Source of the DNA: Actinomadura hallensis
GTDB taxonomy: Bacteria; Actinomycetota; Actinomycetes; Streptosporangiales; Streptosporangiaceae
Direction of reading: 5' to 3'
Assembly: GCF_006716765.1 (NCBI RefSeq)
Contig: NZ_VFPO01000001.1
Location: 496,001 to 560,000, forward strand
Length of the DNA stretch: 64,000 nucleotides
In this document: piece after piece, positions 1 to 64,000 of the stretch
Layout: every line of letters starts with the position of its first letter
Position numbering within the stretch: the first letter of the stretch is position 1
Program-made: the position numbers and the translations under genes
The notes under the pieces: model-generated
Told to the model about the DNA's origin: nothing
Seen by the model: the letters and a program-made list of their open reading frames with translations, nothing else
Database searches by the model: none

Positions 1-1350
<1,350 letters not shown>

Positions 1351-1402
1351 GGGTCGCTAACTCCCCGTGGGCGTGGTGGGTGGTGTGTGTAAAAGGCGGG
1401 TT

Positions 1403-3685
1403 TTAAGAAGCCATGGCTTCCGGGTCGGTTGAGTCGGCTGGGGCGTCGCTGTCTTGCTGTCGGTTCCAGACCTGGTATTCCAGCGCCCAGCGGCGGCGGG
1501 CCCGGCGGCGGCGGTCCTCGTAGTGCCAGTCGTAGATCAGCCACATCAGCCGTTCGTAGTCCAGCGGCTGATCGATGGTGCGCAGCAGGTCGACCAAACC
1601 GCGCAACCGTAGGAGCAACGCGTCGGGATCGATGGTCGTCGCGGCGGCCGTGACCCTGGCGTCGATCGCGTCGGCGCTGAACTTGCCGTGATTTCTGAGT
1701 CGCCGCAGCGCCACGCCCAGTCCGATACCCGGCCGATGCATGGACGTCCGCTTGGACTGCTGGTGCAGCCCGTACAGGGCCAAGGCCGCGTGCTCGGCCT
1801 CTTGCTCACGTGAAACCCGACCTCGTCGGGCCTCGTCGTCGTCGACCTTGAAGGTGTAGAAGCGGCACATCTCCCACAGCTCGTAGGCCCGTGTGTCCAA
1901 CCCCCGCCGCATCAGCGCCAAATCCTCACCGGGCGGCGGGCCGAACTCTTTGATCGTGGGATCGAACGGGAGCCAGCCTCCGTCCTCGTCTACGCGATCC
2001 CAATAGCGGCGTTTCATGCTCGGTCTCCCGGAAATCGTGGTGGAGGCTACCTTGCGTCGTTCCTTCTGCGCGAAGGGCAAGACGTTGTCAATCCGGTCGT
2101 AGAAGGTGTGGAAGGCGTGCCCTAGGCCGAATGACGTATTGGTGCCGTTGTCGGTCTTGTATTCGCGTCCTGCGAAGATGTTTTCGGGAACAGAGGCGTA
2201 CACGGAGTCGGCGACCTGCATCGTGGCTCGGACCGCCGTGATCTCCCAGGCTTCTTGGGCTCGCTCTACGACGTCGGCATCGGTGCTGTTCTGCAAGCCA
2301 TGCAGCAGACGGCGCACCGCCGGATCCAAAGCGTGAAGCACACGTTCACCGGGTCGCTGCGCCTTGTCCCAAGGGATGGGGTCCAGACCGGCCGCGCGAC
2401 GCAGATCGTCCGACAGGCGGTTCACCGCCTGCGCCAGTTGCTCAGCTTGGTCGACCGCGTCCAGCACAAATTCGTGCACATCGGCATTGGCGCGCAGGGC
2501 GGCTACTGGCAGAGGCGTCAGATCGTGGAGGACGTCCTCAACGACGGCGGACTGGTTGCCATAGAGCATCCCGAACGTCTCCACCCGCAATGGGTAGCGT
2601 TCATCGAACAACCCCTCAGCTGCGAGCCCGCCGAGCTGGTCCAGCAACTCGCTGGTCTCAAAGCCCCTGACATGCTCGTTGCCGCTTACCGCCAGCAACG
2701 CGTTCAGCCCGCGCCAGATCGCCTTGCCCGGGGTGTGTCGCAAGGGGCGCAGCGGTGACGAGGTCGTCGTCTTCCTGCCGATTTTCGTGGACGGGTTGTT
2801 CGCCCTCCATGCCGTATGCGGCTCTTTGTCCGGGATGACGCTCAGCCGATCTCCAGCCGCCACAATCACGCGTGTGACCCGTGGCCCCTCGTCCGTGTCC
2901 TCGGGAACCAGGCGGATCCGACGGGACTGCCAGGTCCACAGATCCAGCAGTCCATCGACAGCCCGAATTTCCCATTCCGGACCGAGCGTGCGCTTCCACT
3001 GCGGCGTGCCCAGCCACCCTCCGACGCCGATAGGGAGATTCAGCAGCAGCGTGTCGTAGAGGGTACGCCCGATCGGCATCACCACTCCGAGCTGCCCCAA
3101 GGGGCCGGTCGGGTTTCCGGTTGTCTTACCGCCCTTGGCCTTGGGGTCGCCGACTACGCCCGTCTTGATCGCGGCGGTATCCCAGCAGTGTGCGTGCACC
3201 AGCCACCGCGCAGCCTCGGCGGGCGTCAACGGCAGCGGGTCAGCCTCGGTACGTGAGGCGAACAACGGCACGTTGTTCCCCGTCGCCGCCGTCGCCACCA
3301 GCAATGCCGAGCCTTTGGTCTCCCCCTTGGACGTTCGCAGGTCACCAACCTGCGCGAACGGTGCGGCGGGGTCGAACAGGTCGAACCGCTGTCGGTGGGT
3401 CTCAAGGTAGGCCCCCAGCTCGTTCCGTTCCCGCTCGTCGAAGCGGCCTTGCGCGAACCGCCGAGCCCACTCCTTGGAATCAGCCGGGCTTCCCAGCGCG
3501 TCCAAGACGATCGGCAGCAGCACCTGCCGCATGATCGCGGGAAGTTGCGTCGGCAGGTCCACGACCAGCTCGCCGTAGGAGCCCGCATTGAGAAGGGCAT
3601 CGGCGATACCCACCTCGGTGATCTCACCGGTCTCCGCGCAACGCAGCCGAAGCCACGGATCGTCAACCAGGTTGAACGAGTTCAT
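1403..3685 (-). CDS. cse1-cse2: Cse1-Cse2 fusion (Cas8e fused to Cas11e), type I-E Cascade
   Basis: A 760-residue fusion of the Cascade large subunit (PAM recognition, Cas3 recruitment) and small subunit. Residues 1 to about 556 are Cse1: NFNLVDDPWLRLR at the N-terminus, the AALRANADVHEFVLDAVDQAE segment (in pieces) and a C-terminal helical bundle. From codon 557 (MKRRYW, ATG at 2017) the sequence matches a whole Cse2: YGLHQQSKRTSMHRPGIGLG, the LRGLVDLLRTIDQPLDY block and a basic C-terminus. In most I-E operons these are separate genes. The start was set at 3685, where AAGGGAG precedes ATG and the conserved N-terminus begins; an upstream in-frame extension to 3799 lacks homology. The Cse2 ATG has its own Shine-Dalgarno (GGGAG), so free Cse2 may also be made. 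There is no stop or frameshift at the junction. Confidence 0.92.
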   Translation of the reverse strand: MNSFNLVDDPWLRLRCAETGEITEVGIADALLNAGSYGELVVDLPTQLPAIMRQVLLPIVLDALGSPADSKEWARRFAQGRFDERERNELGAYLETHRQRFDLFDPAAPFAQVGDLRTSKGETKGSALLVATAATGNNVPLFASRTEADPLPLTPAEAARWLVHAHCWDTAAIKTGVVGDPKAKGGKTTGNPTGPLGQLGVVMPIGRTLYDTLLLNLPIGVGGWLGTPQWKRTLGPEWEIRAVDGLLDLWTWQSRRIRLVPEDTDEGPRVTRVIVAAGDRLSVIPDKEPHTAWRANNPSTKIGRKTTTSSPLRPLRHTPGKAIWRGLNALLAVSGNEHVRGFETSELLDQLGGLAAEGLFDERYPLRVETFGMLYGNQSAVVEDVLHDLTPLPVAALRANADVHEFVLDAVDQAEQLAQAVNRLSDDLRRAAGLDPIPWDKAQRPGERVLHALDPAVRRLLHGLQNSTDADVVERAQEAWEITAVRATMQVADSVYASVPENIFAGREYKTDNGTNTSFGLGHAFHTFYDRIDNVLPFAQKERRKVASTTISGRPSMKRRYWDRVDEDGGWLPFDPTIKEFGPPPGEDLALMRRGLDTRAYELWEMCRFYTFKVDDDEARRGRVSREQEAEHAALALYGLHQQSKRTSMHRPGIGLGVALRRLRNHGKFSADAIDARVTAAATTIDPDALLLRLRGLVDLLRTIDQPLDYERLMWLIYDWHYEDRRRRARRRWALEYQVWNRQQDSDAPADSTDPEAMAS
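2015..2031 (-). promoter_or_regulatory. Internal ribosome-binding site and ATG for separate Cse2
   Basis: Inside the fusion gene, reading on the minus strand, CCGGGAGACCGAGC stands directly before an in-frame ATG (2015-2017) that matches where free Cse2 proteins begin (MKRRYWDRVDEDGGW). GGGAG is 7 nt from the ATG, ideal spacing. Initiation here would give a 204-residue Cse2. Cascade needs one Cse1 and two Cse2, and internal starts that make a small subunit are established for Cas11 in types I-B, I-C and I-D. That it is used here is inference. Confidence 0.55.
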
Positions 3686-3783
3686 CGAGCTCCCTTGCTC
3701 ATACTTCTGGGGGTCGGACCGAAGTCCTCGCGCCGAGGAGGTTAAAGGAGGCCACTGACAAAAGTGAGCAACACCGGTCAGAG
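3686..3783 (-). promoter_or_regulatory. Likely promoter/leader of the Cascade operon (cse1-cse2, cas7e, cas5e)
   Basis: A 98-nt gap between a strong hairpin (3784-3813) and the cse1 start. On the minus strand it carries TTGCTC and TTGTCA, which resemble -35 boxes, and the AAGGGAG Shine-Dalgarno. Because a hairpin separates it from the upstream small gene, Cascade probably has its own promoter here. On the plus strand, AAG followed by TGAGCAAC (3762-3772) partly matches the crRNA-like pseudo-spacer at 4225-4245, so this may be a second, weaker Cascade-binding site. No promoter is proven. Confidence 0.4.
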
Positions 3784-3813
3784 GGCCAGGTGAGGCCAAT
3801 GCCTCACCTGGCC
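3784..3813 (-). terminator. Perfect 13-bp hairpin after the small toxin-like ORF
   Basis: GGCCAGGTGAGGC, a 4-nt loop (CAAT), then GCCTCACCTGGCC form a perfect 13-bp stem. It begins 12 nt after the stop of the 3826-4020 ORF in the direction of transcription. No U-tract is present, as is common in actinomycetes. It probably ends transcription of the small gene and insulates the Cascade operon. Confidence 0.6.
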
Positions 3814-3825
3814 GGAAGCGAGCAC

Positions 3826-4020
3826 CTAGCGCTTCTTCGGAGGTTTGATCCCCGTAGGCGGTTCACCGCGGGCGACGAGGGTGGCGAGCGAGATGATCGC
3901 AACATGGGCAGGGGCGCCGGTCCAACCCTGATCTTCCACGTGACCAAGCCAGGCGCTGGCGAGCAATGCCGCCAGGACCACAGCGCGATAGTTGATGTTG
4001 ATGACGATCTGGTAGTTCAA
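3826..4020 (-). CDS. Small hydrophobic protein, candidate CreT-like toxin in the cas3-cse1 gap
   Basis: A 64-codon ORF with a TTG start and a strong Shine-Dalgarno (AGGAGG at 4030-4035, 9 nt upstream). The protein has a hydrophobic segment (YRAVVLAALLASAWLGH, about residues 11-27), a second weaker one (APAHVAIISLATLVARG, about 36-52) and a basic tail ending PPKKR, so it may be a small membrane peptide. A hairpin follows the stop. Its putative -10 (TATACG, 4050-4055) lies inside a 16/18 match to the pseudo-spacer of the crRNA-like element at 4195-4273, the expected arrangement of a CreT toxin silenced by Cascade-CreA. I do not recognise the protein; it could also be an island protein of unrelated function. 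Toxicity is inference. Confidence 0.5.
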   Translation of the reverse strand: MNYQIVININYRAVVLAALLASAWLGHVEDQGWTGAPAHVAIISLATLVARGEPPTGIKPPKKR

Positions 4021-4040
4021 GGTCCTCAGCCTCCTCGAGC

Positions 4041-4061
4041 AATGAGCCCCGTATAGGTCGG
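4041..4061 (+). promoter_or_regulatory. Predicted Cascade target site matching the crRNA-like pseudo-spacer
   Basis: Bases 4044-4061 match pseudo-spacer bases 4226-4243 at 16 of 18 positions. The two mismatches fall at spacer positions 6 and 12, the bases flipped out of the crRNA-DNA duplex in type I-E Cascade. AAT precedes the match in the PAM position. The site covers the putative -10 of the small ORF starting at 4020 and ends about 20 nt before its start codon, so a bound Cascade should block that promoter. Confidence 0.65.
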
Positions 4062-4123
4062 CGTGCTGGCAACGTCCCTCGGTAGTATCCGGGTCGCACC
4101 AAGCAACCGCATCGAAGGCACCA

Positions 4124-4147
4124 ACGCTGACCGCAAGCGGTCAGCGT
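4124..4147. repeat. Perfect 24-bp inverted repeat (11-2-11)
   Basis: ACGCTGACCGC, central AA, GCGGTCAGCGT. It lies between the small-ORF promoter (minus strand) and the crRNA-like element (plus strand), within the divergent promoter region. A perfect dyad with two-fold symmetry in this place looks like an operator for a dimeric regulator; it could alternatively be a hairpin terminator. No regulator gene is adjacent. Confidence 0.6.
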
Positions 4148-4194
4148 GCATTCCTGGACCCGAGCCAGGTAGGTTCTACGGGCGGTGTAAGCGC

Positions 4195-4273
4195 ATCGGC
4201 CCCGCCAACCTGCGGGGATGGCCCTGAGCCACGTATCGGTCGGGCGTCGGCCCCGCACGCGCGGGGTGGCCGG
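4195..4273 (+). ncRNA. crRNA-like element: degenerate repeat - 20-nt pseudo-spacer - degenerate repeat (candidate CreA)
   Basis: Pseudo-repeat 1 (4195-4224) and pseudo-repeat 2 (4246-4273) resemble the array repeat at 7359-7937 in the same strand sense. Both keep the CCCCGC...GCGGGG stem that Cas6e would bind. Repeat 1 has a 2-nt larger loop and keeps ATGGCCC versus the array's ATGGTCC as the 5' handle; repeat 2 has lost the A of the handle and diverges at its 3' end. The enclosed pseudo-spacer (4226-4245) is 20 nt, shorter than the array spacers. It matches the promoter of the neighbouring small ORF (4044-4061). Degenerate repeats, a short spacer and a target in an adjacent small-gene promoter inside a cas locus are the hallmarks of CreA antitoxin RNAs. 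A promoter is expected around 4147-4182 (TAGGTT at 4170-4175 is a weak -10). Confidence 0.65.
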
Positions 4274-4302
4274 TGGAGTGGCTTAAGTCGCTCCACCGGC
4301 CA
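4267..4302. terminator. Bidirectional hairpin between cas3 and the crRNA-like element
   Basis: TGGCCGGTGGAG pairs with CTCCACCGGCCA (12 bp), and the stem continues with wobble pairs around a TTAA loop. On the minus strand it starts 30 nt after the cas3 stop; on the plus strand it overlaps the 3' end of pseudo-repeat 2. It probably terminates both cas3 and the crRNA-like RNA, which would separate cas3 transcription from the Cascade operon. Confidence 0.6.
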
Positions 4303-4331
4303 GTCACTTTCCAGATAATCGGCCCGTCCGT

Positions 4332-7298
4332 TCAGCGCACGACGAGGCCGAGGTCCTTGTCGTAGGTGAGGTGCACGTTGCCCAGCGATGCGGACTGCTG
4401 GTCCTCGGTGAAGATGAGTGCGCGGCTATAGCGCAGCCACGGATGCTCGCGCCACTCAGGAAGTGGGCGGAGCTCTTCCTCAGCAGCTCGGGTCAGCTTC
4501 GCAGGCAGACGGACGGTTGAGCCGAGAAGGTCGTCCAAGACCTCGGTCGATGCTTCTCCGGTGATGACCAGGGAGCGTCCCGACAGGGTGCGGTAGCCGC
4601 GGCGGTCTTGGCGTACGAGCACGACTTCGATGCTGGTCTCCCCGTCGCGGACCATCGCCCGATGGTGTTCCTCGTCCAGCGTTTCCTGCGAACCGCCGCG
4701 ATGCAGTCCCGCCAACGTGGTGCGCTCATGCTCTCCGCGTCGCGCGAGCAAGAAGGGCTCGGCGGCCTCGGCGCGTGCTCGTTGCGTTGTAGTCCACTCT
4801 GCGAATGCCTCGGCTTCCGCTTCAGCCCAAGCCTCCGGAACGGACTTCTGCTCGGACTCGTACACGGCGGCCACGAGTTCGGGGACCTTGTCAGGAATGG
4901 ACCAGGCCGTACCTGCCGCCGCCGTCACCAACGCAGCAGTCCGCAGAAGCAGGTAACGCCCGTAGATTCCAACACTCTCCGGCAGGATCCAGGGAGCGGC
5001 GCTGTCACGAGGGCCGAACCCTGTGACGATGACCCATGGCTCACGAAGCGCGTCGGGCCGCACTACACCGGCGTGACGATGCACACGTCCCATCCGCTGC
5101 AAGAGCAGGTCTATTGGAGCCAGGTCGCTGATCAGCACGTCAGCGTCGATGTCGAAGGACTGCTCGGCTATCTGGGTCGCGACCAAGATCAAGCGCCTAG
5201 GACGTGTCGTGCCTTTCTGGGCGGGTGAGCCAAGCAGTCGAAGACATTCCTCAGTGCGGTCAGCACGATCGGCCACCGTGAGCCTTCCGTGCAGCAGCCG
5301 CACGTCGTCGCCGAATTCCTTGTGGAGGGCGAGGTAGGTCTGCTGCGCCCGGTCAACCGTGTTGCGGATGACGAGCGCGCATCCACCGTCGGCCAGTCGC
5401 TTCCTCAGAACGGCAACAACGTCCCGATCCCGCGGGGGAGTCTGAGCCAGGTCTTCGTCACCCTTCGCTGGTGGAGCTTCGGGAAGTACCTCGATCTGGA
5501 CAGCAACAGGCGTCTTCCAAGCCGGGCAGTCTTCGACGGCGTGAGCGATTCCCTCCGGGCTGTTCCACACCGCCGTGACACTTGGGTAGCCGTTCGGCAC
5601 CGGGACTGCGGAGACATCCGCCTCTTCACGTGACTGTGCCCCAGCCAGATACGCGGCCTGAAGCTCACGCCTCTGCGCCGAGGGCAGCGTGGCCGAGAGC
5701 AGTACCACGGGTACTCCCGCCTGCCCCAGCCAACGCAACCCTTCGGCCAAGAACTGCGACATGTACACGTCGACGGCATGGACCTCATCGAGGATGACGA
5801 CCTTGCCGGCCAGTCCCGCCATGCGGAGCATCACGTGCTTCGTGCGCGTGGCGGCAAAGAGCAACTGGTCGATGGTCCCCACCACGAACGGGCTTAGCAG
5901 ATCGCGCTTGTTTCCCAGAAACCACTCGGCAGGAGCGCGCCGCTCCTGAGCGGCTGTCGTGTGCCCCTCCGCCAGCTCGGAACGGTATGGGTCCTCAAGA
6001 CCGAAGTCGTCTTCCTGGACGCTGTCGAAACGATCGTCAGGACTCGCACCTGCGTCCTCGACGAGCGCACGCCACTCCTTGTTGAACATGCGCTTGCCAT
6101 GCAGCAGCGTGACCTGGGCTTCCAGCCCCGGATCCAGCGCGCTCAGCCACTTGCGTACGTTGCTGAACATCGGATCACTCGTCGCCTGGGTCGGCATCCC
6201 GACGAACACACCGTCCATTGCGAAGCGGGCCGCCAACATCTCCGCAGCCAACAGCGCCGCTTTGGTCTTGCCTTCCCCCATCGGAGCCTCGACGATGACC
6301 AACCCTGGCGCCCCCATCTGCGACACGACGTCGAGCACCAAGGTCTGCGACCCGCGCGGTGGATCTCCAAAGCGTTGGACGAAGCTGTGCTGATCAGGCG
6401 GACTCAGCCGTCCCCACCCACCACGGAGCCCGAGCCTCGACCACGCCGCCAAGGCCCGGGCCCGAGCGGTCTGCATGCTTACCGTGTCCAGTTCGTCAAT
6501 ACCCTTGAAGTGCTTCTTGTCGCTGGAAATCCAGTCCGCCATCACGACGAAGCCGCTCACCTGCAACTGCAGCGCGCGGCTGGGTACTGTTCGCGGTTGC
6601 ACCTCGGCCAGGTCAGCGAACCCCACGGCGCGGGTGAAGACGTCCAGCAACTGTCGCCGCACCTGATCCCACGCAGTGCCCTCCCCGCTGAGCCGTTTCA
6701 CCGAGCGCATACCGCGGCTCGCGGTCCCCAGCGAGGGAAAAACACCATGGTGACCAGCGATCAGCGGCCACACCCAGTCAACTTGATCTTCATCCCAGCC
6801 GGCTTCCTTTAACAGCGAACGAATGAGCACGCCACCCGCTGCGTCATGCCCCCAGCGCTTCCTGCGAAGCGCATGGAGATCGAACGGCAAGCCAGCGCGC
6901 CGGACGCGCTCCATCCCGGCCTCGTCTATGAACTGAAACGCCGGGATGGCTTTCCCGAAGTCGTGAACCCCGCACAGCCAGGTGAACAGTCTTCGACCAC
7001 TGCCCTCACCACCGCCGGCCACCCCGTCGAGCGCACGCCGAAGCGAGGGAGCCAAATAGCGGTCCCAGATCAGCTCCGCGACCGCCGCCGTGTCGAGCAA
7101 GTGCGACAGCAACAGGTTCGCCCGACCACCCGCACGCTTGGCGCTCTTCCCCCACAACGCACCCAGCTGACGCCGCAACGCCGAGTCCGCGCCGACCATA
7201 AGATCGGCCACACCCACTGGTGGCATCTCTTCATCCACAAGCGGAACAGTAGAAGATGCCCCTGACGAAAAGCGGCCACTCGGCTCTGCTCGCTCCAT
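4332..7298 (-). CDS. cas3: Cas3 helicase-nuclease, type I-E
   Basis: About 988 residues. Order: N-terminal HD nuclease (conserved SLWGKS-like ALWGKSAKRAGG; LLSHLLDTAAVAELIWDRYL; HDFGK metal-binding motif), then an SF2 helicase with Walker A (EAPMGEGKTKAALLA), DEVH box (VVILDEVHAVD), motif III (LLSATLPS) and a C-terminal helicase lobe with QRMGRVHRH. It degrades the non-target strand after recruitment by Cse1. The start is uncertain: 7298 is the first ATG (a TTG at 7310 is in frame), and another ATG at 7226 has GAAGAG before it. It is transcribed away from the CRISPR array and separated from cse1 by 646 bp with a terminator. Confidence 0.95.
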   Translation of the reverse strand: MERAEPSGRFSSGASSTVPLVDEEMPPVGVADLMVGADSALRRQLGALWGKSAKRAGGRANLLLSHLLDTAAVAELIWDRYLAPSLRRALDGVAGGGEGSGRRLFTWLCGVHDFGKAIPAFQFIDEAGMERVRRAGLPFDLHALRRKRWGHDAAGGVLIRSLLKEAGWDEDQVDWVWPLIAGHHGVFPSLGTASRGMRSVKRLSGEGTAWDQVRRQLLDVFTRAVGFADLAEVQPRTVPSRALQLQVSGFVVMADWISSDKKHFKGIDELDTVSMQTARARALAAWSRLGLRGGWGRLSPPDQHSFVQRFGDPPRGSQTLVLDVVSQMGAPGLVIVEAPMGEGKTKAALLAAEMLAARFAMDGVFVGMPTQATSDPMFSNVRKWLSALDPGLEAQVTLLHGKRMFNKEWRALVEDAGASPDDRFDSVQEDDFGLEDPYRSELAEGHTTAAQERRAPAEWFLGNKRDLLSPFVVGTIDQLLFAATRTKHVMLRMAGLAGKVVILDEVHAVDVYMSQFLAEGLRWLGQAGVPVVLLSATLPSAQRRELQAAYLAGAQSREEADVSAVPVPNGYPSVTAVWNSPEGIAHAVEDCPAWKTPVAVQIEVLPEAPPAKGDEDLAQTPPRDRDVVAVLRKRLADGGCALVIRNTVDRAQQTYLALHKEFGDDVRLLHGRLTVADRADRTEECLRLLGSPAQKGTTRPRRLILVATQIAEQSFDIDADVLISDLAPIDLLLQRMGRVHRHAGVVRPDALREPWVIVTGFGPRDSAAPWILPESVGIYGRYLLLRTAALVTAAAGTAWSIPDKVPELVAAVYESEQKSVPEAWAEAEAEAFAEWTTTQRARAEAAEPFLLARRGEHERTTLAGLHRGGSQETLDEEHHRAMVRDGETSIEVVLVRQDRRGYRTLSGRSLVITGEASTEVLDDLLGSTVRLPAKLTRAAEEELRPLPEWREHPWLRYSRALIFTEDQQSASLGNVHLTYDKDLGLVVR

Positions 7299-7358
7299 GA
7301 GTGCTAGCAACCGAATGAAAATCGCTCAGTCGTCACACAAAGCAGCAGGTCACGAAGG
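7299..7358 (+). promoter_or_regulatory. Short CRISPR leader and divergent cas3 promoter region
   Basis: The array repeats read in the plus direction (the end ATGGTCC corresponds to the E. coli ATAAACCG handle), so the leader is on the left. Only about 60 nt separate the cas3 start from the first repeat, and they are relatively A+T-rich (GAATGAAAATCG). The leader may extend into the 5' end of cas3. No IHF-like site or clear promoter is evident. Confidence 0.45.
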
Positions 7359-7937
7359 GTCGGCCCCGCACACGCGGGGATGGTCCGCAAGAGGGGAGCA
7401 ATCTCTTTCCCGTGCGTGAGTCGGCCCCGCACACGCGGGGATGGTCCCCTGACTGAAAGAGCGAGGCTCAGTATCGCGCCGTCGGCCCCGCACACGCGGG
7501 GATGGTCCCCCGCTGCCGGTGACCGGAGGAGGGGACGGGGGGGTCGGCCCCGCACACGCGGGGATGGTCCCCTGACTGAAAGAGCGAGGCTCAGTATCGC
7601 GCCGTCGGCCCCGCACACGCGGGGATGGTCCCCTATGGGGGGCTGATGACACAAGTTTCGTGGCGTCGGCCCCGCACACGCGGGGATGGTCCCCCGCTGC
7701 CGGTGACCGGAGGAGGGGACGGGGGGGTCGGCCCCGCACACGCGGGGATGGTCCCCAATCCGGATCGTGGCTCAGCCTGGCGAACAGGTCGGCCCCGCAC
7801 ACGCGGGGATGGTCCTGCGCGCCAGCTCGGGCTTGCGGTGCCGTCCCCGTCGGCCCCGCACACGCGGGGATGGTCCCGACAGGCCCTTGCAGTAGTAGTC
7901 GTAGGTCAGGTCGGCCCCGCACACGCGGGGATGGTCC
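7359..7937 (+). CRISPR. Type I-E CRISPR array, 10 repeats and 9 spacers (7 distinct)
   Basis: Ten identical 28-nt repeats (GTCGGCCCCGC, loop ACAC, GCGGGGATGGTCC) begin at 7359, 7420, 7481, 7543, 7604, 7665, 7727, 7788, 7849 and 7910. Spacers are 33 nt except two of 34. Spacer 2 (7448-7480) equals spacer 4 (7571-7603), and spacer 3 (7509-7542) equals spacer 6 (7693-7726), so rearrangement or duplication has occurred. The first base after the repeat is C for 7 of 9 spacers, which suggests a 29-nt unit with a PAM-derived last base. No terminal repeat is degenerate; the array simply stops at an IS30 fragment. Spacer 9 read on the minus strand gives an open LTYDYYCKGLS, but no source is known. Confidence 0.99.
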
Positions 7938-8118
7938 GACACCGGCGGGCGCTGGCCGGACACGGCGCCGAGGCGGTGCGCGATGCGATTGCCGCCACGC
8001 TCACCACCTGGCCCCAGCAGCTACGCCGGTCACTGACCTGGGACCAGGGCGCCGAGATGGCCCAGCACGCCCAGCTGCGCATCGACACGGGCCTGGAGAT
8101 CTACTTCGCCGACCCGTT
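7938..8118 (+). pseudogene. IS30-family transposase remnant directly abutting the last CRISPR repeat
   Basis: From the base after the last repeat an open frame encodes HRRALAGHGAEAVRDAI followed by LRRSLTWDQGAEMAQHAQ and IDTGLEIYFADPFS. This is the DDE-domain core of IS30 transposases (LTWDQGKEMA...H, DTG..IYFCDPHS, with two of the catalytic acidic residues). Only about 60 codons survive: the N-terminal DNA-binding part and the C-terminal catalytic Glu block are absent. The IS insertion, or a later deletion, probably removed the distal part of the array. Confidence 0.75.
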
Positions 8119-8290
8119 CAGCAAGCCTTGTTCAAGGCGTTCAACCTGGAACTCCGCTGCAACAGGACCACCGACCGCGTCCACTGCCGAGTGACGATGG
8201 CCGGGCCAGTAATCCAGATCCAGCAGCAGGTCGTCCAAGCGGCGCTGGATTTCGCGAACGCGCCAGCCGTACCGGCCGCCGAGGACAGTG
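8119..8290 (+). pseudogene. Possible C-terminal fragment of a recombinase
   Basis: After the IS30 similarity ends, another frame reads QQALFKAFNLELRCNRTTDR and HCRVTMAGPVIQIQQQVVQ, ending near AVPAAEDS. The pattern (LF.AF.L...YN....V..RVT) resembles the C-terminal end of large serine recombinases of actinobacterial mobile elements, but the fragment is short and I am not sure. Its place beside a tRNA gene fits an integrase or recombinase remnant at an island boundary. Confidence 0.3.
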
Positions 8291-8310
8291 CCCCGCACCT
8301 ATCTGTGACG

Positions 8311-8383
8311 TACCCCCTACCGGATTCGAACCGGCGCTACCGCCTTGAAAGGGCGGCGTCCTAGGCCGCTAGACGAAGGGGGC
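8311..8383 (-). tRNA. tRNA-Glu (UUC)
   Basis: Read on the minus strand the sequence starts GCCCCCTTCGTCTAGCGG, has anticodon arm CCGCC-CTTTCAA-GGCGG (anticodon TTC, Glu), T arm CCGGTTCGAATCCGG and acceptor 3' strand AGGGGGT. CCA is not encoded. Acceptor position 1-72 is G-U instead of the usual G-C, so the last base of the 3' end may have been altered, as happens when an element integrates at the 3' end of a tRNA. The accessory CRISPR region lies on the 3' side. Confidence 0.95.
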
Positions 8384-8457
8384 CCGGTCGTGGCGGTGGT
8401 GCCTGCCACGCGACCTGCTCAAGTGTAGAGGACGCCGCGGGTGGCCGTGCAAACAGG

Positions 8458-10137
8458 TTAGTCGGCGTCGGGGGTGCGGGTGGGGGAGCCGGTGGTCAGA
8501 GGGGTCGGGCTGCGGGACGGCCAGTCGGACGGGAACTCCGACGGGAACGGGGACGTGGGGGACGGGGGCGGGGACGTCGCGGGCGGGGTGGGGTCGATGG
8601 TGCGGTCCGGGTCGGGTTCCAGCTTGCGCTCGATGTGGGCGGAGGTGAGGCCGAGGCCGCCGAGGCGGAGGTCGTCCCAGCCCTGGAGGCGGTGGGTGGC
8701 GCGGCTGAAGTACAGGACGGACAGGTCGATGGGGGTGGGCTCCTCGTGTTCGAGGCCGCGGAGGCCGGCGCCGCCGGTGGAGCCCTGGACGAACAGGCGG
8801 GTGCCGGTGGGCAGGAGCCGGGTGGAGCGGGCGTGGGCGTGGCCGGCGAGGACGAGGGGCGTGAGGCCGGAGAACGCCTCGCCCTCGGCGGGGTCGTGGA
8901 CGGCGACGATGTCGGGGACGGTGCCGGACTCGCGGAGTCCGGCGGCGAGGCGGAGGCCCTCCTCGCGGATCTGGTCGGCGCCGGTGAAGTCGTCGCGGGT
9001 GCTCTTGTCGGGGGTGAAGCGGGGGTCGCCGGCGCCGTAGATGCGCAGGCCCGCGACCTCGCGGGTGTCGTCGTCGAGGACGACGGCGTTCTTCTGGGCG
9101 GCGACGGCCTTCTGGGTGCCCTTGGAGTCGTGGTTGCCGCGGATGTAGACGTAGGGGACGTCGAGGTCGGAGATGCCTTCGGCGAAGCGGTCCTCGGCGG
9201 AGCTGCCGTGGTCCATGAGGTCGCCGGTGTCGATGATGAGGTCGACCTTGAACTGGGTGCTGACGGACTTGATGACGTTCCAGGCGGCGGGGTTGAGGTG
9301 GATGTCGGAGACGTGCAGGACCCGGATGGTGGACGGGTCGGGCTCGTAGGTCGGCAGCGTGGAGGTGGTCGCGTACAGCTCGGAGACGTTCCCGACGAGG
9401 CGGGCGAGCTGGGCGCGGTACTCGGAGAAGCGTTCGACGATGCTGCGGGCGTCGCCGACGATCTGGGGCGCGTTGGCGAGCAGGCCGGTGTAGCGGGGCT
9501 CGGCGATCGAGTGGGGGTTGAACGTCGCCCATGTCAGGAGGCAGACGACGACGAGGCCGAGGGCGGCGGACGCCATGCCGAGGACGGCGCGGCGCAAGGA
9601 CCGGAAGACGACGAGGCCGGCGAGGAACCCGGCGGTGAGGGAGACCAGGGCGGCGCGGACGAGGACGGTGACGACGCCCCCGCGGATCTGCTCGGTGATC
9701 CGGTCGGTGAGGCGGTCGATCTCCGTGTCGTTCTCGATCAGGCTCTGGGCCTGCTCGGGGCGGACGTCGGTGAGGTGGGCCTCCAGCGACACGGGGCCCC
9801 AGTGGGTGTCGAGCTGGAGGGAGCCGAGCGGGGGGAGGTCGAGGGTCGTGCCGCCGTGCAGGGAGGGGCGGAGGCTGAGCTGGACGTCGGTGGGGCCCAC
9901 CGCGGTGACGGTGCGTCCGCCGAGGAGGAGGCCGGCGTAGCCGGCGGTGAGGCCGACGGCCACCACGAGGAGGACCCGGGCCGTGCGGCCGGTGAGGGCG
10001 GGGCGGACGCGGCGGGCGGCGGGTGCGCAGAAGTCGCGGACGGGGGCGGCGCGGTCGTGCAGGACGCGGCGGGCGCGGGCGGCGCGGCGGCGCAGGGGCG
10101 TGAGGGCGTTGGTCAGCGCGGTGCGGACCCTGGGCAC
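8458..10137 (-). CDS. Membrane-anchored metallophosphoesterase
   Basis: 559 residues from a GTG start (AAGGGG 5 nt upstream). There are three hydrophobic segments in the first 220 residues, then a calcineurin-like phosphoesterase domain (about 270-480) with the metal-binding blocks HVSDIHLNP, DTGDLMDHG, RGNHDSKGT, AVHDP and GHAHARS. The C-terminal 60 residues are Pro/Ser/Thr-rich and probably extracytoplasmic or disordered. The substrate cannot be told from sequence; such proteins hydrolyse phosphomonoesters, phosphodiesters or lipid-linked phosphates. It is divergent from the zincin gene at 10161, leaving a 23-bp gap. In-frame extension upstream to 10233 would overlap that gene and is not supported. 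Confidence 0.85.
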   Translation of the reverse strand: MPRVRTALTNALTPLRRRAARARRVLHDRAAPVRDFCAPAARRVRPALTGRTARVLLVVAVGLTAGYAGLLLGGRTVTAVGPTDVQLSLRPSLHGGTTLDLPPLGSLQLDTHWGPVSLEAHLTDVRPEQAQSLIENDTEIDRLTDRITEQIRGGVVTVLVRAALVSLTAGFLAGLVVFRSLRRAVLGMASAALGLVVVCLLTWATFNPHSIAEPRYTGLLANAPQIVGDARSIVERFSEYRAQLARLVGNVSELYATTSTLPTYEPDPSTIRVLHVSDIHLNPAAWNVIKSVSTQFKVDLIIDTGDLMDHGSSAEDRFAEGISDLDVPYVYIRGNHDSKGTQKAVAAQKNAVVLDDDTREVAGLRIYGAGDPRFTPDKSTRDDFTGADQIREEGLRLAAGLRESGTVPDIVAVHDPAEGEAFSGLTPLVLAGHAHARSTRLLPTGTRLFVQGSTGGAGLRGLEHEEPTPIDLSVLYFSRATHRLQGWDDLRLGGLGLTSAHIERKLEPDPDRTIDPTPPATSPPPSPTSPFPSEFPSDWPSRSPTPLTTGSPTRTPDAD

Positions 10138-10160
10138 GTGTTCCCCTTCTGTCGAGCAGA

Positions 10161-10511
10161 ATGGCCGGTGTGATCGAGTTGTCGCGGGAGGAGTTCGAGG
10201 ACCTGGTGGGTGAGGCCCTCGACACCATCCCACCCGAGCTGACCGCCCACATGCGCAACGTCGTCATTGTCGTCGAGGACGAGGCGCCGGAGCCCGGCCT
10301 GCTCGGGCTGTACCAAGGCGTACCCCTCACGGAGCGCGGCGACTGGTACGCGGGCGTCCTGCCCGATCACATTTCGATCTATCGCAACGAGATTCTCGCC
10401 ATATGCGACACACCGGAGGATGTGATCGAAGAGGTGAGGATCACCGTGGTTCACGAGATCGCTCACCATTTCGGGATCGATGACCGGAGGCTACACGAGC
10501 TCGGCTACTGA
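10161..10511 (+). CDS. Metallopeptidase-like zincin protein (DUF1025/TIGR type)
   Basis: 116 residues ending with a complete zincin motif VVHEIAHHFGIDDRRLHELGY, in which two His and a downstream Asp/His can bind zinc. The preceding sequence (REEFEDLVGEALDTIPPEL, GLYQGVPLTERG, LPDHISIYRNEI) is typical of the small possibly-regulated basic metallopeptidase family widespread in actinobacteria, located in the cytoplasm and without known substrate. No signal peptide is seen. Length is normal for the family. Confidence 0.85.
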   Translation: MAGVIELSREEFEDLVGEALDTIPPELTAHMRNVVIVVEDEAPEPGLLGLYQGVPLTERGDWYAGVLPDHISIYRNEILAICDTPEDVIEEVRITVVHEIAHHFGIDDRRLHELGY

Positions 10512-10608
10512 TCCGCGCCGAATTGCGCACTGTAGGTCACACAACTGCCACGCAGCGTGAGTTAATAGGAGGGTCGCCCAACACCGGGCGGTCTGAACTG
10601 GAGCGTGC

Positions 10609-11979
10609 GTGGCGGGAAGGCAGGTCGGCAGGCACCGTCGTCCACCGGAGAAGCAGGCGACCTACCGCGAGGTCTTCGCGGTGGGCGAGTTCCGTGCCCT
10701 CTGGCTGGCGCAGGCGCTGTCGTTCGTGGGCGATCAGCTGGCGCAGGTCGCGCTGGCCGTCCTCGTGTACGACCACACGCAGTCGGCGCTGCTCACCGCG
10801 CTCGTCTACGCGCTGACCTACATCCCGCCGATCGTGGGCGGGCCCGTCCTGTCCGGGCTTGCCGACCTGTTCCCGCGCCGCACCGTCATGGTCGTCTGCG
10901 ACGTGGTGCGGGCGGCGCTGGTGGCGCTCATGGCGGTCGTGCCGATGCCGGTCGGCGCGCTGTCGATCCTGGTGTTCCTGACGGTCCTGCTGGGCGCGCC
11001 GTTCTCCGCCGCGCGCGCCGCCGTCCTCCCGGACGTGCTGGAGGGCGACCGCTTCGTGGCGGGGACGGCGATCAACAACATCACCCACCAGGGCACCCAG
11101 ATGCTGGGGTTCCTGGCGGGCGGCGCGGTCGTCGCCGTCGTCGGGACGTACGAGGCCCTCGCCCTGAACGCGCTGACGTTCGGCCTCTCCGCCGTGATCC
11201 TGGTCGGCGGGGTGCGGCGGAGACCGGCGAGCGAACGGCGCGGCCGGGGCGCCTCGCTCGGCCTGTGGCGCGGCACGCGGGAGGGCGCCCGGCTCGTGTT
11301 CGGCGACCGGGTGCTGAGGTCGCTGGTGCTGTTCGCGTGGCTGTGCGCGTTCTACGTGATCCCCGAGGGCCTCGCCGCGCCGTACGCGGCGACGTTCGGC
11401 GGCGGCGCCGTCACGGTGGGACTGCTGCTGTCGGCGATGCCGACGGGGATGGTGATCGGCGCGTTCTTCTTCAGCCGGTTCGTCCGTCCCACGAACCGGC
11501 TGCGCGCCATGGGGTGGATGTCGATGCTGGCGTGCCTGCCGCTGATCGGCGCGGGCCTGCATCCGCCGCTGTGGGGCGTGGTCGCGCTGTGGGCGCTGTC
11601 GGGCGTCGGCAGCGCCTACCAGCTGGCGGCCAACGCCGCGTTCGTGACCGCGGTTCCGGCGGCGAAGCGGGGGCAGGCGTTCGGTCTCGCCCAGTCCGGC
11701 ATCCTCGCCGGGCAGGGCGTCGGGATCCTGGTCGGGGGCGCCGCCACCCAGGTGCTCGGGCCGGAGACGGTGGTGGCGCTCGCGGGCGTGCTGGGGCTGT
11801 CGGCCGCCGCGATCCTCACGCTGGTGTGGAACCGCGTCCGCGGCGCGGTCATCGACGGTGCGGGGCCCCGCCCCGACCCGGCCGACGACGCGGAACCGGC
11901 CGGGCCCGTCGCGGTCGGCGCGTCCCCTGCGGGCGGCGACGACCTGCCGAGCGGGTTCGGCCGCTCGGTCTCCGCATGA
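10609..11979 (+). CDS. MFS transporter, exporter type
   Basis: 456 residues beginning at GTG, with GGAG 6 nt upstream. About 12 hydrophobic segments are visible, with the first cytoplasmic loop motif DLFPRRTVMV and the N-terminal ALSFVGDQLAQVALAVLVYD pattern common in MFS proteins of the EntS/tetracenomycin-like DHA3 subfamily. The C-terminal 45 residues are hydrophilic and rich in Pro, Gly and Asp. It probably exports small hydrophobic molecules; the substrate is unknown. It stands alone with a 97-bp upstream gap. Confidence 0.85.
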   Translation: MAGRQVGRHRRPPEKQATYREVFAVGEFRALWLAQALSFVGDQLAQVALAVLVYDHTQSALLTALVYALTYIPPIVGGPVLSGLADLFPRRTVMVVCDVVRAALVALMAVVPMPVGALSILVFLTVLLGAPFSAARAAVLPDVLEGDRFVAGTAINNITHQGTQMLGFLAGGAVVAVVGTYEALALNALTFGLSAVILVGGVRRRPASERRGRGASLGLWRGTREGARLVFGDRVLRSLVLFAWLCAFYVIPEGLAAPYAATFGGGAVTVGLLLSAMPTGMVIGAFFFSRFVRPTNRLRAMGWMSMLACLPLIGAGLHPPLWGVVALWALSGVGSAYQLAANAAFVTAVPAAKRGQAFGLAQSGILAGQGVGILVGGAATQVLGPETVVALAGVLGLSAAAILTLVWNRVRGAVIDGAGPRPDPADDAEPAGPVAVGASPAGGDDLPSGFGRSVSA

Positions 11980-11994
11980 TGACCTCCGCGCCCT

Positions 11995-12330
11995 CTAGGC
12001 GGGGGTGCGGTTCTTGTTGATGGCGTCCTTCGACTTCTGGACGGCGTCCTGCACGGTGGGGTTCTCGCTCGCCTTCTTGAACAGGTCCTCGGCGATCGAC
12101 TTCTCCGCGCCCTCCTCGGGGATGAGCAGCCATGCGATCGCGTAGAGGGCGACGCCCGTGCCGCCGAAGAGCGTGAAGACGGCCAGGCCGAGCCGGATGA
12201 TGTTGGCGTCGACGCCGAGGTACTCCCCGGCGCCCGAGCAGACGCCCGCGAGCATCCGGCCGTCGCGGGTGCGGCGCAGCTGCTTGTCGGTGGTCCCTGC
12301 GGTTCCCGTGGTGTTCTTCTCCATGTCCAT
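11995..12330 (-). CDS. PspC-domain membrane protein
   Basis: 111 residues. A PspC domain covers residues 18-75: KQLRRTRDGRMLAGVCSGAGEYLGVDANIIRLGLAVFTL (in two parts), followed by a transmembrane stretch GGTGVALYAIAWLLIPEE. The hydrophilic C-terminal tail (KSIAEDLFKKASENPTVQDA) is longer than in minimal PspC proteins. The family takes part in phage-shock/envelope-stress responses. The stop lies 15 nt from the convergent MFS gene. The start at 12330 (MDMEKN) is preferred; an ATG 12 codons upstream is possible. Confidence 0.85.
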   Translation of the reverse strand: MDMEKNTTGTAGTTDKQLRRTRDGRMLAGVCSGAGEYLGVDANIIRLGLAVFTLFGGTGVALYAIAWLLIPEEGAEKSIAEDLFKKASENPTVQDAVQKSKDAINKNRTPA

Positions 12331-12466
12331 GCTTCGATCATGCCCAGCGGCGAGCGTCTCTGACATCCGGAATCGCCCTGATCCTCCCCTGAGTCGACCC
12401 CTGCCCGTTCCGGGTGCCCTCCCCGACGTACGCTCGTGGCGGAGACAGCCCGGCGGGAGGAGCCCC

Positions 12467-13618
12467 ATGGACGTGCTGCGCGTCGACGACCAGCTCACCG
12501 ACGAGGAGCGCATGGTGCGCGACACCGTGCGGACGTACGTGGCGGAACGGGTCCTGCCGCACGTGGCGGACTGGTTCGAGGACGGCGTGTTCCCCGTCCG
12601 GGAACTGGCCCCCGAGCTGGGCAAGCTGGGGCTGCTCGGCATGCACCTGGACGGCTACGGCTGCGCCGGGATGAGCGCCGTCGCGTACGGGACGGCCTGC
12701 CGCGAGCTGGAGGCCGCCGACTCGGGGCTGCGCAGCTTCGTCTCCGTGCAGGGGTCGCTGGCGATGACCGCGATCCACAAGTACGGGTCGGAGGACCAGA
12801 AGAACGAGTGGCTGCCGAGGATGGCGGCGGGGGAGGCGGTCGGCTGCTTCGGCCTGACCGAGCCCGACCGCGGCTCCGACCCGGGCGACATGCTCACCCG
12901 CGCCCGCCGGGACGGCTCGGACTGGATCCTCAACGGCTCCAAGATGTGGATCACGAACGGGTCGGTCGCGGACGTCGCCGTCGTCTGGGCGCAGACGGAC
13001 GAGGGCATCCGCGGCTTCCTCGTCCCCAAGGGCACCCCTGGGTTCACCACAGGCGACATCCACCGGAAGATGTCGCTGCGTGCGTCGGTCACGTCCGAAC
13101 TCGTCCTGGACGACGTGCGACTCCCCGCGGACGCGATGCTCCCAGGGGTGAAGGGCCTGCGAGGGCCGCTCGGCTGCCTGACGGAGGCGCGGTACGGCAT
13201 CATCTGGGGCGCGGTCGGCGCCGGCAGGGCCTGCTACGAGGCCGCCGTCGACTACGCCAAAACCCGCGAGCAGTTCGGCAAGCCCATCGGGTCGTTCCAG
13301 CTCACACAGGAAAAGCTCGCCTGGATGGAGGTCGCCCTAGGGCAGGCGGGCCTGGTCGCCCTGCACATCGGCCGCCGCAAGGACGAAGGCAACGTCACCC
13401 CACAGCAGGTGTCGTTCGGCAAGCTCGCGAACGTCCGCGCCGCCCTCGACGTCGCCAGGGAGGCCCGCACCATCCTCGGCGCCAACGGGATCACCCTCGA
13501 ATACCCGGTCATCAGGCACATGAACAACCTGGAGAGCGTCCTGACCTACGAGGGAACGCAGGAAGTGCATTTGCTCACGCTCGGGAAGGCCGTGACCGGC
13601 CTGGACGCGTTCCGTTAA
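12467..13618 (+). CDS. gcdH: Glutaryl-CoA dehydrogenase
   Basis: 383 residues, ATG start with GGGAGG 6 nt upstream. Acyl-CoA dehydrogenase fold with the group-specific sequences VSVQGSLAMTAIHKYGSE, GCFGLTEPDRGSDPGDM, WILNGSKMWITNG and ANGITLEYPVIRHMNNLES; the YEGTQE Glu is at the catalytic-base position of glutaryl-CoA dehydrogenases. It converts glutaryl-CoA to crotonyl-CoA and CO2 in lysine, tryptophan and aromatic degradation, with FAD and ETF. It is single, with no pathway neighbours here. Confidence 0.9.
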   Translation: MDVLRVDDQLTDEERMVRDTVRTYVAERVLPHVADWFEDGVFPVRELAPELGKLGLLGMHLDGYGCAGMSAVAYGTACRELEAADSGLRSFVSVQGSLAMTAIHKYGSEDQKNEWLPRMAAGEAVGCFGLTEPDRGSDPGDMLTRARRDGSDWILNGSKMWITNGSVADVAVVWAQTDEGIRGFLVPKGTPGFTTGDIHRKMSLRASVTSELVLDDVRLPADAMLPGVKGLRGPLGCLTEARYGIIWGAVGAGRACYEAAVDYAKTREQFGKPIGSFQLTQEKLAWMEVALGQAGLVALHIGRRKDEGNVTPQQVSFGKLANVRAALDVAREARTILGANGITLEYPVIRHMNNLESVLTYEGTQEVHLLTLGKAVTGLDAFR

Positions 13619-13642
13619 GGGACACTTGAACCCTCCGCGTAG

Positions 13643-14749
<1,107 letters not shown>

Positions 14750-14752
14750 ATC

Positions 14753-14827
14753 GCAGTTCAGGCCCACTTCGCTCGCCTGGCGGCTGTGTTTGTTGCAGTT
14801 CAGGCCCACTTCGCTCGCCTGGCGGCT
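14753..14827. repeat. Two identical 33-bp direct repeats after asd
   Basis: A 33-nt sequence starting GCAGTTCAGGCCCACTTCGC occurs at 14753-14785 and again at 14795-14827, 42 bp apart. The unit is in noncoding sequence just after the asd stop. It looks like a tandem copy of an intergenic element; function unknown. Confidence 0.9.
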
Positions 14828-15060
14828 CGCTTCGTGACCTGACCTGTGCGAGCGCGGCATCGCTTCGCGATCTTCCGGGGAGGCTCGCCTCCGGCGTCGC
14901 CTCCCCGTCAGTCAACGCGCTCGCGTGACGGCTGAGGCCGTCGCGACAGGCCCGCACTGCCCCGCCGCCTGCGATGGCGCGCGCGTCAGCCCGCCCGCAA
15001 CGCCGTCCGGCGCTCCCGGTGCGGCGGCGCGGGCATCGGCGGCGGGCGACCGGCGCCCGT
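14828..15060. other. Noncoding stretch with hairpin downstream of asd
   Basis: This stretch has no convincing gene. It contains CGGGGAGGC ... GCCTCCCCG (14876-14907, 9-bp stem, 14-nt loop), which may terminate asd, and G+C-rich sequence of biased purine/pyrimidine runs like that in other actinomycete intergenic repeats. Confidence 0.5.
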
Positions 15061-15279
15061 TCAGCCGGCGCGGCGGCCTCGGATCTCCAGGGAGTCCAGG
15101 AGCGCGGTGGTGCTTCGGGTGATCTCCTCGACGGCGCGGTCGAACGCCTCCGCGTTGTGGGACGCGGGGGCGCGGAACCCCGAAATCTTGCGGACGTACT
15201 GGAGCGCTGCCGCCCGCACGTCCTCGTCGGTCACGTCCTCCGTGTACGGGGGACGAAGCGTCTTGATGCTGCGGCACAT
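15061..15279 (-). CDS. DUF2277 family protein
   Basis: 72 residues, the whole length of the family. It starts MCRSIKTLRPPYTEDVTDED and continues AALQYVRKISGFRAPASHN and AFDRAVEEITRSTTALLDSL, a very characteristic DUF2277 pattern with the N-terminal Met-Cys-Arg. Function is unknown. The start was chosen at the conserved MCR; the in-frame upstream extension is not conserved. Confidence 0.9.
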   Translation of the reverse strand: MCRSIKTLRPPYTEDVTDEDVRAAALQYVRKISGFRAPASHNAEAFDRAVEEITRSTTALLDSLEIRGRRAG

Positions 15280-15370
15280 ATTCCCAGTGTGACTCCCACC
15301 TCGGACGTTCCAACAGAACCCACCCGCACCCGCGGACGGGGCGCCGAGACGTCCCATGGCATCGGCGTGG

Positions 15371-15505
15371 TCACTCGACGGGGATGACGTACGCCAGCTC
15401 GTACCGGTCGGTGGGCACCACGATGTCCGCGGTCTCCACGGGGCGGCGTCCGAAGGCAGGTTGGCGCGAGGCAGGAACCTGATCGGGGTGAGCCGTCAAG
15501 GTGAG
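15371..15505 (-). pseudogene. Remnant of a GntR-type regulator (UTRA-domain C-terminus)
   Basis: On the minus strand an open stretch ends HPDQVPASRQPAFGRRP-VETADIVVPTDRYELAYVIPVE-stop. This matches the last strand of UTRA effector domains of GntR/HutC regulators (ADRYRL.Y.IPVE). Nothing upstream resembles the rest of a UTRA domain or a winged helix; instead a hairpin (15536-15570) and unrelated sequence follow. It appears to be a decayed or truncated gene. Confidence 0.45.
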
Positions 15506-15824
15506 CCGGAGCGATGTGGCAATCGCACGCTTTGGCTGGGTGAGAGGGGCCCCAGGGCCCTCTCACCCAGGCGAAGCCGTGAGCGAGAGGGCCCCTGGCG
15601 GGGGGCGGGGTCCCCGGTGTGCGGCGGCGCGCACGGGTCGGGCCGAGATTCGTCCCGTGCGGCCGCCTGCGGTCGGCCCTGGGGGGTGGAGAGGGGCTGT
15701 CCAGAAGTGCACATCGGCGGCCGGTGGGGTGTCAACGAATCAAGGCGCCACTGGATTTTCAATTGCGCTGAACGGGGTCGTTCAAAATTCTGAAACCGGC
15801 CGTTGAGCTGCGGGGATGCGAGGC
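15506..15824. other. Intergenic region with hairpins, no gene
   Basis: A 13-bp stem CTGGGTGAGAGGG / CCCTCTCACCCAG lies at 15536-15570, and a related GAGAGGGCCCCTGG element follows at about 15585-15599. The last 100 bp before the M28 peptidase stop are less G+C-rich and carry no recognisable gene or motif. Confidence 0.5.
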
Positions 15825-17372
<1,548 letters not shown>

Positions 17373-17491
17373 TTAGGGGTGGGGGCGGCCCGTGACGGGG
17401 GAGCGGGCCCCGTCACGGGCCGCCCGGCGGGGGGCGGTCAGCCCGTGTCGGTCAGGCTGCGTCGGTCACGGGTGTCGGTCACGGGTGTCGG

Positions 17492-19624
17492 TCAGGGGGC
17501 GGTGATGAGGACGTCGTCGATGCCCGCCTCGACGAGGCTCGCGGTTCCGGCGTCGGCCGCCTCGACCACGATGTGGACGGTCTGGCCCGCGTACGCGGAC
17601 AGGTCGTGGGTCGCCGTCCGCCACGTCCCGGCCCGGTCGAACGCCGCGCCGCTCTCGTTCAGCACGGTGCTCGACCCGTCCGGGCCGACGACGCGGACCC
17701 GCAGGTAGTCGGCCGTCGAGCTGTTGCTCAGGTGGGCGAAGAACCAGGAGAAGCGCAGCGACGGGGCGCCGTCCGGCAGGGGGATCGCCGGTGACCGGGC
17801 GGTCGTCACACCGCCGTCGACGTCGCCGGCTCCGGCGTCGGACCCGGCCGCGGCGCCGGTGACCAGGGCGCCGCTGCCGCCCGCGGCCGCGAGCTGGAGG
17901 GCGGTGCCGGACCAGGAGGTGGGCTGCGGGGTGCCGCGTTCCCACGCGCCGGACGTCGCGGTGTCGGTGCCGTCGGGGTCGGTCGTCCAGCCCTGCCCGG
18001 ACTCGAAGCCGTCCGAGAACACCGTGGCCGGGTCGCCGCCTCCGCCGCCGGGGCAGTTCTGCTCGCCGCTCTGCTGCGGCACGTTGATCGCGCTCCAGGC
18101 GGCCTTCACCGCTTCGCACTCGGCGGCGGAGCCGGGGAACAGCTCGATCGCCGCGTTGATCGTCTCGACGCGGGCCCTGGCGTGGCTCCAGTTCGTCACC
18201 TTGCGGTTCAGGCCGCCCATGAAGATCTGGCCGGCCTTCTGGACGCCGATGCCCGTGACGGTCGACCCGTCGCACGTCGGGCTGGCGGGCCCGTCACTCG
18301 GGTTCGAGCCCTCGGCGAGCAGGTAGAACCAGTGGTTCTGCGGGCCCGCGGCGGCGTGCACCTCGGTGCGCGGGATCGAGGACGAGTAGCAGTTGGGGTC
18401 CCCCAGCGCGCTCGGGTCGTACATGTTCCGGATCGGGCCGCTGCCGACCAGGTCGATCTCCTCGCCGACCAGGTAGTCCGGCGGGTCGAGGTCGGACGGC
18501 TCGTTCAGGTAGTGCTCGGTCAGCGCGCCGAAGATGTCGCCGGCGGACTCGTTCATCCCGCCCTTCTCGTTGCCGTTGCCGCCGCCCGCGCCGCCGGGGG
18601 TCGTGCTGAACACGGCGTGGCCGTTCTCGTGGGCGACGACGTCGGTGCTGGTGGCCTGCTTCGTCCGGGACGAGTTGCGCCCGTAGTTGGTGTAGCTGCC
18701 GTTCCAGTACGCGTTGGCCTGGCTCAGGCCGACCCGCATGGGGAACCCGCCGCCGTTGCCGTTGATGCCGTTGCGGCCGAGCCACTCGCCGAGCATGTCC
18801 CACTGCTTCTGGACGGCGTACATGGCGTCGACGCAGGCGGTCTCCAGGTCGGTGCCGCTGCCGTTGCCCCAGGCGCTGTCGGGGCCGGTGTAGGTGGAGC
18901 CGTTCTGGCCGCCGCACCGGACGCCGGGACGCTGCGGGTCGCTCATCGACGTCGCCTCGGTGCTGAGGTCGACGGTTCCGTGGTAGTGGCTCTGGTCGTC
19001 GGCCGCGGCGGCGTCGCGGACCTCGTCCCAGGTCTGGACGACCTTGCCGGTCTTCGCGTCCACGTACACGTGCAGCTTCGTCGGCGCGTTCTCGTGGAGG
19101 CCGCTGACGACGGTCTCGTAGACGAGGCGTCCCTTGCCCTCGGCCATGACCATCAGCTTGGGCGTGGACGTGCTCTCGGCGTCGGACACCTGGGCGCGGG
19201 ACGTCTTCGCCGCCTGCGCGGCCGTGATGTCGGCGTCCGTGGAGACGTCCAGTTCACGTGTCTGGCCGAGGGACGTGCTCAGCACCGCGCCGTTCGCGTC
19301 GGTCGTGACGACGAAGTCGCCGCCGTACACGGGGAGGCCGTCGTACAGGCGGTCGTAGGAGACGTGCTGGAGGCCGCGGAGGCCGGAGGTGACGCCGCGG
19401 CGGACGATCTTCTCTTCGGGGGCCTTCTTGAACTCCGCGGGCTTCGCCGCGACCAGGCGGTCGGCCGAGGCGGCGGCGACGGTGCGGGGGTCGGGGGCGG
19501 TCGGGGCCGCGTCGGCGGGGGAGGCGGGGGCGGTGCGTGCGGCCGCACCGGTGGCGGGGACGGACAACGCCACGGCGAGGCCGACGGACAGCGCCGCCGC
19601 CCCGAACGCGGTCTGGTGTCTCAC
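17492..19624 (-). CDS. Secreted M4-family (thermolysin-like) metalloprotease
   Basis: 710 residues from GTG (AGGAG upstream; a longer in-frame start is not supported). Order: signal peptide, FTP/PepSY-type propeptide (GLRGLQHVSYDRLYDGLPVY, VTTDANGAVLSTS), then the M4 catalytic domain with VVAHENGHAVF (zinc His pair and catalytic Glu) and MNESAGDIFGAL (third ligand Glu), and a C-terminal domain (about 555-710) that repeats the M28 neighbour's C-terminal domain. It is autoprocessed outside the cell. It is transcribed in the same direction as, and 134 bp upstream of, the M28 gene, so the two may be co-expressed for protein scavenging. Confidence 0.93.
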   Translation of the reverse strand: MRHQTAFGAAALSVGLAVALSVPATGAAARTAPASPADAAPTAPDPRTVAAASADRLVAAKPAEFKKAPEEKIVRRGVTSGLRGLQHVSYDRLYDGLPVYGGDFVVTTDANGAVLSTSLGQTRELDVSTDADITAAQAAKTSRAQVSDAESTSTPKLMVMAEGKGRLVYETVVSGLHENAPTKLHVYVDAKTGKVVQTWDEVRDAAAADDQSHYHGTVDLSTEATSMSDPQRPGVRCGGQNGSTYTGPDSAWGNGSGTDLETACVDAMYAVQKQWDMLGEWLGRNGINGNGGGFPMRVGLSQANAYWNGSYTNYGRNSSRTKQATSTDVVAHENGHAVFSTTPGGAGGGNGNEKGGMNESAGDIFGALTEHYLNEPSDLDPPDYLVGEEIDLVGSGPIRNMYDPSALGDPNCYSSSIPRTEVHAAAGPQNHWFYLLAEGSNPSDGPASPTCDGSTVTGIGVQKAGQIFMGGLNRKVTNWSHARARVETINAAIELFPGSAAECEAVKAAWSAINVPQQSGEQNCPGGGGGDPATVFSDGFESGQGWTTDPDGTDTATSGAWERGTPQPTSWSGTALQLAAAGGSGALVTGAAAGSDAGAGDVDGGVTTARSPAIPLPDGAPSLRFSWFFAHLSNSSTADYLRVRVVGPDGSSTVLNESGAAFDRAGTWRTATHDLSAYAGQTVHIVVEAADAGTASLVEAGIDDVLITAP

Positions 19625-19968
19625 GGGGGGTGCTCCTTCCACGTTCCGGGAAGGGCGGGGCACGTGGAGGTCCTTGTGGGAGCGCTCCGCGGGGCCGCCG
19701 CTCGTCCGGCGGGGGGTGAGGTGGGGGACTCATCCGGATGAGCTGTCCGCAGTGCACCCTTTATTGTCAACCGAGTCAATAATTCCAGTTCGAATTGGAT
19801 ATTCAATTCGCGGGGGGCTGTGAATGAAAACCCGGAAAACGGGGTTCACGCAGCGCGGACGGGCCGGGCCGGTCGAGCCGGCCCGGCCCGTCCGTCCGGG
19901 AACGATCCCCGCGGGAAGAGCGTTCGCGCCCGCGGGCGTGCGGCGCCCGGTGATCCCGGGCGGCGCGG
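19625..19968. other. Promoter region of the M4 protease and terminator of the esterase gene
   Basis: 344 bp without a gene. Near 19755-19815 there is an A+T-rich block (TTATTGTCAACCGAGTCAAT, AATTCCAGTTCGAATTGG) suitable for a promoter reading toward the protease. A strong hairpin sits at 19857-19893. Confidence 0.45.
19857..19893 (-). terminator. 16-bp hairpin terminator after the esterase gene
   Basis: GGACGGGCCGGGCCGG, loop TCGAG, CCGGCCCGGCCCGTCC: a perfect 16-bp stem located about 75 nt past the esterase stop on the minus strand. Confidence 0.75.
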
Positions 19969-20997
19969 CTAGGGGGCGATCCTGCGGCAGAGCCAGGCGA
20001 GGGCGAGCGGGTACCGGTAGTCGATGCCGCCGTGCGCCGCGTCGAACAGCTCGAATTGGATCACGTCCTCGTCGACGCCCGCGTCCAGCAGCGCCCGGTG
20101 GAACGCCTGGGCGCCCACGTCCAGGTACCACTCGTCGCGCGTCCCGCCGTCGATCCAGATCGCCCGCTGCGAGCGCATCGCCTCGGCGTGGCCCGGCACC
20201 ATCCGCACCGGGTCCCAGGCCAGCCAGCGCTCCCACACGTCCTGCCGGAGGACGCCGGTGACCGGGTCGAACGGCAGCTCGGGCGTGCCGTCGTCCCGCG
20301 CGGAGTAGCAGACGGCCATGCCGAGGATGTTGAGGAGGTCCATGTCCTCGGGCTTGGTGAACGCCACCCGCCCGCGGAAGTCGTCCCACCACCGCCCGAT
20401 GTCGCCGCCGTACTTGCGCAGGTGCCGGACGCACTTGGGGAACTCGGTCAGGTAGCAGTACTCGAACAGGGCGTCGCCGGCGTGGGTCGCGAACGCGCCG
20501 AACAGGTCGGGACGCAGCATCGGCGTGATCATCGCGCCGTAGCCGCCGCTGGACTTGCCGCTGATCGCCCGGTGCCGCGGCGAGTCCAGCGTCCGGTAGT
20601 GCCGGTCGACCCACGGGACGATCTCGTCGCAGATGTAGGAGTGGTAGCGGCCGGTGCCGGGCGAGTCGAGGTACTGGCTGCCGCCGTGCGCGGTCCACGC
20701 GTCCACGAAGACAACGATCGCGGGCGGGGCCTCGCCGGAGGCGAACACGGCGTCCGCCGTCTCGGGGAACGGCTGCCGGTAGGGCGTCCGGTTGCGCCAG
20801 ATCCCCACGTGCCCGGTGAAGCCGGTGATCACGTAGACGCTGGGGTAGCGGCGCTCCGGCTCGTCGTCGTAGCCCGGCGGGACGTACACGAGCAGGGGCC
20901 GCTCGTGCGGGTCGTCCAGCGGGTTGCCGCGCAGCAGCTCGCTGCTGACGACGTGCTCTTCCAGGCGGCCGGCGAGCTCGGCGGACCACGGCAGCAT
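19969..20997 (-). CDS. Esterase of the esterase D / enterochelin esterase-like family
   Basis: 342 residues, alpha/beta hydrolase. LVYVPPGYDDEPERRYPSVY is the family N-terminal motif, the nucleophile is in ISGKSSGGYGAM (G-x-S-x-G), and the likely catalytic His is in DAAHGGIDYRYP near the C-terminus. No signal peptide is seen, so it is cytoplasmic. It hydrolyses ester substrates of unknown nature. The ATG at 20997 with GAGGGAG 6 nt upstream is preferred over the GTG at 21003. Confidence 0.85.
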   Translation of the reverse strand: MLPWSAELAGRLEEHVVSSELLRGNPLDDPHERPLLVYVPPGYDDEPERRYPSVYVITGFTGHVGIWRNRTPYRQPFPETADAVFASGEAPPAIVVFVDAWTAHGGSQYLDSPGTGRYHSYICDEIVPWVDRHYRTLDSPRHRAISGKSSGGYGAMITPMLRPDLFGAFATHAGDALFEYCYLTEFPKCVRHLRKYGGDIGRWWDDFRGRVAFTKPEDMDLLNILGMAVCYSARDDGTPELPFDPVTGVLRQDVWERWLAWDPVRMVPGHAEAMRSQRAIWIDGGTRDEWYLDVGAQAFHRALLDAGVDEDVIQFELFDAAHGGIDYRYPLALAWLCRRIAP

Positions 20998-21064
20998 GCG
21001 CACTCCCTCGACGCGGGGCGTTGATCACTTCGACGCTAACGCAGCGCGCGTCCGCCGCCCAGCC

Positions 21065-21125
21065 GCGCGCGGCGCCGTCACAGGTTGCGCGCGGCGCTGT
21101 CACGGGCCGCGCGCGGCGCTGTCAC
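21065..21125. repeat. Three 17-bp direct repeats with 22-bp period upstream of the PEP-mutase-family gene
   Basis: GCGCGCGGCGCYGTCAC occurs at 21065-21081, 21087-21103 and 21109-21125, differing only at the Y. The 22-bp period is about two helical turns, so all copies face the same side of DNA. They lie in the divergent region between the esterase and the gene at 21174, about 50 bp before its start. Confidence 0.85.
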
Positions 21126-21173
21126 AATCCGGCGGTCCGGCTCGTCTCCGATCGAACGGGAAAGGAGACAGAC

Positions 21174-21905
21174 ATGACCGAAAAAGCTGAACGCCTGCGC
21201 GAACTGCACCGCCCCGGCGACCCGCTGCTGCTGCCGAACGTGTGGGACGCCGCGAGCGCCGCCACCGTCGAGGAGGCCGGTTTCCCGGCGCTGGCCACGG
21301 CGAGCGCAGCCGTGGCCGCCATGCTCGGCTACCCGGACCACGAGGGGGCGCCCGCCGACGAGATGCTCGCGGCCGCCGGGCGCGTCGTCCGCGCGGCGTC
21401 CGTCCCCGTCACCGTGGACGCCGAGGCCGGGTACGGGATGCGGCCCGCCGAGCTGGTCGAACGGCTCCTCGCCATCGGCGCGGCCGGCTGCAACCTGGAG
21501 GACACCTACGCGGGGGAACTGGCCGAGCCGGAGCGGCAGGCCGAGTTCCTCGCCGCCGTCCGGGACGCCGCCGGTGACACACTGGTGATCAACGCCCGGA
21601 TCGACACGTTCGTCAACGGGGTCCCGGACGCGCTGGACGCCGCGATCGCCCGCGGCCGCCTCTACCTGGAGGCGGGCGCCGACTGCGTGTACCCGATCAC
21701 GGCGCCGATGGACGCCGTCCCCGAGCTGGTCAAGGGCCTGCCGGGGCCGGTCAACGTCAACAACTTCCCCGGCACGTCCCTGGCGGAGCTGGCCGAGGCG
21801 GGCGTCGCCCGCGTGTCCTACGGGCCGGTGCCGTTCCTCCAGTCGCTGGAGGCGCTGAAGCGGTTCGCGACCCGCGTCCTCTCCCGTGAGGACCCCTACG
21901 GCTGA
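21174..21905 (+). CDS. Isocitrate lyase / phosphoenolpyruvate mutase family protein
   Basis: 243 residues, with AAAGGAG 7 nt before ATG. A (beta/alpha)8 barrel of the PEP mutase/ICL superfamily: LLLPNVWDAASAATVEEAGF, TVDAEAGYG (metal-binding Asp/Glu), AAGCNLEDTY and VINARIDTFV. The superfamily's ICL catalytic KKCGH signature is absent, so it is neither a true isocitrate lyase nor clearly a 2-methylisocitrate lyase. It probably cleaves or forms a C-C or P-C bond in an oxoacid; substrate unknown. It may be controlled through the triple repeat just upstream. Confidence 0.85.
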   Translation: MTEKAERLRELHRPGDPLLLPNVWDAASAATVEEAGFPALATASAAVAAMLGYPDHEGAPADEMLAAAGRVVRAASVPVTVDAEAGYGMRPAELVERLLAIGAAGCNLEDTYAGELAEPERQAEFLAAVRDAAGDTLVINARIDTFVNGVPDALDAAIARGRLYLEAGADCVYPITAPMDAVPELVKGLPGPVNVNNFPGTSLAELAEAGVARVSYGPVPFLQSLEALKRFATRVLSREDPYG

Positions 21906-22018
21906 TACATGTGACGCCTGGTGTGAGGGCGCCCACTCCCGGGCGCCCTTGCAAGCCCTCACTTACAGTGGCACAGTGAGACGAAAATCGCCTCTATGTA
22001 TCAGGGAGTGAGGCCCGC

Positions 22019-22843
22019 ATGGCCGCGACCGCGACGGTGCCGTCCCCGACCACGCTGCAGGACTCCATGAGCGGTCTCGCGCTCGCCGCGGCCGCCGCGA
22101 ACGTCGTCATGCAGCTGTCCCGGCTCGAGATCGGGCACGGCGTCGCCAACAGCAAGGTCGAGAGCGGCCGCCTCGACAGGCACCCGCTGAAGCGGACCCG
22201 CACCACCCTCACCTACCTCGCCGTCGCCCTCCTCGGCACCGACGAGGAGCGCAAGGTGCTGCGCAAGGAGGTCAACCGGGCCCACCGCCAGGTCCGCTCG
22301 AAGGGACCCGTCGCCTACAACGCCTTCGACCCCGAGCTCCAGCTGTGGGTCGCCGCGTGCCTCTACCAGGGCGTCGAGATCATCCACCGGATCCTGTACG
22401 GGGAGCCGACCCCCGAGCAGGTCGAGGAGCTCTACAAGGCCGGCGCCCGCCTCGGCACCACCCTCCAGGTCAGGGAGGAGATGTGGCCGCCGGACCGCGC
22501 CGCCTTCGAGGAGTACTGGCAGGACGGCCTCAGCAAGATCCAGATGGACGACCTCACCCGCGGCTACCTCCGCGACCTGGCCGAGCTGCGGTTCCTGCCC
22601 GCCCCGGTCCGCCTGCCGCTCGCCTCGACGAACCGCTTCCTGACCCTGGGCTTCCTGCCCCAGCGCTTCCGCGACGAGCTCGGCTACAGCTGGACGCCCC
22701 GCGACCAGCGCCGCTTCGACCGCCTCACCCGCAACCTGGCCCGCGTCAACGCCGTCCTGCCCCGCCCGGCCCGCGTCTTCCCCTTCAACTACTACCTCTG
22801 GGACTTCCGCCGCCGGGTGAAGGCCGGCCGCCCCATCGTCTAG
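22019..22843 (+). CDS. Oxygenase MpaB-family protein (DUF2236)
   Basis: 274 residues, related to the ER-bound oxygenase mpaB/latex-clearing protein family. Seen: LSRLEIGHGVANSKVESGRL, RTTLTYLAVALLGTDEERK, VNRAHRQVRSKGPVAYNAFD with the conserved His, LQLWVAACLYQGVEII, and FRDELGYSWTPRDQRRFDRL. The family binds haem through conserved His and Arg residues. Its role in actinomycetes is generally unknown. Its stop overlaps by two bases the stop of the convergent hydrolase gene. Confidence 0.8.
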   Translation: MAATATVPSPTTLQDSMSGLALAAAAANVVMQLSRLEIGHGVANSKVESGRLDRHPLKRTRTTLTYLAVALLGTDEERKVLRKEVNRAHRQVRSKGPVAYNAFDPELQLWVAACLYQGVEIIHRILYGEPTPEQVEELYKAGARLGTTLQVREEMWPPDRAAFEEYWQDGLSKIQMDDLTRGYLRDLAELRFLPAPVRLPLASTNRFLTLGFLPQRFRDELGYSWTPRDQRRFDRLTRNLARVNAVLPRPARVFPFNYYLWDFRRRVKAGRPIV

Positions 22844-23748
22844 CGGCGCCGCTCGAACAGGTACGGCCCGGCCTGCGGGGACGCGAACATCGCGGCGGCG
22901 TCGTGCCCCACACGAGGGACGTGCACCAGTGTGTGCACCGGGCGCCCCGCCTTGTGGCGCAGATACCGGTGATAGTTCTCGCCGCGCTCCCTCCTGGTGC
23001 GCCCCTGCGCCTCCGCGGCGGGGTGCACCTCCAGAAGGAGCGCACCGGGGTCGGCGTCCTGCTCGCCGAGCAGGTAGACGACGTCCCTCTGGACGTAGCG
23101 GTCGAAGTGGTCCTGCCCGGACGTCGCTTCTCCGACATAGTCCGGCACACCGCCGCCGAAGCCGTAGCGCCATTGATCGACGTCGAGGTCGTCGTGGTCG
23201 ACGAAGGAATCGCCCTTCGGGCGCTGCCTGTCGAAATACAGATAGGTCGAGGGATTGGCGACGACGAACCGGACGGACGCCCCGATGTGATCGGGCCCGC
23301 GCCCGACGGCCGCGTACCGGTTCACGAACTGACCGCCCGCGGAGTTGCCGACGATGGTCACGTGGCGGACATCCGGAAATGCGGCAACGCTCTGCAGCAA
23401 CTCGTCCATGACCGTGAACGAACTGACCTCGCCGAGGCCGCCCTTCCATTCCTCGGTGCCCCAGTGCAGGTAGCGGGCTCGGGCCTCGTCCGCGCGCACG
23501 TCGTCCTCGGTGAGGAACTGCGGCGCGACGACCAGCCGCCGCCGGCCGGGCCTGATCGACCGGTAGTAGTCCCCGGCGTTCCGCAATGCGCCGTGCACGA
23601 CGATGACGGCCTCGTTCGGTCCGGGACGGGGCTCGTCCAACGGAACGGTCGAGAAAAGCGCCAGCCGCCCGCCGCTCACGGACAGGCTGCGGTCCCCGAG
23701 TTCACCGATCGCCTCATGCTGGACATCCGCCCGATTGGCGAAGGTCAT
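22840..23748 (-). CDS. Alpha/beta hydrolase, unknown substrate
   Basis: 302 residues. AVIVVHGALRNAGDYYRSI resembles the oxyanion strand-turn of alpha/beta hydrolases, IVGNSAGGQFVNRYA carries the nucleophile elbow (G-N-S-A-G), and VPRVGHDAAAMF supplies the catalytic His near the C-terminus. In some bacteria relatives are annotated only as hypothetical hydrolases. No signal peptide is visible. Convergent with the MpaB gene, overlapping at the stops. Confidence 0.75.
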   Translation of the reverse strand: MTFANRADVQHEAIGELGDRSLSVSGGRLALFSTVPLDEPRPGPNEAVIVVHGALRNAGDYYRSIRPGRRRLVVAPQFLTEDDVRADEARARYLHWGTEEWKGGLGEVSSFTVMDELLQSVAAFPDVRHVTIVGNSAGGQFVNRYAAVGRGPDHIGASVRFVVANPSTYLYFDRQRPKGDSFVDHDDLDVDQWRYGFGGGVPDYVGEATSGQDHFDRYVQRDVVYLLGEQDADPGALLLEVHPAAEAQGRTRRERGENYHRYLRHKAGRPVHTLVHVPRVGHDAAAMFASPQAGPYLFERRR

Positions 23749-23882
23749 CGTCCCCCCTTAACGACCGACCGACGCTGCCGCGTCCGTCCATTCCCACTGG
23801 AACACCGAACTGGGATGCGAGCAGAGCGGCGTCCGTACGATGAGATCGTCGCACGGATGCCGGGCTCGGAGAAGGAGGGCTC

Positions 23883-23963
23883 GTGGCGTCGAGTGAGCGG
23901 TTGGTCGGGTTGTTGGCGGTGTTGGTGCGGCAGCTCGATCAGCTGGTTCAGCGGGGAGGATGA
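23883..23963 (+). CDS. Possible 26-residue small protein, antisense to the BCCT gene end
   Basis: GTG start with a strong Shine-Dalgarno (GAAGGAGG, 5 nt upstream) opens a 26-codon frame, ASSERLVGLLAVLVRQLDQ then LVQRGG. It has an amphipathic-helix pattern. Its last 16 nt overlap the end of the convergent BCCT transporter gene. It lies in an otherwise empty gap between two minus-strand genes. The good ribosome site is the only support; it could be chance. Confidence 0.35.
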   Translation: MASSERLVGLLAVLVRQLDQLVQRGG

Positions 23964-25669
23964 TCCGGGGGCGCGGCGGATCCGGGGTCCTCGTTGTTGG
24001 CGGGGCGGGTGACCAGTTCGAAGTCGCCCTTGTACTCCTCGGTGCCGGTCAGGACGGCCTCCTCCAGGACCTCGGCGCCCTTGGTCTGGATCTGCATCAT
24101 CGGGTCGCTGCGGACGTCCTTGGTCAGGGAGAAGCACAGCACGATCAGGACGACGGTGAACGGCAGCGCCCCGATGAACGTGATGTTCTGGATGCCGTTC
24201 AGGGCCTGGTCGCCGCCGATCACGAGCATGATCGCGGCGACGGCGCCGGTCATGGCGCCCCAGAAGATGACCATCCAGCGGGCGGGCGAGGTCGAGCCGT
24301 GCTGCGAGAGCGTGCCCATGACGACCGACGCGGCGTCCGCGCCGGACACGAAGAAGATCGCGACGAGGAGCATCACGACGATCGCGGTGATCGAGGACCA
24401 CGGCAGGTGGTTCAGCATGTTGAAGGTGATCTGCTCCTCCGAGCCGTTCCCGTACGGGTTGAGGCCCTCGCGCTGCTGGGAGACGGCCGTCCCGCCGAAA
24501 ATCGCGAACCAGACCAGGCTGACCACGCTCGGGACGACGATCACGCCGGCGACGAACTGGCGGATGGTGCGGCCGCGGCTGATGCGGGCCAGGAACATGC
24601 CGACGAACGGGGACCACGAGATCCACCACGCCCAGTAGAAGATCGTCCAGCTGGAGAGGAACTCCTCCATCGCCGCGCCGCCCGTGGCCCCCGACCGTGA
24701 CGCCATCTCGCCGAAGCGCTGGATGTAGACGCCGAGGGTGGTCGGCAGCAGTTCGAGGATGAACACCGTCGGGCCGACCACGAACACGAACACCGCGAGG
24801 ACCGCGGCGATCACCATGTTGGTGTTGGACAGCCACTGGATGCCGCGGGCGATGCCGGACACCGCCGACGCGACGAAGCAGATCGTCAGCACCACGATGA
24901 TGAGCACGAGGACGGACGTGCCGAGCGTCTCGATCCAGCCCGCCTCCTGCATGCCGGTGCGGATCTGCAGGGCGCCGATGCCGAGGGACGCGGCCGAGCC
25001 GAACAGGGTCGCGAACAGCGCCAGGCTGTCGATGAGCCTGCCCGCCCAGCCCTCGGAGCGGCGGCCGAACAGCGGGGCGAACGCCGCGCTGATCAGCTGG
25101 GTGCGGCCGCGGCGGTAGTGCCCGTACCCGATGGCGAGGCCGAGCACGGCGTAGATCGACCACGGGTGCAGCGTCCAGTGGAAGATCGTGGTCGCCATCG
25201 CCGTCTCGATCGCCGGTTCGCTGTTCGGCGCGTCGGTGCCGGGGGGAGGCATGACGTAGTGCGTCAGCGGTTCGGCGGCGCCGAAGAACATCAGGCCGAT
25301 GCCCATGCCCGCGCTGAACATCATCGCGATCCACGAGACGGTGCGGAACTCCGGCTCGTCCTCGTCCTTGCCGAGCGGGATGCGGCCGTACTTGCTGAGC
25401 GCCAGCCACAGCGAGAAGATCACGAAACCGGTCGCGGCGAGGACGAGGAGCCAGCCCACGTTGGCGAGCAGCCAGTCCAGCGCCGACTGCGCGGTCGAGG
25501 CCAGGTGGTCGGTCCAGATCACGCCCCAGAGGACGAAGGCGGTGGACACGGCGGCGGTGACGCCGTAGACGAACGGGTCGGTGCGCGCTCGTCTCGGCCT
25601 CCCGGGGGCGGGGGACGCGGTGAAGCCGCCGTCGTCCGGCCCGCCGGGCGGGGACTTGATCTCCTCCAT
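23948..25669 (-). CDS. BCCT-family glycine betaine/choline/carnitine transporter
   Basis: 573 residues with 12 hydrophobic segments. Family signatures: GMGIGLMFFGAAEPLTHY (glycine-rich segment of TM3), the Trp box HWTLHPWSIYAVLGLAIGY, and SSWTIFYWAWWISWSPFVG followed by LARISRGRTIRQF. It imports quaternary ammonium compounds with sodium or protons, generally for osmoprotection. The charged tail (ILTK-like QTKGAEVLEEAVLTGTEEYK) may sense osmolarity. Start set at ATG 25669; a GTG nine codons upstream is possible. It stands alone, divergent from the acyl-CoA ligase gene. Confidence 0.92.
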   Translation of the reverse strand: MEEIKSPPGGPDDGGFTASPAPGRPRRARTDPFVYGVTAAVSTAFVLWGVIWTDHLASTAQSALDWLLANVGWLLVLAATGFVIFSLWLALSKYGRIPLGKDEDEPEFRTVSWIAMMFSAGMGIGLMFFGAAEPLTHYVMPPPGTDAPNSEPAIETAMATTIFHWTLHPWSIYAVLGLAIGYGHYRRGRTQLISAAFAPLFGRRSEGWAGRLIDSLALFATLFGSAASLGIGALQIRTGMQEAGWIETLGTSVLVLIIVVLTICFVASAVSGIARGIQWLSNTNMVIAAVLAVFVFVVGPTVFILELLPTTLGVYIQRFGEMASRSGATGGAAMEEFLSSWTIFYWAWWISWSPFVGMFLARISRGRTIRQFVAGVIVVPSVVSLVWFAIFGGTAVSQQREGLNPYGNGSEEQITFNMLNHLPWSSITAIVVMLLVAIFFVSGADAASVVMGTLSQHGSTSPARWMVIFWGAMTGAVAAIMLVIGGDQALNGIQNITFIGALPFTVVLIVLCFSLTKDVRSDPMMQIQTKGAEVLEEAVLTGTEEYKGDFELVTRPANNEDPGSAAPPDHPPR

Positions 25670-26279
25670 GGCTGTAAGTCGTTCCCAAAGAACCACAACT
25701 CACGTCCACGCGGGAGTAATTCGTTTCCGACCTGGGGCTTCGGCAGACGTGAGCGCCCGCGAACGTCCGCTTTCTCGCGACTTTTCGGGCACCGTCGACC
25801 CCGCTTCCCGGCGTCGCGATGATGGAGCGCCCGGCGTCCCGGCTGCCCGCGGGGTTCGGTCCGTGCGGTCCCGGGCGGCGCTGGGGGATCGAAGAACGCC
25901 GTGGGGTGGCCTCCTTCTCGGGTGTCCTGAGAGGCGCCTCTGCTGGACGGTGTTTCGGTCGGGTTGAGGGGCATAGCGATGGAGGGCCGAAAACGGCCCC
26001 ACGGTCATGCAAGTTGTCGCGTTAGTCCCTTCTATCCCAACAAGACACTGTCATAACAGAGATGTTCCCTTATGGACACTGTTGTCGGTTATAGGGTTTC
26101 GTGTTCCCCTAATTAAGGCAATGTCCGGTTGTGGCTCGTCGACGGCCGGTTCCCGCCGGACCGCCCGCCGCCCCGGTCGCCGGCGGCGCGCGCCGCCCGC
26201 CGCGACCCGCACGCCCGACCCGAACCCCACCCACGACGACGCACGCGGCGAAGACGCACGCAGCGAAGCGGAGGTCCGG
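25670..26279. promoter_or_regulatory. 610-bp divergent intergenic region between the BCCT and acyl-CoA ligase genes
   Basis: No gene is convincing. Around 26030-26115 the sequence is unusually A+T-rich (TGTCATAACAG, GGTTATAGGG, CCTAATTAAGG). GACACTGT occurs at 26044-26051 and again at 26075-26082, 31 bp apart. This is probably the promoter/operator region of the catabolic operon starting at 26280. The stretch 26116-26250 is G+C-rich and could be 5' leader. Confidence 0.4.
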
Positions 26280-27872
26280 ATGCGCAAGGAGATGCTGGAG
26301 AGCTTCGTCCTCGGCGACGTTCTCCGGTCGCAGGCGCAGGCACACCGACGGCAGCCGTTCCTCAGGTTCCGGGACGGCGAGATCACCTACGGCGAGGTCG
26401 ACGCGGCCGCCGACCGGATGGCCCGCAGGCTGGCCGGAGCCGGGGTCGAACCCGGCGACCACGTCGCGCTCATGCTCCCGAACTGCGCCGACTTCGTGCA
26501 TCTGATCTTCGCGCTGGCGCGGCTCGGCGCGGTCGCCGTGCCGGTCAACGTCGCCTACCGCGGGGAGCTGCTGCGGCACGTGCTGGACGGCTCCGACTCG
26601 CGCTGGCTCGTCATCGACGGGTCCTACGCGGAGCGGATCCCCGAGATCGCGGAGCGGCTGCCGAAGCTGGACGGGGTGATCGTGCGGGACGCGGCCGCGA
26701 GCGGGGTGCTGCTGGAGCGGCTGGGCAGGCCCGCGCGGGAGCTGTCGGCCCTGCCGGAGGACGGGGACGGGCGCGTCGAGGCCCCGGTGCGGTTCTCCGA
26801 CCTGCAGGCGATCATGTACACGTCCGGGACGACGGGCCCCTCCAAGGGCGCGATGGTGCCGCACGCGCTGGCGCTGACCTGCGCCTACGACTCGCTGGAG
26901 TTCCTCGACCGGTGGGGCAAGACGATCTACTGCCCGCTGCCGCTGTTCCACGCGGCGGGGCTGTGGGACGGGATGCTGTCGGCGCTGCTGGGCGGCGGGA
27001 CGATCGCGATCGTGGAGCGGTTCAGCGCGTCGCGGTTCTGGGACGACGTGCGCCGCTTCGACGCCCGGGTGTGCATGAGCGTGTTCTCGATGATCCCGAT
27101 CCTGCTGAACCGGCCGCCGTCCGCGCGGGACCGCGACCACCCGCTGGAGACGTTCTACATGGGCAAGTCGAGCCTGGACGAGCCGCTGCGGGAGCGTTTC
27201 GGGGTCCGTTCGGTGGAGACCTATACGAGCACCGAGGCGGGCATCGCGACCGGAAGCCCCTACGGCGAGTGGCGCACCGGCTCGTGCGGGCGGGCTCACG
27301 AGGAGCGCTTCCACGTCGCGGTGGTGGACGAGGAGGACCGGGAGGTGGGCCCGGGGGAGCCGGGCGAGCTGGTGCTGCGGCCGAAGCAGCCGTTCGTCCT
27401 GACGACCGGCTACTACGGCGACTGGGAGGCGACCACCCGCTGCTTCAGGAACATGTGGTTCCACACCGGAGACCGGGTATGGCGCGATGACGACGGCTAC
27501 TTCTACTTCCTTGACCGGATGAAGGACGCGATCCGCCGCCGCGGCGAGAACATCTCGGCCTTCGACCTGGAGACGGAGATCAACCGGCATCCGGCGGTGC
27601 TGGAGTGCGCCGCCATCGGCGTTCCGTCGGAACTGGAGGACGAGGACATCAAGGTGTCGATCGTGGTGCAGCCGGACACCGGCATGGAACCGGCGGAGCT
27701 GATCGCGTACTGCGAGGAGCGGCTGCCGCGGTCGATGGTGCCGCGGTACGTCGAGTTCGTGGACGCGCTGCCCCGCACCCCCACCGACAAGATCGCCAAG
27801 TACCGGCTGCGGGAGCAGGGCGACCGCGGCATCACCGAGACGACCTGGGACCGGGAGGCGGACGGCCGGTGA
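26280..27872 (+). CDS. Acyl-CoA ligase (AMP-forming), CaiC-like
   Basis: 530 residues, ATG with GGAGG upstream. ANL-superfamily motifs: A3 phosphate loop MYTSGTTGPSKGAMVP, A5 ETYTSTEAG, A7 WFHTGDRVWRDDDGY, A8 hinge RMKDAIRRRGENISAFDLE and C-terminal A10 PRTPTDKIAKYRL with the catalytic Lys. It activates a carboxylic acid to its CoA thioester. The following genes encode two acyl-CoA dehydrogenases and a hydratase, so this starts a beta-oxidation-type pathway; whether the acid is a fatty acid, a carnitine-like compound or a sterol side chain is not evident. GTGA overlap with the next gene. Confidence 0.88.
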   Translation: MRKEMLESFVLGDVLRSQAQAHRRQPFLRFRDGEITYGEVDAAADRMARRLAGAGVEPGDHVALMLPNCADFVHLIFALARLGAVAVPVNVAYRGELLRHVLDGSDSRWLVIDGSYAERIPEIAERLPKLDGVIVRDAAASGVLLERLGRPARELSALPEDGDGRVEAPVRFSDLQAIMYTSGTTGPSKGAMVPHALALTCAYDSLEFLDRWGKTIYCPLPLFHAAGLWDGMLSALLGGGTIAIVERFSASRFWDDVRRFDARVCMSVFSMIPILLNRPPSARDRDHPLETFYMGKSSLDEPLRERFGVRSVETYTSTEAGIATGSPYGEWRTGSCGRAHEERFHVAVVDEEDREVGPGEPGELVLRPKQPFVLTTGYYGDWEATTRCFRNMWFHTGDRVWRDDDGYFYFLDRMKDAIRRRGENISAFDLETEINRHPAVLECAAIGVPSELEDEDIKVSIVVQPDTGMEPAELIAYCEERLPRSMVPRYVEFVDALPRTPTDKIAKYRLREQGDRGITETTWDREADGR

Positions 27873-29101
27873 ACTGGGACGACACGCCGGAGCAGGCCGC
27901 CTTCCGCCGCGAGGTGCGCGCCTTCATCGAGGACCGCTTCCCCGCCTCCTACCGCCCGGCGCACGACGAGGAGCAGAGCCTCGAACCCGAGGACGTCGCG
28001 GGCTACAACTGGCCCGTCGACCGGGTCTCCGACGACCCGGAGCGGCGCGAGGGCGCGCGGGAGTGGGCGGCGGCGCTGGCCGAGCGGGGCTGGATCGCGC
28101 CGCACTGGCCGCGGGAGTACGGCGGCGCGGGGCTGTCGGCCATGGAGGAGTTCGTCCTGCACGAGGAGATGATGCGGGCGCGGGTGCCGACGGTGAACGG
28201 CATCGGCGCGTTCCTCCTCGGCCCGACGCTGCTGGTGCACGGCACGGAGGAGCAGAAGGCCCGGCACCTGCCGCCGATCGCGAGGGGCGAGGTGACGTGG
28301 GCGCAGGGGTTCTCCGAGCCCGGCTCCGGTTCCGACCTGGCGTCGCTGCGGACCCGCGCCGTGCGCGACGGCGACGAGTACGTGGTGGACGGCCAGAAGG
28401 TGTGGACGTCCCTGGGGCAGTACGCCGACTGGCTGTTCGTCCTGGTGCGCACCGACCCCGACGCCGAGCGGCCGCACAGAGGGATCACGTTCCTGCTGGT
28501 CGAGGCGGACGCGCCGGGCGTGACGATCCGCCCGATCACCGACATCAGGGGCGCCGCGCCGTTCTGCGAGATCTTCTTCGAGGGCGTCCGGGTGCCGGTG
28601 GCGGACCGCGTCGGCGAGGAGAACCGCGGCTGGTACGTCGCGATGTCCGCGCTCGGCTTCGAGCGGGCGGGGATCGGCGCCACGATCAAGTACGAGCAGG
28701 CGCTCGCCGAGCTGGTCGCCTACCTGCGGTCGCCGGAGGGCGCGCGGTTCGCCCGGCGGAGCCCGGCGCTGCGCCAGGAGATCGCGCGGCGGCAGACCGA
28801 GGTCCGGGTGCTGTACAACCTGGCCCGCTACACGGTGTCGCGGCAGGCGGCGGGCGAGGAGCCCGGTTTCGAGGCGTCCGTCAACCAGCTGTTCGGCGCC
28901 GAGCTGCACCAGCGGCTGGCCCGCACCGGCGCGCGCGCGTTCGGGCGGTCCGCCGCCCTCTGGGACCGCGAGGGGGCTCCCCTCGGCGCCCTGTTCACCC
29001 ACATGTGCCGGGACTCGGTGGCCTCCACGTTCCTCGGCGGCACCACCGAGATCCAGCGCAACGTCATCGCGACCCGGGGCCTGGACCTGCCCCGCGGCTG
29101 A
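27869..29101 (+). CDS. Acyl-CoA dehydrogenase (first of the operon)
   Basis: 410 residues, GTG start overlapping the ligase stop (GTGA). Acyl-CoA dehydrogenase domains in order: N-terminal helical (PEQAAFRREVRAFIEDRFP), middle (QGFSEPGSGSDLASLRTRA; VDGQKVWTSLGQYADWLF) and C-terminal with FLGGTTEIQRNVIATRGLDL, the FAD/tetramer contact region. The usual catalytic Glu of short-chain enzymes is not obvious. Resembles the alpha-type subunits of sterol side-chain acyl-CoA dehydrogenases (FadE type), which pair with a second, divergent subunit; the gene at 30943 may be that partner. Confidence 0.85.
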   Translation: MNWDDTPEQAAFRREVRAFIEDRFPASYRPAHDEEQSLEPEDVAGYNWPVDRVSDDPERREGAREWAAALAERGWIAPHWPREYGGAGLSAMEEFVLHEEMMRARVPTVNGIGAFLLGPTLLVHGTEEQKARHLPPIARGEVTWAQGFSEPGSGSDLASLRTRAVRDGDEYVVDGQKVWTSLGQYADWLFVLVRTDPDAERPHRGITFLLVEADAPGVTIRPITDIRGAAPFCEIFFEGVRVPVADRVGEENRGWYVAMSALGFERAGIGATIKYEQALAELVAYLRSPEGARFARRSPALRQEIARRQTEVRVLYNLARYTVSRQAAGEEPGFEASVNQLFGAELHQRLARTGARAFGRSAALWDREGAPLGALFTHMCRDSVASTFLGGTTEIQRNVIATRGLDLPRG

Positions 29102-29204
29102 CCGTCCCCGCCGACGACCCCGACCCGACCGGCCCAGACCGACCAGACCCGCCGATCCCTGACCCATCGACCCGGAGCCACCGACCGAGGAGGAGCGAGA
29201 GCGG

Positions 29205-29963
29205 ATGCCCGACGAGAACGACTACGAGACCGTCGATCTGCGCATCGAGGAGAGAGTCGCCTGGCTGACGCTGAACCGGCCGGAGAAGCTCAACGCGCTG
29301 ACCCCGACGACGATGACGGAGCTGCGCGACATCTTCACCCGCGTCGACGACGACGAGGACGTGTGCGTCGTGGTCCTGCGCGGCGCGGGCGAGCGCGCGT
29401 TCTGCGCCGGGATGGACCTCGCCTGGTCGGAGAAGCTGACGCCGCGGGAGCGGGTCGAGCAGGGCCGGCTCGGGGAGAAGACGTTCGCGATGATGGAGCG
29501 CCTCTCGGTCCCGGTGATCGCGGCCGTGCACGGCTACGCCGTCGGCGGCGGGCTGGAGCTGGCGCTGGCGGCCGACTTCATCGTGGCGTCGAGCAACGCG
29601 AAGGTGGGGCTGGTCGAGATCACCCTGTCGGCGCGCCCGCCGTACCGGCCGAAGATGACCGAGGACGGCGACCCCGACCAGCCGGAGTTCGGCGGGTCCG
29701 CGCCCGGCTGGGGCGGCGTGAAGCGGCTGCCGGAGCGCATCGGCAAGGCCCGCGCGAAGGAGCTGCTGTTCACCGGCGCGCGCATCGACGCGGACCGGGC
29801 GCTGCGGCTGGGGCTGGTCAACGACGTGTACCCCGAGGACGAGTTCGACAAGCGGGTCGGCGAGCTGGCCGAGCGCATCGCGGCGATGAACCGCTACAAC
29901 CTGCGCCTCGTCAAGGAACTGGTCACCTACGGCTACGACTGGATCGAGCCGCACCCGAGCTAG
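29205..29963 (+). CDS. Enoyl-CoA hydratase/isomerase family protein
   Basis: 252 residues with AGGAGGAGCGAGAGC before ATG. Crotonase fold: LTLNRPEKLNALTPTTM, GERAFCAGMDL (oxyanion hole), IAAVHGYAVGGGLELALAAD and a catalytic-loop region VGLVEITLSARPP. The usual second Glu in GLPE is displaced by a TLSARPPYRPK insertion, so hydratase activity may be altered. Third enzyme of the operon, 103 bp after the dehydrogenase; the gap is a low-complexity CCGACC-type repeat. Confidence 0.82.
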   Translation: MPDENDYETVDLRIEERVAWLTLNRPEKLNALTPTTMTELRDIFTRVDDDEDVCVVVLRGAGERAFCAGMDLAWSEKLTPRERVEQGRLGEKTFAMMERLSVPVIAAVHGYAVGGGLELALAADFIVASSNAKVGLVEITLSARPPYRPKMTEDGDPDQPEFGGSAPGWGGVKRLPERIGKARAKELLFTGARIDADRALRLGLVNDVYPEDEFDKRVGELAERIAAMNRYNLRLVKELVTYGYDWIEPHPS

Positions 29964-29971
29964 GAGAGCCC

Positions 29972-30952
29972 GTGCAGATCTACCGCATCGATCATGTCTC
30001 GCAGGCGGCGGCCGACCTGGACGCGCAGGTCGGGCTGCTGGAGGGGCTGTTCGGGTTCCGACGCGTCCGGGCCTGGGACAACCCCGCCGAGGGCGTGCGC
30101 GGCGCCCGGCTGGAGATCCCCGGCGGCCCGGGGCAGGCGTGGGAGGTGGTCGCGCCCGCGGGCGACCGCTCCGCGCTGCGGGCCTGGCTGGACGAGCGCG
30201 GCGGCCGTCCCGGGCTGCACCACGTCGGCGCCGAGGTGCCGGACCTGGCCGCGGCCCGCGCCGAGCTGGAGTCGCGCGGCATCAAACCGGCGGAGGGGCC
30301 GGACGGCGCCTGGATCGAGGCGTCGCTGAGCCCGCCCGAGCACGGCCCCGGCGTCCTGTTCCGGCTGCGCGGCCCCGGCGGCCTGTCCATGTGCGGCGAC
30401 TCCGGCGACAACGCCGTGGAGCCGTCCGGGCCGGACGGACCGTCCTCCAGCCCGACCAACGGGCGAGCCGCGCTCGACGGCCCGTCGCTCGGGATCGTGG
30501 CGCTCGACCACGTCTGCCAGGCGTTCCCCGACCGGGACGAGCTGGCCCGCTGGTACCGCGACCTCGCCGGGTTCGTGCAGGTGTGGCGGACGCCGGAGGA
30601 CGCGTATCCCGACATGGCCGACCTGGTGCTGAACATCCCCGGCTCGTCGATCTGCTGGGAGGTGATCACCGGGCGTGGGGAGGACTCGTTCGTCGACCGG
30701 TTCCTGGAGCGCAGCGGCCCCGGGGCCCACCACGTCACCTTCGAGGTCGCCGACTGGGACGCGGCGCTGGCGGCGTGCGAGCGGCACGGCGTCCCGACGT
30801 TCGACGACGAGGAGGGCGTCACCGACGGCGCGGCCTGGAAGCACACCTTCATCCACCCGAAGCACACCGGCGGCGTGCTCGTCCAGCTGTTCTGGGAGGA
30901 ACGGCCGGGCGTGTGGGTCCGCTCCGACAAGATCCCGCCGACATGGACCTGA
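29972..30952 (+). CDS. Two-domain VOC (glyoxalase/epimerase/dioxygenase superfamily) protein
   Basis: 326 residues, GTG start 9 nt after the hydratase stop, AGGAGAG upstream. Domain 1 (1-135): IDHVSQAAADLDAQVGLLEG, LHHVGAEVPDL. Domain 2 (170-320): LDHVCQAFPDRDELARWYRD, AHHVTFEVADWDAALAACER, GVLVQLFWEE. The His ligands are kept, but the final metal-binding Glu is Arg in domain 1 (VLFRLRG) and Gln in domain 2 (VLVQLFW). It looks like a methylmalonyl-CoA epimerase-related fusion, so it may epimerise an acyl-CoA side chain, but activity is uncertain. Overlaps the next gene by 10 nt. Confidence 0.8.
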   Translation: MQIYRIDHVSQAAADLDAQVGLLEGLFGFRRVRAWDNPAEGVRGARLEIPGGPGQAWEVVAPAGDRSALRAWLDERGGRPGLHHVGAEVPDLAAARAELESRGIKPAEGPDGAWIEASLSPPEHGPGVLFRLRGPGGLSMCGDSGDNAVEPSGPDGPSSSPTNGRAALDGPSLGIVALDHVCQAFPDRDELARWYRDLAGFVQVWRTPEDAYPDMADLVLNIPGSSICWEVITGRGEDSFVDRFLERSGPGAHHVTFEVADWDAALAACERHGVPTFDDEEGVTDGAAWKHTFIHPKHTGGVLVQLFWEERPGVWVRSDKIPPTWT

Positions 30953-32070
30953 GCCGTACCGAGGACCAGGAGCTGATCGCCGAGACCGCGCGCGAGCTGC
31001 TGGAGGCGCGGGCGCCGACCGCCGGGGCGCGGGCGATGGCGGGCGACCCGGCGGGCCACTCGCCCGCGCTGTGGAAGGAGATGGTCGAGCTCGGCTGGAC
31101 GGGCCTCCCGTTCCCCGAGGAGCACGGCGGGGTCGGCGGCGACTTCCTGGACGTGTGCCTGCTGTTCGAGCAGCTCGGCTACGCGCAGGTCCCGAGCCCG
31201 CTGCTCGCGTCGGTGGCGTGCTGCGGCATGCCGGTCGCCCGGTTCGGGACGGCGCGGCAGAAGGAGCGGTGGCTGGGCGCCATCGCGGAGGGCCGCATCG
31301 TGACCGCCGCGCCCCTGCCCTGGGACCGTCCGGGGGAGGGGCCGGTGGCGGCGCGTGACGGGGACGGGTTCGTCGTGTCCGGCACCGCGTCGTTCGTGCC
31401 GTTCGCCGCTTCGGCGGAGCACATCCTGGTGGCGGCGCTGCTGGACGGCGAGCCCCGCGCGTTCTGGGTGGACGCCTCGTCGGTGACGCTCGAGCCGCTG
31501 GGCACGGTCGGCTGGGACCGGCCCTGCCACGTCGGCCTGCCGGACGTCCGCGTCCCGGCGGAGGCCGCCCTGGGCGTGGACGAGCAGGGCACGGACGGGC
31601 GGGGTGCGGACGAGCGGGGCGTGGACGCCGCCGAGGCCATTTCCCTGTTCGGCGCGGCGGCCACCTGCGCGGAGATGGTGGGGGCGGCGCAGCGCGTCCT
31701 GGACATGACGGTGGGATACGCGAGGGAACGGGAGCAGTTCGGCCGTCCCATCGGGTCCTTCCAGGCGGTGCAGCACCACTGCGCCGACATGTCCATCGAC
31801 GTGCTCGGCTCCCGGTTCATCGCCTACGAGGCGATCTGGCTGCTGTCGGCCGGCCGGGACGCGGCGCAGGAGGTGTCGATGGCGAAGGCGTGGGTGAGCG
31901 AGGCGTACGAACGGGTGTGCGCGCTCGGCCACCAGGTGCACGGCGCGATCGGCTTCACCGAGGAGCACGACCTTCACCTGTTCTCCCGCCACGCCATGGC
32001 GGCGTCCCTGGCGTTCGGCGACGGGGACCTCCACTTCGAGGTTCTGGCCGACCGGCTGGGCCTTCCCTGA
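30943..32070 (+). CDS. Acyl-CoA dehydrogenase (second of the operon)
   Basis: 375 residues. N-terminal DLSRTEDQELIAETARELLEARAP, middle domain reduced (no clear GSGSD block), and C-terminal YAREREQFGRPIGSFQAVQHHCADM, a strong FadE signature, followed by VHGAIGFTEEHDLHLFSRHAMA. It resembles beta-type subunits of heteromeric acyl-CoA dehydrogenases used for sterol or branched side chains, with the partner at 27869. The ATG lies inside the preceding gene's end, so translation is coupled. Confidence 0.83.
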   Translation: MDLSRTEDQELIAETARELLEARAPTAGARAMAGDPAGHSPALWKEMVELGWTGLPFPEEHGGVGGDFLDVCLLFEQLGYAQVPSPLLASVACCGMPVARFGTARQKERWLGAIAEGRIVTAAPLPWDRPGEGPVAARDGDGFVVSGTASFVPFAASAEHILVAALLDGEPRAFWVDASSVTLEPLGTVGWDRPCHVGLPDVRVPAEAALGVDEQGTDGRGADERGVDAAEAISLFGAAATCAEMVGAAQRVLDMTVGYAREREQFGRPIGSFQAVQHHCADMSIDVLGSRFIAYEAIWLLSAGRDAAQEVSMAKAWVSEAYERVCALGHQVHGAIGFTEEHDLHLFSRHAMAASLAFGDGDLHFEVLADRLGLP

Positions 32071-32121
32071 CGTCCGGGGCGCGCCCGCTCCGCCGCCGTG
32101 GCCGCGGGCGCGCTCGGGCGT

Positions 32122-32505
32122 TCACTCCGCCGCGGCGGCCTTCGCGGAGCTCCTGCCGGCCACGACGTCGTCGGCGAGCGGCACGACGATCGCGGCGATC
32201 TCGCCGATCGTCTCCTTGGGGACGCCCGCCTCGGCGAGCGACTCCACCAGGTGGTCGGCGACCCGGTCGAAGTGCCGCTGCTCGATGCCGAGCCCGAGGT
32301 GGACGTCCCTCATCGAGCGGCCCTGGTAGGCCATGGGCCCGCCGAGCGCCTGCCCGAAGAACTCGACCTGGCGGCCTTTCAGCTTGTGGACGTTGATGCC
32401 GACGAAGAAGGGGTTCAGCATCTCGTCGGCGAGGACCCGTTCGTAGAAGGCGTCCACCACCGCCGTCAATGCCTCTTCCCCGCCGATCGACTCGTAGATG
32501 CTCAT
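32122..32505 (-). CDS. Truncated hemoglobin, group I
   Basis: 127 residues. SIYESIGGEEALTAVVDAFYERV (helix A/B with the group I YxxIGG motif), PFFVGINVHKLKGRQVEFF and GGPMAYQGRSMRDVHLGLGI with proximal His. It binds haem and O2/NO; group I proteins commonly detoxify NO. A GGAG sits 7 nt upstream of the ATG. A perfect inverted repeat (32526-32546) lies just upstream, so the gene may be under a dimeric repressor. It is convergent with the dehydrogenase operon. Confidence 0.92.
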   Translation of the reverse strand: MSIYESIGGEEALTAVVDAFYERVLADEMLNPFFVGINVHKLKGRQVEFFGQALGGPMAYQGRSMRDVHLGLGIEQRHFDRVADHLVESLAEAGVPKETIGEIAAIVVPLADDVVAGRSSAKAAAAE

Positions 32506-32525
32506 CCGGCTCCTCCTCGCGCACC

Positions 32526-32546
32526 TTATTGGCGCATCGCCAATAA
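32526..32546. promoter_or_regulatory. Perfect 9-3-9 inverted repeat before the truncated hemoglobin
   Basis: TTATTGGCG-CAT-CGCCAATAA stands out against the G+C-rich background. It begins 20 nt upstream of the start codon. It is likely an operator; the regulator is not adjacent. The motif does not match the NsrR or FNR consensus I know. Confidence 0.7.
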
Positions 32547-32719
32547 CTACGCGCACAGAGTACGGCCCGAGCCCCGATGACGCCAGGCCCCAAAACAGGC
32601 GTATCGCCCTCAGAGGGAGAAGAGCGGGCAAGATGCGCAGAAGGGATGTGCCTGGCCGTGCACGTCGCGGTTCCCTGGCGGCCCGGCTCCGGCCGGCGCG
32701 GCGAGGCCGCTTCGGTGTG

Positions 32720-32754
32720 CAACGCCCGGCCGGGACGTGCCCGGCCGGGCGTTG
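32720..32754 (-). terminator. 15-bp hairpin after the secreted-protein gene
   Basis: CAACGCCCGGCCGGG, loop ACGTG, CCCGGCCGGGCGTTG form a perfect 15-bp stem, 36 nt after the stop of the gene at 32790-34103 (minus strand). Confidence 0.8.
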
Positions 32755-32789
32755 TCAGGCGTCCCCCGGAGGGGCACACGGCGTCGCGA

Positions 32790-34103
32790 CTAGGGGCGCA
32801 CGGCGTAGACCATGCGCTTGCCGGGGTGTTCGGCGACGGTCCAGAAGTCGCCGAGGCCCGGGTTCGCCGGGTCGGTGCCGCTCTGCCAGTGCGACAGGTC
32901 CTCCGGGCCGATGCTGAGCTGCTGGGAGCTCGCGACCTGGAGGGTCGTGGTGGACGACGTGGCGGGCTCGGTCGTGTAGAACGTCCCGGCGGTCGACGTG
33001 CCGCGGCTGCGGCTCAGGTACCAGCGGCCGTTGAACCGGGTGGCGCCCTGGACGTTGCTGACCGGCAGCTTGTGGGCCGCGTCGGCGTTCCACCGGTACG
33101 ACGTGTCGGTGACCAGCTCGTTGTTCGCGTCGAAGGCGCCGGCGATCGGCCAGGCCGCGACGCGCCCGTTGACCTGTTCGGTCCCGGCGCAGTACTCGCC
33201 GGCGACGAGGTGGTCGGCGCCGCTGCGGTCGAGAGAGACGTGGGAGAACTGCGGCGACCCGTCCGCCGTGGTGCACTTGGTGCCGGTCGGGGCGGTCCGC
33301 GTCCACGAGCCGACCTGCGGCATGACGTAGCGGTAGCCGTAGCCGTAGTAGGTGTTGCCGTGGCGGCCGACCATGTTCGAACCGCTCGTCGTACCGTTCG
33401 GGGACGCGCCGAGGTCGTAGATGCGGCGCATGTCGAACATGCGAAAGCCGCGGGCGGTGTCGGCGACGAACAGGTGGTTGCCGTACCAGAGGATCCCGCC
33501 CGCGTGGAGCGAGGTGCCGTAGCCGCTGTTGGACGGGTCCTGCGACACGCGGACGGTGTCGTAGTCGCCGTTGGCCCGCGGATACACCAGCAGGACGTGC
33601 CGGTAGGCGCCGGTGTAGGGGTTCATGAAGCTGATGCGGACGCCCTTGACCATGCCGTCGGCACCGTCGTTGTGGTCGTACCAGCTGATCAGGACGGGCT
33701 TGTAGCCGTTGCCCCATTCCTGGTCAGCCTGCATGTCGGCGACCGTGGTGACGCCCTGGGGATACCACTGGGCGGTGGCGTTGTCGCCGTCGTTGAAGCA
33801 GGCGCTGCGGACGATCGGCACCGAGCTTCCGGCCTGCACGGCGTTCGGCTCGCAGGCGCCGTTGACGGTGACCGGAGTGTCGTCGTCCCGCCGGTTCAGG
33901 TCGTTCATGATGGCGGTGACGGTGGCCTTGACCAGCGGGAGCGCGTCGGCGCGGTCCCGGAGGTCCGTCCCGTAGGAGTTGGGCCTGAGCTGGAAGTTGG
34001 ACAGGGAGAGTTCGGCGGCGGAGGCGGGGGACTGCATCGTGGCCGCCAGCGGCAGCGCGAGGGACAGGGTGGTCAGCAGAGACAGACTTCGGCGGCGGCG
34101 CAT
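32790..34103 (-). CDS. Secreted protein of unknown function
   Basis: 437 residues with a signal peptide (RRRRSLSLLTTLSLALPLAATM...ASA). The mature part has many aromatic/Gly strands (GILWYGNHLFVADTARGFRM, YYGYGYRYVMPQVGSW, FNGRWYLSRSRGT, DLSHWQSGTDPANPGLGDFW), which suggest a beta-propeller or other repeated beta-sheet structure. Three or four Cys are spread out (disulfides likely). The N-terminal part is followed by a KATVTAIMNDLNRRDD helix. Relatives occur in other actinomycetes as hypothetical secreted proteins. No enzyme motif is visible; carbohydrate or cell-wall binding is only a guess. Confidence 0.8.
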   Translation of the reverse strand: MRRRRSLSLLTTLSLALPLAATMQSPASAAELSLSNFQLRPNSYGTDLRDRADALPLVKATVTAIMNDLNRRDDDTPVTVNGACEPNAVQAGSSVPIVRSACFNDGDNATAQWYPQGVTTVADMQADQEWGNGYKPVLISWYDHNDGADGMVKGVRISFMNPYTGAYRHVLLVYPRANGDYDTVRVSQDPSNSGYGTSLHAGGILWYGNHLFVADTARGFRMFDMRRIYDLGASPNGTTSGSNMVGRHGNTYYGYGYRYVMPQVGSWTRTAPTGTKCTTADGSPQFSHVSLDRSGADHLVAGEYCAGTEQVNGRVAAWPIAGAFDANNELVTDTSYRWNADAAHKLPVSNVQGATRFNGRWYLSRSRGTSTAGTFYTTEPATSSTTTLQVASSQQLSIGPEDLSHWQSGTDPANPGLGDFWTVAEHPGKRMVYAVRP

Positions 34104-34275
34104 GCGCCCTCCTCACGACCGGACCCGGCCCGGTTCTGGGGGAGCGGCGGGCACCGGTCAAGATCGTTTACTGTCGGCCCGTCCAAAGTGACATGATCAG
34201 GAACTTCCCACCATGTCGGAATTGCACGTGTGGGGGAGTTCACATTTTGATCCGCAACCGGCATAAATTTGCGGA

Positions 34276-35472
34276 ATGAACGTCGTCCTCGCCGTTGTCG
34301 TGACCTTGCTGGTGACGTGGGTCCCGGCGCTGGTCTGGCTGCGGCGGCAGCGAGGGCCGGGCGGCGACCTCGGCGGGCCCGCCCGGCGCGCGACCTTCGA
34401 GACGCTGCACACCGCCTCCCGCGCCGCGCCCGCGTTCCGCGCCGGGCTCACCGAGCAGGGCGCGCAGAAGGCGGCCCGGCACCTGCGGGCCCTGCTGGAC
34501 TGCCCCGCGCTCGCGATCACCGACGGGGAGCGGCTGCTCGCCTGGGACGGGGAGCACGAGCACCACGCGGAGCAGGTCCCGGGCCACGCCGAGGCCACGC
34601 TCGGCAACGGCCGGACCCAGGTGCGGGACGTGTCGTGCGACCTGCTGGACTGCCCGATCCGGCGGGTCGTGGTGGTGCCGCTCGCCACCGACGACCGGGT
34701 GGTGGGGTCGCTCGCCGCCTACGGGGAGGACACCCCCGCCGGGCTGATCCGCGCCGCCGAGGAGGTCGCCCAGTGGGTGGACGCGCAGCTCGAGCTGGCC
34801 GAGCTGGACCACTCGCGGACCCTGCTGATGGAGGCGGAGATGCGGGCGCTGCGGGCCCAGATCTCCCCGCACTTCATCTACAACTCGCTGACGACCATCG
34901 CCTCGTTCGTCCGGTCCGACCCGGAGCGGGCGCGGGAGCTGCTGCTGGAGTTCGCCGGGTTCACCCGCTACTCGTTCCGGCGGCACGGCGACTTCACCAC
35001 GCTCGCCGAGGAGCTGCGCTCCATCGACCGCTACCTGCTGCTCCAGCGGGCGCGGTTCGGGGAGGAGCTGCGGGTGACGCTGCGGATCGCGCCCGAGGTC
35101 CTGCCGGTCGCCGTGCCGTTCCTGTGCCTGCAGCCGCTCGTGGAGAACGCCGTCCGGCACGGGCTGCAGGACCGGTCCGAGCCCGGCCTCATCACGATCG
35201 TCGCCGAGGACGCCGGGTCGGACTGCATCATCAGCGTGGAGGACGACGGGATCGGCATGGACCCCGACTACGTCCGGAAACTGCTGTCCGGCGAGAAGCG
35301 CCCGCTGACCGACGACGGCGACGCCGCCGGCATCGGCCTCGCCAACGTCGACGACCGGCTGCGGCAGGTGTACGGGCCGGAGTACGGGCTGGCCGTGGAG
35401 ACCGGCCTCGGCGCCGGGACGAAGGTCATCCTGCGCGTCCCCAAGTACCGGCCCGGGGTGACGGCGTCCTGA
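34276..35472 (+). CDS. LytS-type sensor histidine kinase
   Basis: 398 residues. One N-terminal transmembrane helix (VVLAVVVTLLVTWVPALVWL), a GAF-like region, then a His_kinase domain with ALRAQISPHFIYNSLTTIAS (phosphorylated His) and HATPase_c with ENAVRHGL and DDGIGM/GIGLANVDDRL. This is the LytS/YehU subfamily. The adjacent LytTR response regulator (35535) is the partner, and the following two genes encode a small membrane protein and an acetate-type symporter, which suggests control of carboxylate uptake. Confidence 0.9.
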   Translation: MNVVLAVVVTLLVTWVPALVWLRRQRGPGGDLGGPARRATFETLHTASRAAPAFRAGLTEQGAQKAARHLRALLDCPALAITDGERLLAWDGEHEHHAEQVPGHAEATLGNGRTQVRDVSCDLLDCPIRRVVVVPLATDDRVVGSLAAYGEDTPAGLIRAAEEVAQWVDAQLELAELDHSRTLLMEAEMRALRAQISPHFIYNSLTTIASFVRSDPERARELLLEFAGFTRYSFRRHGDFTTLAEELRSIDRYLLLQRARFGEELRVTLRIAPEVLPVAVPFLCLQPLVENAVRHGLQDRSEPGLITIVAEDAGSDCIISVEDDGIGMDPDYVRKLLSGEKRPLTDDGDAAGIGLANVDDRLRQVYGPEYGLAVETGLGAGTKVILRVPKYRPGVTAS

Positions 35473-35534
35473 ACCCTTGACGGGGAGGCGTCCTTTGACT
35501 GGAATGTCCCTGCGACGTGGGAAAGGACGGTGCG

Positions 35535-36287
35535 GTGGGCCTACGTGTCCTCGCTGTCGACGACGAGGCGCCCGCGCTCGACGACCTCGTCCACCTGCTC
35601 GGCGCCCACCCGCGCATCGCCGAGATCCACACCGCGCGGGACGGCGCCTCCGCGCTGCGCAAACTCGACCGAGCCCTCGCCGAGGGACGCCCCTTCACCG
35701 CGGTCTTCCTCGACATCCGCATGCCCGGACTGGACGGCACCGTGCTCGGCCGCCTGCTGGCCCAGTTCGCCCGCGCGCCGCGGATCGTCTTCGTCACCGC
35801 CTACGAGGACCACGCCGTCGACGCGTTCGAGATAAAGGCGACGGACTACATCCTCAAACCCGTCCGGCCCGAGCGGCTGAACGAGGCGATCCGCCGCGTC
35901 ATCGAGGCCGTCGACGAGCCCGAGGAGGACGAGGCCGGCCCCGCCGAGCCGGAGCCGATGCCCGTCGAGCTGGGCGGCGTCACCCGGTTCGTGTCCCCCT
36001 CCGAGGTGCTGTACGTCGAGGCGCAGGGCGACTACGCGCGGCTGCACACCTCCGGCGGCAGCCACCTGGTGCGCATCCCCCTCGCCGCGCTGAGCGAACG
36101 CTGGACCGGCGCCGGGTTCGTCCGCGTGCACCGCAGCCACCTGGTCTCGCTGTCGGCGATCAAGGAGCTGCGGCTGGACTCGGGCCGCTGCACGGTGCTG
36201 GTCGGCGAGACCGAGCTGCCGGTGAGCCGCAGGCACGTGCGCGAGCTGCGCGACCTGCTCGTACGGCGGGCGAGGCGATCGCACTGA
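35535..36287 (+). CDS. LytTR-family response regulator
   Basis: 250 residues. Receiver domain with VDDEAPAL, FLDIRMPGLDG (phosphorylatable Asp) and ATDYILKP; a linker rich in Glu; then a LytTR DNA-binding domain from about residue 140: VSPSEVLYVEAQGDYARLHT, FVRVHRSHLVSLSAIKEL. The start at GTG 35535 gives GLRVLAVDDEA directly; a GTG six codons upstream is possible. It probably binds the pair of 9-nt sites at 38504-38533. Transcribed with lytS (62 nt after). Confidence 0.9.
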   Translation: MGLRVLAVDDEAPALDDLVHLLGAHPRIAEIHTARDGASALRKLDRALAEGRPFTAVFLDIRMPGLDGTVLGRLLAQFARAPRIVFVTAYEDHAVDAFEIKATDYILKPVRPERLNEAIRRVIEAVDEPEEDEAGPAEPEPMPVELGGVTRFVSPSEVLYVEAQGDYARLHTSGGSHLVRIPLAALSERWTGAGFVRVHRSHLVSLSAIKELRLDSGRCTVLVGETELPVSRRHVRELRDLLVRRARRSH

Positions 36288-36697
36288 GCACCGAGGAGCG
36301 GTCGCGCCGGATCGCGCCGGGCCGGGTCCTGGTGACCGGGCCGCGGACCCGCGTGGTGCGCCGCCCCCGCTACCCCGTCACCCGCGAGATCGACGAGCAG
36401 ACCGGGCTCGGCGAGGCGTACATGCGCTCGCTGCTGCGCGCCCAGCTCCGGCTCGCCGTCGGCCTGTGCCTGGTGCTGGCCGTCGTGGTGGCCGGGCTGC
36501 CGCTGCTGTTCGCGCTGGTGCCCGAGGTCCGCGAGCGGACGGTGCTGGGCGTGCCGCTGCCGTGGCTCGTGCTCGGCGGGCTGATCTACCCGTGGTTCGT
36601 CGCCTGCGGCTGGTGGTACGTCCGGCAGGCCGAGCGCAACGAGGACGACTTCGCCGAGCTCGTCGACCGCGACCCCGCACCCCACGACCGGCCATGA
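36284..36697 (+). CDS. Small membrane protein preceding the symporter
   Basis: 137 residues if translation starts at the CTG overlapping the regulator stop (CTGA); the first conventional in-frame start is GTG 36331. Soluble N-terminus (PGRVLVTGPRTRVVRRPRYP, EIDEQTGLGEAYMRSLLRAQ) and two transmembrane helices (LRLAVGLCLVLAVVVAGLPL; VLGGLIYPWFVACGWWYV). Proteins of this type precede sodium:solute symporters in actinomycete LytS/LytR clusters, like DUF485 proteins before ActP. It overlaps the symporter start by ATGA. Confidence 0.75.
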   Translation: MSTEERSRRIAPGRVLVTGPRTRVVRRPRYPVTREIDEQTGLGEAYMRSLLRAQLRLAVGLCLVLAVVVAGLPLLFALVPEVRERTVLGVPLPWLVLGGLIYPWFVACGWWYVRQAERNEDDFAELVDRDPAPHDRP

Positions 36698-38421
36698 ACA
36701 CCGCGTACGGGCTCGCCGGGGTGCTGCTCGTCGCCGTCGCGACCGTGCTGATCGGCGTCCTCGGGCGCATCTCCCGCACCACGTCCGACTTCTACGTGGC
36801 GTCCCGCACGGTGACGCCGCTGCGCAACGCGTCGGCGATCGGCGGGGAGTACCTGTCGGCCGCCTCGTTCCTCGGCATCGCCGGGCTGATCCTCGCGTAC
36901 GGCGCCGACATGCTGTGGCTGCCCGTCGGCTGGACGGGCGGCTACCTCATCCTGCTCGTCCTCGTGTCGGCGCCGCTGCGCCGTTCCGGCGCCTACACGC
37001 TGCCCGACTTCGCCGAGGCGCGGCTGGAGTCGATGGCGGTCCGCCGCGTCGCCAGCGTCCTCGTCGTGCTGATCAGCTGGCTGTACCTGCTGCCGCAGTT
37101 CCAGTCCGCCGGGCTGGTGCTGCGGACGGTGACGGGCGCGCCGGTGTGGTCGGGAGGCGTGCTCGTCGCCGTCGTCGTCGCCGTGAACGTCCTCGTCGGC
37201 GGCATGCGCAGCGTCACCCTCGTCCAGGCGTTCCAGTACTGGATGAAGCTGACCGCGCTCGCCGTCCCGCTGGTGTTCCTGCTGCTGGCCTGGCGGTACG
37301 ACGGCGCGCCCGGCCTGTCGGGGGAGACGCCGCCGCAGTTCTCCGAGCGCACCACCGTCTCGGTCGGCCTCGCCGTCACCGTCGAGGTCACCGACCCCGT
37401 CCGGGTGGTCGTGGACGGGGTCGTGGACGGCCGGACCTACGAGGAGACACCGGTCGTCCTCACCCCCGGCCTGCACCACATCGCGCAGAACACGGCCGTC
37501 ACGTTCCCCGCGGGCGCGGAGGTGCCGCACGTCAGCGACAGGCCCGCCACCACCGACCACGAGTGGGCGATGCCGCTGGACGGGCGCCCCCACTCCCTCT
37601 ACGCCACCTACTCGCTGATCCTCGCCACGTTCCTCGGGACGATGGGGCTCCCGCACGTCCTCGTGCGCTTCTACACCAACCCCGACGGGAGGGCCGCGCG
37701 CCGCACCACCGTGATGGTGCTGTCGCTGCTCGGCGCGTTCTACCTGCTCCCCGCCGTCTACGGGGCGCTCGGGCGGCTCTACACGCCCGAGCTGCTGATG
37801 ACCGGGCGGGCCGACGCCGTCGTCCTCACCCTGCCGGGCCGCCTCATCGGCGGGCTCGGCGGGGACCTGCTGGGCGCGCTGGTGACCGGCGGCGCGGTCG
37901 CGGCGTTCCTGTCCACCTCGTCGGGGATCACCGTGTCCGTCGCCGGGGTGATCGCGCAGGACATCCTGCGGGGCGGGGTGCGCTCGTTCCGCGCCGGGAC
38001 GCTGCTCGCGCTCGTCGTCCCGCTGGCGCTGGCCATCGCGGCGCGGTCGCTGCCCATCGCGGACGTGGTGGGGCTGGCGTTCGCCGTCGCCGCGTCCACG
38101 TTCTGCCCGCTGCTCGTCCTCGGCGTGTGGTGGCGGCGGCTGACCGTGCCCGGCGCGCTCGCCGGGCTCGTCACCGGCGGGCTCGCGGCGGGCACCGCGG
38201 TGATCGTGACGATCACCGCCGGGCCGCCGGACGGGCTGCTCGGCGCGATCCTCGCCGAGCCCGCCGCGTGGACGGTCCCGGTCGCGTTCGCCACCATGAT
38301 CATCGTGTCGCTGTGCACACCGGGCCGGGTGCCGCCGGGGGTGGCGCGCATGATGGTGCGCCTGCACACCCCGGAGTCGCTCGCCGTCGACCGCGGGACG
38401 TGGCGGCCCAGGCGGGTGTGA
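36694..38421 (+). CDS. Sodium:solute symporter (acetate/cation symporter-like)
   Basis: 575 residues, sodium:solute symporter family, with about 13 transmembrane helices. Seen: YVASRTVTPLRNASAIGGEY, AASFLGIAGLILAYG, LPQFQSAGLVLRTVTG and TYSLILATFLGTMGLPHVLV. Between helices about 7 and 8 it has a roughly 100-residue hydrophilic insertion (SGETPPQFSERTTVSVG through DHEWAMPLDGRPHSLY) that the second symporter at 39023 largely lacks. Probably imports acetate or related monocarboxylates. Its adjacent regulators are LytS and LytR. Confidence 0.85.
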   Translation: MNTAYGLAGVLLVAVATVLIGVLGRISRTTSDFYVASRTVTPLRNASAIGGEYLSAASFLGIAGLILAYGADMLWLPVGWTGGYLILLVLVSAPLRRSGAYTLPDFAEARLESMAVRRVASVLVVLISWLYLLPQFQSAGLVLRTVTGAPVWSGGVLVAVVVAVNVLVGGMRSVTLVQAFQYWMKLTALAVPLVFLLLAWRYDGAPGLSGETPPQFSERTTVSVGLAVTVEVTDPVRVVVDGVVDGRTYEETPVVLTPGLHHIAQNTAVTFPAGAEVPHVSDRPATTDHEWAMPLDGRPHSLYATYSLILATFLGTMGLPHVLVRFYTNPDGRAARRTTVMVLSLLGAFYLLPAVYGALGRLYTPELLMTGRADAVVLTLPGRLIGGLGGDLLGALVTGGAVAAFLSTSSGITVSVAGVIAQDILRGGVRSFRAGTLLALVVPLALAIAARSLPIADVVGLAFAVAASTFCPLLVLGVWWRRLTVPGALAGLVTGGLAAGTAVIVTITAGPPDGLLGAILAEPAAWTVPVAFATMIIVSLCTPGRVPPGVARMMVRLHTPESLAVDRGTWRPRRV

Positions 38422-38663
38422 CCGTTCCCCGCGTGTCCGTCGCCCGGGACGCGCCGTTCGTCGCATGGGTCGTTCGTCGGCGGTGACCGTTTCGCCGGAT
38501 GCGACCGTTCATCGCGCCAGATGAACCGTTCACCGACGGGTCTCGCAGACCGGCGACGATGAACGGCAGCTGACCGCAGCCTCGCGCCTGTCCCCTCGCC
38601 CGGGTCCGGAGACGTTCATACGGTTGCGCGTGACCGACGTCACTGAACAGGAGAGGGGCGGTC
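38422..38663 (+). promoter_or_regulatory. Promoter region with repeated CCGTTC motifs before the DUF485-symporter pair
   Basis: The region repeats (A/G)CCGTTC: 38421-38429, 38453-38461, 38469-38477 (GTCGTTCGT), 38486-38494, 38504-38512, 38525-38533, and inverted at 38559-38567; GACGTTCAT at 38611. The pair ACCGTTCAT/ACCGTTCAC at 38504 and 38525 has the 9-nt length and 12-nt spacer (21 bp start to start) of known LytTR sites. This suggests that the neighbouring LytR controls the second symporter. Confidence 0.55.
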
Positions 38664-39026
38664 GTGTCCGTCGATAAGAACGCCTCGGGCACCGTCTACC
38701 AACGGTTCCAGAGCACAGCGGAGTTCCAGGAACTCCGACGCAGATTCCGCAGATTCGCGTTCCCCATGACCGTCGCGTTCCTCGCCTGGTACCTGCTCTA
38801 TGTCGTCCTCTCGGGCTGGGCGCGCGGCTTCATGGGCGCCGAGCTGTTCGGTTCCATCAACGTCGCGCTGGTGTTCGGGCTGCTGCAGTTCGCGACCACG
38901 TTCGGCATCGCCTACCTGTACTCGCGCCACGCCGAGCGCCGCCTCGACCCCGTCGCCGACAAGATCCGCGGCGAGATCGAGGCGGAGGGCGCCCAGGCCG
39001 CCGGAAGCGCGGAGGAGGCCCGATGA
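38664..39026 (+). CDS. DUF485 membrane protein
   Basis: 120 residues, GTG start with GGAGAGG upstream. DUF485 (YjcH) pattern: STAEFQELRRRFRRFAFPMT, then transmembrane helices VAFLAWYLLYVVLSGWARGF and VALVFGLLQFATTFGIAYLY, ending in a charged tail YSRHAERRLDPVADKIRG. It is always coupled to ActP-type symporters; it overlaps the next gene by ATGA. Confidence 0.92.
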   Translation: MSVDKNASGTVYQRFQSTAEFQELRRRFRRFAFPMTVAFLAWYLLYVVLSGWARGFMGAELFGSINVALVFGLLQFATTFGIAYLYSRHAERRLDPVADKIRGEIEAEGAQAAGSAEEAR

Positions 39027-40633
39027 GCAACGAGACCCTCTCGATCCTGCTGTTCCTCGCCTTCGTCGCCGCCACCCTGGCGGTCACCGTGTGGGCGAGC
39101 CGCAACACCCGGAGCGCCACCGACTTCTACGCCGGCGGCCGGTCCTTCTCCGGCGTGCAGAACGGCCTCGCGATCGGCGGCGACTACATGTCCGCCGCGT
39201 CGTTCCTCGGCATCGCCGGGCTGATCGCCCTGTACGGCTACGACGGGTTCCTGTACTCCATCGGGTTCCTGGTCGCGTGGCTGGTGGCGCTGCTGCTGGT
39301 CGCCGAGCTGCTGCGGAACTCCGGCCGGTTCACGATGGCGGACGTGCTGGCGTTCCGGATGAGCCCGCGCCCGGTCCGCACCGCCGCCGGCGTCTCCACC
39401 ATCACCGTGTCCATCTTCTACCTGCTGGCGCAGATGGTCGGCGCGGGCGCCCTGGTGGCGCTGCTGTTCGGCTTCACCAGTGAGTTCGCCAAGGGCGCCA
39501 CGATCGCCCTGGTCGGCGTCCTGATGATCGTCTACGTGGTGTTCGGCGGCATGAAGGGCACCACCTGGGTCCAGATCATCAAGGCCGTGCTGCTGATGTC
39601 CGGCGCGGCGCTCGTCACCCTGCTGGTGCTGACCGAGTTCGGCTTCAACCTGTCGAGCCTGCTCAGCGACGCCGCCAACGAGAGCGGCAAGGGCGAGGCG
39701 TTCCTGGAGCCGGGGCTGCGCTACGGCACCGAGGAGGAGGGCCTCTCCGGCAAGATCGACCTGATCAGCCTCGGGCTCGCGCTCGTCCTCGGCACCGCGG
39801 GACTGCCGCACATCCTGATCCGCTTCTACACCGTCCCGACGGCCCGCGACGCCCGCAAGTCCGTCATGTGGGGCATCGGCCTCATCGGGGTCTTCTACCT
39901 GTTCACCCTGGTCCTGGGCTTCGGTGCGGCGGCGCTCGTCGGCAGTGAGGAGATCTCCCGGGTCAACGCGGCGGGCAACACCGCGGCGCCGCAGCTCGCC
40001 GAACGCATCGGGGAGATCGTCTTCGGCGAGGCCGGCGGCACCATCCTGCTGGCGGTGATCGCCGCGGTCGCGTTCGCCACCATCCTGGCGGTCGTGGCGG
40101 GCCTCACCCTGGCGTCCTCCTCGTCGTTCGCGCACGACCTGTACGCGCACGTGTTCCGCAAGGGCAAGGCCACCGAGCGGGACGAGGTCCGCGTCGCCCG
40201 CATCGCCGCCCTGGTCATCGGCGCCGTGTCGATCGTCCTCGGCATCTACGCCCAGCGGCTCAACGTGGCGTTCCTCGTCGCGCTGGCGTTCGCGGTCGCC
40301 GCGTCCGGCAACCTGCCCGCGATCCTCTACAGCCTGTTCTGGAAGCGGTTCAACACCGCCGGCGCCGTCTCCGCGATCTACGGCGGCCTCGGCGCGGCGA
40401 TGTTCCTGGTCTTCTTCTCCCCGGTCGTGTCCGGTTCGGACAAGGCCCTGTTCACCGGGCACGACTGGAGCTGGTTCCCGCTGAACAACCCGGGGATCCT
40501 CTCCATCCCGATCGGGTTCCTGTGCGGGTTCGTCGGCACCGTGCTCAGCAAGGAGTACAACGCGGAGAAGTACGCCGAGATCGAGGTCCGCTCCCTCACC
40601 GGGGCGGGCGCCGAGACCGCCGTCAAGGACTGA
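39023..40633 (+). CDS. actP: Acetate/cation symporter (ActP family)
   Basis: 536 residues, about 13 transmembrane helices. Hallmarks: FYAGGRSFSGVQNGLAIGGD, YMSAASFLGIAGLIALYGYD, TITVSIFYLLAQMVGAGALV, GTAGLPHILIRFYTVPTARD and AVAASGNLPAILYSLFWKRF. It matches ActP/MctC-type transporters for acetate, propionate and pyruvate. Coupled to the DUF485 gene (ATGA). Regulation by the LytTR regulator at 35535 is inferred from the sites at 38504-38533. Confidence 0.93.
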   Translation: MSNETLSILLFLAFVAATLAVTVWASRNTRSATDFYAGGRSFSGVQNGLAIGGDYMSAASFLGIAGLIALYGYDGFLYSIGFLVAWLVALLLVAELLRNSGRFTMADVLAFRMSPRPVRTAAGVSTITVSIFYLLAQMVGAGALVALLFGFTSEFAKGATIALVGVLMIVYVVFGGMKGTTWVQIIKAVLLMSGAALVTLLVLTEFGFNLSSLLSDAANESGKGEAFLEPGLRYGTEEEGLSGKIDLISLGLALVLGTAGLPHILIRFYTVPTARDARKSVMWGIGLIGVFYLFTLVLGFGAAALVGSEEISRVNAAGNTAAPQLAERIGEIVFGEAGGTILLAVIAAVAFATILAVVAGLTLASSSSFAHDLYAHVFRKGKATERDEVRVARIAALVIGAVSIVLGIYAQRLNVAFLVALAFAVAASGNLPAILYSLFWKRFNTAGAVSAIYGGLGAAMFLVFFSPVVSGSDKALFTGHDWSWFPLNNPGILSIPIGFLCGFVGTVLSKEYNAEKYAEIEVRSLTGAGAETAVKD

Positions 40634-40905
40634 GAAGGCCGAGACGAGGCGCTGAACCCGCCCGTCCCCGGCGGTCCGCAGGGCCGCCGGGGACGGGCGA
40701 ACCACCCCCCGACCCGCCGCGCGGGTGACCGTCGCCCGGTCCCGCGCGGCCCGCGGCCCCGCCCCCCGCCCCGGGGCGGGGCCGCCCTTGTCGCCCGCCG
40801 GGTTCGTACTCCGCGCCGGCCGAACCCGTTTCTCCTCCGCGGCCGGACGCGCCAGTAACGTGGACGCGTGCGGGTGGCGGGGCCCGCCGACGGGGGAGGA
40901 GAACC
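40634..40905 (+). terminator. Terminator hairpin after actP, then a gene-free stretch
   Basis: CGCCCGTCCCCGGCGG (40659-40674) pairs with CCGCCGGGGACGGGCG (40684-40699), a 16-bp stem with a 9-nt loop. The rest, to 40905, is very G+C-rich and holds no gene; GGAGGAG at 40895-40901 is the next gene's ribosome site. Confidence 0.75.
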
Positions 40906-41340
40906 ATGGTCTATCGGAGGCACGCCACACGCGGCGCGCTGATGGTCGTCGGCGGCGTCGTCCTGCTGGCCGGCCTCGCGCTGCTGGTCCTGCCCGGTCC
41001 GGGGATGCTGCTGGTCCTGTCGGGGCTGCTCATCCTGTCCCGCGCGATCCCGTCGGTGGAGCGGTTCGTCGAGCCCGTCCGGCTGCGGGCCGTCCAGGCG
41101 GCCGAGGAGAGCGTGACGTCGTGGTGGCGCCTCACCGGCTCGGTGCTGACGGGGGTGACGCTGATCGGCGCGGGCGTGCTGTGGATCGTCGAGACCCGGC
41201 TGCCGTTCAGCGGATGGAGCACCGGCCTGGGCCTCGTCCTGTCCGGCCTCATCCTGTTCGCGCTCCTAGTCTGGAGCCACCGGCGCGTCAGGGCGCGGCG
41301 CGCGGCCCGAACCGGCCCGAGAAATCCGCCCGAGAATTGA
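40906..41340 (+). CDS. PGPGW-family transmembrane protein
   Basis: 144 residues. It has the PGPG motif in VLPGPGMLLVLSGLLILSRA, with four hydrophobic stretches in total. This fits the small TIGR02611/PGPGW transmembrane protein family of actinomycetes. Its function is unknown. RBS GGAGGAG sits 4 nt before the ATG. Confidence 0.8.
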   Translation: MVYRRHATRGALMVVGGVVLLAGLALLVLPGPGMLLVLSGLLILSRAIPSVERFVEPVRLRAVQAAEESVTSWWRLTGSVLTGVTLIGAGVLWIVETRLPFSGWSTGLGLVLSGLILFALLVWSHRRVRARRAARTGPRNPPEN

Positions 41341-41365
41341 TCCGGGCGGCGGGTATGGCCGTGCC

Positions 41366-41803
41366 ATGGGTATGGGCATTGTTCTTCGACTACTCGTCGC
41401 CGCGGGACTCGCGGCCGACGCCGTCATCCACTGGCGTTTCGCGCCTGACATGGCGCCGGGACCCAACACCCCGGACAATGTGATCCCCGGGGACCTCCTC
41501 TTCTACGGTCAGGCGGTCGCCGCCGCGGTCGCGGGCGTCCTCGTGCTGGTGTGGGCCCGCAGATGGACGTACGCGATCGCGTTCGTCGTCGCGGCGAGCG
41601 CCGCGGGCGCCGTCCTGCTGTACTACTTCGTCGACTTCGGGCAGCTCGGGCCGATCCCGCGGATGTACGACCCGTCGTGGTACGCGGACAAGACGATCAG
41701 CCTGGCCGGCGAGGCGATCGCCGCGATCGCCGCGCTGATCGGGTTCTTCACCGTGCGGCGGACGCGGGAGAGAGAGTTCGAGTCCGACAGCGTCTACTCC
41801 TAG
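41366..41803 (+). CDS. Hypothetical membrane protein
   Basis: 145 residues with four transmembrane helices: VLRLLVAAGLAADAVIHWRF, GQAVAAAVAGVLVLVWARRW, AIAFVVAASAAGAVLLYYFV and LAGEAIAAIAALIGFFTVRR. The loop LGPIPRMYDPSWYADKTISL is probably outside. I do not recognise a family function. It is 26 nt after the PGPGW gene and probably co-transcribed. Confidence 0.75.
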   Translation: MGMGIVLRLLVAAGLAADAVIHWRFAPDMAPGPNTPDNVIPGDLLFYGQAVAAAVAGVLVLVWARRWTYAIAFVVAASAAGAVLLYYFVDFGQLGPIPRMYDPSWYADKTISLAGEAIAAIAALIGFFTVRRTREREFESDSVYS

Positions 41804-41944
41804 CGGCCTCCCTATCCGTCCCCAAGCGTCCAGGTCGTGATCGACAGGGGGCGGTTGCGGCCGTCTCGATCGGCTTCGCGGCGGTCCGGGGGCAGGTGGG
41901 CGGGATGCGGCATGGGCGCCGGTCGGCGGGGTAGCCCCCGCGGT

Positions 41945-42610
41945 ATGAACATCGCCGACGTCACCATTGATCTCGCGGACGCGTCGCTGCCCGGCGACCT
42001 CGCGCTGCCGGACGACCCGGCGGGCGTGGTGCTGTTCGCGCACGGCAGCGGAAGCTCCCGGCACAGCCCGCGGAACCGCGCCGTGGCCGCCGGCCTCAAC
42101 GACGCGGGGATCGGGACCCTGCTGATCGACCTCCTCACCGAGGAGGAGGGCCGGGCGGACGCCGTCACCGGGGAGCTGCGCTTCGACATCGAGCTGCTGA
42201 CCGGGAGGCTGGTCGGGGCGATCGACTGGCTCGCCTCCGCGCCGCCCACGGCGGACTACCCGGTCGGGCTGTTCGGCGCGAGCACCGGCGCCGCGGCCGC
42301 GCTGGCCGCGGCGGCCCGGCGGCCCGAACGCGTCACCGCGGTCGTCTCGCGGGGCGGCCGCCCGGACCTGGCCGGCGACGCGCTCGAACGGGTCGCCGCG
42401 CCCGTGCTGCTGATCGTGGGCGCGCGGGACCCGCAGGTGCTGCGGCTCAACGACGACGCCGCCGGGCGGCTGCGGTCCGCCGAGCACAAGCTGGAGATCG
42501 TCCCGCACGCCTCGCACCTGTTCGAGGAGCCCGGCGCCCTCGACCAGGTGACCGCCATGGCCGCGCGATGGTTCGGCCGGTACCTCGGCCGGCCCGCCCC
42601 GGTGTCATGA
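41945..42610 (+). CDS. Dienelactone hydrolase-like alpha/beta hydrolase
   Basis: 221 residues. [20 protein letters not shown] is the conserved oxyanion loop of this hydrolase subfamily, [15 protein letters not shown] carries the nucleophile Ser (G-A-S-T-G), [12 protein letters not shown] the catalytic Asp and [11 protein letters not shown] the His. In many bacteria this protein is coded beside phosphoribosyltransferases; here it overlaps rtcB (ATGA). Substrate unknown. Confidence 0.82.
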
Positions 42611-44025
42611 CGGCCCGGCTGACGCAGGAGGGCCCGTACCGGTTCAGGATCGAGCCCACCGGCGAGATGCGCGTCCCCGGCGTCGTCTTCGCGTCCCGGG
42701 AACTGCTGATCGAGGCGGACCAGGCGGTCGACCAGGTCGCCAACGTCGCCACGCTGCCCGGCGTGGTGGAGGCCTCCTACGCCATGCCCGACATCCACTG
42801 GGGGTACGGCTTCGCCATCGGCGGCGTGGCGGCGACCGACCCCCGGCAGGGCGGGGTCGTCTCGCCCGGCGGCGTCGGGTTCGACATCTCGTGCGGGGTC
42901 CGGCTGATGGCCGCCGACATCGACGACGCGGGGCTGCGGCCCGTCCTGCAGGACGTGATGAACGGGCTCGACCCGGCCGTCCCGCGCGGCATGGGGCGCG
43001 GCGCCGTCTGGCGGCTGTCCGGGCGCCAGGACATGATGGGCATCCTCACCGGCGGCTCGCGGTACGCGGTCGAGCGCGGCCACGGCGACGAGCGGGACCT
43101 GCTGCGCTGCGAGGACGCCGGCGCCGTCGCCGACGCCGACCCCGGCCAGGTCAGCGACCGCGCCATCGAGCGGGGCTCCGGTCAGGTCGGCAGCCTGGGC
43201 TCGGGCAACCACTTCCTGGAGCTCCAGCGGGTCGCCGAGGTCTACGACACCGCCGTGGCCGAGGTGTTCGGGCTCCGGCCCGACCAGATCTGCGTCATGA
43301 TCCACTCCGGGTCGCGCGGGCTCGGGCACCAGATCTGCACCGACCACGTCCGGGCGATGGAGAAGTCGATGGCGCGGTACGGCATCCGGGTGCCGGACCG
43401 GCAGCTCGCCTGCGCGCCCCTCGAATCGCCCGAGGGACGCTCCTACCTGGGCGCGATGGCGGCCGCCGCCAACTACGGCCGCGCCAACCGGCAGCTGCTC
43501 GCCCACGCGGCGCGGCAGGTCTTCGAGAAGGTCGCCGGCGCGCGGCTCGACCTCGTCTACGACGTCTCCCACAACCTCGCCAAGATGGAGGAGCACCCGG
43601 TGGATGGCGAACGCCGGCTGCTGTGCGTGCACCGCAAGGGCGCGACGAGGGCGCTGCCGCCGGGACACGCCGACCTGCCGGACGACCTCCGCGACGTGGG
43701 CCAGCCGGTGCTGATCCCCGGGACGATGAGCACGTCGTCCTACGTCCTCGCCGGGGTTCCGGACGGGCCGGCGTTCTACTCCACCTGCCATGGCGCGGGA
43801 CGCGCGAAGAGCCGTCACCAGGCCGCCCGCGGCGTCAGCGGCAGGGAGCTGAAGGCGCGGATGGAGCGCGGCGGGATCGCCGTGCGCGGCGCGTCCTGGC
43901 GCGGGCTGGCGGAGGAGGCCGCGGACGCCTACAAGGACGTGTCCGCCGTGATCGAGGCCGCCGAGGGCGCCGGCCTGGGCCGCAAGATCGCCCGCCTGGT
44001 GCCCGTGGGCGTCGTGAAGGGCTGA
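42607..44025 (+). CDS. rtcB: RtcB RNA ligase
   Basis: 472 residues, normal length. Metal-binding and guanylation motifs: [33 protein letters not shown] (Cys ligand), [13 protein letters not shown] (His), [13 protein letters not shown] (His), [13 protein letters not shown] (His) and [13 protein letters not shown] with the His that receives GMP. It joins 2',3'-cyclic phosphate or 3'-phosphate RNA ends to 5'-OH ends with GTP and Mn2+, for tRNA or rRNA repair. Overlap with the upstream hydrolase by ATGA; the archease gene (44103-44552), its activator, is convergent downstream. Confidence 0.96.
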
Positions 44026-44102
44026 GCCTCACCGCCGGGCCTCACCGGGGGGACGGACCGGGCCGTCCGGGCGCGGCGGTTCTGGGTGCGGCGGTTCTGG
44101 GG

Positions 44103-44552
44103 TCAGACGTCGATCGTCACCGTGCAGGACCATTCGCCGGTCTCCGGATCCGCGCCTATGCGCAGGTCGTGCAGGGAAATCGCCTTGGGAACGGCGCCGA
44201 TCTCCCGGGCCTCCGCCGCGTCGCCCGTGCGCAGCCGGGCCGCGAGCCCGCCGTCCGGCGTTCCGGTGACCTCCGCGTCCAGGACGATCTCCCCGTCGGC
44301 GTCGAGCCGGTAGATCACCTCGTCGAGGACGGCCACGAGCAGGTCGTCGTCCGGCCCCGGGGGCACCTCCAGCACGGTGGTGCCCGTCGGCCGGACGGCG
44401 GAGACGTCGGCGAAGGAGCCGACCATGCCCTTCACGGCCTCGGCGACGCATCGCTCGCGCGTCGGCGCCCACGCCTCGATCCGCAGGTCGGCGGTGTGCG
44501 GGACGCCGCGGTGCCCGCTCCCGCCCGCACCGGAGCCGGGCCCGCCCGTCAC
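44103..44552 (-). CDS. Archease, RtcB activator
   Basis: 149 residues, GTG start overlapping the upstream nitroreductase stop (GTGA). The signature PHTADLRIEAWAPTRERCVA with the metal-binding Asp, then KGMVGSFADV, LLVAVLDEVIYRLDADGEIV and the C-terminal KAISLHDLRIGADPETGEWS and TVTIDV. It promotes guanylation and turnover of RtcB. It faces RtcB with only 77 bp between stops, a genomic pairing that fits the partnership although they are not one operon. Confidence 0.93.
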   Translation of the reverse strand: MTGGPGSGAGGSGHRGVPHTADLRIEAWAPTRERCVAEAVKGMVGSFADVSAVRPTGTTVLEVPPGPDDDLLVAVLDEVIYRLDADGEIVLDAEVTGTPDGGLAARLRTGDAAEAREIGAVPKAISLHDLRIGADPETGEWSCTVTIDV

Positions 44553-45055
44553 CACTGGCCGACGTGCACGACCTCGTCGAACGACCTGCGGTCCGGCCTG
44601 CCGATGGGCCGCAGCGGGCGGTCGGCGGGATAGCCGAGCGCGATCTGCAGGACGCACATGCGGTCGTCCGGGACCCCGAGGATCTCGCGGGCCCGCTCCT
44701 GGTCGGAGATGTCGGCGTGGCCGCTGCCGATGCCGAGGTCCGCGGCGGCCAGCATCATCGCCATCGTGGCCTGGCCGAGGTCGAAGCGCATCCGGTCGCG
44801 CTCGGCGTCGTCCGCCGGGACCGGCGCCACGAGGACGATCGTCGCGGCCGAGTCGGCGACGTGCCCGGCGCCCCGCCAGACCTGGGACAGCTCCCTGAGC
44901 TGCTGCCGGTCGGTCACGAGGATGAAGTCCCACGGCTGCCAGTTCATCGCCGAGGGGGCGCGGCGGCCCGCCTCCAGGATCTGGGCGAGGGCCTCCTGCG
45001 AGATCGGGTCGTCCCGGTAGGTCCGCACGTTGCGCCGTGATGCGAGTGCTTCCAT
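44549..45055 (-). CDS. Nitroreductase-family protein
   Basis: 168 residues. Typical nitroreductase sequences: EALASRRNVRTYRDDPI (FMN phosphate binding), EAGRRAPSAMNWQPWDFILV, and LQIALGYPADRPLRPIGRPD. It binds FMN and reduces nitro- or quinone compounds with NAD(P)H. The ATG at 45055 (GGAG at 6 nt) is preferred over the GTG three codons upstream. GTGA overlap with archease suggests co-transcription, without an obvious functional link. Confidence 0.88.
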   Translation of the reverse strand: MEALASRRNVRTYRDDPISQEALAQILEAGRRAPSAMNWQPWDFILVTDRQQLRELSQVWRGAGHVADSAATIVLVAPVPADDAERDRMRFDLGQATMAMMLAAADLGIGSGHADISDQERAREILGVPDDRMCVLQIALGYPADRPLRPIGRPDRRSFDEVVHVGQW

Positions 45056-45086
45056 GGTCTCCACGCCGCCCGACTACCCGCCTGCG

Positions 45087-46637
45087 TCACCTCGAAACCG
45101 GCAGGTCGGCGGCCCCGCCGTCCGCAGCCCTGCCCGGCGACCCGCCGTCCGGCGCCCCGCCCGGCGCGAGGAACGGGCTGCCGAGCTCGCGTTTGAGGAC
45201 CTTGCCGGTGGGGCTGGTGGGCAGCTCGTCCACGAACCGGACCCGCCGCGGGTACTTGTACGCGGCGACCCGCTCCCGGACCCACCGGCGCAGCTCGTCC
45301 TCGCTCGCCGGGGCCCGCAGCACCACCACCGCCCCGATCTCCTCGCCCACCTCGGGATGCGGGAACCCCACCACGGCGGCCTGGCGCACCGCCGGATGCT
45401 CGTACAGCACCTCCTCGACCTCCCGCGGATACACCGTGTACCCCGCCCGGATGATCACGTCGCGGCGGCGGTCGACGAGGAAGAAGAACCCGTCCTCGTC
45501 GACGCGGCCCAGGTCGCCGGTGTGGAACCAGCCGTCGCGGATCGCGTCCGCGGTCGCCTCCGGGTCGTTCCAGTAGCCCTTCATCACGTTGGGCCCCCGC
45601 ACGATGATCTCCCCGATCTCGCCGCACGGCAGCTCCCGGCCGTCGTCGCCGACGACCCGCATCTCCACCCCGTGGACCGGCCGGCCGATCGACCCCTGCC
45701 GCCGCCCGGGACCGCCCCGGTTGGACGCCGACAGCGGGGACGTCTCGCTCAGCCCGTAGCCCTCGATGATCGGGCAGCCGTACCGCGTCTCGTACGCGCG
45801 GAGCACGTCCAGCGGCAGCGCCGCGCCCCCGGACACGCAGATCCGCAGCAGCGACAGGTCGGACACGCCCGGCTGGTCGAGCAGCGCGATGTACATCGCG
45901 GGAACGCCGTGGAACACCGTCACGCCGTCCCGCCGGATGACCTCCAGCGCGCGGCCCGCGTCGAACCGCGGCATCAGGGTGAGCCGCCCGCCCGCGTGGA
46001 TCGTGGCGTTGAGCGCGCAGGTCTGGCCGAACGCGTGGTACAGCGGCAGCGCCCCGAGGACGACGTCGTCCACCCCGAGCGCGAGCATCCGCGCCACCGT
46101 CTCCGCGTTGCTGCCGAGGTTCGCGTGGGTCAGCTCGATGCCCTTCGGCCGTCCCGTCGTCCCCGCGCTGTACAGGATGACGGCGGTGTCGTCCGCGGTC
46201 CTCGGCACCGGGTCGCCGGGCGGGATCGTGCGCAGCAGCCGGCGGAACTCGCCGGGCACCACGAACATGAAGTCGGTGCGGGTGCCGGCCGTCCCCGCCT
46301 CGACGGTCTCGGCGTACGCGTGCCAGGCGATCACGAGCCGGGCGGCGCAGTCCTCGACGTACGCGGCGATCTCCCGCCGCTTCAGCAGCGGGTCGAGCGG
46401 GACGACCACCGCCCCCGCGCGCAGGACCCCGTAGTACACGACGGCGAACTCCGGGACGTTGGGGAGCATCACCGCGACCCGGTCGCCGGGCCGGACGCCG
46501 CGCCGCCGCAGCAGCGCGCCCAGCCGCGCGCTCGTCTGCTCCAGCGCGCGGTAGCTGAGCCCCTCCCGGTCGAGTGTGAGAACCGTCCTCCCGCCGAGCC
46601 GTTCGGCGGCGGCGCGGAGCCGCTCAGCGAGGTTCAT
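45087..46637 (-). CDS. Long-chain fatty-acid-CoA ligase-like (ANL) enzyme
   Basis: 516 residues. A3 loop VILYSAGTTGRPKGIELTH (Ala replaces the usual Thr), A5 IIEGYGLSETSPLS, A7 WFHTGDLGRVDEDG, A8 RRRDVIIRAGYTVYPREVEE and A10 PTSPTGKVLKREL with the catalytic Lys. It activates a carboxylate to the CoA ester. The ATG lies inside the end of the PucR gene, so it is coupled to this regulator. The C-terminal tail after the Lys is Gly/Ala/Pro-rich and about 40 residues longer than usual. Substrate not evident. Confidence 0.88.
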   Translation of the reverse strand: MNLAERLRAAAERLGGRTVLTLDREGLSYRALEQTSARLGALLRRRGVRPGDRVAVMLPNVPEFAVVYYGVLRAGAVVVPLDPLLKRREIAAYVEDCAARLVIAWHAYAETVEAGTAGTRTDFMFVVPGEFRRLLRTIPPGDPVPRTADDTAVILYSAGTTGRPKGIELTHANLGSNAETVARMLALGVDDVVLGALPLYHAFGQTCALNATIHAGGRLTLMPRFDAGRALEVIRRDGVTVFHGVPAMYIALLDQPGVSDLSLLRICVSGGAALPLDVLRAYETRYGCPIIEGYGLSETSPLSASNRGGPGRRQGSIGRPVHGVEMRVVGDDGRELPCGEIGEIIVRGPNVMKGYWNDPEATADAIRDGWFHTGDLGRVDEDGFFFLVDRRRDVIIRAGYTVYPREVEEVLYEHPAVRQAAVVGFPHPEVGEEIGAVVVLRAPASEDELRRWVRERVAAYKYPRRVRFVDELPTSPTGKVLKRELGSPFLAPGGAPDGGSPGRAADGGAADLPVSR

Positions 46638-47982
46638 GGGGCGACGGTACGTCGGCTGTACCGTCCGCCTCATTGGTCGCGGAGACCAGTCTTTTCCGCC
46701 CGGGGTTGGTGGGCGGCGGCAACACGTCCTGCAGCGCGATCGCGACCAGGAGATCGACGAGGTCGGTGAAGTGGCGGAGGTTGCGGCCCGTCCGCTCCTG
46801 GATGCGGCGCAGCCGGTACTGGGCGGTGTTGTGGTGGATCTGGAGCCGCTCCGCGGCGGCGCGCAGGTTCAGGTCGGCGGCGGCGAACGCCCGGATCGTC
46901 GCGGTCAGGACCCCGCCGCGCATCCGGTCCTCCTCCAGCAGCTCCACGATCCGCGGGTCCACGAGGTGCCGGGCGGTGTCGTCGGCGCGCAGCGCCATGT
47001 ACTCGAACGGCGAGATCCGCGGCAGCGCCGCCACGCCGCCGTCCTCGGGCAGGTACTCCAGGACGCTCCTGGCCTCCTGGTAGGCGCGGGGGATCTGCGC
47101 CATCCCCTCGACCACGGTGCTGATCCCCATCGCCAGCACGACGTTCTCGGCCAGGAGGTTCTCCTGGACGGCCTGGAGCCGGTCGCACAGCCTCTCCGGG
47201 TCGCCGCCGGGGCCGAGCGCCGGCACCGCCACGATCTCCGACTGCCGGACGACCGCGAGCGTGCGGTGCTTGCCGACCCCGGTCCGGGCGATCGCCGCGC
47301 ACGCGGCGTGCCGGGCGTCCGGCTTCACGTCGGTCCCGATCAGGACGGCCGCCACCACCAGCAGCGGGGTGCGCGACTCGGGGTTCAGCCCGTGCGCCAG
47401 CGCGGTCGCGAGCTGCGGCCCGCGGGTGGGGCTCTCCCCGGCCAGCAGCAGCTCCACCAGGTCGCGGCTCTCCCGGACGGTCTCCGCGGCCGCGTACTGC
47501 TGGAACTCCGCGTACGCGTTGGCGGCGTGGGTGCTGGCGAAGTCGCAGTACCGCATCAGCGGGGACGCCAGCGTCAGCGCGGCCTCGTGCCCGGCGTAGG
47601 ACCGTCCCGCGTGCGCGACGACCGCCTCCCAGAAGACCTGCTGGCCGACCCGGAAGGCGTTGATGTAGTCGGCCAGGTCGAACCCGGCCTGGGCGCGGCG
47701 CATGGAGGCGCGGCGGGTGAAGGCGATGTCCTCGGCGGTGACGGTGCGCTCTTCGAGGAGGACGGCGAGCTTGGTGCGGTAGTGGCGGGCCACCTGCTCC
47801 CGCACGTCCGCGAGGAACTCCGGCCCCCGCGCCGCGTAGGCGGGGATCTCGTTCCGCATGGTCTCGACGGCCTTGTCCGCCAGTTCGTCGACGTTCTCGA
47901 GGAGCTCGGCGAGTATTCGCGCGCGTTCGGCGCGGACCGTGTCCGCGCCGCTGAGTGTTCCCGTGCTGAATGCAGCGGACAT
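46624..47982 (-). CDS. PucR/CdaR-type transcriptional regulator
   Basis: 452 residues. An N-terminal RsbR-like sensory helical region (VDELADKAVETMRNEIPAY, GFDLADYINAFRVGQQVFWE), a GGDEF-like middle domain and a C-terminal PucR helix-turn-helix: AAAERLQIHHNTAQYRLRRI then QERTGRNLRHFTDLVDLLVA. Start taken at ATG 47982; a GTG 16 codons upstream is possible. Overlaps the following acyl-CoA ligase by 14 nt; it may regulate that gene or the divergent liv operon (48201). Confidence 0.88.
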   Translation of the reverse strand: MSAAFSTGTLSGADTVRAERARILAELLENVDELADKAVETMRNEIPAYAARGPEFLADVREQVARHYRTKLAVLLEERTVTAEDIAFTRRASMRRAQAGFDLADYINAFRVGQQVFWEAVVAHAGRSYAGHEAALTLASPLMRYCDFASTHAANAYAEFQQYAAAETVRESRDLVELLLAGESPTRGPQLATALAHGLNPESRTPLLVVAAVLIGTDVKPDARHAACAAIARTGVGKHRTLAVVRQSEIVAVPALGPGGDPERLCDRLQAVQENLLAENVVLAMGISTVVEGMAQIPRAYQEARSVLEYLPEDGGVAALPRISPFEYMALRADDTARHLVDPRIVELLEEDRMRGGVLTATIRAFAAADLNLRAAAERLQIHHNTAQYRLRRIQERTGRNLRHFTDLVDLLVAIALQDVLPPPTNPGRKRLVSATNEADGTADVPSPHEPR

Positions 47983-48200
47983 GACCGGATGATTTCCGGG
48001 GTTTCCCTCAGCGTCAACGGTCCGTGACACGTCCGAGACGGACGCTGTGCGGCACGGACAATACCCAGTTCACATCTTGGGTTTCCGTGCCCAATGTGCG
48101 CGTTGAGCGGCGGATTTTACGGTGAGGGCCCTGCTCCAGAACACCGTTCTGTGGTGACCGCCCGCGGCGGCGCCGACGCAGCCCGCGCTCAGGAGGCCGG

Positions 48201-48959
48201 ATGCTGGAGGTTCACGATCTTACCGTCCGCTTCGGCGGCATCACCGCCCTGGGGGGTGTCGGCTTCGAGGTCCGCGGCGGCGAAATGGTGGGGCTCATCG
48301 GACCGAACGGCGCCGGCAAGACGACGCTGTTCAACTGCCTGACCCGCCGCTACGACGCCGACGGGGGCTCCGTCCGCTACGAGGGCCGCGACCTGCTGGC
48401 GGTGCCGCCGCACGCGATCGCCGCCCTCGGCATCGCCCGCACCTTCCAGAACCTCGGGCTCTTCCCGCGGATGTCCGTGCGGGACAACGTGATGGTCGGC
48501 GCGCACCATCACGGCCGCGCCGGGTTCGTCGCCGCGAGCCTGCGGCTGCCGTCGGTCCGCGGCGAGGAGCGGCGGCTGCGCGCCGAGGCCGACGAGCTGC
48601 TGGAACGGCTGGAGCTGTCCGACGTGGCCGGCCATCCGGCGGCGGGCCTCCCGTTCGGCACCCTCAAGCGGGTCGAGCTGGCCCGCGCGCTGGCGGCCCG
48701 TCCCCGGCTGCTGCTGCTGGACGAGCCGGTCAACGGCCTCAGCCACGGCGAGATCGACGAGTTCGCCGGCTGGCTCCAGTCGATCCGCGAGGACTTCGAC
48801 GTCACCGTGATCGTCGTCGAGCACCACATGGGATTCGTGATGGGCACCTGCGACCGCGTCATCTGCCTGGACTTCGGCAAGAAGATCGCCGAAGGCTCCC
48901 CCGAAGAGGTCCAACGCGACCCAGCCGTGATCGAGGCCTACCTAGGGACCGCAGCGTGA
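48201..48959 (+). CDS. livG: Branched-chain amino-acid-type ABC transporter, ATP-binding protein LivG
   Basis: 252 residues, AGGAGG before ATG. Walker A LIGPNGAGKTTLFNCL, signature region LPFGTLKRVELARALAARP (LivG proteins have LSYG-like rather than LSGGQ), Walker B LLLLDEPVNGLS, and the LivG-specific ARTFQNLGLFPRMSVRDNV and VIVVEHHMGFVM. First gene of a five-gene operon with all usual components. The GTGA overlap couples livF. Confidence 0.93.
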   Translation: MLEVHDLTVRFGGITALGGVGFEVRGGEMVGLIGPNGAGKTTLFNCLTRRYDADGGSVRYEGRDLLAVPPHAIAALGIARTFQNLGLFPRMSVRDNVMVGAHHHGRAGFVAASLRLPSVRGEERRLRAEADELLERLELSDVAGHPAAGLPFGTLKRVELARALAARPRLLLLDEPVNGLSHGEIDEFAGWLQSIREDFDVTVIVVEHHMGFVMGTCDRVICLDFGKKIAEGSPEEVQRDPAVIEAYLGTAA

Positions 48960-49747
48960 GCGCCCCCGAGAACCAGGCGCCAGAGCACGGCTCGGAGAGT
49001 GGTGCGGGGGTCGCCGAGAAGGGTGACGGCCAGGGGTTCCTGGTGGTGGAGGACCTTCACGCGGGTTACGGCGCCGTGCGGGTGCTGCACGGGGTGAGCC
49101 TGCGGGTGGACGAGGGCGACATCTGCGCGATCCTCGGGCCGAACGGCGCGGGCAAGACGACGCTGCTGCGGGCCCTGTGCGGGATGCTCCGCGGGCAGGG
49201 GACCGTCCGGCTCGGCGGGGTTCCGCTGACGGGGCGGCCGCCGGACGCGGTGGCGCGGCGCGGCGTGGCGCACGTCCCCGAGGGGCGCGGCACGTTCATG
49301 CCGCTGACGGTCGAGGAGAACCTGCGGCTCGGCGCGTACGCGCGGCGGGACCGGGCCGGGGTGCAGGCCGACCTCGAGCGGGTGTACGGCCACTTCCCGG
49401 TGCTGAAGGAGCGGGTCAAGCAGGCGGCGGGCAGCCTCAGCGGCGGCGAGCAGCAGATGCTCGCGATCGGGCGCGCGCTGATGTCGCGGCCGCGGCTGCT
49501 GCTGCTGGACGAGCCGTCCCTCGGCCTGGCCCCGATGGTGACCAGGGAGCTGTTCGGCATCGTCCGATCGATCAACCAGGAGGAGCGCACCACCGTGGTC
49601 GTCGTGGAACAGAACGCCCATCTCGCGCTGGACATCGCCGCGCAGGCGCACGTCCTGGAGAGCGGCCGGATCGTGCTGTCGGGCTCGGCGGCGGAGATCC
49701 GGGCCGACGAGCAGGTGGCGCAGGCCTACCTCGGATACCGGATCTAG
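48956..49747 (+). CDS. livF: Branched-chain amino-acid-type ABC transporter, ATP-binding protein LivF
   Basis: 263 residues. Walker A ILGPNGAGKTTLLRALCGML, Q-loop VAHVPEGRGTFMPLTVEENL, signature SLSGGEQQMLAIGRALMSRP, Walker B LLLLDEPSLGLAP. It has a roughly 25-residue polar N-terminal extension. It forms the ATPase heterodimer with LivG. Confidence 0.93.
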   Translation: MSAPENQAPEHGSESGAGVAEKGDGQGFLVVEDLHAGYGAVRVLHGVSLRVDEGDICAILGPNGAGKTTLLRALCGMLRGQGTVRLGGVPLTGRPPDAVARRGVAHVPEGRGTFMPLTVEENLRLGAYARRDRAGVQADLERVYGHFPVLKERVKQAAGSLSGGEQQMLAIGRALMSRPRLLLLDEPSLGLAPMVTRELFGIVRSINQEERTTVVVVEQNAHLALDIAAQAHVLESGRIVLSGSAAEIRADEQVAQAYLGYRI

Positions 49748-49749
49748 CC

Positions 49750-50631
49750 ATGGCCGACTTCGTGCAGCAGTTCGTCGGGGGCCTCGGCGCCGGCGCGATC
49801 TACGCGAGCCTCGCGCTGGCGCTCGTGCTGATCTACCAGTTCACCGGCATCGTCAACTTCGCGCAGGGCGAGCTGGCCATGTTCTCGACGTACATCGCGT
49901 GGACGTTCCTCGACGCCGGGCTGCCGTTCTGGCTCGCGCTGGTCCTCACGCTGGCGATCTCGTTCGTCGGCGGCATGCTGATCGAGCGGGTGATCATCCG
50001 GCCGGTGGAGGGCGCTCCGGAGCTGACCCTCGTGATCGTCACGGTGGGGCTGTTCATCTTCGTCAACGCCGCGGCCGGCTGGATCTGGACGTTCCTGATC
50101 AAGGACTTCCCGAACCCGTTCCCGGGCGGCGCGCTGCGGGCGGGCGGCGTCAGCCTCTCCTACTCGACGCTCGGGGTGCTGGCCGTGGTGGGCGGCGTGA
50201 TGGGCCTGCTGTACCTGCTGTTCCGCTACACCAAGGTCGGTCTCGGGATGCGCGCGGTGGCCACCAACCCCGACTCGGCCAGGCTGGTCGGCATCCGGGT
50301 GGGCTGGACGCTGGCGCTCGGGTGGGGCCTCGCCTCCCTGGTCGGCGCCGTGTCGGGGGTCCTCGTCGCGCCGCTGCTGTTCCTGGAGCCCAACATGATG
50401 GGCGGCGTCCTGATCTACGCGTTCGCCGCGGCCACCCTCGGCGGCTTCGACAGCCCGCTGGGCGCGGTGGTCGGCGGCCTCATCGTCGGCGTCGCGGAGA
50501 CCCTGGCCGGGTCCTACGTGGACTTCATCGGCTCCGACCTGAAGATCGGCGTCCCGCTGGCGATCATCCTCGGCGTCCTCCTGTTGCGCCCCCAAGGCCT
50601 CTTCGGACGAGCGGCGGTGGAACGAGCGTGA
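49750..50631 (+). CDS. livH: Branched-chain amino-acid-type ABC transporter permease LivH
   Basis: 293 residues with about eight transmembrane helices; QQFVGGLGAGAIYASLALAL, GIVNFAQGELAMFSTYIAW, TKVGLGMRAVATNPDSARLV and GFDSPLGAVVGGLIVGVAET are LivH hallmarks. The ATG is 2 nt after livF. Its stop overlaps (GTGA) the first of two tandem small ORFs that separate it from livM. Confidence 0.93.
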   Translation: MADFVQQFVGGLGAGAIYASLALALVLIYQFTGIVNFAQGELAMFSTYIAWTFLDAGLPFWLALVLTLAISFVGGMLIERVIIRPVEGAPELTLVIVTVGLFIFVNAAAGWIWTFLIKDFPNPFPGGALRAGGVSLSYSTLGVLAVVGGVMGLLYLLFRYTKVGLGMRAVATNPDSARLVGIRVGWTLALGWGLASLVGAVSGVLVAPLLFLEPNMMGGVLIYAFAAATLGGFDSPLGAVVGGLIVGVAETLAGSYVDFIGSDLKIGVPLAIILGVLLLRPQGLFGRAAVERA

Positions 50632-50756
50632 GCGAGTTGGAGGGGTGCGGCGCTGCCTGGACTGAGGAGTGCAGGGAGCGAGGGACGAGCGACCGGAGCG
50701 ACGAGGGAAGGCGGCGCCTAAGGGCGCCCCGGAGGCTCGCGGGGAGCAGAGCATGA
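50628..50756 (+). CDS. Small ORF 1 in the liv operon tandem duplication
   Basis: 42 residues, SELEGCGAAWTEECRERG then TSDRSDEGRRRLRAPRRLAG, GTG start overlapping the livH stop (GTGA) and stop overlapping the next unit's ATG (ATGA). It is highly charged and lacks a hydrophobic segment. No ribosome site of its own beyond coupling. It may be translated only as a bridge that keeps ribosomes moving from livH to livM; a functional protein is doubtful. Confidence 0.35.
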   Translation: MSELEGCGAAWTEECRERGTSDRSDEGRRRLRAPRRLAGSRA

Positions 50757-50877
50757 GCGAGTTGGAGGGGCGCGGCGCTGCCTGGACTGAGGAGTGCAGG
50801 GAGCGAGGGACGAGCGACCGGAGCGACGAGGGAAGGCGGCGCCTAAGGGCGCCCCGGAGGCTCGCGGGGAGCAGAGC
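50628..50877 (+). repeat. 125-bp tandem duplication between livH and livM
   Basis: Units 50628-50752 and 50753-50877 differ in only two visible bases (GTG/ATG start and TGC/CGC in codon 6). The end of each unit (GGGAGCAGAGC) reads into the next ATG, so the second unit and livM each receive the same ribosome-site region (GGGGAGCAGAGC before ATG). The period of 125 is not a multiple of three, but the ATGA overlaps restore the frame of each next gene. Confidence 0.95.
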
Positions 50878-50881
50878 ATGA
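50753..50881 (+). CDS. Small ORF 2 in the liv operon tandem duplication
   Basis: 42 residues, identical to small ORF 1 except Arg for Cys at residue 7. ATG start overlapping ORF 1's stop, stop overlapping the ATG of livM. The chain GTGA-ATGA-ATGA means a ribosome can terminate and restart through livH, ORF 1, ORF 2 and livM. Existence of a stable product is uncertain. Confidence 0.35.
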   Translation: MSELEGRGAAWTEECRERGTSDRSDEGRRRLRAPRRLAGSRA

Positions 50882-51951
50882 GCGAAACCACGGGAGCCAC
50901 GGAGACCACTTCGGCGGCCGGGGCCGCGGAGGCCGGGCGAGGGGAGCGGGGCACCTCGTCGCGCGGGGTCTCACCGCTCATCCGGCGGAACTGGCGGGCG
51001 CTCGCGCTGGGTGTGTTGCTGCTGCTGGCGGTGGCGGCGCCGTTCCAGCTGGTCCCGTTCCGGGTGTTCCAGCTGACGATGGTCATGGTGTACGCGGTCG
51101 CGCTGATCGGCCTGAACCTGCTGACCGGTCACGCCGGGCAGATCTCGCTGGGGCACGGGGCGTTCTTCGCGGTCGGCGCGTACGGGACCGCCGTGATGAT
51201 GTACCACTGGGGGCTCGCGTATCCGCTGACGCTGCCGCTGGCGGCCGCGGCGGCGTTCGTGATCGGGTACGCGTTCGGGGTGCCCGCGACGCGGCTGCGG
51301 GGGCTGTATCTGGCGCTGGTCACGCTCGCGATCGCGATCTTCCTGGTCCCGCTGCTGAAGCGGTTCGAGTCGGTGACCGGCGGGTCGATGGGGCTGACGC
51401 TGGAGAAGCCGGCGCCGCCCGGGTGGACGGGGCTCGCCCCCGACCAGTGGCTGTACTTCCTGGCGCTGGGCGGGACGGTCCTGGCGTTCCTCGTGGTGCA
51501 CTTCCTGCTGCGCTCGCGGGTGGGGCGGGCGATGCAGGCCGTCCGCGACAACGAGACGGCGGCGGAGGTCATGGGCGTGAAGCCCGCCTCGTACAAGCGG
51601 AGCGCGTTCGCGTGGAGCGCGATGTTCGCGGGCGCCGCGGGCTGCCTCTACACGTGGACGATCGGCTTCGTCTCGCCGGACTCGTTCACCGTCAACCTCT
51701 CGATCACGCTGCTGGCCGGGATCGTGGTCGGCGGGCTGGGCTCGACGTGGGGACCGCTGCTCGGCGGCCTGTTCGTGATGTTCGTGCCGAGCTGGTCCCA
51801 GGACATCAACAAGGCGGCGCCGGGGGTCATCTTCGGGCTGCTGATCATCGCGGTGATGTACGTGGCCCCGACCGGGCTCGCCGGGCTGGCGAAGCGCACC
51901 GCGGACTGGTTCGACAAGACCCGCTCAATCAGGAACCTCCGGAAGGGGTAA
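50878..51951 (+). CDS. livM: Branched-chain amino-acid-type ABC transporter permease LivM
   Basis: 357 residues. After a polar N-terminus (SETTGATETTSAAGAAEAGR) come about nine transmembrane helices. Hallmarks: LNLLTGHAGQISLGHGAFFA, ATRLRGLYLALVTLAIAIFL, RSRVGRAMQAVRDNETAAEV and GGLGSTWGPLLGGLFVMFVP. Forms the membrane channel with LivH. The ATG follows the 125-bp tandem duplication; GGGGAG is 6 nt upstream. Confidence 0.93.
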   Translation: MSETTGATETTSAAGAAEAGRGERGTSSRGVSPLIRRNWRALALGVLLLLAVAAPFQLVPFRVFQLTMVMVYAVALIGLNLLTGHAGQISLGHGAFFAVGAYGTAVMMYHWGLAYPLTLPLAAAAAFVIGYAFGVPATRLRGLYLALVTLAIAIFLVPLLKRFESVTGGSMGLTLEKPAPPGWTGLAPDQWLYFLALGGTVLAFLVVHFLLRSRVGRAMQAVRDNETAAEVMGVKPASYKRSAFAWSAMFAGAAGCLYTWTIGFVSPDSFTVNLSITLLAGIVVGGLGSTWGPLLGGLFVMFVPSWSQDINKAAPGVIFGLLIIAVMYVAPTGLAGLAKRTADWFDKTRSIRNLRKG

Positions 51952-51955
51952 GGGC

Positions 51956-53263
51956 ATGCGTGGACGATGGGGAAGCGGTCGCCCGTGGAACGGGCTGCGG
52001 CGGGGAACGGCGGTGTCGGCGGCCGTGCTGCTGGCGGCGACGACCGCGGCGGCCTGCGGCGGGCGCGGCGGCGACGACGACGGCGGCACCGCCACCGGGG
52101 AGTGCGAGGGGCAGCAGACGACCGGCATCACCGACTCGTCGCTGAAGCTCGGCGGGATCTACCCGCTGTCCGGCCCGGCGTCCGCGTACGGCGCGATCCC
52201 GAAGGGCATCAAGGCGTACTTCGACTACGTCAACGAGGAGAAGGGCGGCATCGACGGCCGCAAGGTGGAGTTCATCGTCCGCGACGACGGCTACCAGCCG
52301 CCGAAGGCCGTGGAGGAGGCGCGCCGGCTGGTGGAGCAGGAGCAGGTGTTCGCGCTGTTCCAGACGCTGGGCACGCCGTCGACGACGGCGACGTGGGACT
52401 ACGCCAACCAGCGGAAGGTCCCGCAGGTGTTCGTGGCGACCGGCGCCTCCAAGTGGGGCACCGACGACAAGCACCCGTGGACGATCGGCTGGCAGCCGAA
52501 CTACGTGTCCGAGGCGCGGGTGTACGCCCAGTACCTCAAGCAGGAGAAGCCGAAGGCGAAGGTCGCGGTCCTGTTCCAGAACGACGACTTCGGCAAGGAC
52601 CTGCTGGACGGGTTCAAGAAGGCGATCGAGGGCAGCGAGATCAAGATCGTCCAGGAGGAGAGCTACGAGGTCACCGACCCGAGCGTGGACGCGCAGATGA
52701 GCGACCTCGCGAGGTCGGACGCGGACGTGTTCCTCAACGTCACCACGCCGAAGTTCGGGTCGCAGGCGCTGGCGGCGGACGCGAAGATGACCGACTGGAA
52801 CCCGCTGCACATCCTGAACAACGTCGCCGCGTCGCCGACGGTGCTGCAGCCGGTCGGGTTCGACAACGTGCAGGGCGTCGTCTCGTCCACGTACTACAAG
52901 GACCCCGTGGACCCGCAGTGGGAGGACGACGCGGAGATGAAGCTCTACAAGGAGAAGCTGAAGCAGTACGCGCCCGGCGCGGACCCGTCGATCGCGTACC
53001 ACGCGTTCGGCTGGGCGGTGGCGAGCAGCTTCCACAAGACGATGGAGGCGGCGAAGTGCAAGACGCGTGAGGGCCTGCGCGACTCGATGCGGAACCTGAA
53101 CGACGTCGAGGTGCCGATGCTGCTGCCCGGCGTGAAGATGACGACCGGGCCGGACGACGGCTTCCCGATCGAGGCGATGCAGATGATGAAGTTCGAGGGC
53201 GAGCGCTGGTCGCTGATCGGCGAGGTCATCGACACCCGCGAGGTCTTCGGTCCGCTCGACTGA
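51956..53263 (+). CDS. livK: Branched-chain amino-acid-type ABC transporter substrate-binding lipoprotein LivK
   Basis: 435 residues. Lipoprotein signal peptide with lipobox ending at Cys34 (ATTAAACGG). Periplasmic-binding type 1 fold: LKLGGIYPLSGPASAYGAIP, FIVRDDGYQPPKAVEEARRL, VAVLFQNDDFGKDLLDGFKK. Because of the type it may bind amino acids, but in actinomycetes close paralogues import aromatic or sterol-derived acids; PucR and acyl-CoA ligase genes divergent from the operon would suit an acid substrate. A terminator follows. Confidence 0.9.
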   Translation: MRGRWGSGRPWNGLRRGTAVSAAVLLAATTAAACGGRGGDDDGGTATGECEGQQTTGITDSSLKLGGIYPLSGPASAYGAIPKGIKAYFDYVNEEKGGIDGRKVEFIVRDDGYQPPKAVEEARRLVEQEQVFALFQTLGTPSTTATWDYANQRKVPQVFVATGASKWGTDDKHPWTIGWQPNYVSEARVYAQYLKQEKPKAKVAVLFQNDDFGKDLLDGFKKAIEGSEIKIVQEESYEVTDPSVDAQMSDLARSDADVFLNVTTPKFGSQALAADAKMTDWNPLHILNNVAASPTVLQPVGFDNVQGVVSSTYYKDPVDPQWEDDAEMKLYKEKLKQYAPGADPSIAYHAFGWAVASSFHKTMEAAKCKTREGLRDSMRNLNDVEVPMLLPGVKMTTGPDDGFPIEAMQMMKFEGERWSLIGEVIDTREVFGPLD

Positions 53264-53286
53264 CCCCGCCGGGGTCCCCTCCGTTC

Positions 53287-53319
53287 ACCGGCCCGGCCGC
53301 TCGGAGCGGCCGGGCCGGT
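53287..53319 (+). terminator. 15-bp hairpin terminator of the liv operon
   Basis: ACCGGCCCGGCCGCT, loop CGG, AGCGGCCGGGCCGGT: a perfect 15-bp stem 24 nt after the livK stop. Because the next gene is convergent, it may serve both. Confidence 0.8.
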
Positions 53320-53367
53320 GCGTTGACGGGGGGCTCGGCCCGCGTGCCCGGCGGGCCGAGCTCCGTG

Positions 53368-54351
53368 TCACGGGGCGGGTTTCGGGGGCGTGTCGAACCA
53401 GTCGCAGCCGTCGGGGCGGGGTTTGTCACTCGGCTCCTCCCGGTACGTGCCGGGCAGCACGTAGATCGTGGTGCCGCGCTCGCGGTCGCGGGGTTCGGTG
53501 CGGGGTTCGTGGTGCGGGACGGCGGCGACGGCCAGGATCGTCAGCGCCAGGGCGGCCGCCGCCCGGCCGCGTTCGGAGGGCCACGGCTCCCCGTAGAGGG
53601 GGGTGGCCACGAGGAAGAGGTAGGTCTTGGCGGTCGCGGTGGCGACGAGTCCCGCGACCGCCAGGCGGCTGCGTTGCAGGGCGATCTGGAGCTGTCCCAT
53701 CGCCAGCGGCGCGGCGACCGCGAAGACGTACAGGTAGGGGGCGGTGAGGAGGGCGCCCAGGTCGTCGGTGAGGGAGGCTGCCCCGCGCAGCATCAGCTCG
53801 TTGGCGCCGGTCAGCAGACCCACGTTGACGGCCAGCGCGACCCCGGTCAGCGGCCGGGCGTGGGCGCCCCGGCGGGCCCGGTCGCTCGCCAGGAACATGA
53901 CGCACGGCACCAGCAGCGAGGGGAGGGCGACGGCCACGACCAGCGGCGGCGGCGTGCCGATGTCTCCCGGGGCGCGGCTCCCCGGGGGAATGCGCAGGAG
54001 CAGGAAGGCCGCGGCGGCGAGCAGGGCCGCGCAGCCCCATTCGCGCGGGGTGAGCCGTTCGCCCAGGACGACGACGGCCAGGAGGAGAAGGACGCCCAGC
54101 CCGGCCAGGAACATCGGCAGCGCCTCGAGCAGCCGCAGCCCTGTCAGCGCCATGACCTGGGCGGCGGCTCCGGTGCCGATGACGGCGGAGCCGGCGATCC
54201 ACCTCTTGCTGGTGAGCAGGGTCCGGGTCAGGTGCCGGGGACGGCTGCCCTCCAGGGTGGGCATGCTGGACGCGGCGCTCTTGAACAGGGCCAGCCCGGC
54301 GAAGTAGGCGCCGGTGGAGAGGAAGGCGAGGAGCTGGTACCGGTCGGGCAT
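53368..54351 (-). CDS. EamA/DMT-like membrane transporter
   Basis: 327 residues with about nine or ten hydrophobic segments ([90 protein letters not shown]). The pattern resembles DMT/EamA-family proteins, though without strong signatures. The hydrophilic C-terminus (PGTYREEPSDKPRPDGCDWF) is cytoplasmic or extracellular. GGGAGG precedes ATG at 54351. Substrate unknown. Confidence 0.7.
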   Translation of the reverse strand: MPDRYQLLAFLSTGAYFAGLALFKSAASSMPTLEGSRPRHLTRTLLTSKRWIAGSAVIGTGAAAQVMALTGLRLLEALPMFLAGLGVLLLLAVVVLGERLTPREWGCAALLAAAAFLLLRIPPGSRAPGDIGTPPPLVVAVALPSLLVPCVMFLASDRARRGAHARPLTGVALAVNVGLLTGANELMLRGAASLTDDLGALLTAPYLYVFAVAAPLAMGQLQIALQRSRLAVAGLVATATAKTYLFLVATPLYGEPWPSERGRAAAALALTILAVAAVPHHEPRTEPRDRERGTTIYVLPGTYREEPSDKPRPDGCDWFDTPPKPAP

Positions 54352-54440
54352 GGCGAACCTCCCGGGCCGCCCGCGACCCGGCTGAACGGCGCGGCGCCGG
54401 GGCGCGGGCGGCTGCTTGGGCGGGCGGGAAGAAGCCCGGG

Positions 54441-56309
54441 TCAGGGCTTGACGGGGTCCCAGAGGTCGAAGATGTTGGCCTCGCCGCGGTCGAAGCGGCG
54501 GTCGTCCTCGTCGTAGAAGACCTTGAACTCGTTCGGCAGGTACATCTTGAACAGCTTGGCCGGGGGCTCGTTGACCCCGGACGCCTCCAGGATCCCGTTG
54601 GCGGCCTTGCGGCCGGCCTCGTTCGCTCCCTCCATGGTGGCGAGGTTGATGTCGGCCTTCACGTAGTCGGAGGCCAGGAACAGGTTGGGGACGGCGGTGG
54701 TGGCCTCGGGGCGCTTGTCCCACGAGCCCGGCAGGTTGATCAGCAGTGGTTCGTCGTTCTTGACGTCGGGAGTGCCGTTGCCGGTGATGGCCGGGTCGAT
54801 GAAGTACGAGTGGATGTTGGCGTCGTTGATGACGATCGGCCCCCACGGGATGGCCTTGCGGAGCTGGGCCTTGACCTCGTTGAAGATCTCCTCGTGGGTG
54901 CACTCGCGGGCCGGCTTGCCGTACAGGATGCCGGGGACGTCCCAGGCCGAGATGCACATCGACAGGCAGTCCTTGACCTGGCCGTTGCCGTAGGTGCGGC
55001 TGAAGTCCGTCCCCTTCCAGAACTGGGCCTGGTTGATGGAGGTCAGCGCCCAGGGCTGCGCGGCGTAGGCGACGTGGCCGTTGCCGAGGTTGAGCGGCTG
55101 CCGCAGGAAGATCTGGATGCCGTTCATCCAGTCGGTCGTCAGCTCGCGCAGCGACTTCAGGCCGGGGTCGACGGCCAGGATGTCGTCGTTGAGCAGCGGG
55201 ACCGCGCGTTCGATCGGCACCGCCAGCACGTAGTAGTCGGCCTGGACCTCGGCGGTGCCGTTCGCCCCCCGGACCGTGGCGCTGGCGATCTTCTTGTCCT
55301 GGACGTTGAGCCGCTCCAGCGTCGCGTCGATCTGGAAGGTGACGCCCAGCGAGCGCAGGTGGTTCATCCAGGGGTCGATGAAGGACTCGTTCGTGGGGGC
55401 GTTGAGGAGCCGGTCGGGCTCCTTGTAGCCGCCCAGGCCCAGGGTGCTGTAGACCCACGCCTCCGCCATCTTGCCCATGGTGTGGGCGTTGGCCTTGTCG
55501 GCCTTGGCGGCGACGAGGGTGCCGGTGAACATGTCGACCAGCAGCTCGTTGTAGCCCTTGGAGAACTTCTGGGCGTTGACGAACTGGGCGAAGCTCAGGT
55601 TCTCCCACTGCCGGTACCTGCGCTTCGGACCGCTGGTCACGAAGGCGATCATCTTCTGCAGGAAGTAGCCGACCTCCCACGCCGGGACCTTCCCGAGCAC
55701 GTTGATCCCGGTGCTGAGGAACTTCAGCAGCGACTCGGGGCTCAGCGTGCCCTCGATGGAGCCCGCGGCGGGCAGGACGACCTTGGTGCCGTTGTAGTAG
55801 GCGCTGACCTCCTTGCCCGCCTCAAGGTTCTGGGCGACGTTGCCGCCGCCGGGCAGCGGGATGCGGCTCATGGTGTCCGGCAGGTTCTGGTAGAAGCCCG
55901 GGAAGAACCGGAAGCCGTGCTCTCCGGGAAGGTCCTTGCGGCCTCCGGTCCCGGTGTCCGGCACGGGGATGCTGCGGTTCTTGCCGCCCCACGCCTTGCG
56001 TTCGTAGACGGTGACCTGGAACCCGCGCTCGGCGAGCTCCTGGGCGGTGGTGAGCCCGCCCATCCCGCCGCCGAACACGGCGACGCGGCGCCCGGCGGCG
56101 AACCTGCGCGCCGGGGCGGACCGGTGGAAGGCGGGGGCGGTGGGCGCGGCGTGCGCGGTGCCGCCCGCGAGCGCCCCGGCCGCGGCGACCGCTCCGGCGG
56201 CCGCGATCGCTCCGGTCACGAACTTGCGGCGGTCGACGCCGGTTCCGTTCTCGTCGCTCGTCGGCTCGTTGGTCCTCGACCCGGCCTGGGGTGGATTCCT
56301 GTCCTCCAC
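54441..56309 (-). CDS. Tat-exported FAD-dependent oxidoreductase, hydroxysqualene dehydroxylase-like
   Basis: 622 residues, GTG start with GAGGAG 7 nt upstream. A twin-Arg signal (DRRKFVTGAIAAAGAVAAAG) precedes a Rossmann FAD-binding motif VAVFGGGMGGLTTAQELAER and a second conserved block YERKAWGGKNRSIPVPD. The middle contains GEHGFRFFPGFYQNLPDTM, typical of hydroxysqualene dehydroxylase/amine oxidase-like proteins. The C-terminus FLASDYVKADINLATMEGAN has the FAD-binding ATG-type motif. It may act on an isoprenoid or carotenoid, exported outside. A 20-bp palindrome (56332-56351) in its promoter also occurs next to the tetR gene, so it is likely TetR-controlled. Confidence 0.85.
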   Translation of the reverse strand: MEDRNPPQAGSRTNEPTSDENGTGVDRRKFVTGAIAAAGAVAAAGALAGGTAHAAPTAPAFHRSAPARRFAAGRRVAVFGGGMGGLTTAQELAERGFQVTVYERKAWGGKNRSIPVPDTGTGGRKDLPGEHGFRFFPGFYQNLPDTMSRIPLPGGGNVAQNLEAGKEVSAYYNGTKVVLPAAGSIEGTLSPESLLKFLSTGINVLGKVPAWEVGYFLQKMIAFVTSGPKRRYRQWENLSFAQFVNAQKFSKGYNELLVDMFTGTLVAAKADKANAHTMGKMAEAWVYSTLGLGGYKEPDRLLNAPTNESFIDPWMNHLRSLGVTFQIDATLERLNVQDKKIASATVRGANGTAEVQADYYVLAVPIERAVPLLNDDILAVDPGLKSLRELTTDWMNGIQIFLRQPLNLGNGHVAYAAQPWALTSINQAQFWKGTDFSRTYGNGQVKDCLSMCISAWDVPGILYGKPARECTHEEIFNEVKAQLRKAIPWGPIVINDANIHSYFIDPAITGNGTPDVKNDEPLLINLPGSWDKRPEATTAVPNLFLASDYVKADINLATMEGANEAGRKAANGILEASGVNEPPAKLFKMYLPNEFKVFYDEDDRRFDRGEANIFDLWDPVKP

Positions 56310-56331
56310 GGCGCACTCCTCATGGGGGATT

Positions 56332-56351
56332 AACCGACACTAGTGTCGGTT
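56332..56351. promoter_or_regulatory. Perfect 20-bp palindrome, candidate TetR operator 1
   Basis: AACCGACACTAGTGTCGGTT is a perfect palindrome 22 bp upstream of the FAD oxidoreductase start codon. A near copy (CCGACATGAGTGTCGG) covers the start of the monooxygenase at 57086. The TetR gene lies between the two. Confidence 0.8.
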
Positions 56352-56376
56352 GAGAGTGAGCCCCAATCATGAGGAA

Positions 56377-56407
56377 GCCGCCGCGGGTCGTCAAGACCCG
56401 CGGCGGC
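56377..56407 (-). terminator. 13-bp hairpin after tetR
   Basis: GCCGCCGCGGGTC, loop GTCAA, GACCCGCGGCGGC. It lies 23 nt after the tetR stop in the direction of transcription. Confidence 0.75.
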
Positions 56408-56430
56408 CCGTTCTCGTGGGTTCGCGGCGT

Positions 56431-57045
56431 TTATTCGGGGTTGCCCAGGCCGGTCCACAGGACGCGCATCGCGCCTTCCACCAGCGCCGATTTCGGCATG
56501 TCGGGGTGGCGTTCCCACCATTGCGCGACGCCGTCCAGGCCGGCGATGAGAAGTTCCACCATCGCCTCGGCCATCGGCTCGCTCGGATCCAGCCCGAAAG
56601 CCGCGCGGATGTCGTTGCCGAGCAGCGCCGCGACCGCCCGGGTGCGCGACTCGCGGATGCCCTGCCGCACGGTGCGGATCTCCGGATCGTCCTCGTCGGT
56701 GCGGTCGAACAGCAGTCTTCGTGCGGCGGGCCTGCTCTGCGCGAAGCTGAAGTAGGCGTCGATGGTCGAGCGCATCCGCTCCCGGGGCGGGCCGGCGCCG
56801 GTGATGCGCGCGCCGACGTACTCGACCAGGACGGTGTTCTGCTCCTGCATGACCGCCAGCAGCAGCACCCGCTTGGAGGGGAAGTGGTCGTACATCACCG
56901 TCCGCGTCACGCCAGCGGCCTTCGCGATCTCACCGAGCGAGGTGGCGTGATACCCCTTGCTCGCGAATATCTCCAGCGCGGCCTCGGTGATGAGCGTTTT
57001 GCGCGCCGATCCGCGCATTCTCGTTTTGGGGCCTGTTTCCGCCAC
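56431..57045 (-). CDS. TetR-family transcriptional repressor
   Basis: 204 residues from GTG 57045, which has GGGAGGGAG upstream; the ATG at 57072 is an alternative. N-terminal TetR helix-turn-helix: TLITEAALEIFASKGYHATS, LGEIAKAAGVTRTVMYDHF. C-terminal ligand domain includes RRLLFDRTDEDDPEIRTVRQ and ELLIAGLDGVAQWWERHPD. The palindromes at 56332-56351 and 57081-57096 flank it, so it is expected to control both the FAD oxidoreductase and the divergent Baeyer-Villiger monooxygenase, possibly in response to a ketone or isoprenoid. Confidence 0.9.
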   Translation of the reverse strand: MAETGPKTRMRGSARKTLITEAALEIFASKGYHATSLGEIAKAAGVTRTVMYDHFPSKRVLLLAVMQEQNTVLVEYVGARITGAGPPRERMRSTIDAYFSFAQSRPAARRLLFDRTDEDDPEIRTVRQGIRESRTRAVAALLGNDIRAAFGLDPSEPMAEAMVELLIAGLDGVAQWWERHPDMPKSALVEGAMRVLWTGLGNPE

Positions 57046-57080
57046 CGTCTTGACTCCCTCCCACGTTCCCATCACCCTAG

Positions 57081-57096
57081 CCGACATGAGTGTCGG
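57081..57096. promoter_or_regulatory. Candidate TetR operator 2 overlapping the monooxygenase start
   Basis: CCGACATGAGTGTCGG has the same 6-bp arms as operator 1 (CCGACA/TGTCGG) with the same spacing; two central bases differ. The ATG of the monooxygenase lies inside it (57086-57088). It is also just upstream of tetR on the other strand. Confidence 0.65.
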
Positions 57097-58591
57097 TAAT
57101 CGGGGCGCTGAGCCGTCCATCGCCGTCGTCGGAAGCGGATTCAGCGGCATCGGTCTCGCCATCGGGCTGCGCGAGGCGGGCTTCACCGCCTTCACCGTCT
57201 TCGAGAAGGCCGAGGGCGTCGGCGGCGTCTGGCGCGACAACACCTATCCCGGCGCCGCCTGCGACGCCCCGTCCCACCTGTACTCCTACTCCTTCGAGCC
57301 GAAGCCCGACTGGTCGCGGCGGTTCGCCGAGCAGCCGGAGATCCTGGACTATCTGCGGCACTGCGCCGTCAAGTACGGAATCCTCCCGCACATCCGCTTC
57401 GGAACGGAGGTCGTTCAGGCCGAGTACCTGCCCGGAAGCGGACGGTGGAGCCTCCACACCGCCGACGGCGAGCGGCACGAGTTCGACATGCTGGTCGCGG
57501 CGTGCGGGCAGCTGAGCAACCCGGCCGTCCCGTCCCTGCCCGGCCGGGACGCGTTCACCGGCACCGCCTTCCACTCCGCCCGCTGGGACCACGACCACGA
57601 CCTGCGCGGCGAGCGCATCGCCGTCGTCGGCAACGGTGCGAGCGCCGTCCAGTTCGTCCCGCTCATCGCCCGGGACGCCGCCGAGCTGACGATCTTCCAG
57701 ATCGAGACCCACTGGATCAGCCGCAAGCCCGATCGCGTCTACCCGCGCTGGCGGCACGCCCTGAACCGGCGCGTCCCGCTCGCGCAGAAGCTCTCCAGGC
57801 TCGGCGTCTTCCTGTGGTTCGAGCTGCTGCTGAACCCCGCCCTGATCGCGCCGCGCGGCCGCGCCCTGCTGTCGGCGCACATCCGCGCCATGTGCCGGTT
57901 CGCGCTCCGGTCGGTCCGCGACCGCGGGCTGCGGGACCGGCTGCGGCCCCGCTACGAGCCCGGCTGCAAGCGCATCCTCACCTCCAGCGAGTACTACGCG
58001 ACGCTCAACCGGCCCAACGTGAGGGTCGTCGACAGCCCGATCACCGAGATGACGCCGGACGGGCTCCGCACCGCGGACGGCGAGCACCACCCCGTCGACA
58101 CCGTCATCTGGGCCACCGGCTTCCGCTCCCAGGACTTCGTCGCGCCCATGCGCGTCGTCGGCCTGCACGGCCAGGAGCTGAACGCGGCCTGGAAGGACGG
58201 CGCGCGCGCCTACCTCGGCATGGCCGTCACCGGCTTCCCCAACTTCTTCCTCATGTACGGGCCCAACACGAACGTGGGCTCCGGCTCCATCGTCCACATG
58301 CTCGAAAGCCAGGCCGCCTACATCGTCCAGGCGGCCCGGCTGCTGGCGGACGGCGTCAAGTCGCTGGAGGTCCGCGCCGACGTCCTGGACGAGTTCGACG
58401 CCGCCGCCCAGCGCCGCCTCAGCACGTCCGTCTGGAACCGGGGCGGCTGCGACAGCTGGTACCTCGACGGCGACCGCCGCAACACCAACAACTGGCCCGG
58501 CTCCATGACCGGTTACCGCCGCCGCACCCGCCGCCTCGACCCCTCCGACTACCGCCTGGAACGCCGGCACCGGTCGCCGTCCCCAACCTGA
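57086..58591 (+). CDS. Baeyer-Villiger-type flavin monooxygenase
   Basis: 501 residues. N-terminal FAD site AVVGSGFSGIGLAIGLREAG, the BVMO fingerprint FTGTAFHSARWDHD (FxGxxxHxxxWD), NADP site AVVGNGASAVQFVPLI, and the C-terminal conserved NTNVGSGSIVHMLESQAAYI. Such enzymes insert an oxygen atom beside a ketone. The operator on its start codon suggests TetR control. Length and motifs are normal, apparently intact. Maleylacetate reductase and L-2-hydroxyglutarate oxidase genes follow. Confidence 0.92.
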   Translation: MSVGNRGAEPSIAVVGSGFSGIGLAIGLREAGFTAFTVFEKAEGVGGVWRDNTYPGAACDAPSHLYSYSFEPKPDWSRRFAEQPEILDYLRHCAVKYGILPHIRFGTEVVQAEYLPGSGRWSLHTADGERHEFDMLVAACGQLSNPAVPSLPGRDAFTGTAFHSARWDHDHDLRGERIAVVGNGASAVQFVPLIARDAAELTIFQIETHWISRKPDRVYPRWRHALNRRVPLAQKLSRLGVFLWFELLLNPALIAPRGRALLSAHIRAMCRFALRSVRDRGLRDRLRPRYEPGCKRILTSSEYYATLNRPNVRVVDSPITEMTPDGLRTADGEHHPVDTVIWATGFRSQDFVAPMRVVGLHGQELNAAWKDGARAYLGMAVTGFPNFFLMYGPNTNVGSGSIVHMLESQAAYIVQAARLLADGVKSLEVRADVLDEFDAAAQRRLSTSVWNRGGCDSWYLDGDRRNTNNWPGSMTGYRRRTRRLDPSDYRLERRHRSPSPT

Positions 58592-58641
58592 GGCGGCGGA
58601 ACGGGCTGGACGGGGGACGGTGCGGCGGGTAGGAGGGGCAC

Positions 58642-59712
58642 ATGACCCCTCCTCAGGCGCCGGTCGGCGCCGGCCAAGTCCAGGTGCACGAGATGCTTCC
58701 CGCCCGCGTTCTGATCGGCCCGGGCGCCGTCCGGCTCGTCGCCGGGGAGGCCGCCCGGCTCGGGGCGCGGCGGGTGCTGCTCGTCGCCGGCCCGTCCGCC
58801 GCCGAGGCCGCCGGGCGGGTCGCCGGAGACCTCGGGCCGCGGCTGGCGGCGCGGTTCGGCCGGCCGGCGCCGCACACGCCGGTGGCCGTCACCGCGGAGG
58901 CCACGGCGGTGGCCGAGGAGGCCGGCGCGGACTGCGTCGTCGCGATCGGCGGCGGGTCCGCGATCGGGCTGGCCAAGGCGGTGGCGGCGCGGACCGGAAT
59001 CCCGCAGGTCGCGGTGCCGACCACGTACTCCGGCTCGGAGATGACCCCCGTTCTGGGCGAGACCGAGGACGGGGTGAAGACCACCCGCCGCGACCCCGCG
59101 CTCGCACCCGGGACGGTCGTCTACGACCCGGAGCTGACGCTCGGGATGCCGCCCGGCCTGACCCGCACCAGCGCCATGAACGCGCTCGCCCACGCCGTCG
59201 AGGCGCTCTGGGCGCCGGACGCCACGATGGTCACCGACGCGCTGGCCGCCGAGTCCGTCGCGGGCATCCTGGGTGCGCTGCCCGAGGTCCTGGACGAGCC
59301 GTCCCGCGCGGAGCCCCGGGCCCGGCTCCAGTCGGCCGCGTGGCTGGCGGGGATCTGCCTGGCGCGGACGCGGATGGGCCTGCACCACCAGCTCGCGCAC
59401 GTCCTGGGCGGCGCGTTCGATCTCCCGCACGCCGAGCTGCACGCGATGCTCCTCGCGCACGTGATGGCGTTCAACCTGCCGGCGGCGCCCGCCGCCGCGT
59501 CCCGCCTGAGCGGGATCACCGGAAGCGACGACCCCGCCGCGGTGGTCGCCCGGCTGGCCCGCGCCCACGACGGCCCGACCCGTCTCTCCGAGCTGGGCGT
59601 CCCCAGGGACGCGCTGCCCGCCATGGCCGAGCGGGTCGTGGACGCCCCCTACCCGAACCCCCGCACCCCGACCACGGCCGGAGTCACCGAACTCCTCGCC
59701 CGCGCGTGGTGA
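58642..59712 (+). CDS. Maleylacetate reductase (iron-containing alcohol dehydrogenase family)
   Basis: 356 residues, AGGAGG before ATG. NAD site VVAIGGGSAIGLAKAVA, conserved VPTTYSGSEMTPVLGETEDG, metal-binding residues in MNALAHAVEALWAP (Asn/His), and MGLHHQLAHVLGGAFDLPHA with His ligands. The family reduces maleylacetate to 3-oxoadipate in degradation of resorcinol, hydroxyquinol and chlorocatechols. No hydroxyquinol dioxygenase is in the window, so the physiological substrate could differ. Confidence 0.88.
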   Translation: MTPPQAPVGAGQVQVHEMLPARVLIGPGAVRLVAGEAARLGARRVLLVAGPSAAEAAGRVAGDLGPRLAARFGRPAPHTPVAVTAEATAVAEEAGADCVVAIGGGSAIGLAKAVAARTGIPQVAVPTTYSGSEMTPVLGETEDGVKTTRRDPALAPGTVVYDPELTLGMPPGLTRTSAMNALAHAVEALWAPDATMVTDALAAESVAGILGALPEVLDEPSRAEPRARLQSAAWLAGICLARTRMGLHHQLAHVLGGAFDLPHAELHAMLLAHVMAFNLPAAPAAASRLSGITGSDDPAAVVARLARAHDGPTRLSELGVPRDALPAMAERVVDAPYPNPRTPTTAGVTELLARAW

Positions 59713-59743
59713 CAGCATGACGGCATGAACGACGGGAACGCGC

Positions 59744-60949
59744 ATGGCTGACGGGGTCGTCGGCATCGTCGGGGCGGGGATCGTCGGGCTCGCGCTCGGC
59801 CGGGAGATCACCCGGCGGCGGCCGGGGACGCGGGTCGTCGTCCTGGAGAAGGAGGACCGCGTCGCCGCCCACCAGACGGGGCACAACTCCGGTGTCGTGC
59901 ACGCGGGGATCTACTACAGGCCCGGCAGCCTGAAGGCGGAGCTGTGCACGCGCGGCAAGGCGATGCTGCGCGAGTACTGCGCCGAGCGGCGGATCCCCTA
60001 CGACGAGTGCGGCAAACTCGTCGTCGCCGTGGACGAGGACGACGTCGCCCGCCTCGGCGACCTGGAGGCGCGGGCCGCCGAGAACGCCGTCCCCGGGCTG
60101 CGGCGGCTGGACGCGGCGGGCATCCGGGAGATCGAGCCGCACGCGGCGGGCCTCGCGGCGCTGCACTCCCCGTACACCGCGATCACCGAGTTCACGCGGA
60201 TCGCGGAGGCGTTCGCCGACGACATCGCCGGTGCGGGCGGGGAGATCCGGTTGTCCTTCCCCGTCACCGCCATCCGGGAGACGGGAGGCGGGCTGGAGGT
60301 GGCGTCCGGCGAACGGACGGTCCGGGTGGACGAGCTGATCATCTGTGCGGGCGTCCACGCCGACGTCGTCGCGGGCCTGGCGGGCGACGAGCCCGGCCCG
60401 CGGATCGTCCCGTTCCGGGGCGAGTACATGACCGTCGTCCCGGAGAAGGCGCACCTGGTGCGCGGGCTGATCTACCCGGTGCCCGATCCGCGTTACCCGT
60501 TCCTCGGCGTGCACTTCACCCGGCGGGTGTCGGGCGAAGTGGAGGTGGGGCCGAACGCCGTCCTCGCCCTCGCCCGCGAGGGGTACCGCCGGTCGGACGT
60601 GTCGCCGCGTGACCTGCGCGGCATCGCCGGCTGGCGGGGGACGTGGCGGATGGCGCGGCGGCACTGGCGCACCGGGCTCCGGGAGCTGCACGGCTCCCTG
60701 TCGAAGCGCGCCTACATGAGGGCGGCGCGGCGGTACGTGCCGGAGGTGGGGCCGGGCGACGTGGTCCGCGCCGGGGCGGGCGTGCGGGCGCAGGCGCTCG
60801 ACCTCGACGGGACGCTGGTGGACGACTTCCGCATCCACCGGCTCGGCCGGGTCGTCGCCGTCCGGAACGCGCCCTCGCCCGCCGCGACCTCGTCCATGGC
60901 GATCGCCGAGTACGTCGCCGACGTCATCGAGGGGAAGCGGCGGGACTGA
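59744..60949 (+). CDS. lhgO: L-2-hydroxyglutarate oxidase
   Basis: 401 residues. FAD site VGIVGAGIVGLALGREITRR, the family-specific AAHQTGHNSGVVHAGIYYRP, YDECGKLVVAVDEDD, EYMTVVPEKAHLVRGLIYPV and the final AVRNAPSPAATSSMAIAEYV. It oxidises L-2-hydroxyglutarate to 2-oxoglutarate with membrane quinone as acceptor. Spaced 31 bp from the upstream reductase and 39 bp from the next gene, probably co-transcribed. Confidence 0.92.
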   Translation: MADGVVGIVGAGIVGLALGREITRRRPGTRVVVLEKEDRVAAHQTGHNSGVVHAGIYYRPGSLKAELCTRGKAMLREYCAERRIPYDECGKLVVAVDEDDVARLGDLEARAAENAVPGLRRLDAAGIREIEPHAAGLAALHSPYTAITEFTRIAEAFADDIAGAGGEIRLSFPVTAIRETGGGLEVASGERTVRVDELIICAGVHADVVAGLAGDEPGPRIVPFRGEYMTVVPEKAHLVRGLIYPVPDPRYPFLGVHFTRRVSGEVEVGPNAVLALAREGYRRSDVSPRDLRGIAGWRGTWRMARRHWRTGLRELHGSLSKRAYMRAARRYVPEVGPGDVVRAGAGVRAQALDLDGTLVDDFRIHRLGRVVAVRNAPSPAATSSMAIAEYVADVIEGKRRD

Positions 60950-60988
60950 CCGGTGACCGATGCGCGGTCCGGTGCGTAGTGTGCGGGC

Positions 60989-61912
60989 ATGAGCGATCAT
61001 CCGAAACCGTCCGAACGGGCGCGGGAACTCGTCCGCGGCGCCTACGACGTGCACGTCCACGTGGCGCCCGACGTGGTCGAGCGCATCACCGACGACCTGT
61101 CGCTCGCTCCGCGGTTCGCGGAGGCGGGGCTGGGCGGGTTCGTGCTGAAGTCGCACTACTTCCCGACGGCGGAGCGCGCCGCCATGGTCCGCCGCGCCGT
61201 CCCCGGCGTCGGCGTGGTCGGTGCGATCACGCTGAACGGCTCGGTGGGCGGCATGAACCCCCTCGCGGTGGAGCTGGCGGCACGCGCCGGGGCCCGGTTC
61301 GTGTGGCTGCCGACCGTCGACAGCGCCAACCAGCGCGCCTGCACGGCGAGCGCCCCCGAGGGCGCCCGCCCGCCGATGTGGGCGCGGCTCCAGGAGGAGC
61401 TCCGGGCCGAGGGCATGGCGGCCGACCCGGTGGACGTCGTCGACGCCGCCGGCCGGGTCACCGAGCCCACCCGGCAGGTGCTCCGGGTGATCGCCAAGTA
61501 CGACATGACGCTCGCGACCGGTCATCTCGGCGCGGACGAGATCGCCGCCGTCGTGGACGCGGCCGTCGCGGCGGGGGTGCGCCGCATCGTCGTCACCCAC
61601 CCCGAGTTCACCTCCCAGCGGGTCGCGGCCGACCGGCAGCGGGAGCTCGCGGCGAAGGGCGCCCTCATGGAGCGCTGCTTCACCACCCCCTACACCGGAA
61701 AGGTCTCCTGGGACGTCTGGCTGGAGAACATCCGCGCCGTCGGGCCGGAGCACTCGGTCCTGTCCAGCGACCTCGGGCAGCCGTTCAACCCGCCCGTCGA
61801 GGACGGCATGGCCCTGATGGCCGACCGCCTCCTGGCGGAGGGCTTCACCGAGGCGGAGGTGCACCGGATGGCGGTCCTCAACTCCCGCTTCCTGACCGCC
61901 GCCGACGGCTGA
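60989..61912 (+). CDS. DUF6282 family protein (PHP/amidohydrolase-like)
   Basis: 307 residues. YDVHVHVAPDVVERITDDLS carries the His-x-His of amidohydrolase-type metal sites; VLKSHYFPTAERAAMVRRAV, FVWLPTVDSANQRACTASA, ATGHLGADEIAAVVDAAVA (His), VVTHPEFTSQRVAADRQREL (His), and SSDLGQPFNPPVEDGMALM (Asp) complete a plausible metal centre. No defined reaction is known. The gene is in line with lhgO and the reductase, and LacI lies convergent at its end. Confidence 0.85.
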   Translation: MSDHPKPSERARELVRGAYDVHVHVAPDVVERITDDLSLAPRFAEAGLGGFVLKSHYFPTAERAAMVRRAVPGVGVVGAITLNGSVGGMNPLAVELAARAGARFVWLPTVDSANQRACTASAPEGARPPMWARLQEELRAEGMAADPVDVVDAAGRVTEPTRQVLRVIAKYDMTLATGHLGADEIAAVVDAAVAAGVRRIVVTHPEFTSQRVAADRQRELAAKGALMERCFTTPYTGKVSWDVWLENIRAVGPEHSVLSSDLGQPFNPPVEDGMALMADRLLAEGFTEAEVHRMAVLNSRFLTAADG

Positions 61913-61941
61913 CCGGTGCCGCCGGCCGTCGGGCGTCCCGC

Positions 61942-62955
61942 TCAGCGCGGGGCGGGGCCGGTGGAGCGGCGGATGGCCAGGTGGGAGGGGAGGACGACCC
62001 GGCGCCGCGGCGGCCGCGTCCCGTCGCGGTCGCGCATGGCGAGGAGCATGTCGACGGCGGTCCGCCCGGACTCCTCGTACTTGCCGGCGAGGGTGGTCAG
62101 CGGCGGGGAGCAGAAGTCCGCGCCGAAGATGTCGTCGTAGCCGACGACGCTCAGCTCCCCGGGCACGGACACGTTCCGCTCGGCGCAGCGGCGCAGGACG
62201 CCGATGGCGAGCAGGTCGTTGTGGGCGACGGCGGCGGTGGCGCCGGTCCCGAGCGCGGCGTCCGCCGCGGCGGCGCCGCCCGCCATGGTCGGCGGGAACG
62301 GGCCGATGCGCCGCGCGGAGATGCCGTGCCGCTCCGCGGCCGCGGCCAGCGACTCCCAGCGGCGGGCGCCCACCCAGGAGCGGGGCGGCCCGGCGAGGAA
62401 GACGATCGAGCGGTGCCCCAGTGAGGCGAGGTGCTCGACGATCTGGCGGGTGCCCTCGGCGTGGTCGACGATCACGCTGGGGACGTCGCCGGACTGCCTG
62501 CTGATCAGCGTGAGGCGGTGCCCGGCCGCCAGCTTGACGATCTCCTCGTCGGACATGCGGCTCGCCGCGATGACGAACCCGTCCACCGACGGGCCGAGCC
62601 GCTCGATGTTGCGGGCCTCGACCTCGGGCGACTCCTGGGTGTCCCCGACGATCAGCGTGCAGCCCGCCGCGCGGGCCTGGTGCTCGGCGCCGCGGATGAC
62701 CCCGAAGAAGTGCGGGTTGGTGATGTCGGAGACGAACAGCGCGAGCGTGTCGGTCCGGCCGGAGGGCAGCGCCCTGGCGAGGGCGTTGGCGCGGTAGCCG
62801 AGTCGGGCCGCGACCTCGGCGACCCGCTCGGCGGTCACGGCGTTGACGCGCCCCGGGTTGGACAGCGCCCGCGACACCGTGGACGGGGAGACCCCGGCCT
62901 CCCGCGCCACGTCGTAGATCGTCGGCCGTCCGCCGCCCGCCTTCCCGTCCGCCAT
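61942..62955 (-). CDS. LacI-family transcriptional regulator
   Basis: 337 residues, ATG with GGAGGAG upstream. LacI HTH IYDVAREAGVSPSTVSRALS and hinge VAARLGYRANALARALPSGR, then a periplasmic-binding-like effector domain with LALFVSDITNPHFFGVIRGA, VDGFVIAASRMSD, VAHNDLLAIGVLRR and VGYDDIFGADFCSPPLTTL. It is divergent from the zinc alcohol dehydrogenase at 63123, and a LacI-type palindrome lies between the two, so it likely controls that gene (and itself). Confidence 0.92.
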   Translation of the reverse strand: MADGKAGGGRPTIYDVAREAGVSPSTVSRALSNPGRVNAVTAERVAEVAARLGYRANALARALPSGRTDTLALFVSDITNPHFFGVIRGAEHQARAAGCTLIVGDTQESPEVEARNIERLGPSVDGFVIAASRMSDEEIVKLAAGHRLTLISRQSGDVPSVIVDHAEGTRQIVEHLASLGHRSIVFLAGPPRSWVGARRWESLAAAAERHGISARRIGPFPPTMAGGAAAADAALGTGATAAVAHNDLLAIGVLRRCAERNVSVPGELSVVGYDDIFGADFCSPPLTTLAGKYEESGRTAVDMLLAMRDRDGTRPPRRRVVLPSHLAIRRSTGPAPR

Positions 62956-63013
62956 GCACCGCTCCTCCGCTGGGTCCCCGTGTGCGCCGGCCAGTCTCCC
63001 AGATGGAAACTTT

Positions 63014-63029
63014 TGGCAACCGCTTGCCA
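63014..63029. promoter_or_regulatory. LacI-type operator between lacI and the alcohol dehydrogenase
   Basis: TGGCAA-CCGC-TTGCCA, 6-bp arms with a central C-G step, is the classical pattern of LacI/GalR-family operators (TGGCAACCGGTTGCCA type). It sits 59 bp upstream of the lacI start and 94 bp upstream of the dehydrogenase start. Confidence 0.75.
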
Positions 63030-63122
63030 TTCTTCGACCAGGGACTTTACTGTCATCGCCACGTTGCAGGCATGTGGTGGTCGTCACAGGGGCGGCCGCC
63101 GGACGAGCGAAGAACGGATCAC

Positions 63123-64000
63123 ATGAGGGCGATCGTCCTGACCGGACCGCGGCGCACCGAGGTCGTGGACACCTGGGCCGAACCGGAACCCGGGCCCGGC
63201 GAGGTGGTGGTCGAGATGACCGCGGTCGGCCTGTGCGGATCGGACCTCGCCGTCCACGACGGCACCCGCCCCACGCCCGCGCTGCCCTGGGTGCCGGGCC
63301 ACGAGGGCGGCGGGCGGATCGTCGCCGTCGGGCCGGACGTGCGGGACCGCCGCGTCGGGCAGCTCGTGGCGGTCGAGCCCAACTACTGCTGCTTCTCCTG
63401 CCCGCCGTGCGCGCGCGGCATGACGTCCGGCTGCGAGAACCGGCTGAGCCCCGGCATCACCGTCCCGGGGCTGCTCGCCGAGCGGGTCGCCGTCCCCGCG
63501 CGGTTCGCCTGGCCGCTGCCGGAGCCGGTCGAGGCCGGCGTCCTGGCCTGCATCGAGCCGCTCGCGGTCGCCCGGTCGGCGGTCCGCCGCTCCGGGGTGC
63601 GTCCGGGCGCCGACTGCCTGGTGGTCGGCGCCGGGTCGCAGGGCCTGCTCACCTGCCTGTCGCTCGTCGAGGCGGGGGCCCGCGCGTACGTCACCGACCC
63701 GCACGCCGACCGCGTCGCGGTGGCCGAGCGGATCGGCGCCCGCCCCGTCCGGGAGGGCGACGGGCGCGCGTTCCCGTTCGTCTTCGACACCGCGGGGGTC
63801 CCCGCCGCCTGGGAGAACGCGACCCATAAGGTCGCCACCGGCGGGACCGTCATGGTCATCGGGATGAGCGGCGAGCCGGTCGGGCTGTCCACCATGGAGC
63901 TGACCCGGCGGCAGCTCCAGGTGCGGGGCTCCCTCATCTACGACCATCCCGGAGACTTCGCCGACACCGTCGCGGCGGCGGCCGGGGCCGCCGCCGGGCT
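63123..64000 (+). CDS. Zinc-dependent alcohol/polyol dehydrogenase, partial (3' end outside window)
   Basis: 292 codons visible and open to the window end. MDR-superfamily: VVEMTAVGLCGSDLAVHDGT (catalytic zinc Cys), WVPGHEGGGRIVAVGPDV (His-Glu), VEPNYCCFSCPPCARGMTSG with Cys residues for structural zinc, CLVVGAGSQGLLTCLSLVEA for NAD binding, FDTAGVPAAWENATHKVATG. It oxidises an alcohol or polyol. The upstream LacI-type operator suggests induction by a sugar or sugar alcohol. Confidence 0.88.
   Translation, partial: MRAIVLTGPRRTEVVDTWAEPEPGPGEVVVEMTAVGLCGSDLAVHDGTRPTPALPWVPGHEGGGRIVAVGPDVRDRRVGQLVAVEPNYCCFSCPPCARGMTSGCENRLSPGITVPGLLAERVAVPARFAWPLPEPVEAGVLACIEPLAVARSAVRRSGVRPGADCLVVGAGSQGLLTCLSLVEAGARAYVTDPHADRVAVAERIGARPVREGDGRAFPFVFDTAGVPAAWENATHKVATGGTVMVIGMSGEPVGLSTMELTRRQLQVRGSLIYDHPGDFADTVAAAAGAAAG

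Follow-up and report, generated by a model that had tools for sequence, protein, structure and literature searches.

The window, a 64-kb stretch of Actinomadura hallensis DNA at positions 496001-560000 of a 6.70-Mb genome, contains a type I-E cas locus in which a mini-CRISPR and a divergent small gene, here called ORF64, occupy the 646 nt that separate cas3 from cas8e (sequence, Pfam and PADLOC). Window coordinates, strands and the basis of each assignment are as follows.

217..1350, minus strand: cas7e (CT1975-like, PF09344; Pfam E 2.2e-116).
1403..3685, minus strand: cas8e fused to cse2/cas11e in a single 760-aa frame (Pfam Cse1 at residues 5-490 and Cse2 at residues 588-737; PADLOC Cas8e and Cas11e).
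3784..3813, minus strand: 13-bp perfect hairpin, a possible terminator without a T tract, 12 nt past the ORF64 stop (fold -30.9 kcal/mol, z -4.1).
3826..4020, minus strand: ORF64, candidate creT, 64 codons with a TTG start (sequence, hydropathy, single-sequence AlphaFold2).
4030..4035, minus strand: AGGAGG, Shine-Dalgarno-like, 9 nt ahead of the TTG (sequence).
4041..4043, plus strand: AAT at the PAM position (sequence; in a scan of related loci without a PAM requirement, the target follows AAN).
4044..4061, plus strand: target (protospacer) of the mini-CRISPR guide, 16/18 match, unique in the genome.
4055-4050, minus strand: putative -10 element TATACG, equal to target positions 7-12 (sequence).
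4124..4147, no strand assigned: 10-bp hairpin between the divergent candidate creT and creA units (fold -21.8 kcal/mol for 4110-4160, z -3.9).
4195..4225, plus strand: PsiR1, degenerate repeat of 31 nt, with the 5' handle ATGGCCCT at 4218-4225.
4226..4245, plus strand: pseudo-spacer (guide), 20 nt (window scan).
4246..4273, plus strand: PsiR2, degenerate repeat with the 3'-handle part kept (20/21 against the array repeat).
4267..4302, no strand assigned: 16-bp hairpin where the creA 3' end faces the cas3 3' end, a possible bidirectional terminator (plus-strand fold -36.8 kcal/mol, z -6.8; minus-strand fold -26.5 kcal/mol, z -4.8).
4332..7298, minus strand: cas3 with HD, helicase and Cas3_C domains (Pfam; PADLOC Cas3e 2.9e-203).
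7359..7937, plus strand: CRISPR array with the 28-nt repeat GTCGGCCCCGCACACGCGGGGATGGTCC (sequence, repeat search).

The cas8e/cse2 fusion at 1403-3685 is continuous in the window; in several relatives a stop or a frame change lies between the two parts. Within the array, repeat-spacer units are doubled (7420-7510 equals 7543-7633, and 7470-7572 resembles 7654-7756, at 100% and 97% identity), which suggests duplication of a segment within the array. A 97% copy of the array repeat lies outside the window across the cas genes (G000:C1:493279-493307) and perhaps represents a second array. Also outside the window is a second type I-E system (G000:C1:2721672-2729681) with a Cas8e that is 34% identical and array repeats that are closely similar, and guides could be common to both I-E systems of the genome. 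The guide-target scan returned no accepted mini-CRISPR pair upstream of the second-system cas8e (L069).

An earlier note on this DNA had described two degenerate repeats around a 20-nt pseudo-spacer, and the sequence confirms them. The coordinates given for PsiR2 hold, and those of PsiR1 were corrected from 4195-4224 to 4195-4225. PsiR1 retains six of the seven fixed handle bases and has a loop 2 nt longer than that of the array repeat; PsiR2 equals the array repeat at 20 of 21 leading bases, and its handle has decayed to one of seven. The scan reproduced the 16 of 18 matching positions between guide and target, the mismatches at positions 6 and 12 only, and the AAT that adjoins the target in the PAM position. 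In type I-E Cascade, every sixth base stays unpaired. Elsewhere on the two strands of the 64-kb window, every site has at least four mismatches when positions 6, 12 and 18 are ignored. Guide and target are the sole occurrences of the exact pattern GAGCCNCGTATNGG in the 6.7-Mb genome, in which a control pattern had 0 matches. The features of a CreTA module that are present comprise a pair of degenerate repeats within a cas locus, of which PsiR1 has the 5' handle and PsiR2 the 3'-handle part; a PAM-flanked partial match 24 nt upstream of a small gene, ORF64; and a small ORF with a Shine-Dalgarno sequence on the minus strand, divergent from the plus-strand creA. By its position, the target site would be the promoter region of ORF64. 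cas8e lies 359 nt from this target, and the window guide has no other accepted pair.

The TTG-started frame of 64 codons and its AGGAGG site, both claimed previously, are present in the sequence. Lying 24 nt downstream of the target, ORF64 has a good Shine-Dalgarno sequence and is followed by a strong hairpin after the stop; its GC3 is 0.75, against 0.74 for cas3 and 0.80 for cas8e. Its product had been called small and hydrophobic, which is borne out by two hydrophobic segments with best 19-residue hydropathy values of 1.73 and 1.33; a short basic tail follows, and the net charge is +3. Single-sequence AlphaFold2 predicted helices at residues 3-30 and 37-50 with moderate confidence (mean pLDDT 70). 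A sequence search returned one 97% identical cluster among 5.8 billion, which may be the window's own ORF64 protein. No homologs were found in the 149 other genomes of the family, and no Pfam or PADLOC family was recognised; the KilA-N domain, typical of CrePA toxins, is thereby absent at the level of Pfam matches. Nor does the sequence contain an early pair of rare codons of the AGA or AUA kind, and no sign of rare-codon tRNA sequestration was seen. ORF64 could also be a leader gene that does no harm, or a frame that overlies a small RNA by chance.

A genome of the same genus (L028, G271:C32) has a 57-aa hydrophobic ORF at -369..-198 from cas8e, which is the place of ORF64 in the gap. It aligns weakly with ORF64, with 33% identity across 46 aa in blastp (E 0.009) and E 0.0017 in phmmer, both run against that single sequence. 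Homology is not claimed, because no mini-CRISPR guide was detected here and a single exact pattern, conjectured from the promoter of this ORF, had 0 matches in the genome.

Related loci were collected through Cas8e searches, which gave a match in 130 of 341 genomes of the family, 66 of 394 genomes of the class, 138 of 394 genomes of the Streptomyces-type family and 20 of 35 genomes of the Frankia-type family; a collection of named genomes contributed nine loci. A subset of the Cas8e matches was sampled, with at most 30 loci per search among the matches listed and 40 further regions, and the analysis covered the regions upstream of cas8e at 152 loci, duplicates among them. Starts of cas8e were set at the nearest in-frame start codon, and four of 107 loci (L041, L050, L052 and L054) were unplaceable. 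The scans gave no weight to positions 6, 12 and 18, and agreement at positions 1-5 and 7-11 arises by construction. Thirteen loci were excluded by name (L018, L053, L066, L067, L076, L077, L082, L092, L111, L122, L132, L142 and L143) because their pairs were judged to be array repeats or coding repeats or had no fitting handle; in L067 no pair was left in the scan. All sense-strand pairs, two pairs of L037 without a fitting handle and the far secondary pairs of L140 and L158 were likewise left out of the counts. L025, detected solely by the PAM-free scan, stands outside the count and would be the 48th locus.

In 47 of the 152 loci, counting non-identical pairs, the stretch between cas3 and cas8e carries an antisense guide and an AAN-flanked target that matches it. 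Ten of the remaining loci repeat counted pairs, and 95, among them the sampled loci of the more distant I-E clade, have no accepted pair. The hairpin of the second repeat is at the expected place in 43 of the 47. When the PAM requirement was dropped, AAN preceded the best match in 14 of 15 distinct loci scoring at least 8.5, and in L013 the AAN site ranked second; for the lower-scoring handle candidates L011/L021, L027, L035, L100 and L103, the PAM-free scan found nothing. The third PAM base was distributed over 50 pairs as AAC 27, AAT 12, AAG 8 and AAA 3, counts that tell of the third base only, since the later scans required AA. The sense-strand pairs left out include one of high score in L018, on a Planctomycetia contig (score 15, AAT, about -132 and -63 from cas8e, behind a hairpin), which may be a real regulator or just array repeats.

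Covariation of pseudo-spacer and target, which the earlier note had proposed to look for, was seen across the 47 loci in the own and cross scores, with ORF64 in the window alone. The window guide scores 15 on its own target and at most 5.7 on the targets of other loci, and 56 of 2450 cross-locus scores reach 8.5 or more. The 47 loci are not independent, since related loci share guides, although the window guide is not among the shared ones. Guide and target of one genome of the same genus (L024, G320) are identical to those of A. viridilutea DSM 44433 (L012), and the Cas8e of L045 (G292) is the same as in A. oligospora. Shuffled guides reached a score of 12 in 0 of 132 trials and a score of 10 in two of 132; among 44 candidate guides, duplicates included, four reached 12 and twelve reached 10, seven of the twelve beside AAN. 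In base-shuffled regions, about 1.2 pairs at a score of at least 10 and eight at a score of at least 8.5 are expected by chance per 103 loci. Several Frankia-type pairs score just 10-11, near the level of about 1.2 chance pairs, and since chance pairs are expected, a single weak pair is not taken as proof; the clustering of pairs by place is. Agreement at position 6 (13 of 47 loci) and position 12 (5 of 47) is as for unconstrained bases. Plain duplication as the origin of the guide-target match was ruled out by the mismatches at 6 and 12, where duplicated copies would agree and the guide RNA of a type I-E Cascade is free to differ. This disagreement argues against duplication only, because a chance pair would disagree there too; against chance stand the shuffles and the clustering by place. 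The guide-target pair is real, and chance is an unlikely origin for it.

Targets fall into groups by their distance upstream of cas8e: 29 of the 47 lie at 6-20 nt, eight at 85-153 nt and ten at 359-579 nt. From its position, a target at 6-20 nt would look like CreR-like autorepression of cas8e. The most distant class consists of the window (359 nt) and nine loci (398-579 nt), each with a small ORF between target and cas8e. Seven of the nine are Frankia-type loci (L095, L098, L100, L101, L103, L108 and L136, with L100 and L103 near-copies), a label taken from database relatives named Frankia and Pseudofrankia, other relatives being from Streptomyces. Their peptides are mutually related and each has a single hydrophobic segment; five of the six distinct peptides also have a strongly basic tail (net charge +8 to +12, against +2 in L101). 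The peptide starts are uncertain; they were read as 70-95 aa, and the longest frames reach 88-136 aa. A relationship between these peptides and ORF64 is not demonstrable (best E 0.27). The other two loci, L023 (about -559..-247 from cas8e) and L034 (about -458..-128), encode homologous PF01527 proteins (E 3e-11 and 9e-9), a transposase HTH family which we take to be the OrfA type of IS3 transposases; these proteins are possible Cascade-repressed regulators or toxins.

Further arrangements were noted in single loci. Tandem double target sites occur in L100/L103 and in L104, the latter without a small ORF of at least 35 aa behind the target. Two Gordonia and Actinomadura oligospora have a solitary repeat-like element some 3 kb ahead of cas8e (L016 about 3055-3080 and 2975-2995, L015 near 3061 and L014 near 3128). 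In L016, the bases that follow it match, by eye, a nearby AAA-preceded site that was unranked in the scan.

The earlier note had placed the target over a -10 element, TATACG. This placement is plausible, but the match to a consensus promoter was not found: between 3660 and 4340 the promoter scan, which covers the sigma-70 type only, returned 0 consensus promoters, and T-tract terminators likewise numbered 0. The same scan did not find a separate consensus promoter for cas8e alone. Across the 47 loci the target has T at position 11 in 39 and A at position 12 in 27, and these positions give TA on the coding strand, with which a -10 element would begin. Behind the small gene, the other displaced-target loci have hairpins weaker than the 3784-3813 hairpin of the window. 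Because the window hairpin lacks a T tract, cas8e has no consensus promoter in the scan and hairpins in the other displaced loci are weaker, transcription into cas8e is possible.

In a Cas8e tree with 71 rows labelled by hand, of which 25 have no pair (L032, L158, L142 and L143 were omitted for short proteins), the window is sister to the CreR-like loci L012, L026 and L027 with support of 100/99. The displaced state requires at least six changes, so targets have switched more than once; the tree does not fix the direction or the root. In the tree, the closest relatives of the window target the front of cas8e, so in the course of evolution the guide probably changed its target between cas8e and a small gene, in a direction that is not fixed. 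A wider proposal, which we put forward tentatively and rate as somewhat short of an even chance, is that the I-E slot of actinomycetes repeatedly switches between CreR guarding of the cas operon and CreTA guarding of swapped-in small genes. These would be the two-helix peptide of ORF64, the Frankia-type membrane peptides with basic tails and a Streptosporangiaceae protein derived from a transposase OrfA. At each switch the guide and the promoter would have been matched anew, without constraint on positions 6 and 12.

The closest described counterpart is the type I-E CreTA of Citrobacter rodentium, whose toxin is encoded by a 96-bp ORF that is translated, lies in the cas3-casA gap and is divergent from creA (PMC12055562). 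The window shares with it the type I-E system, the cas3-casA gap, a crRNA-like gene that lies upstream of a small ORF and on the other strand, and a partial match beside a PAM in the ORF promoter region (PMC12055562). The Citrobacter toxin ORF is reported to lack known homologs, like ORF64, and to need translation for toxicity (PMC12055562). It differs in its 96-bp length, its ATG PAM and a target over a predicted UP element (PMC12055562), whereas the window has 64 codons, a TTG start and an AAT PAM with a target over a putative -10, and lies in an actinomycete. The type I-F CreTA of Acinetobacter likewise lies in a cas3-cas8f (csy1) gap, with two degenerate repeats of which PsiR2 is better kept, a creA divergent from creT and a Shine-Dalgarno sequence ahead of the ORF, but it has a CC PAM, a 33-bp mini-ORF and an RNA toxin (PMC10097628). 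Haloarchaeal type I-B CreTA also has two degenerate repeats, of which PsiR1 better preserves the 8-nt handle and PsiR2 the first 22 nt, and partial complementarity to the creT promoter; it differs in being archaeal, in having the creTA genes around cas6 and in its tRNA-sequestering RNA toxin (PMC8501985). CrePA resembles the proposed module in that CreA and Cascade repress a protein toxin, but that toxin is of the KilA-N kind (PMC12737573) and ORF64 has no Pfam match. CreR is mini-CRISPR autorepression of cas genes (PMC13131331, PMC12948488, PMC12737573), reported for types I-B, I-E and V-A (PMC13131331). The 29 related loci with a guide against the front of cas8e are alike in this respect; the window differs, its target preceding another ORF.

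Among the matches listed from mainly open-access literature, no title named a CreTA module of actinomycetes, which is weak evidence of novelty, and a term search of text from a review of actinomycete CRISPR-Cas systems did not find the words toxin or CreTA (PMC12231136). The earlier note had read the locus as an actinobacterial I-E CreTA with a peptide toxin. Its guide-target reading is strongly supported by the 47 covarying loci, of which 29 have targets at cas8e; an I-E version is not new in kind, because a CreTA of this type with a translated ORF has already been described in Citrobacter rodentium (PMC12055562). What is new here is the actinobacterial series, the apparent switching between CreR and CreTA and the variety of small genes.

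The locus combines this anatomy with a unique guide-target pair and covarying counterparts in related loci. The likeliest reading, which we consider moderately probable, is that of a CreTA-like guard whose small toxin is translated, ORF64 being the candidate creT. CreA would be transcribed, cut by Cas6 at 4218 and loaded onto Cascade, which would be placed on the -10 of ORF64 and repress the gene. Since pairing would stop near base 17, Cascade would stay bound and Cas3 would not cleave. If Cascade were lost, or if an anti-CRISPR blocked it, the cell would produce ORF64, which would be toxic, perhaps at the membrane, membrane damage being a guess. Through the likely silencing of the predicted toxin by Cascade, the cell would depend on a working CRISPR system.

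Control of the cas genes had to be weighed against this because the cas8e promoter region is targeted in 29 of the 47 loci, at 6-20 nt upstream. The guide would then act as in CreR, repressing a promoter that drives ORF64 and, by read-through, the cas8e operon; ORF64 would be no toxin but a leader or accessory gene. That the sister loci of the window (L012, L026 and L027) are of the CreR-like kind, that the sigma-70 scan found no separate cas8e consensus promoter and that CreR has been reported for type I-E (PMC13131331) all agree with such autoregulation. It accounts less readily for an ORF64 with its own Shine-Dalgarno sequence and 13-bp hairpin, standing between the target and a cas8e 359 nt away, and for the unrelated small genes that fill the slot in other loci, unlike a conserved accessory cas gene. 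We regard it as rather unlikely for the window, although it is the chief competing explanation.

A CreTA in which the transcript is toxic, rather than the ORF64 peptide, would follow the haloarchaeal and Acinetobacter pattern, the characterised I-B and I-F CreT being small RNAs (PMC8501985, PMC10097628), and would suit a frame without homologs. We judge it improbable: ORF64 lacks an early rare-codon pair of the AGA/AUA kind, its codon-position GC is like that of coding DNA, and the I-E precedent requires translation (PMC12055562). The degeneracy of both PsiR1 and PsiR2 might instead mark a decayed mini-CRISPR with no present function, yet the handle is retained in PsiR1 and the hairpin in PsiR2, the pair matches save at positions 6 and 12, and guides and targets covary across loci, so that a relic seems very improbable.

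If the reading of the module as a CreTA-like guard with a translated toxin is true, CRISPR-addiction modules would be extended to actinomycetes, and uncharacterised small peptides would join the candidate Cascade-repressed toxins. The related loci would form a natural series in which one element serves autoregulation and addiction, so that it becomes testable whether CreTA arose from CreR or CreR from CreTA. Deletion of Cascade genes may be toxic in such strains, which would matter for the engineering of actinomycetes with their own CRISPR systems.
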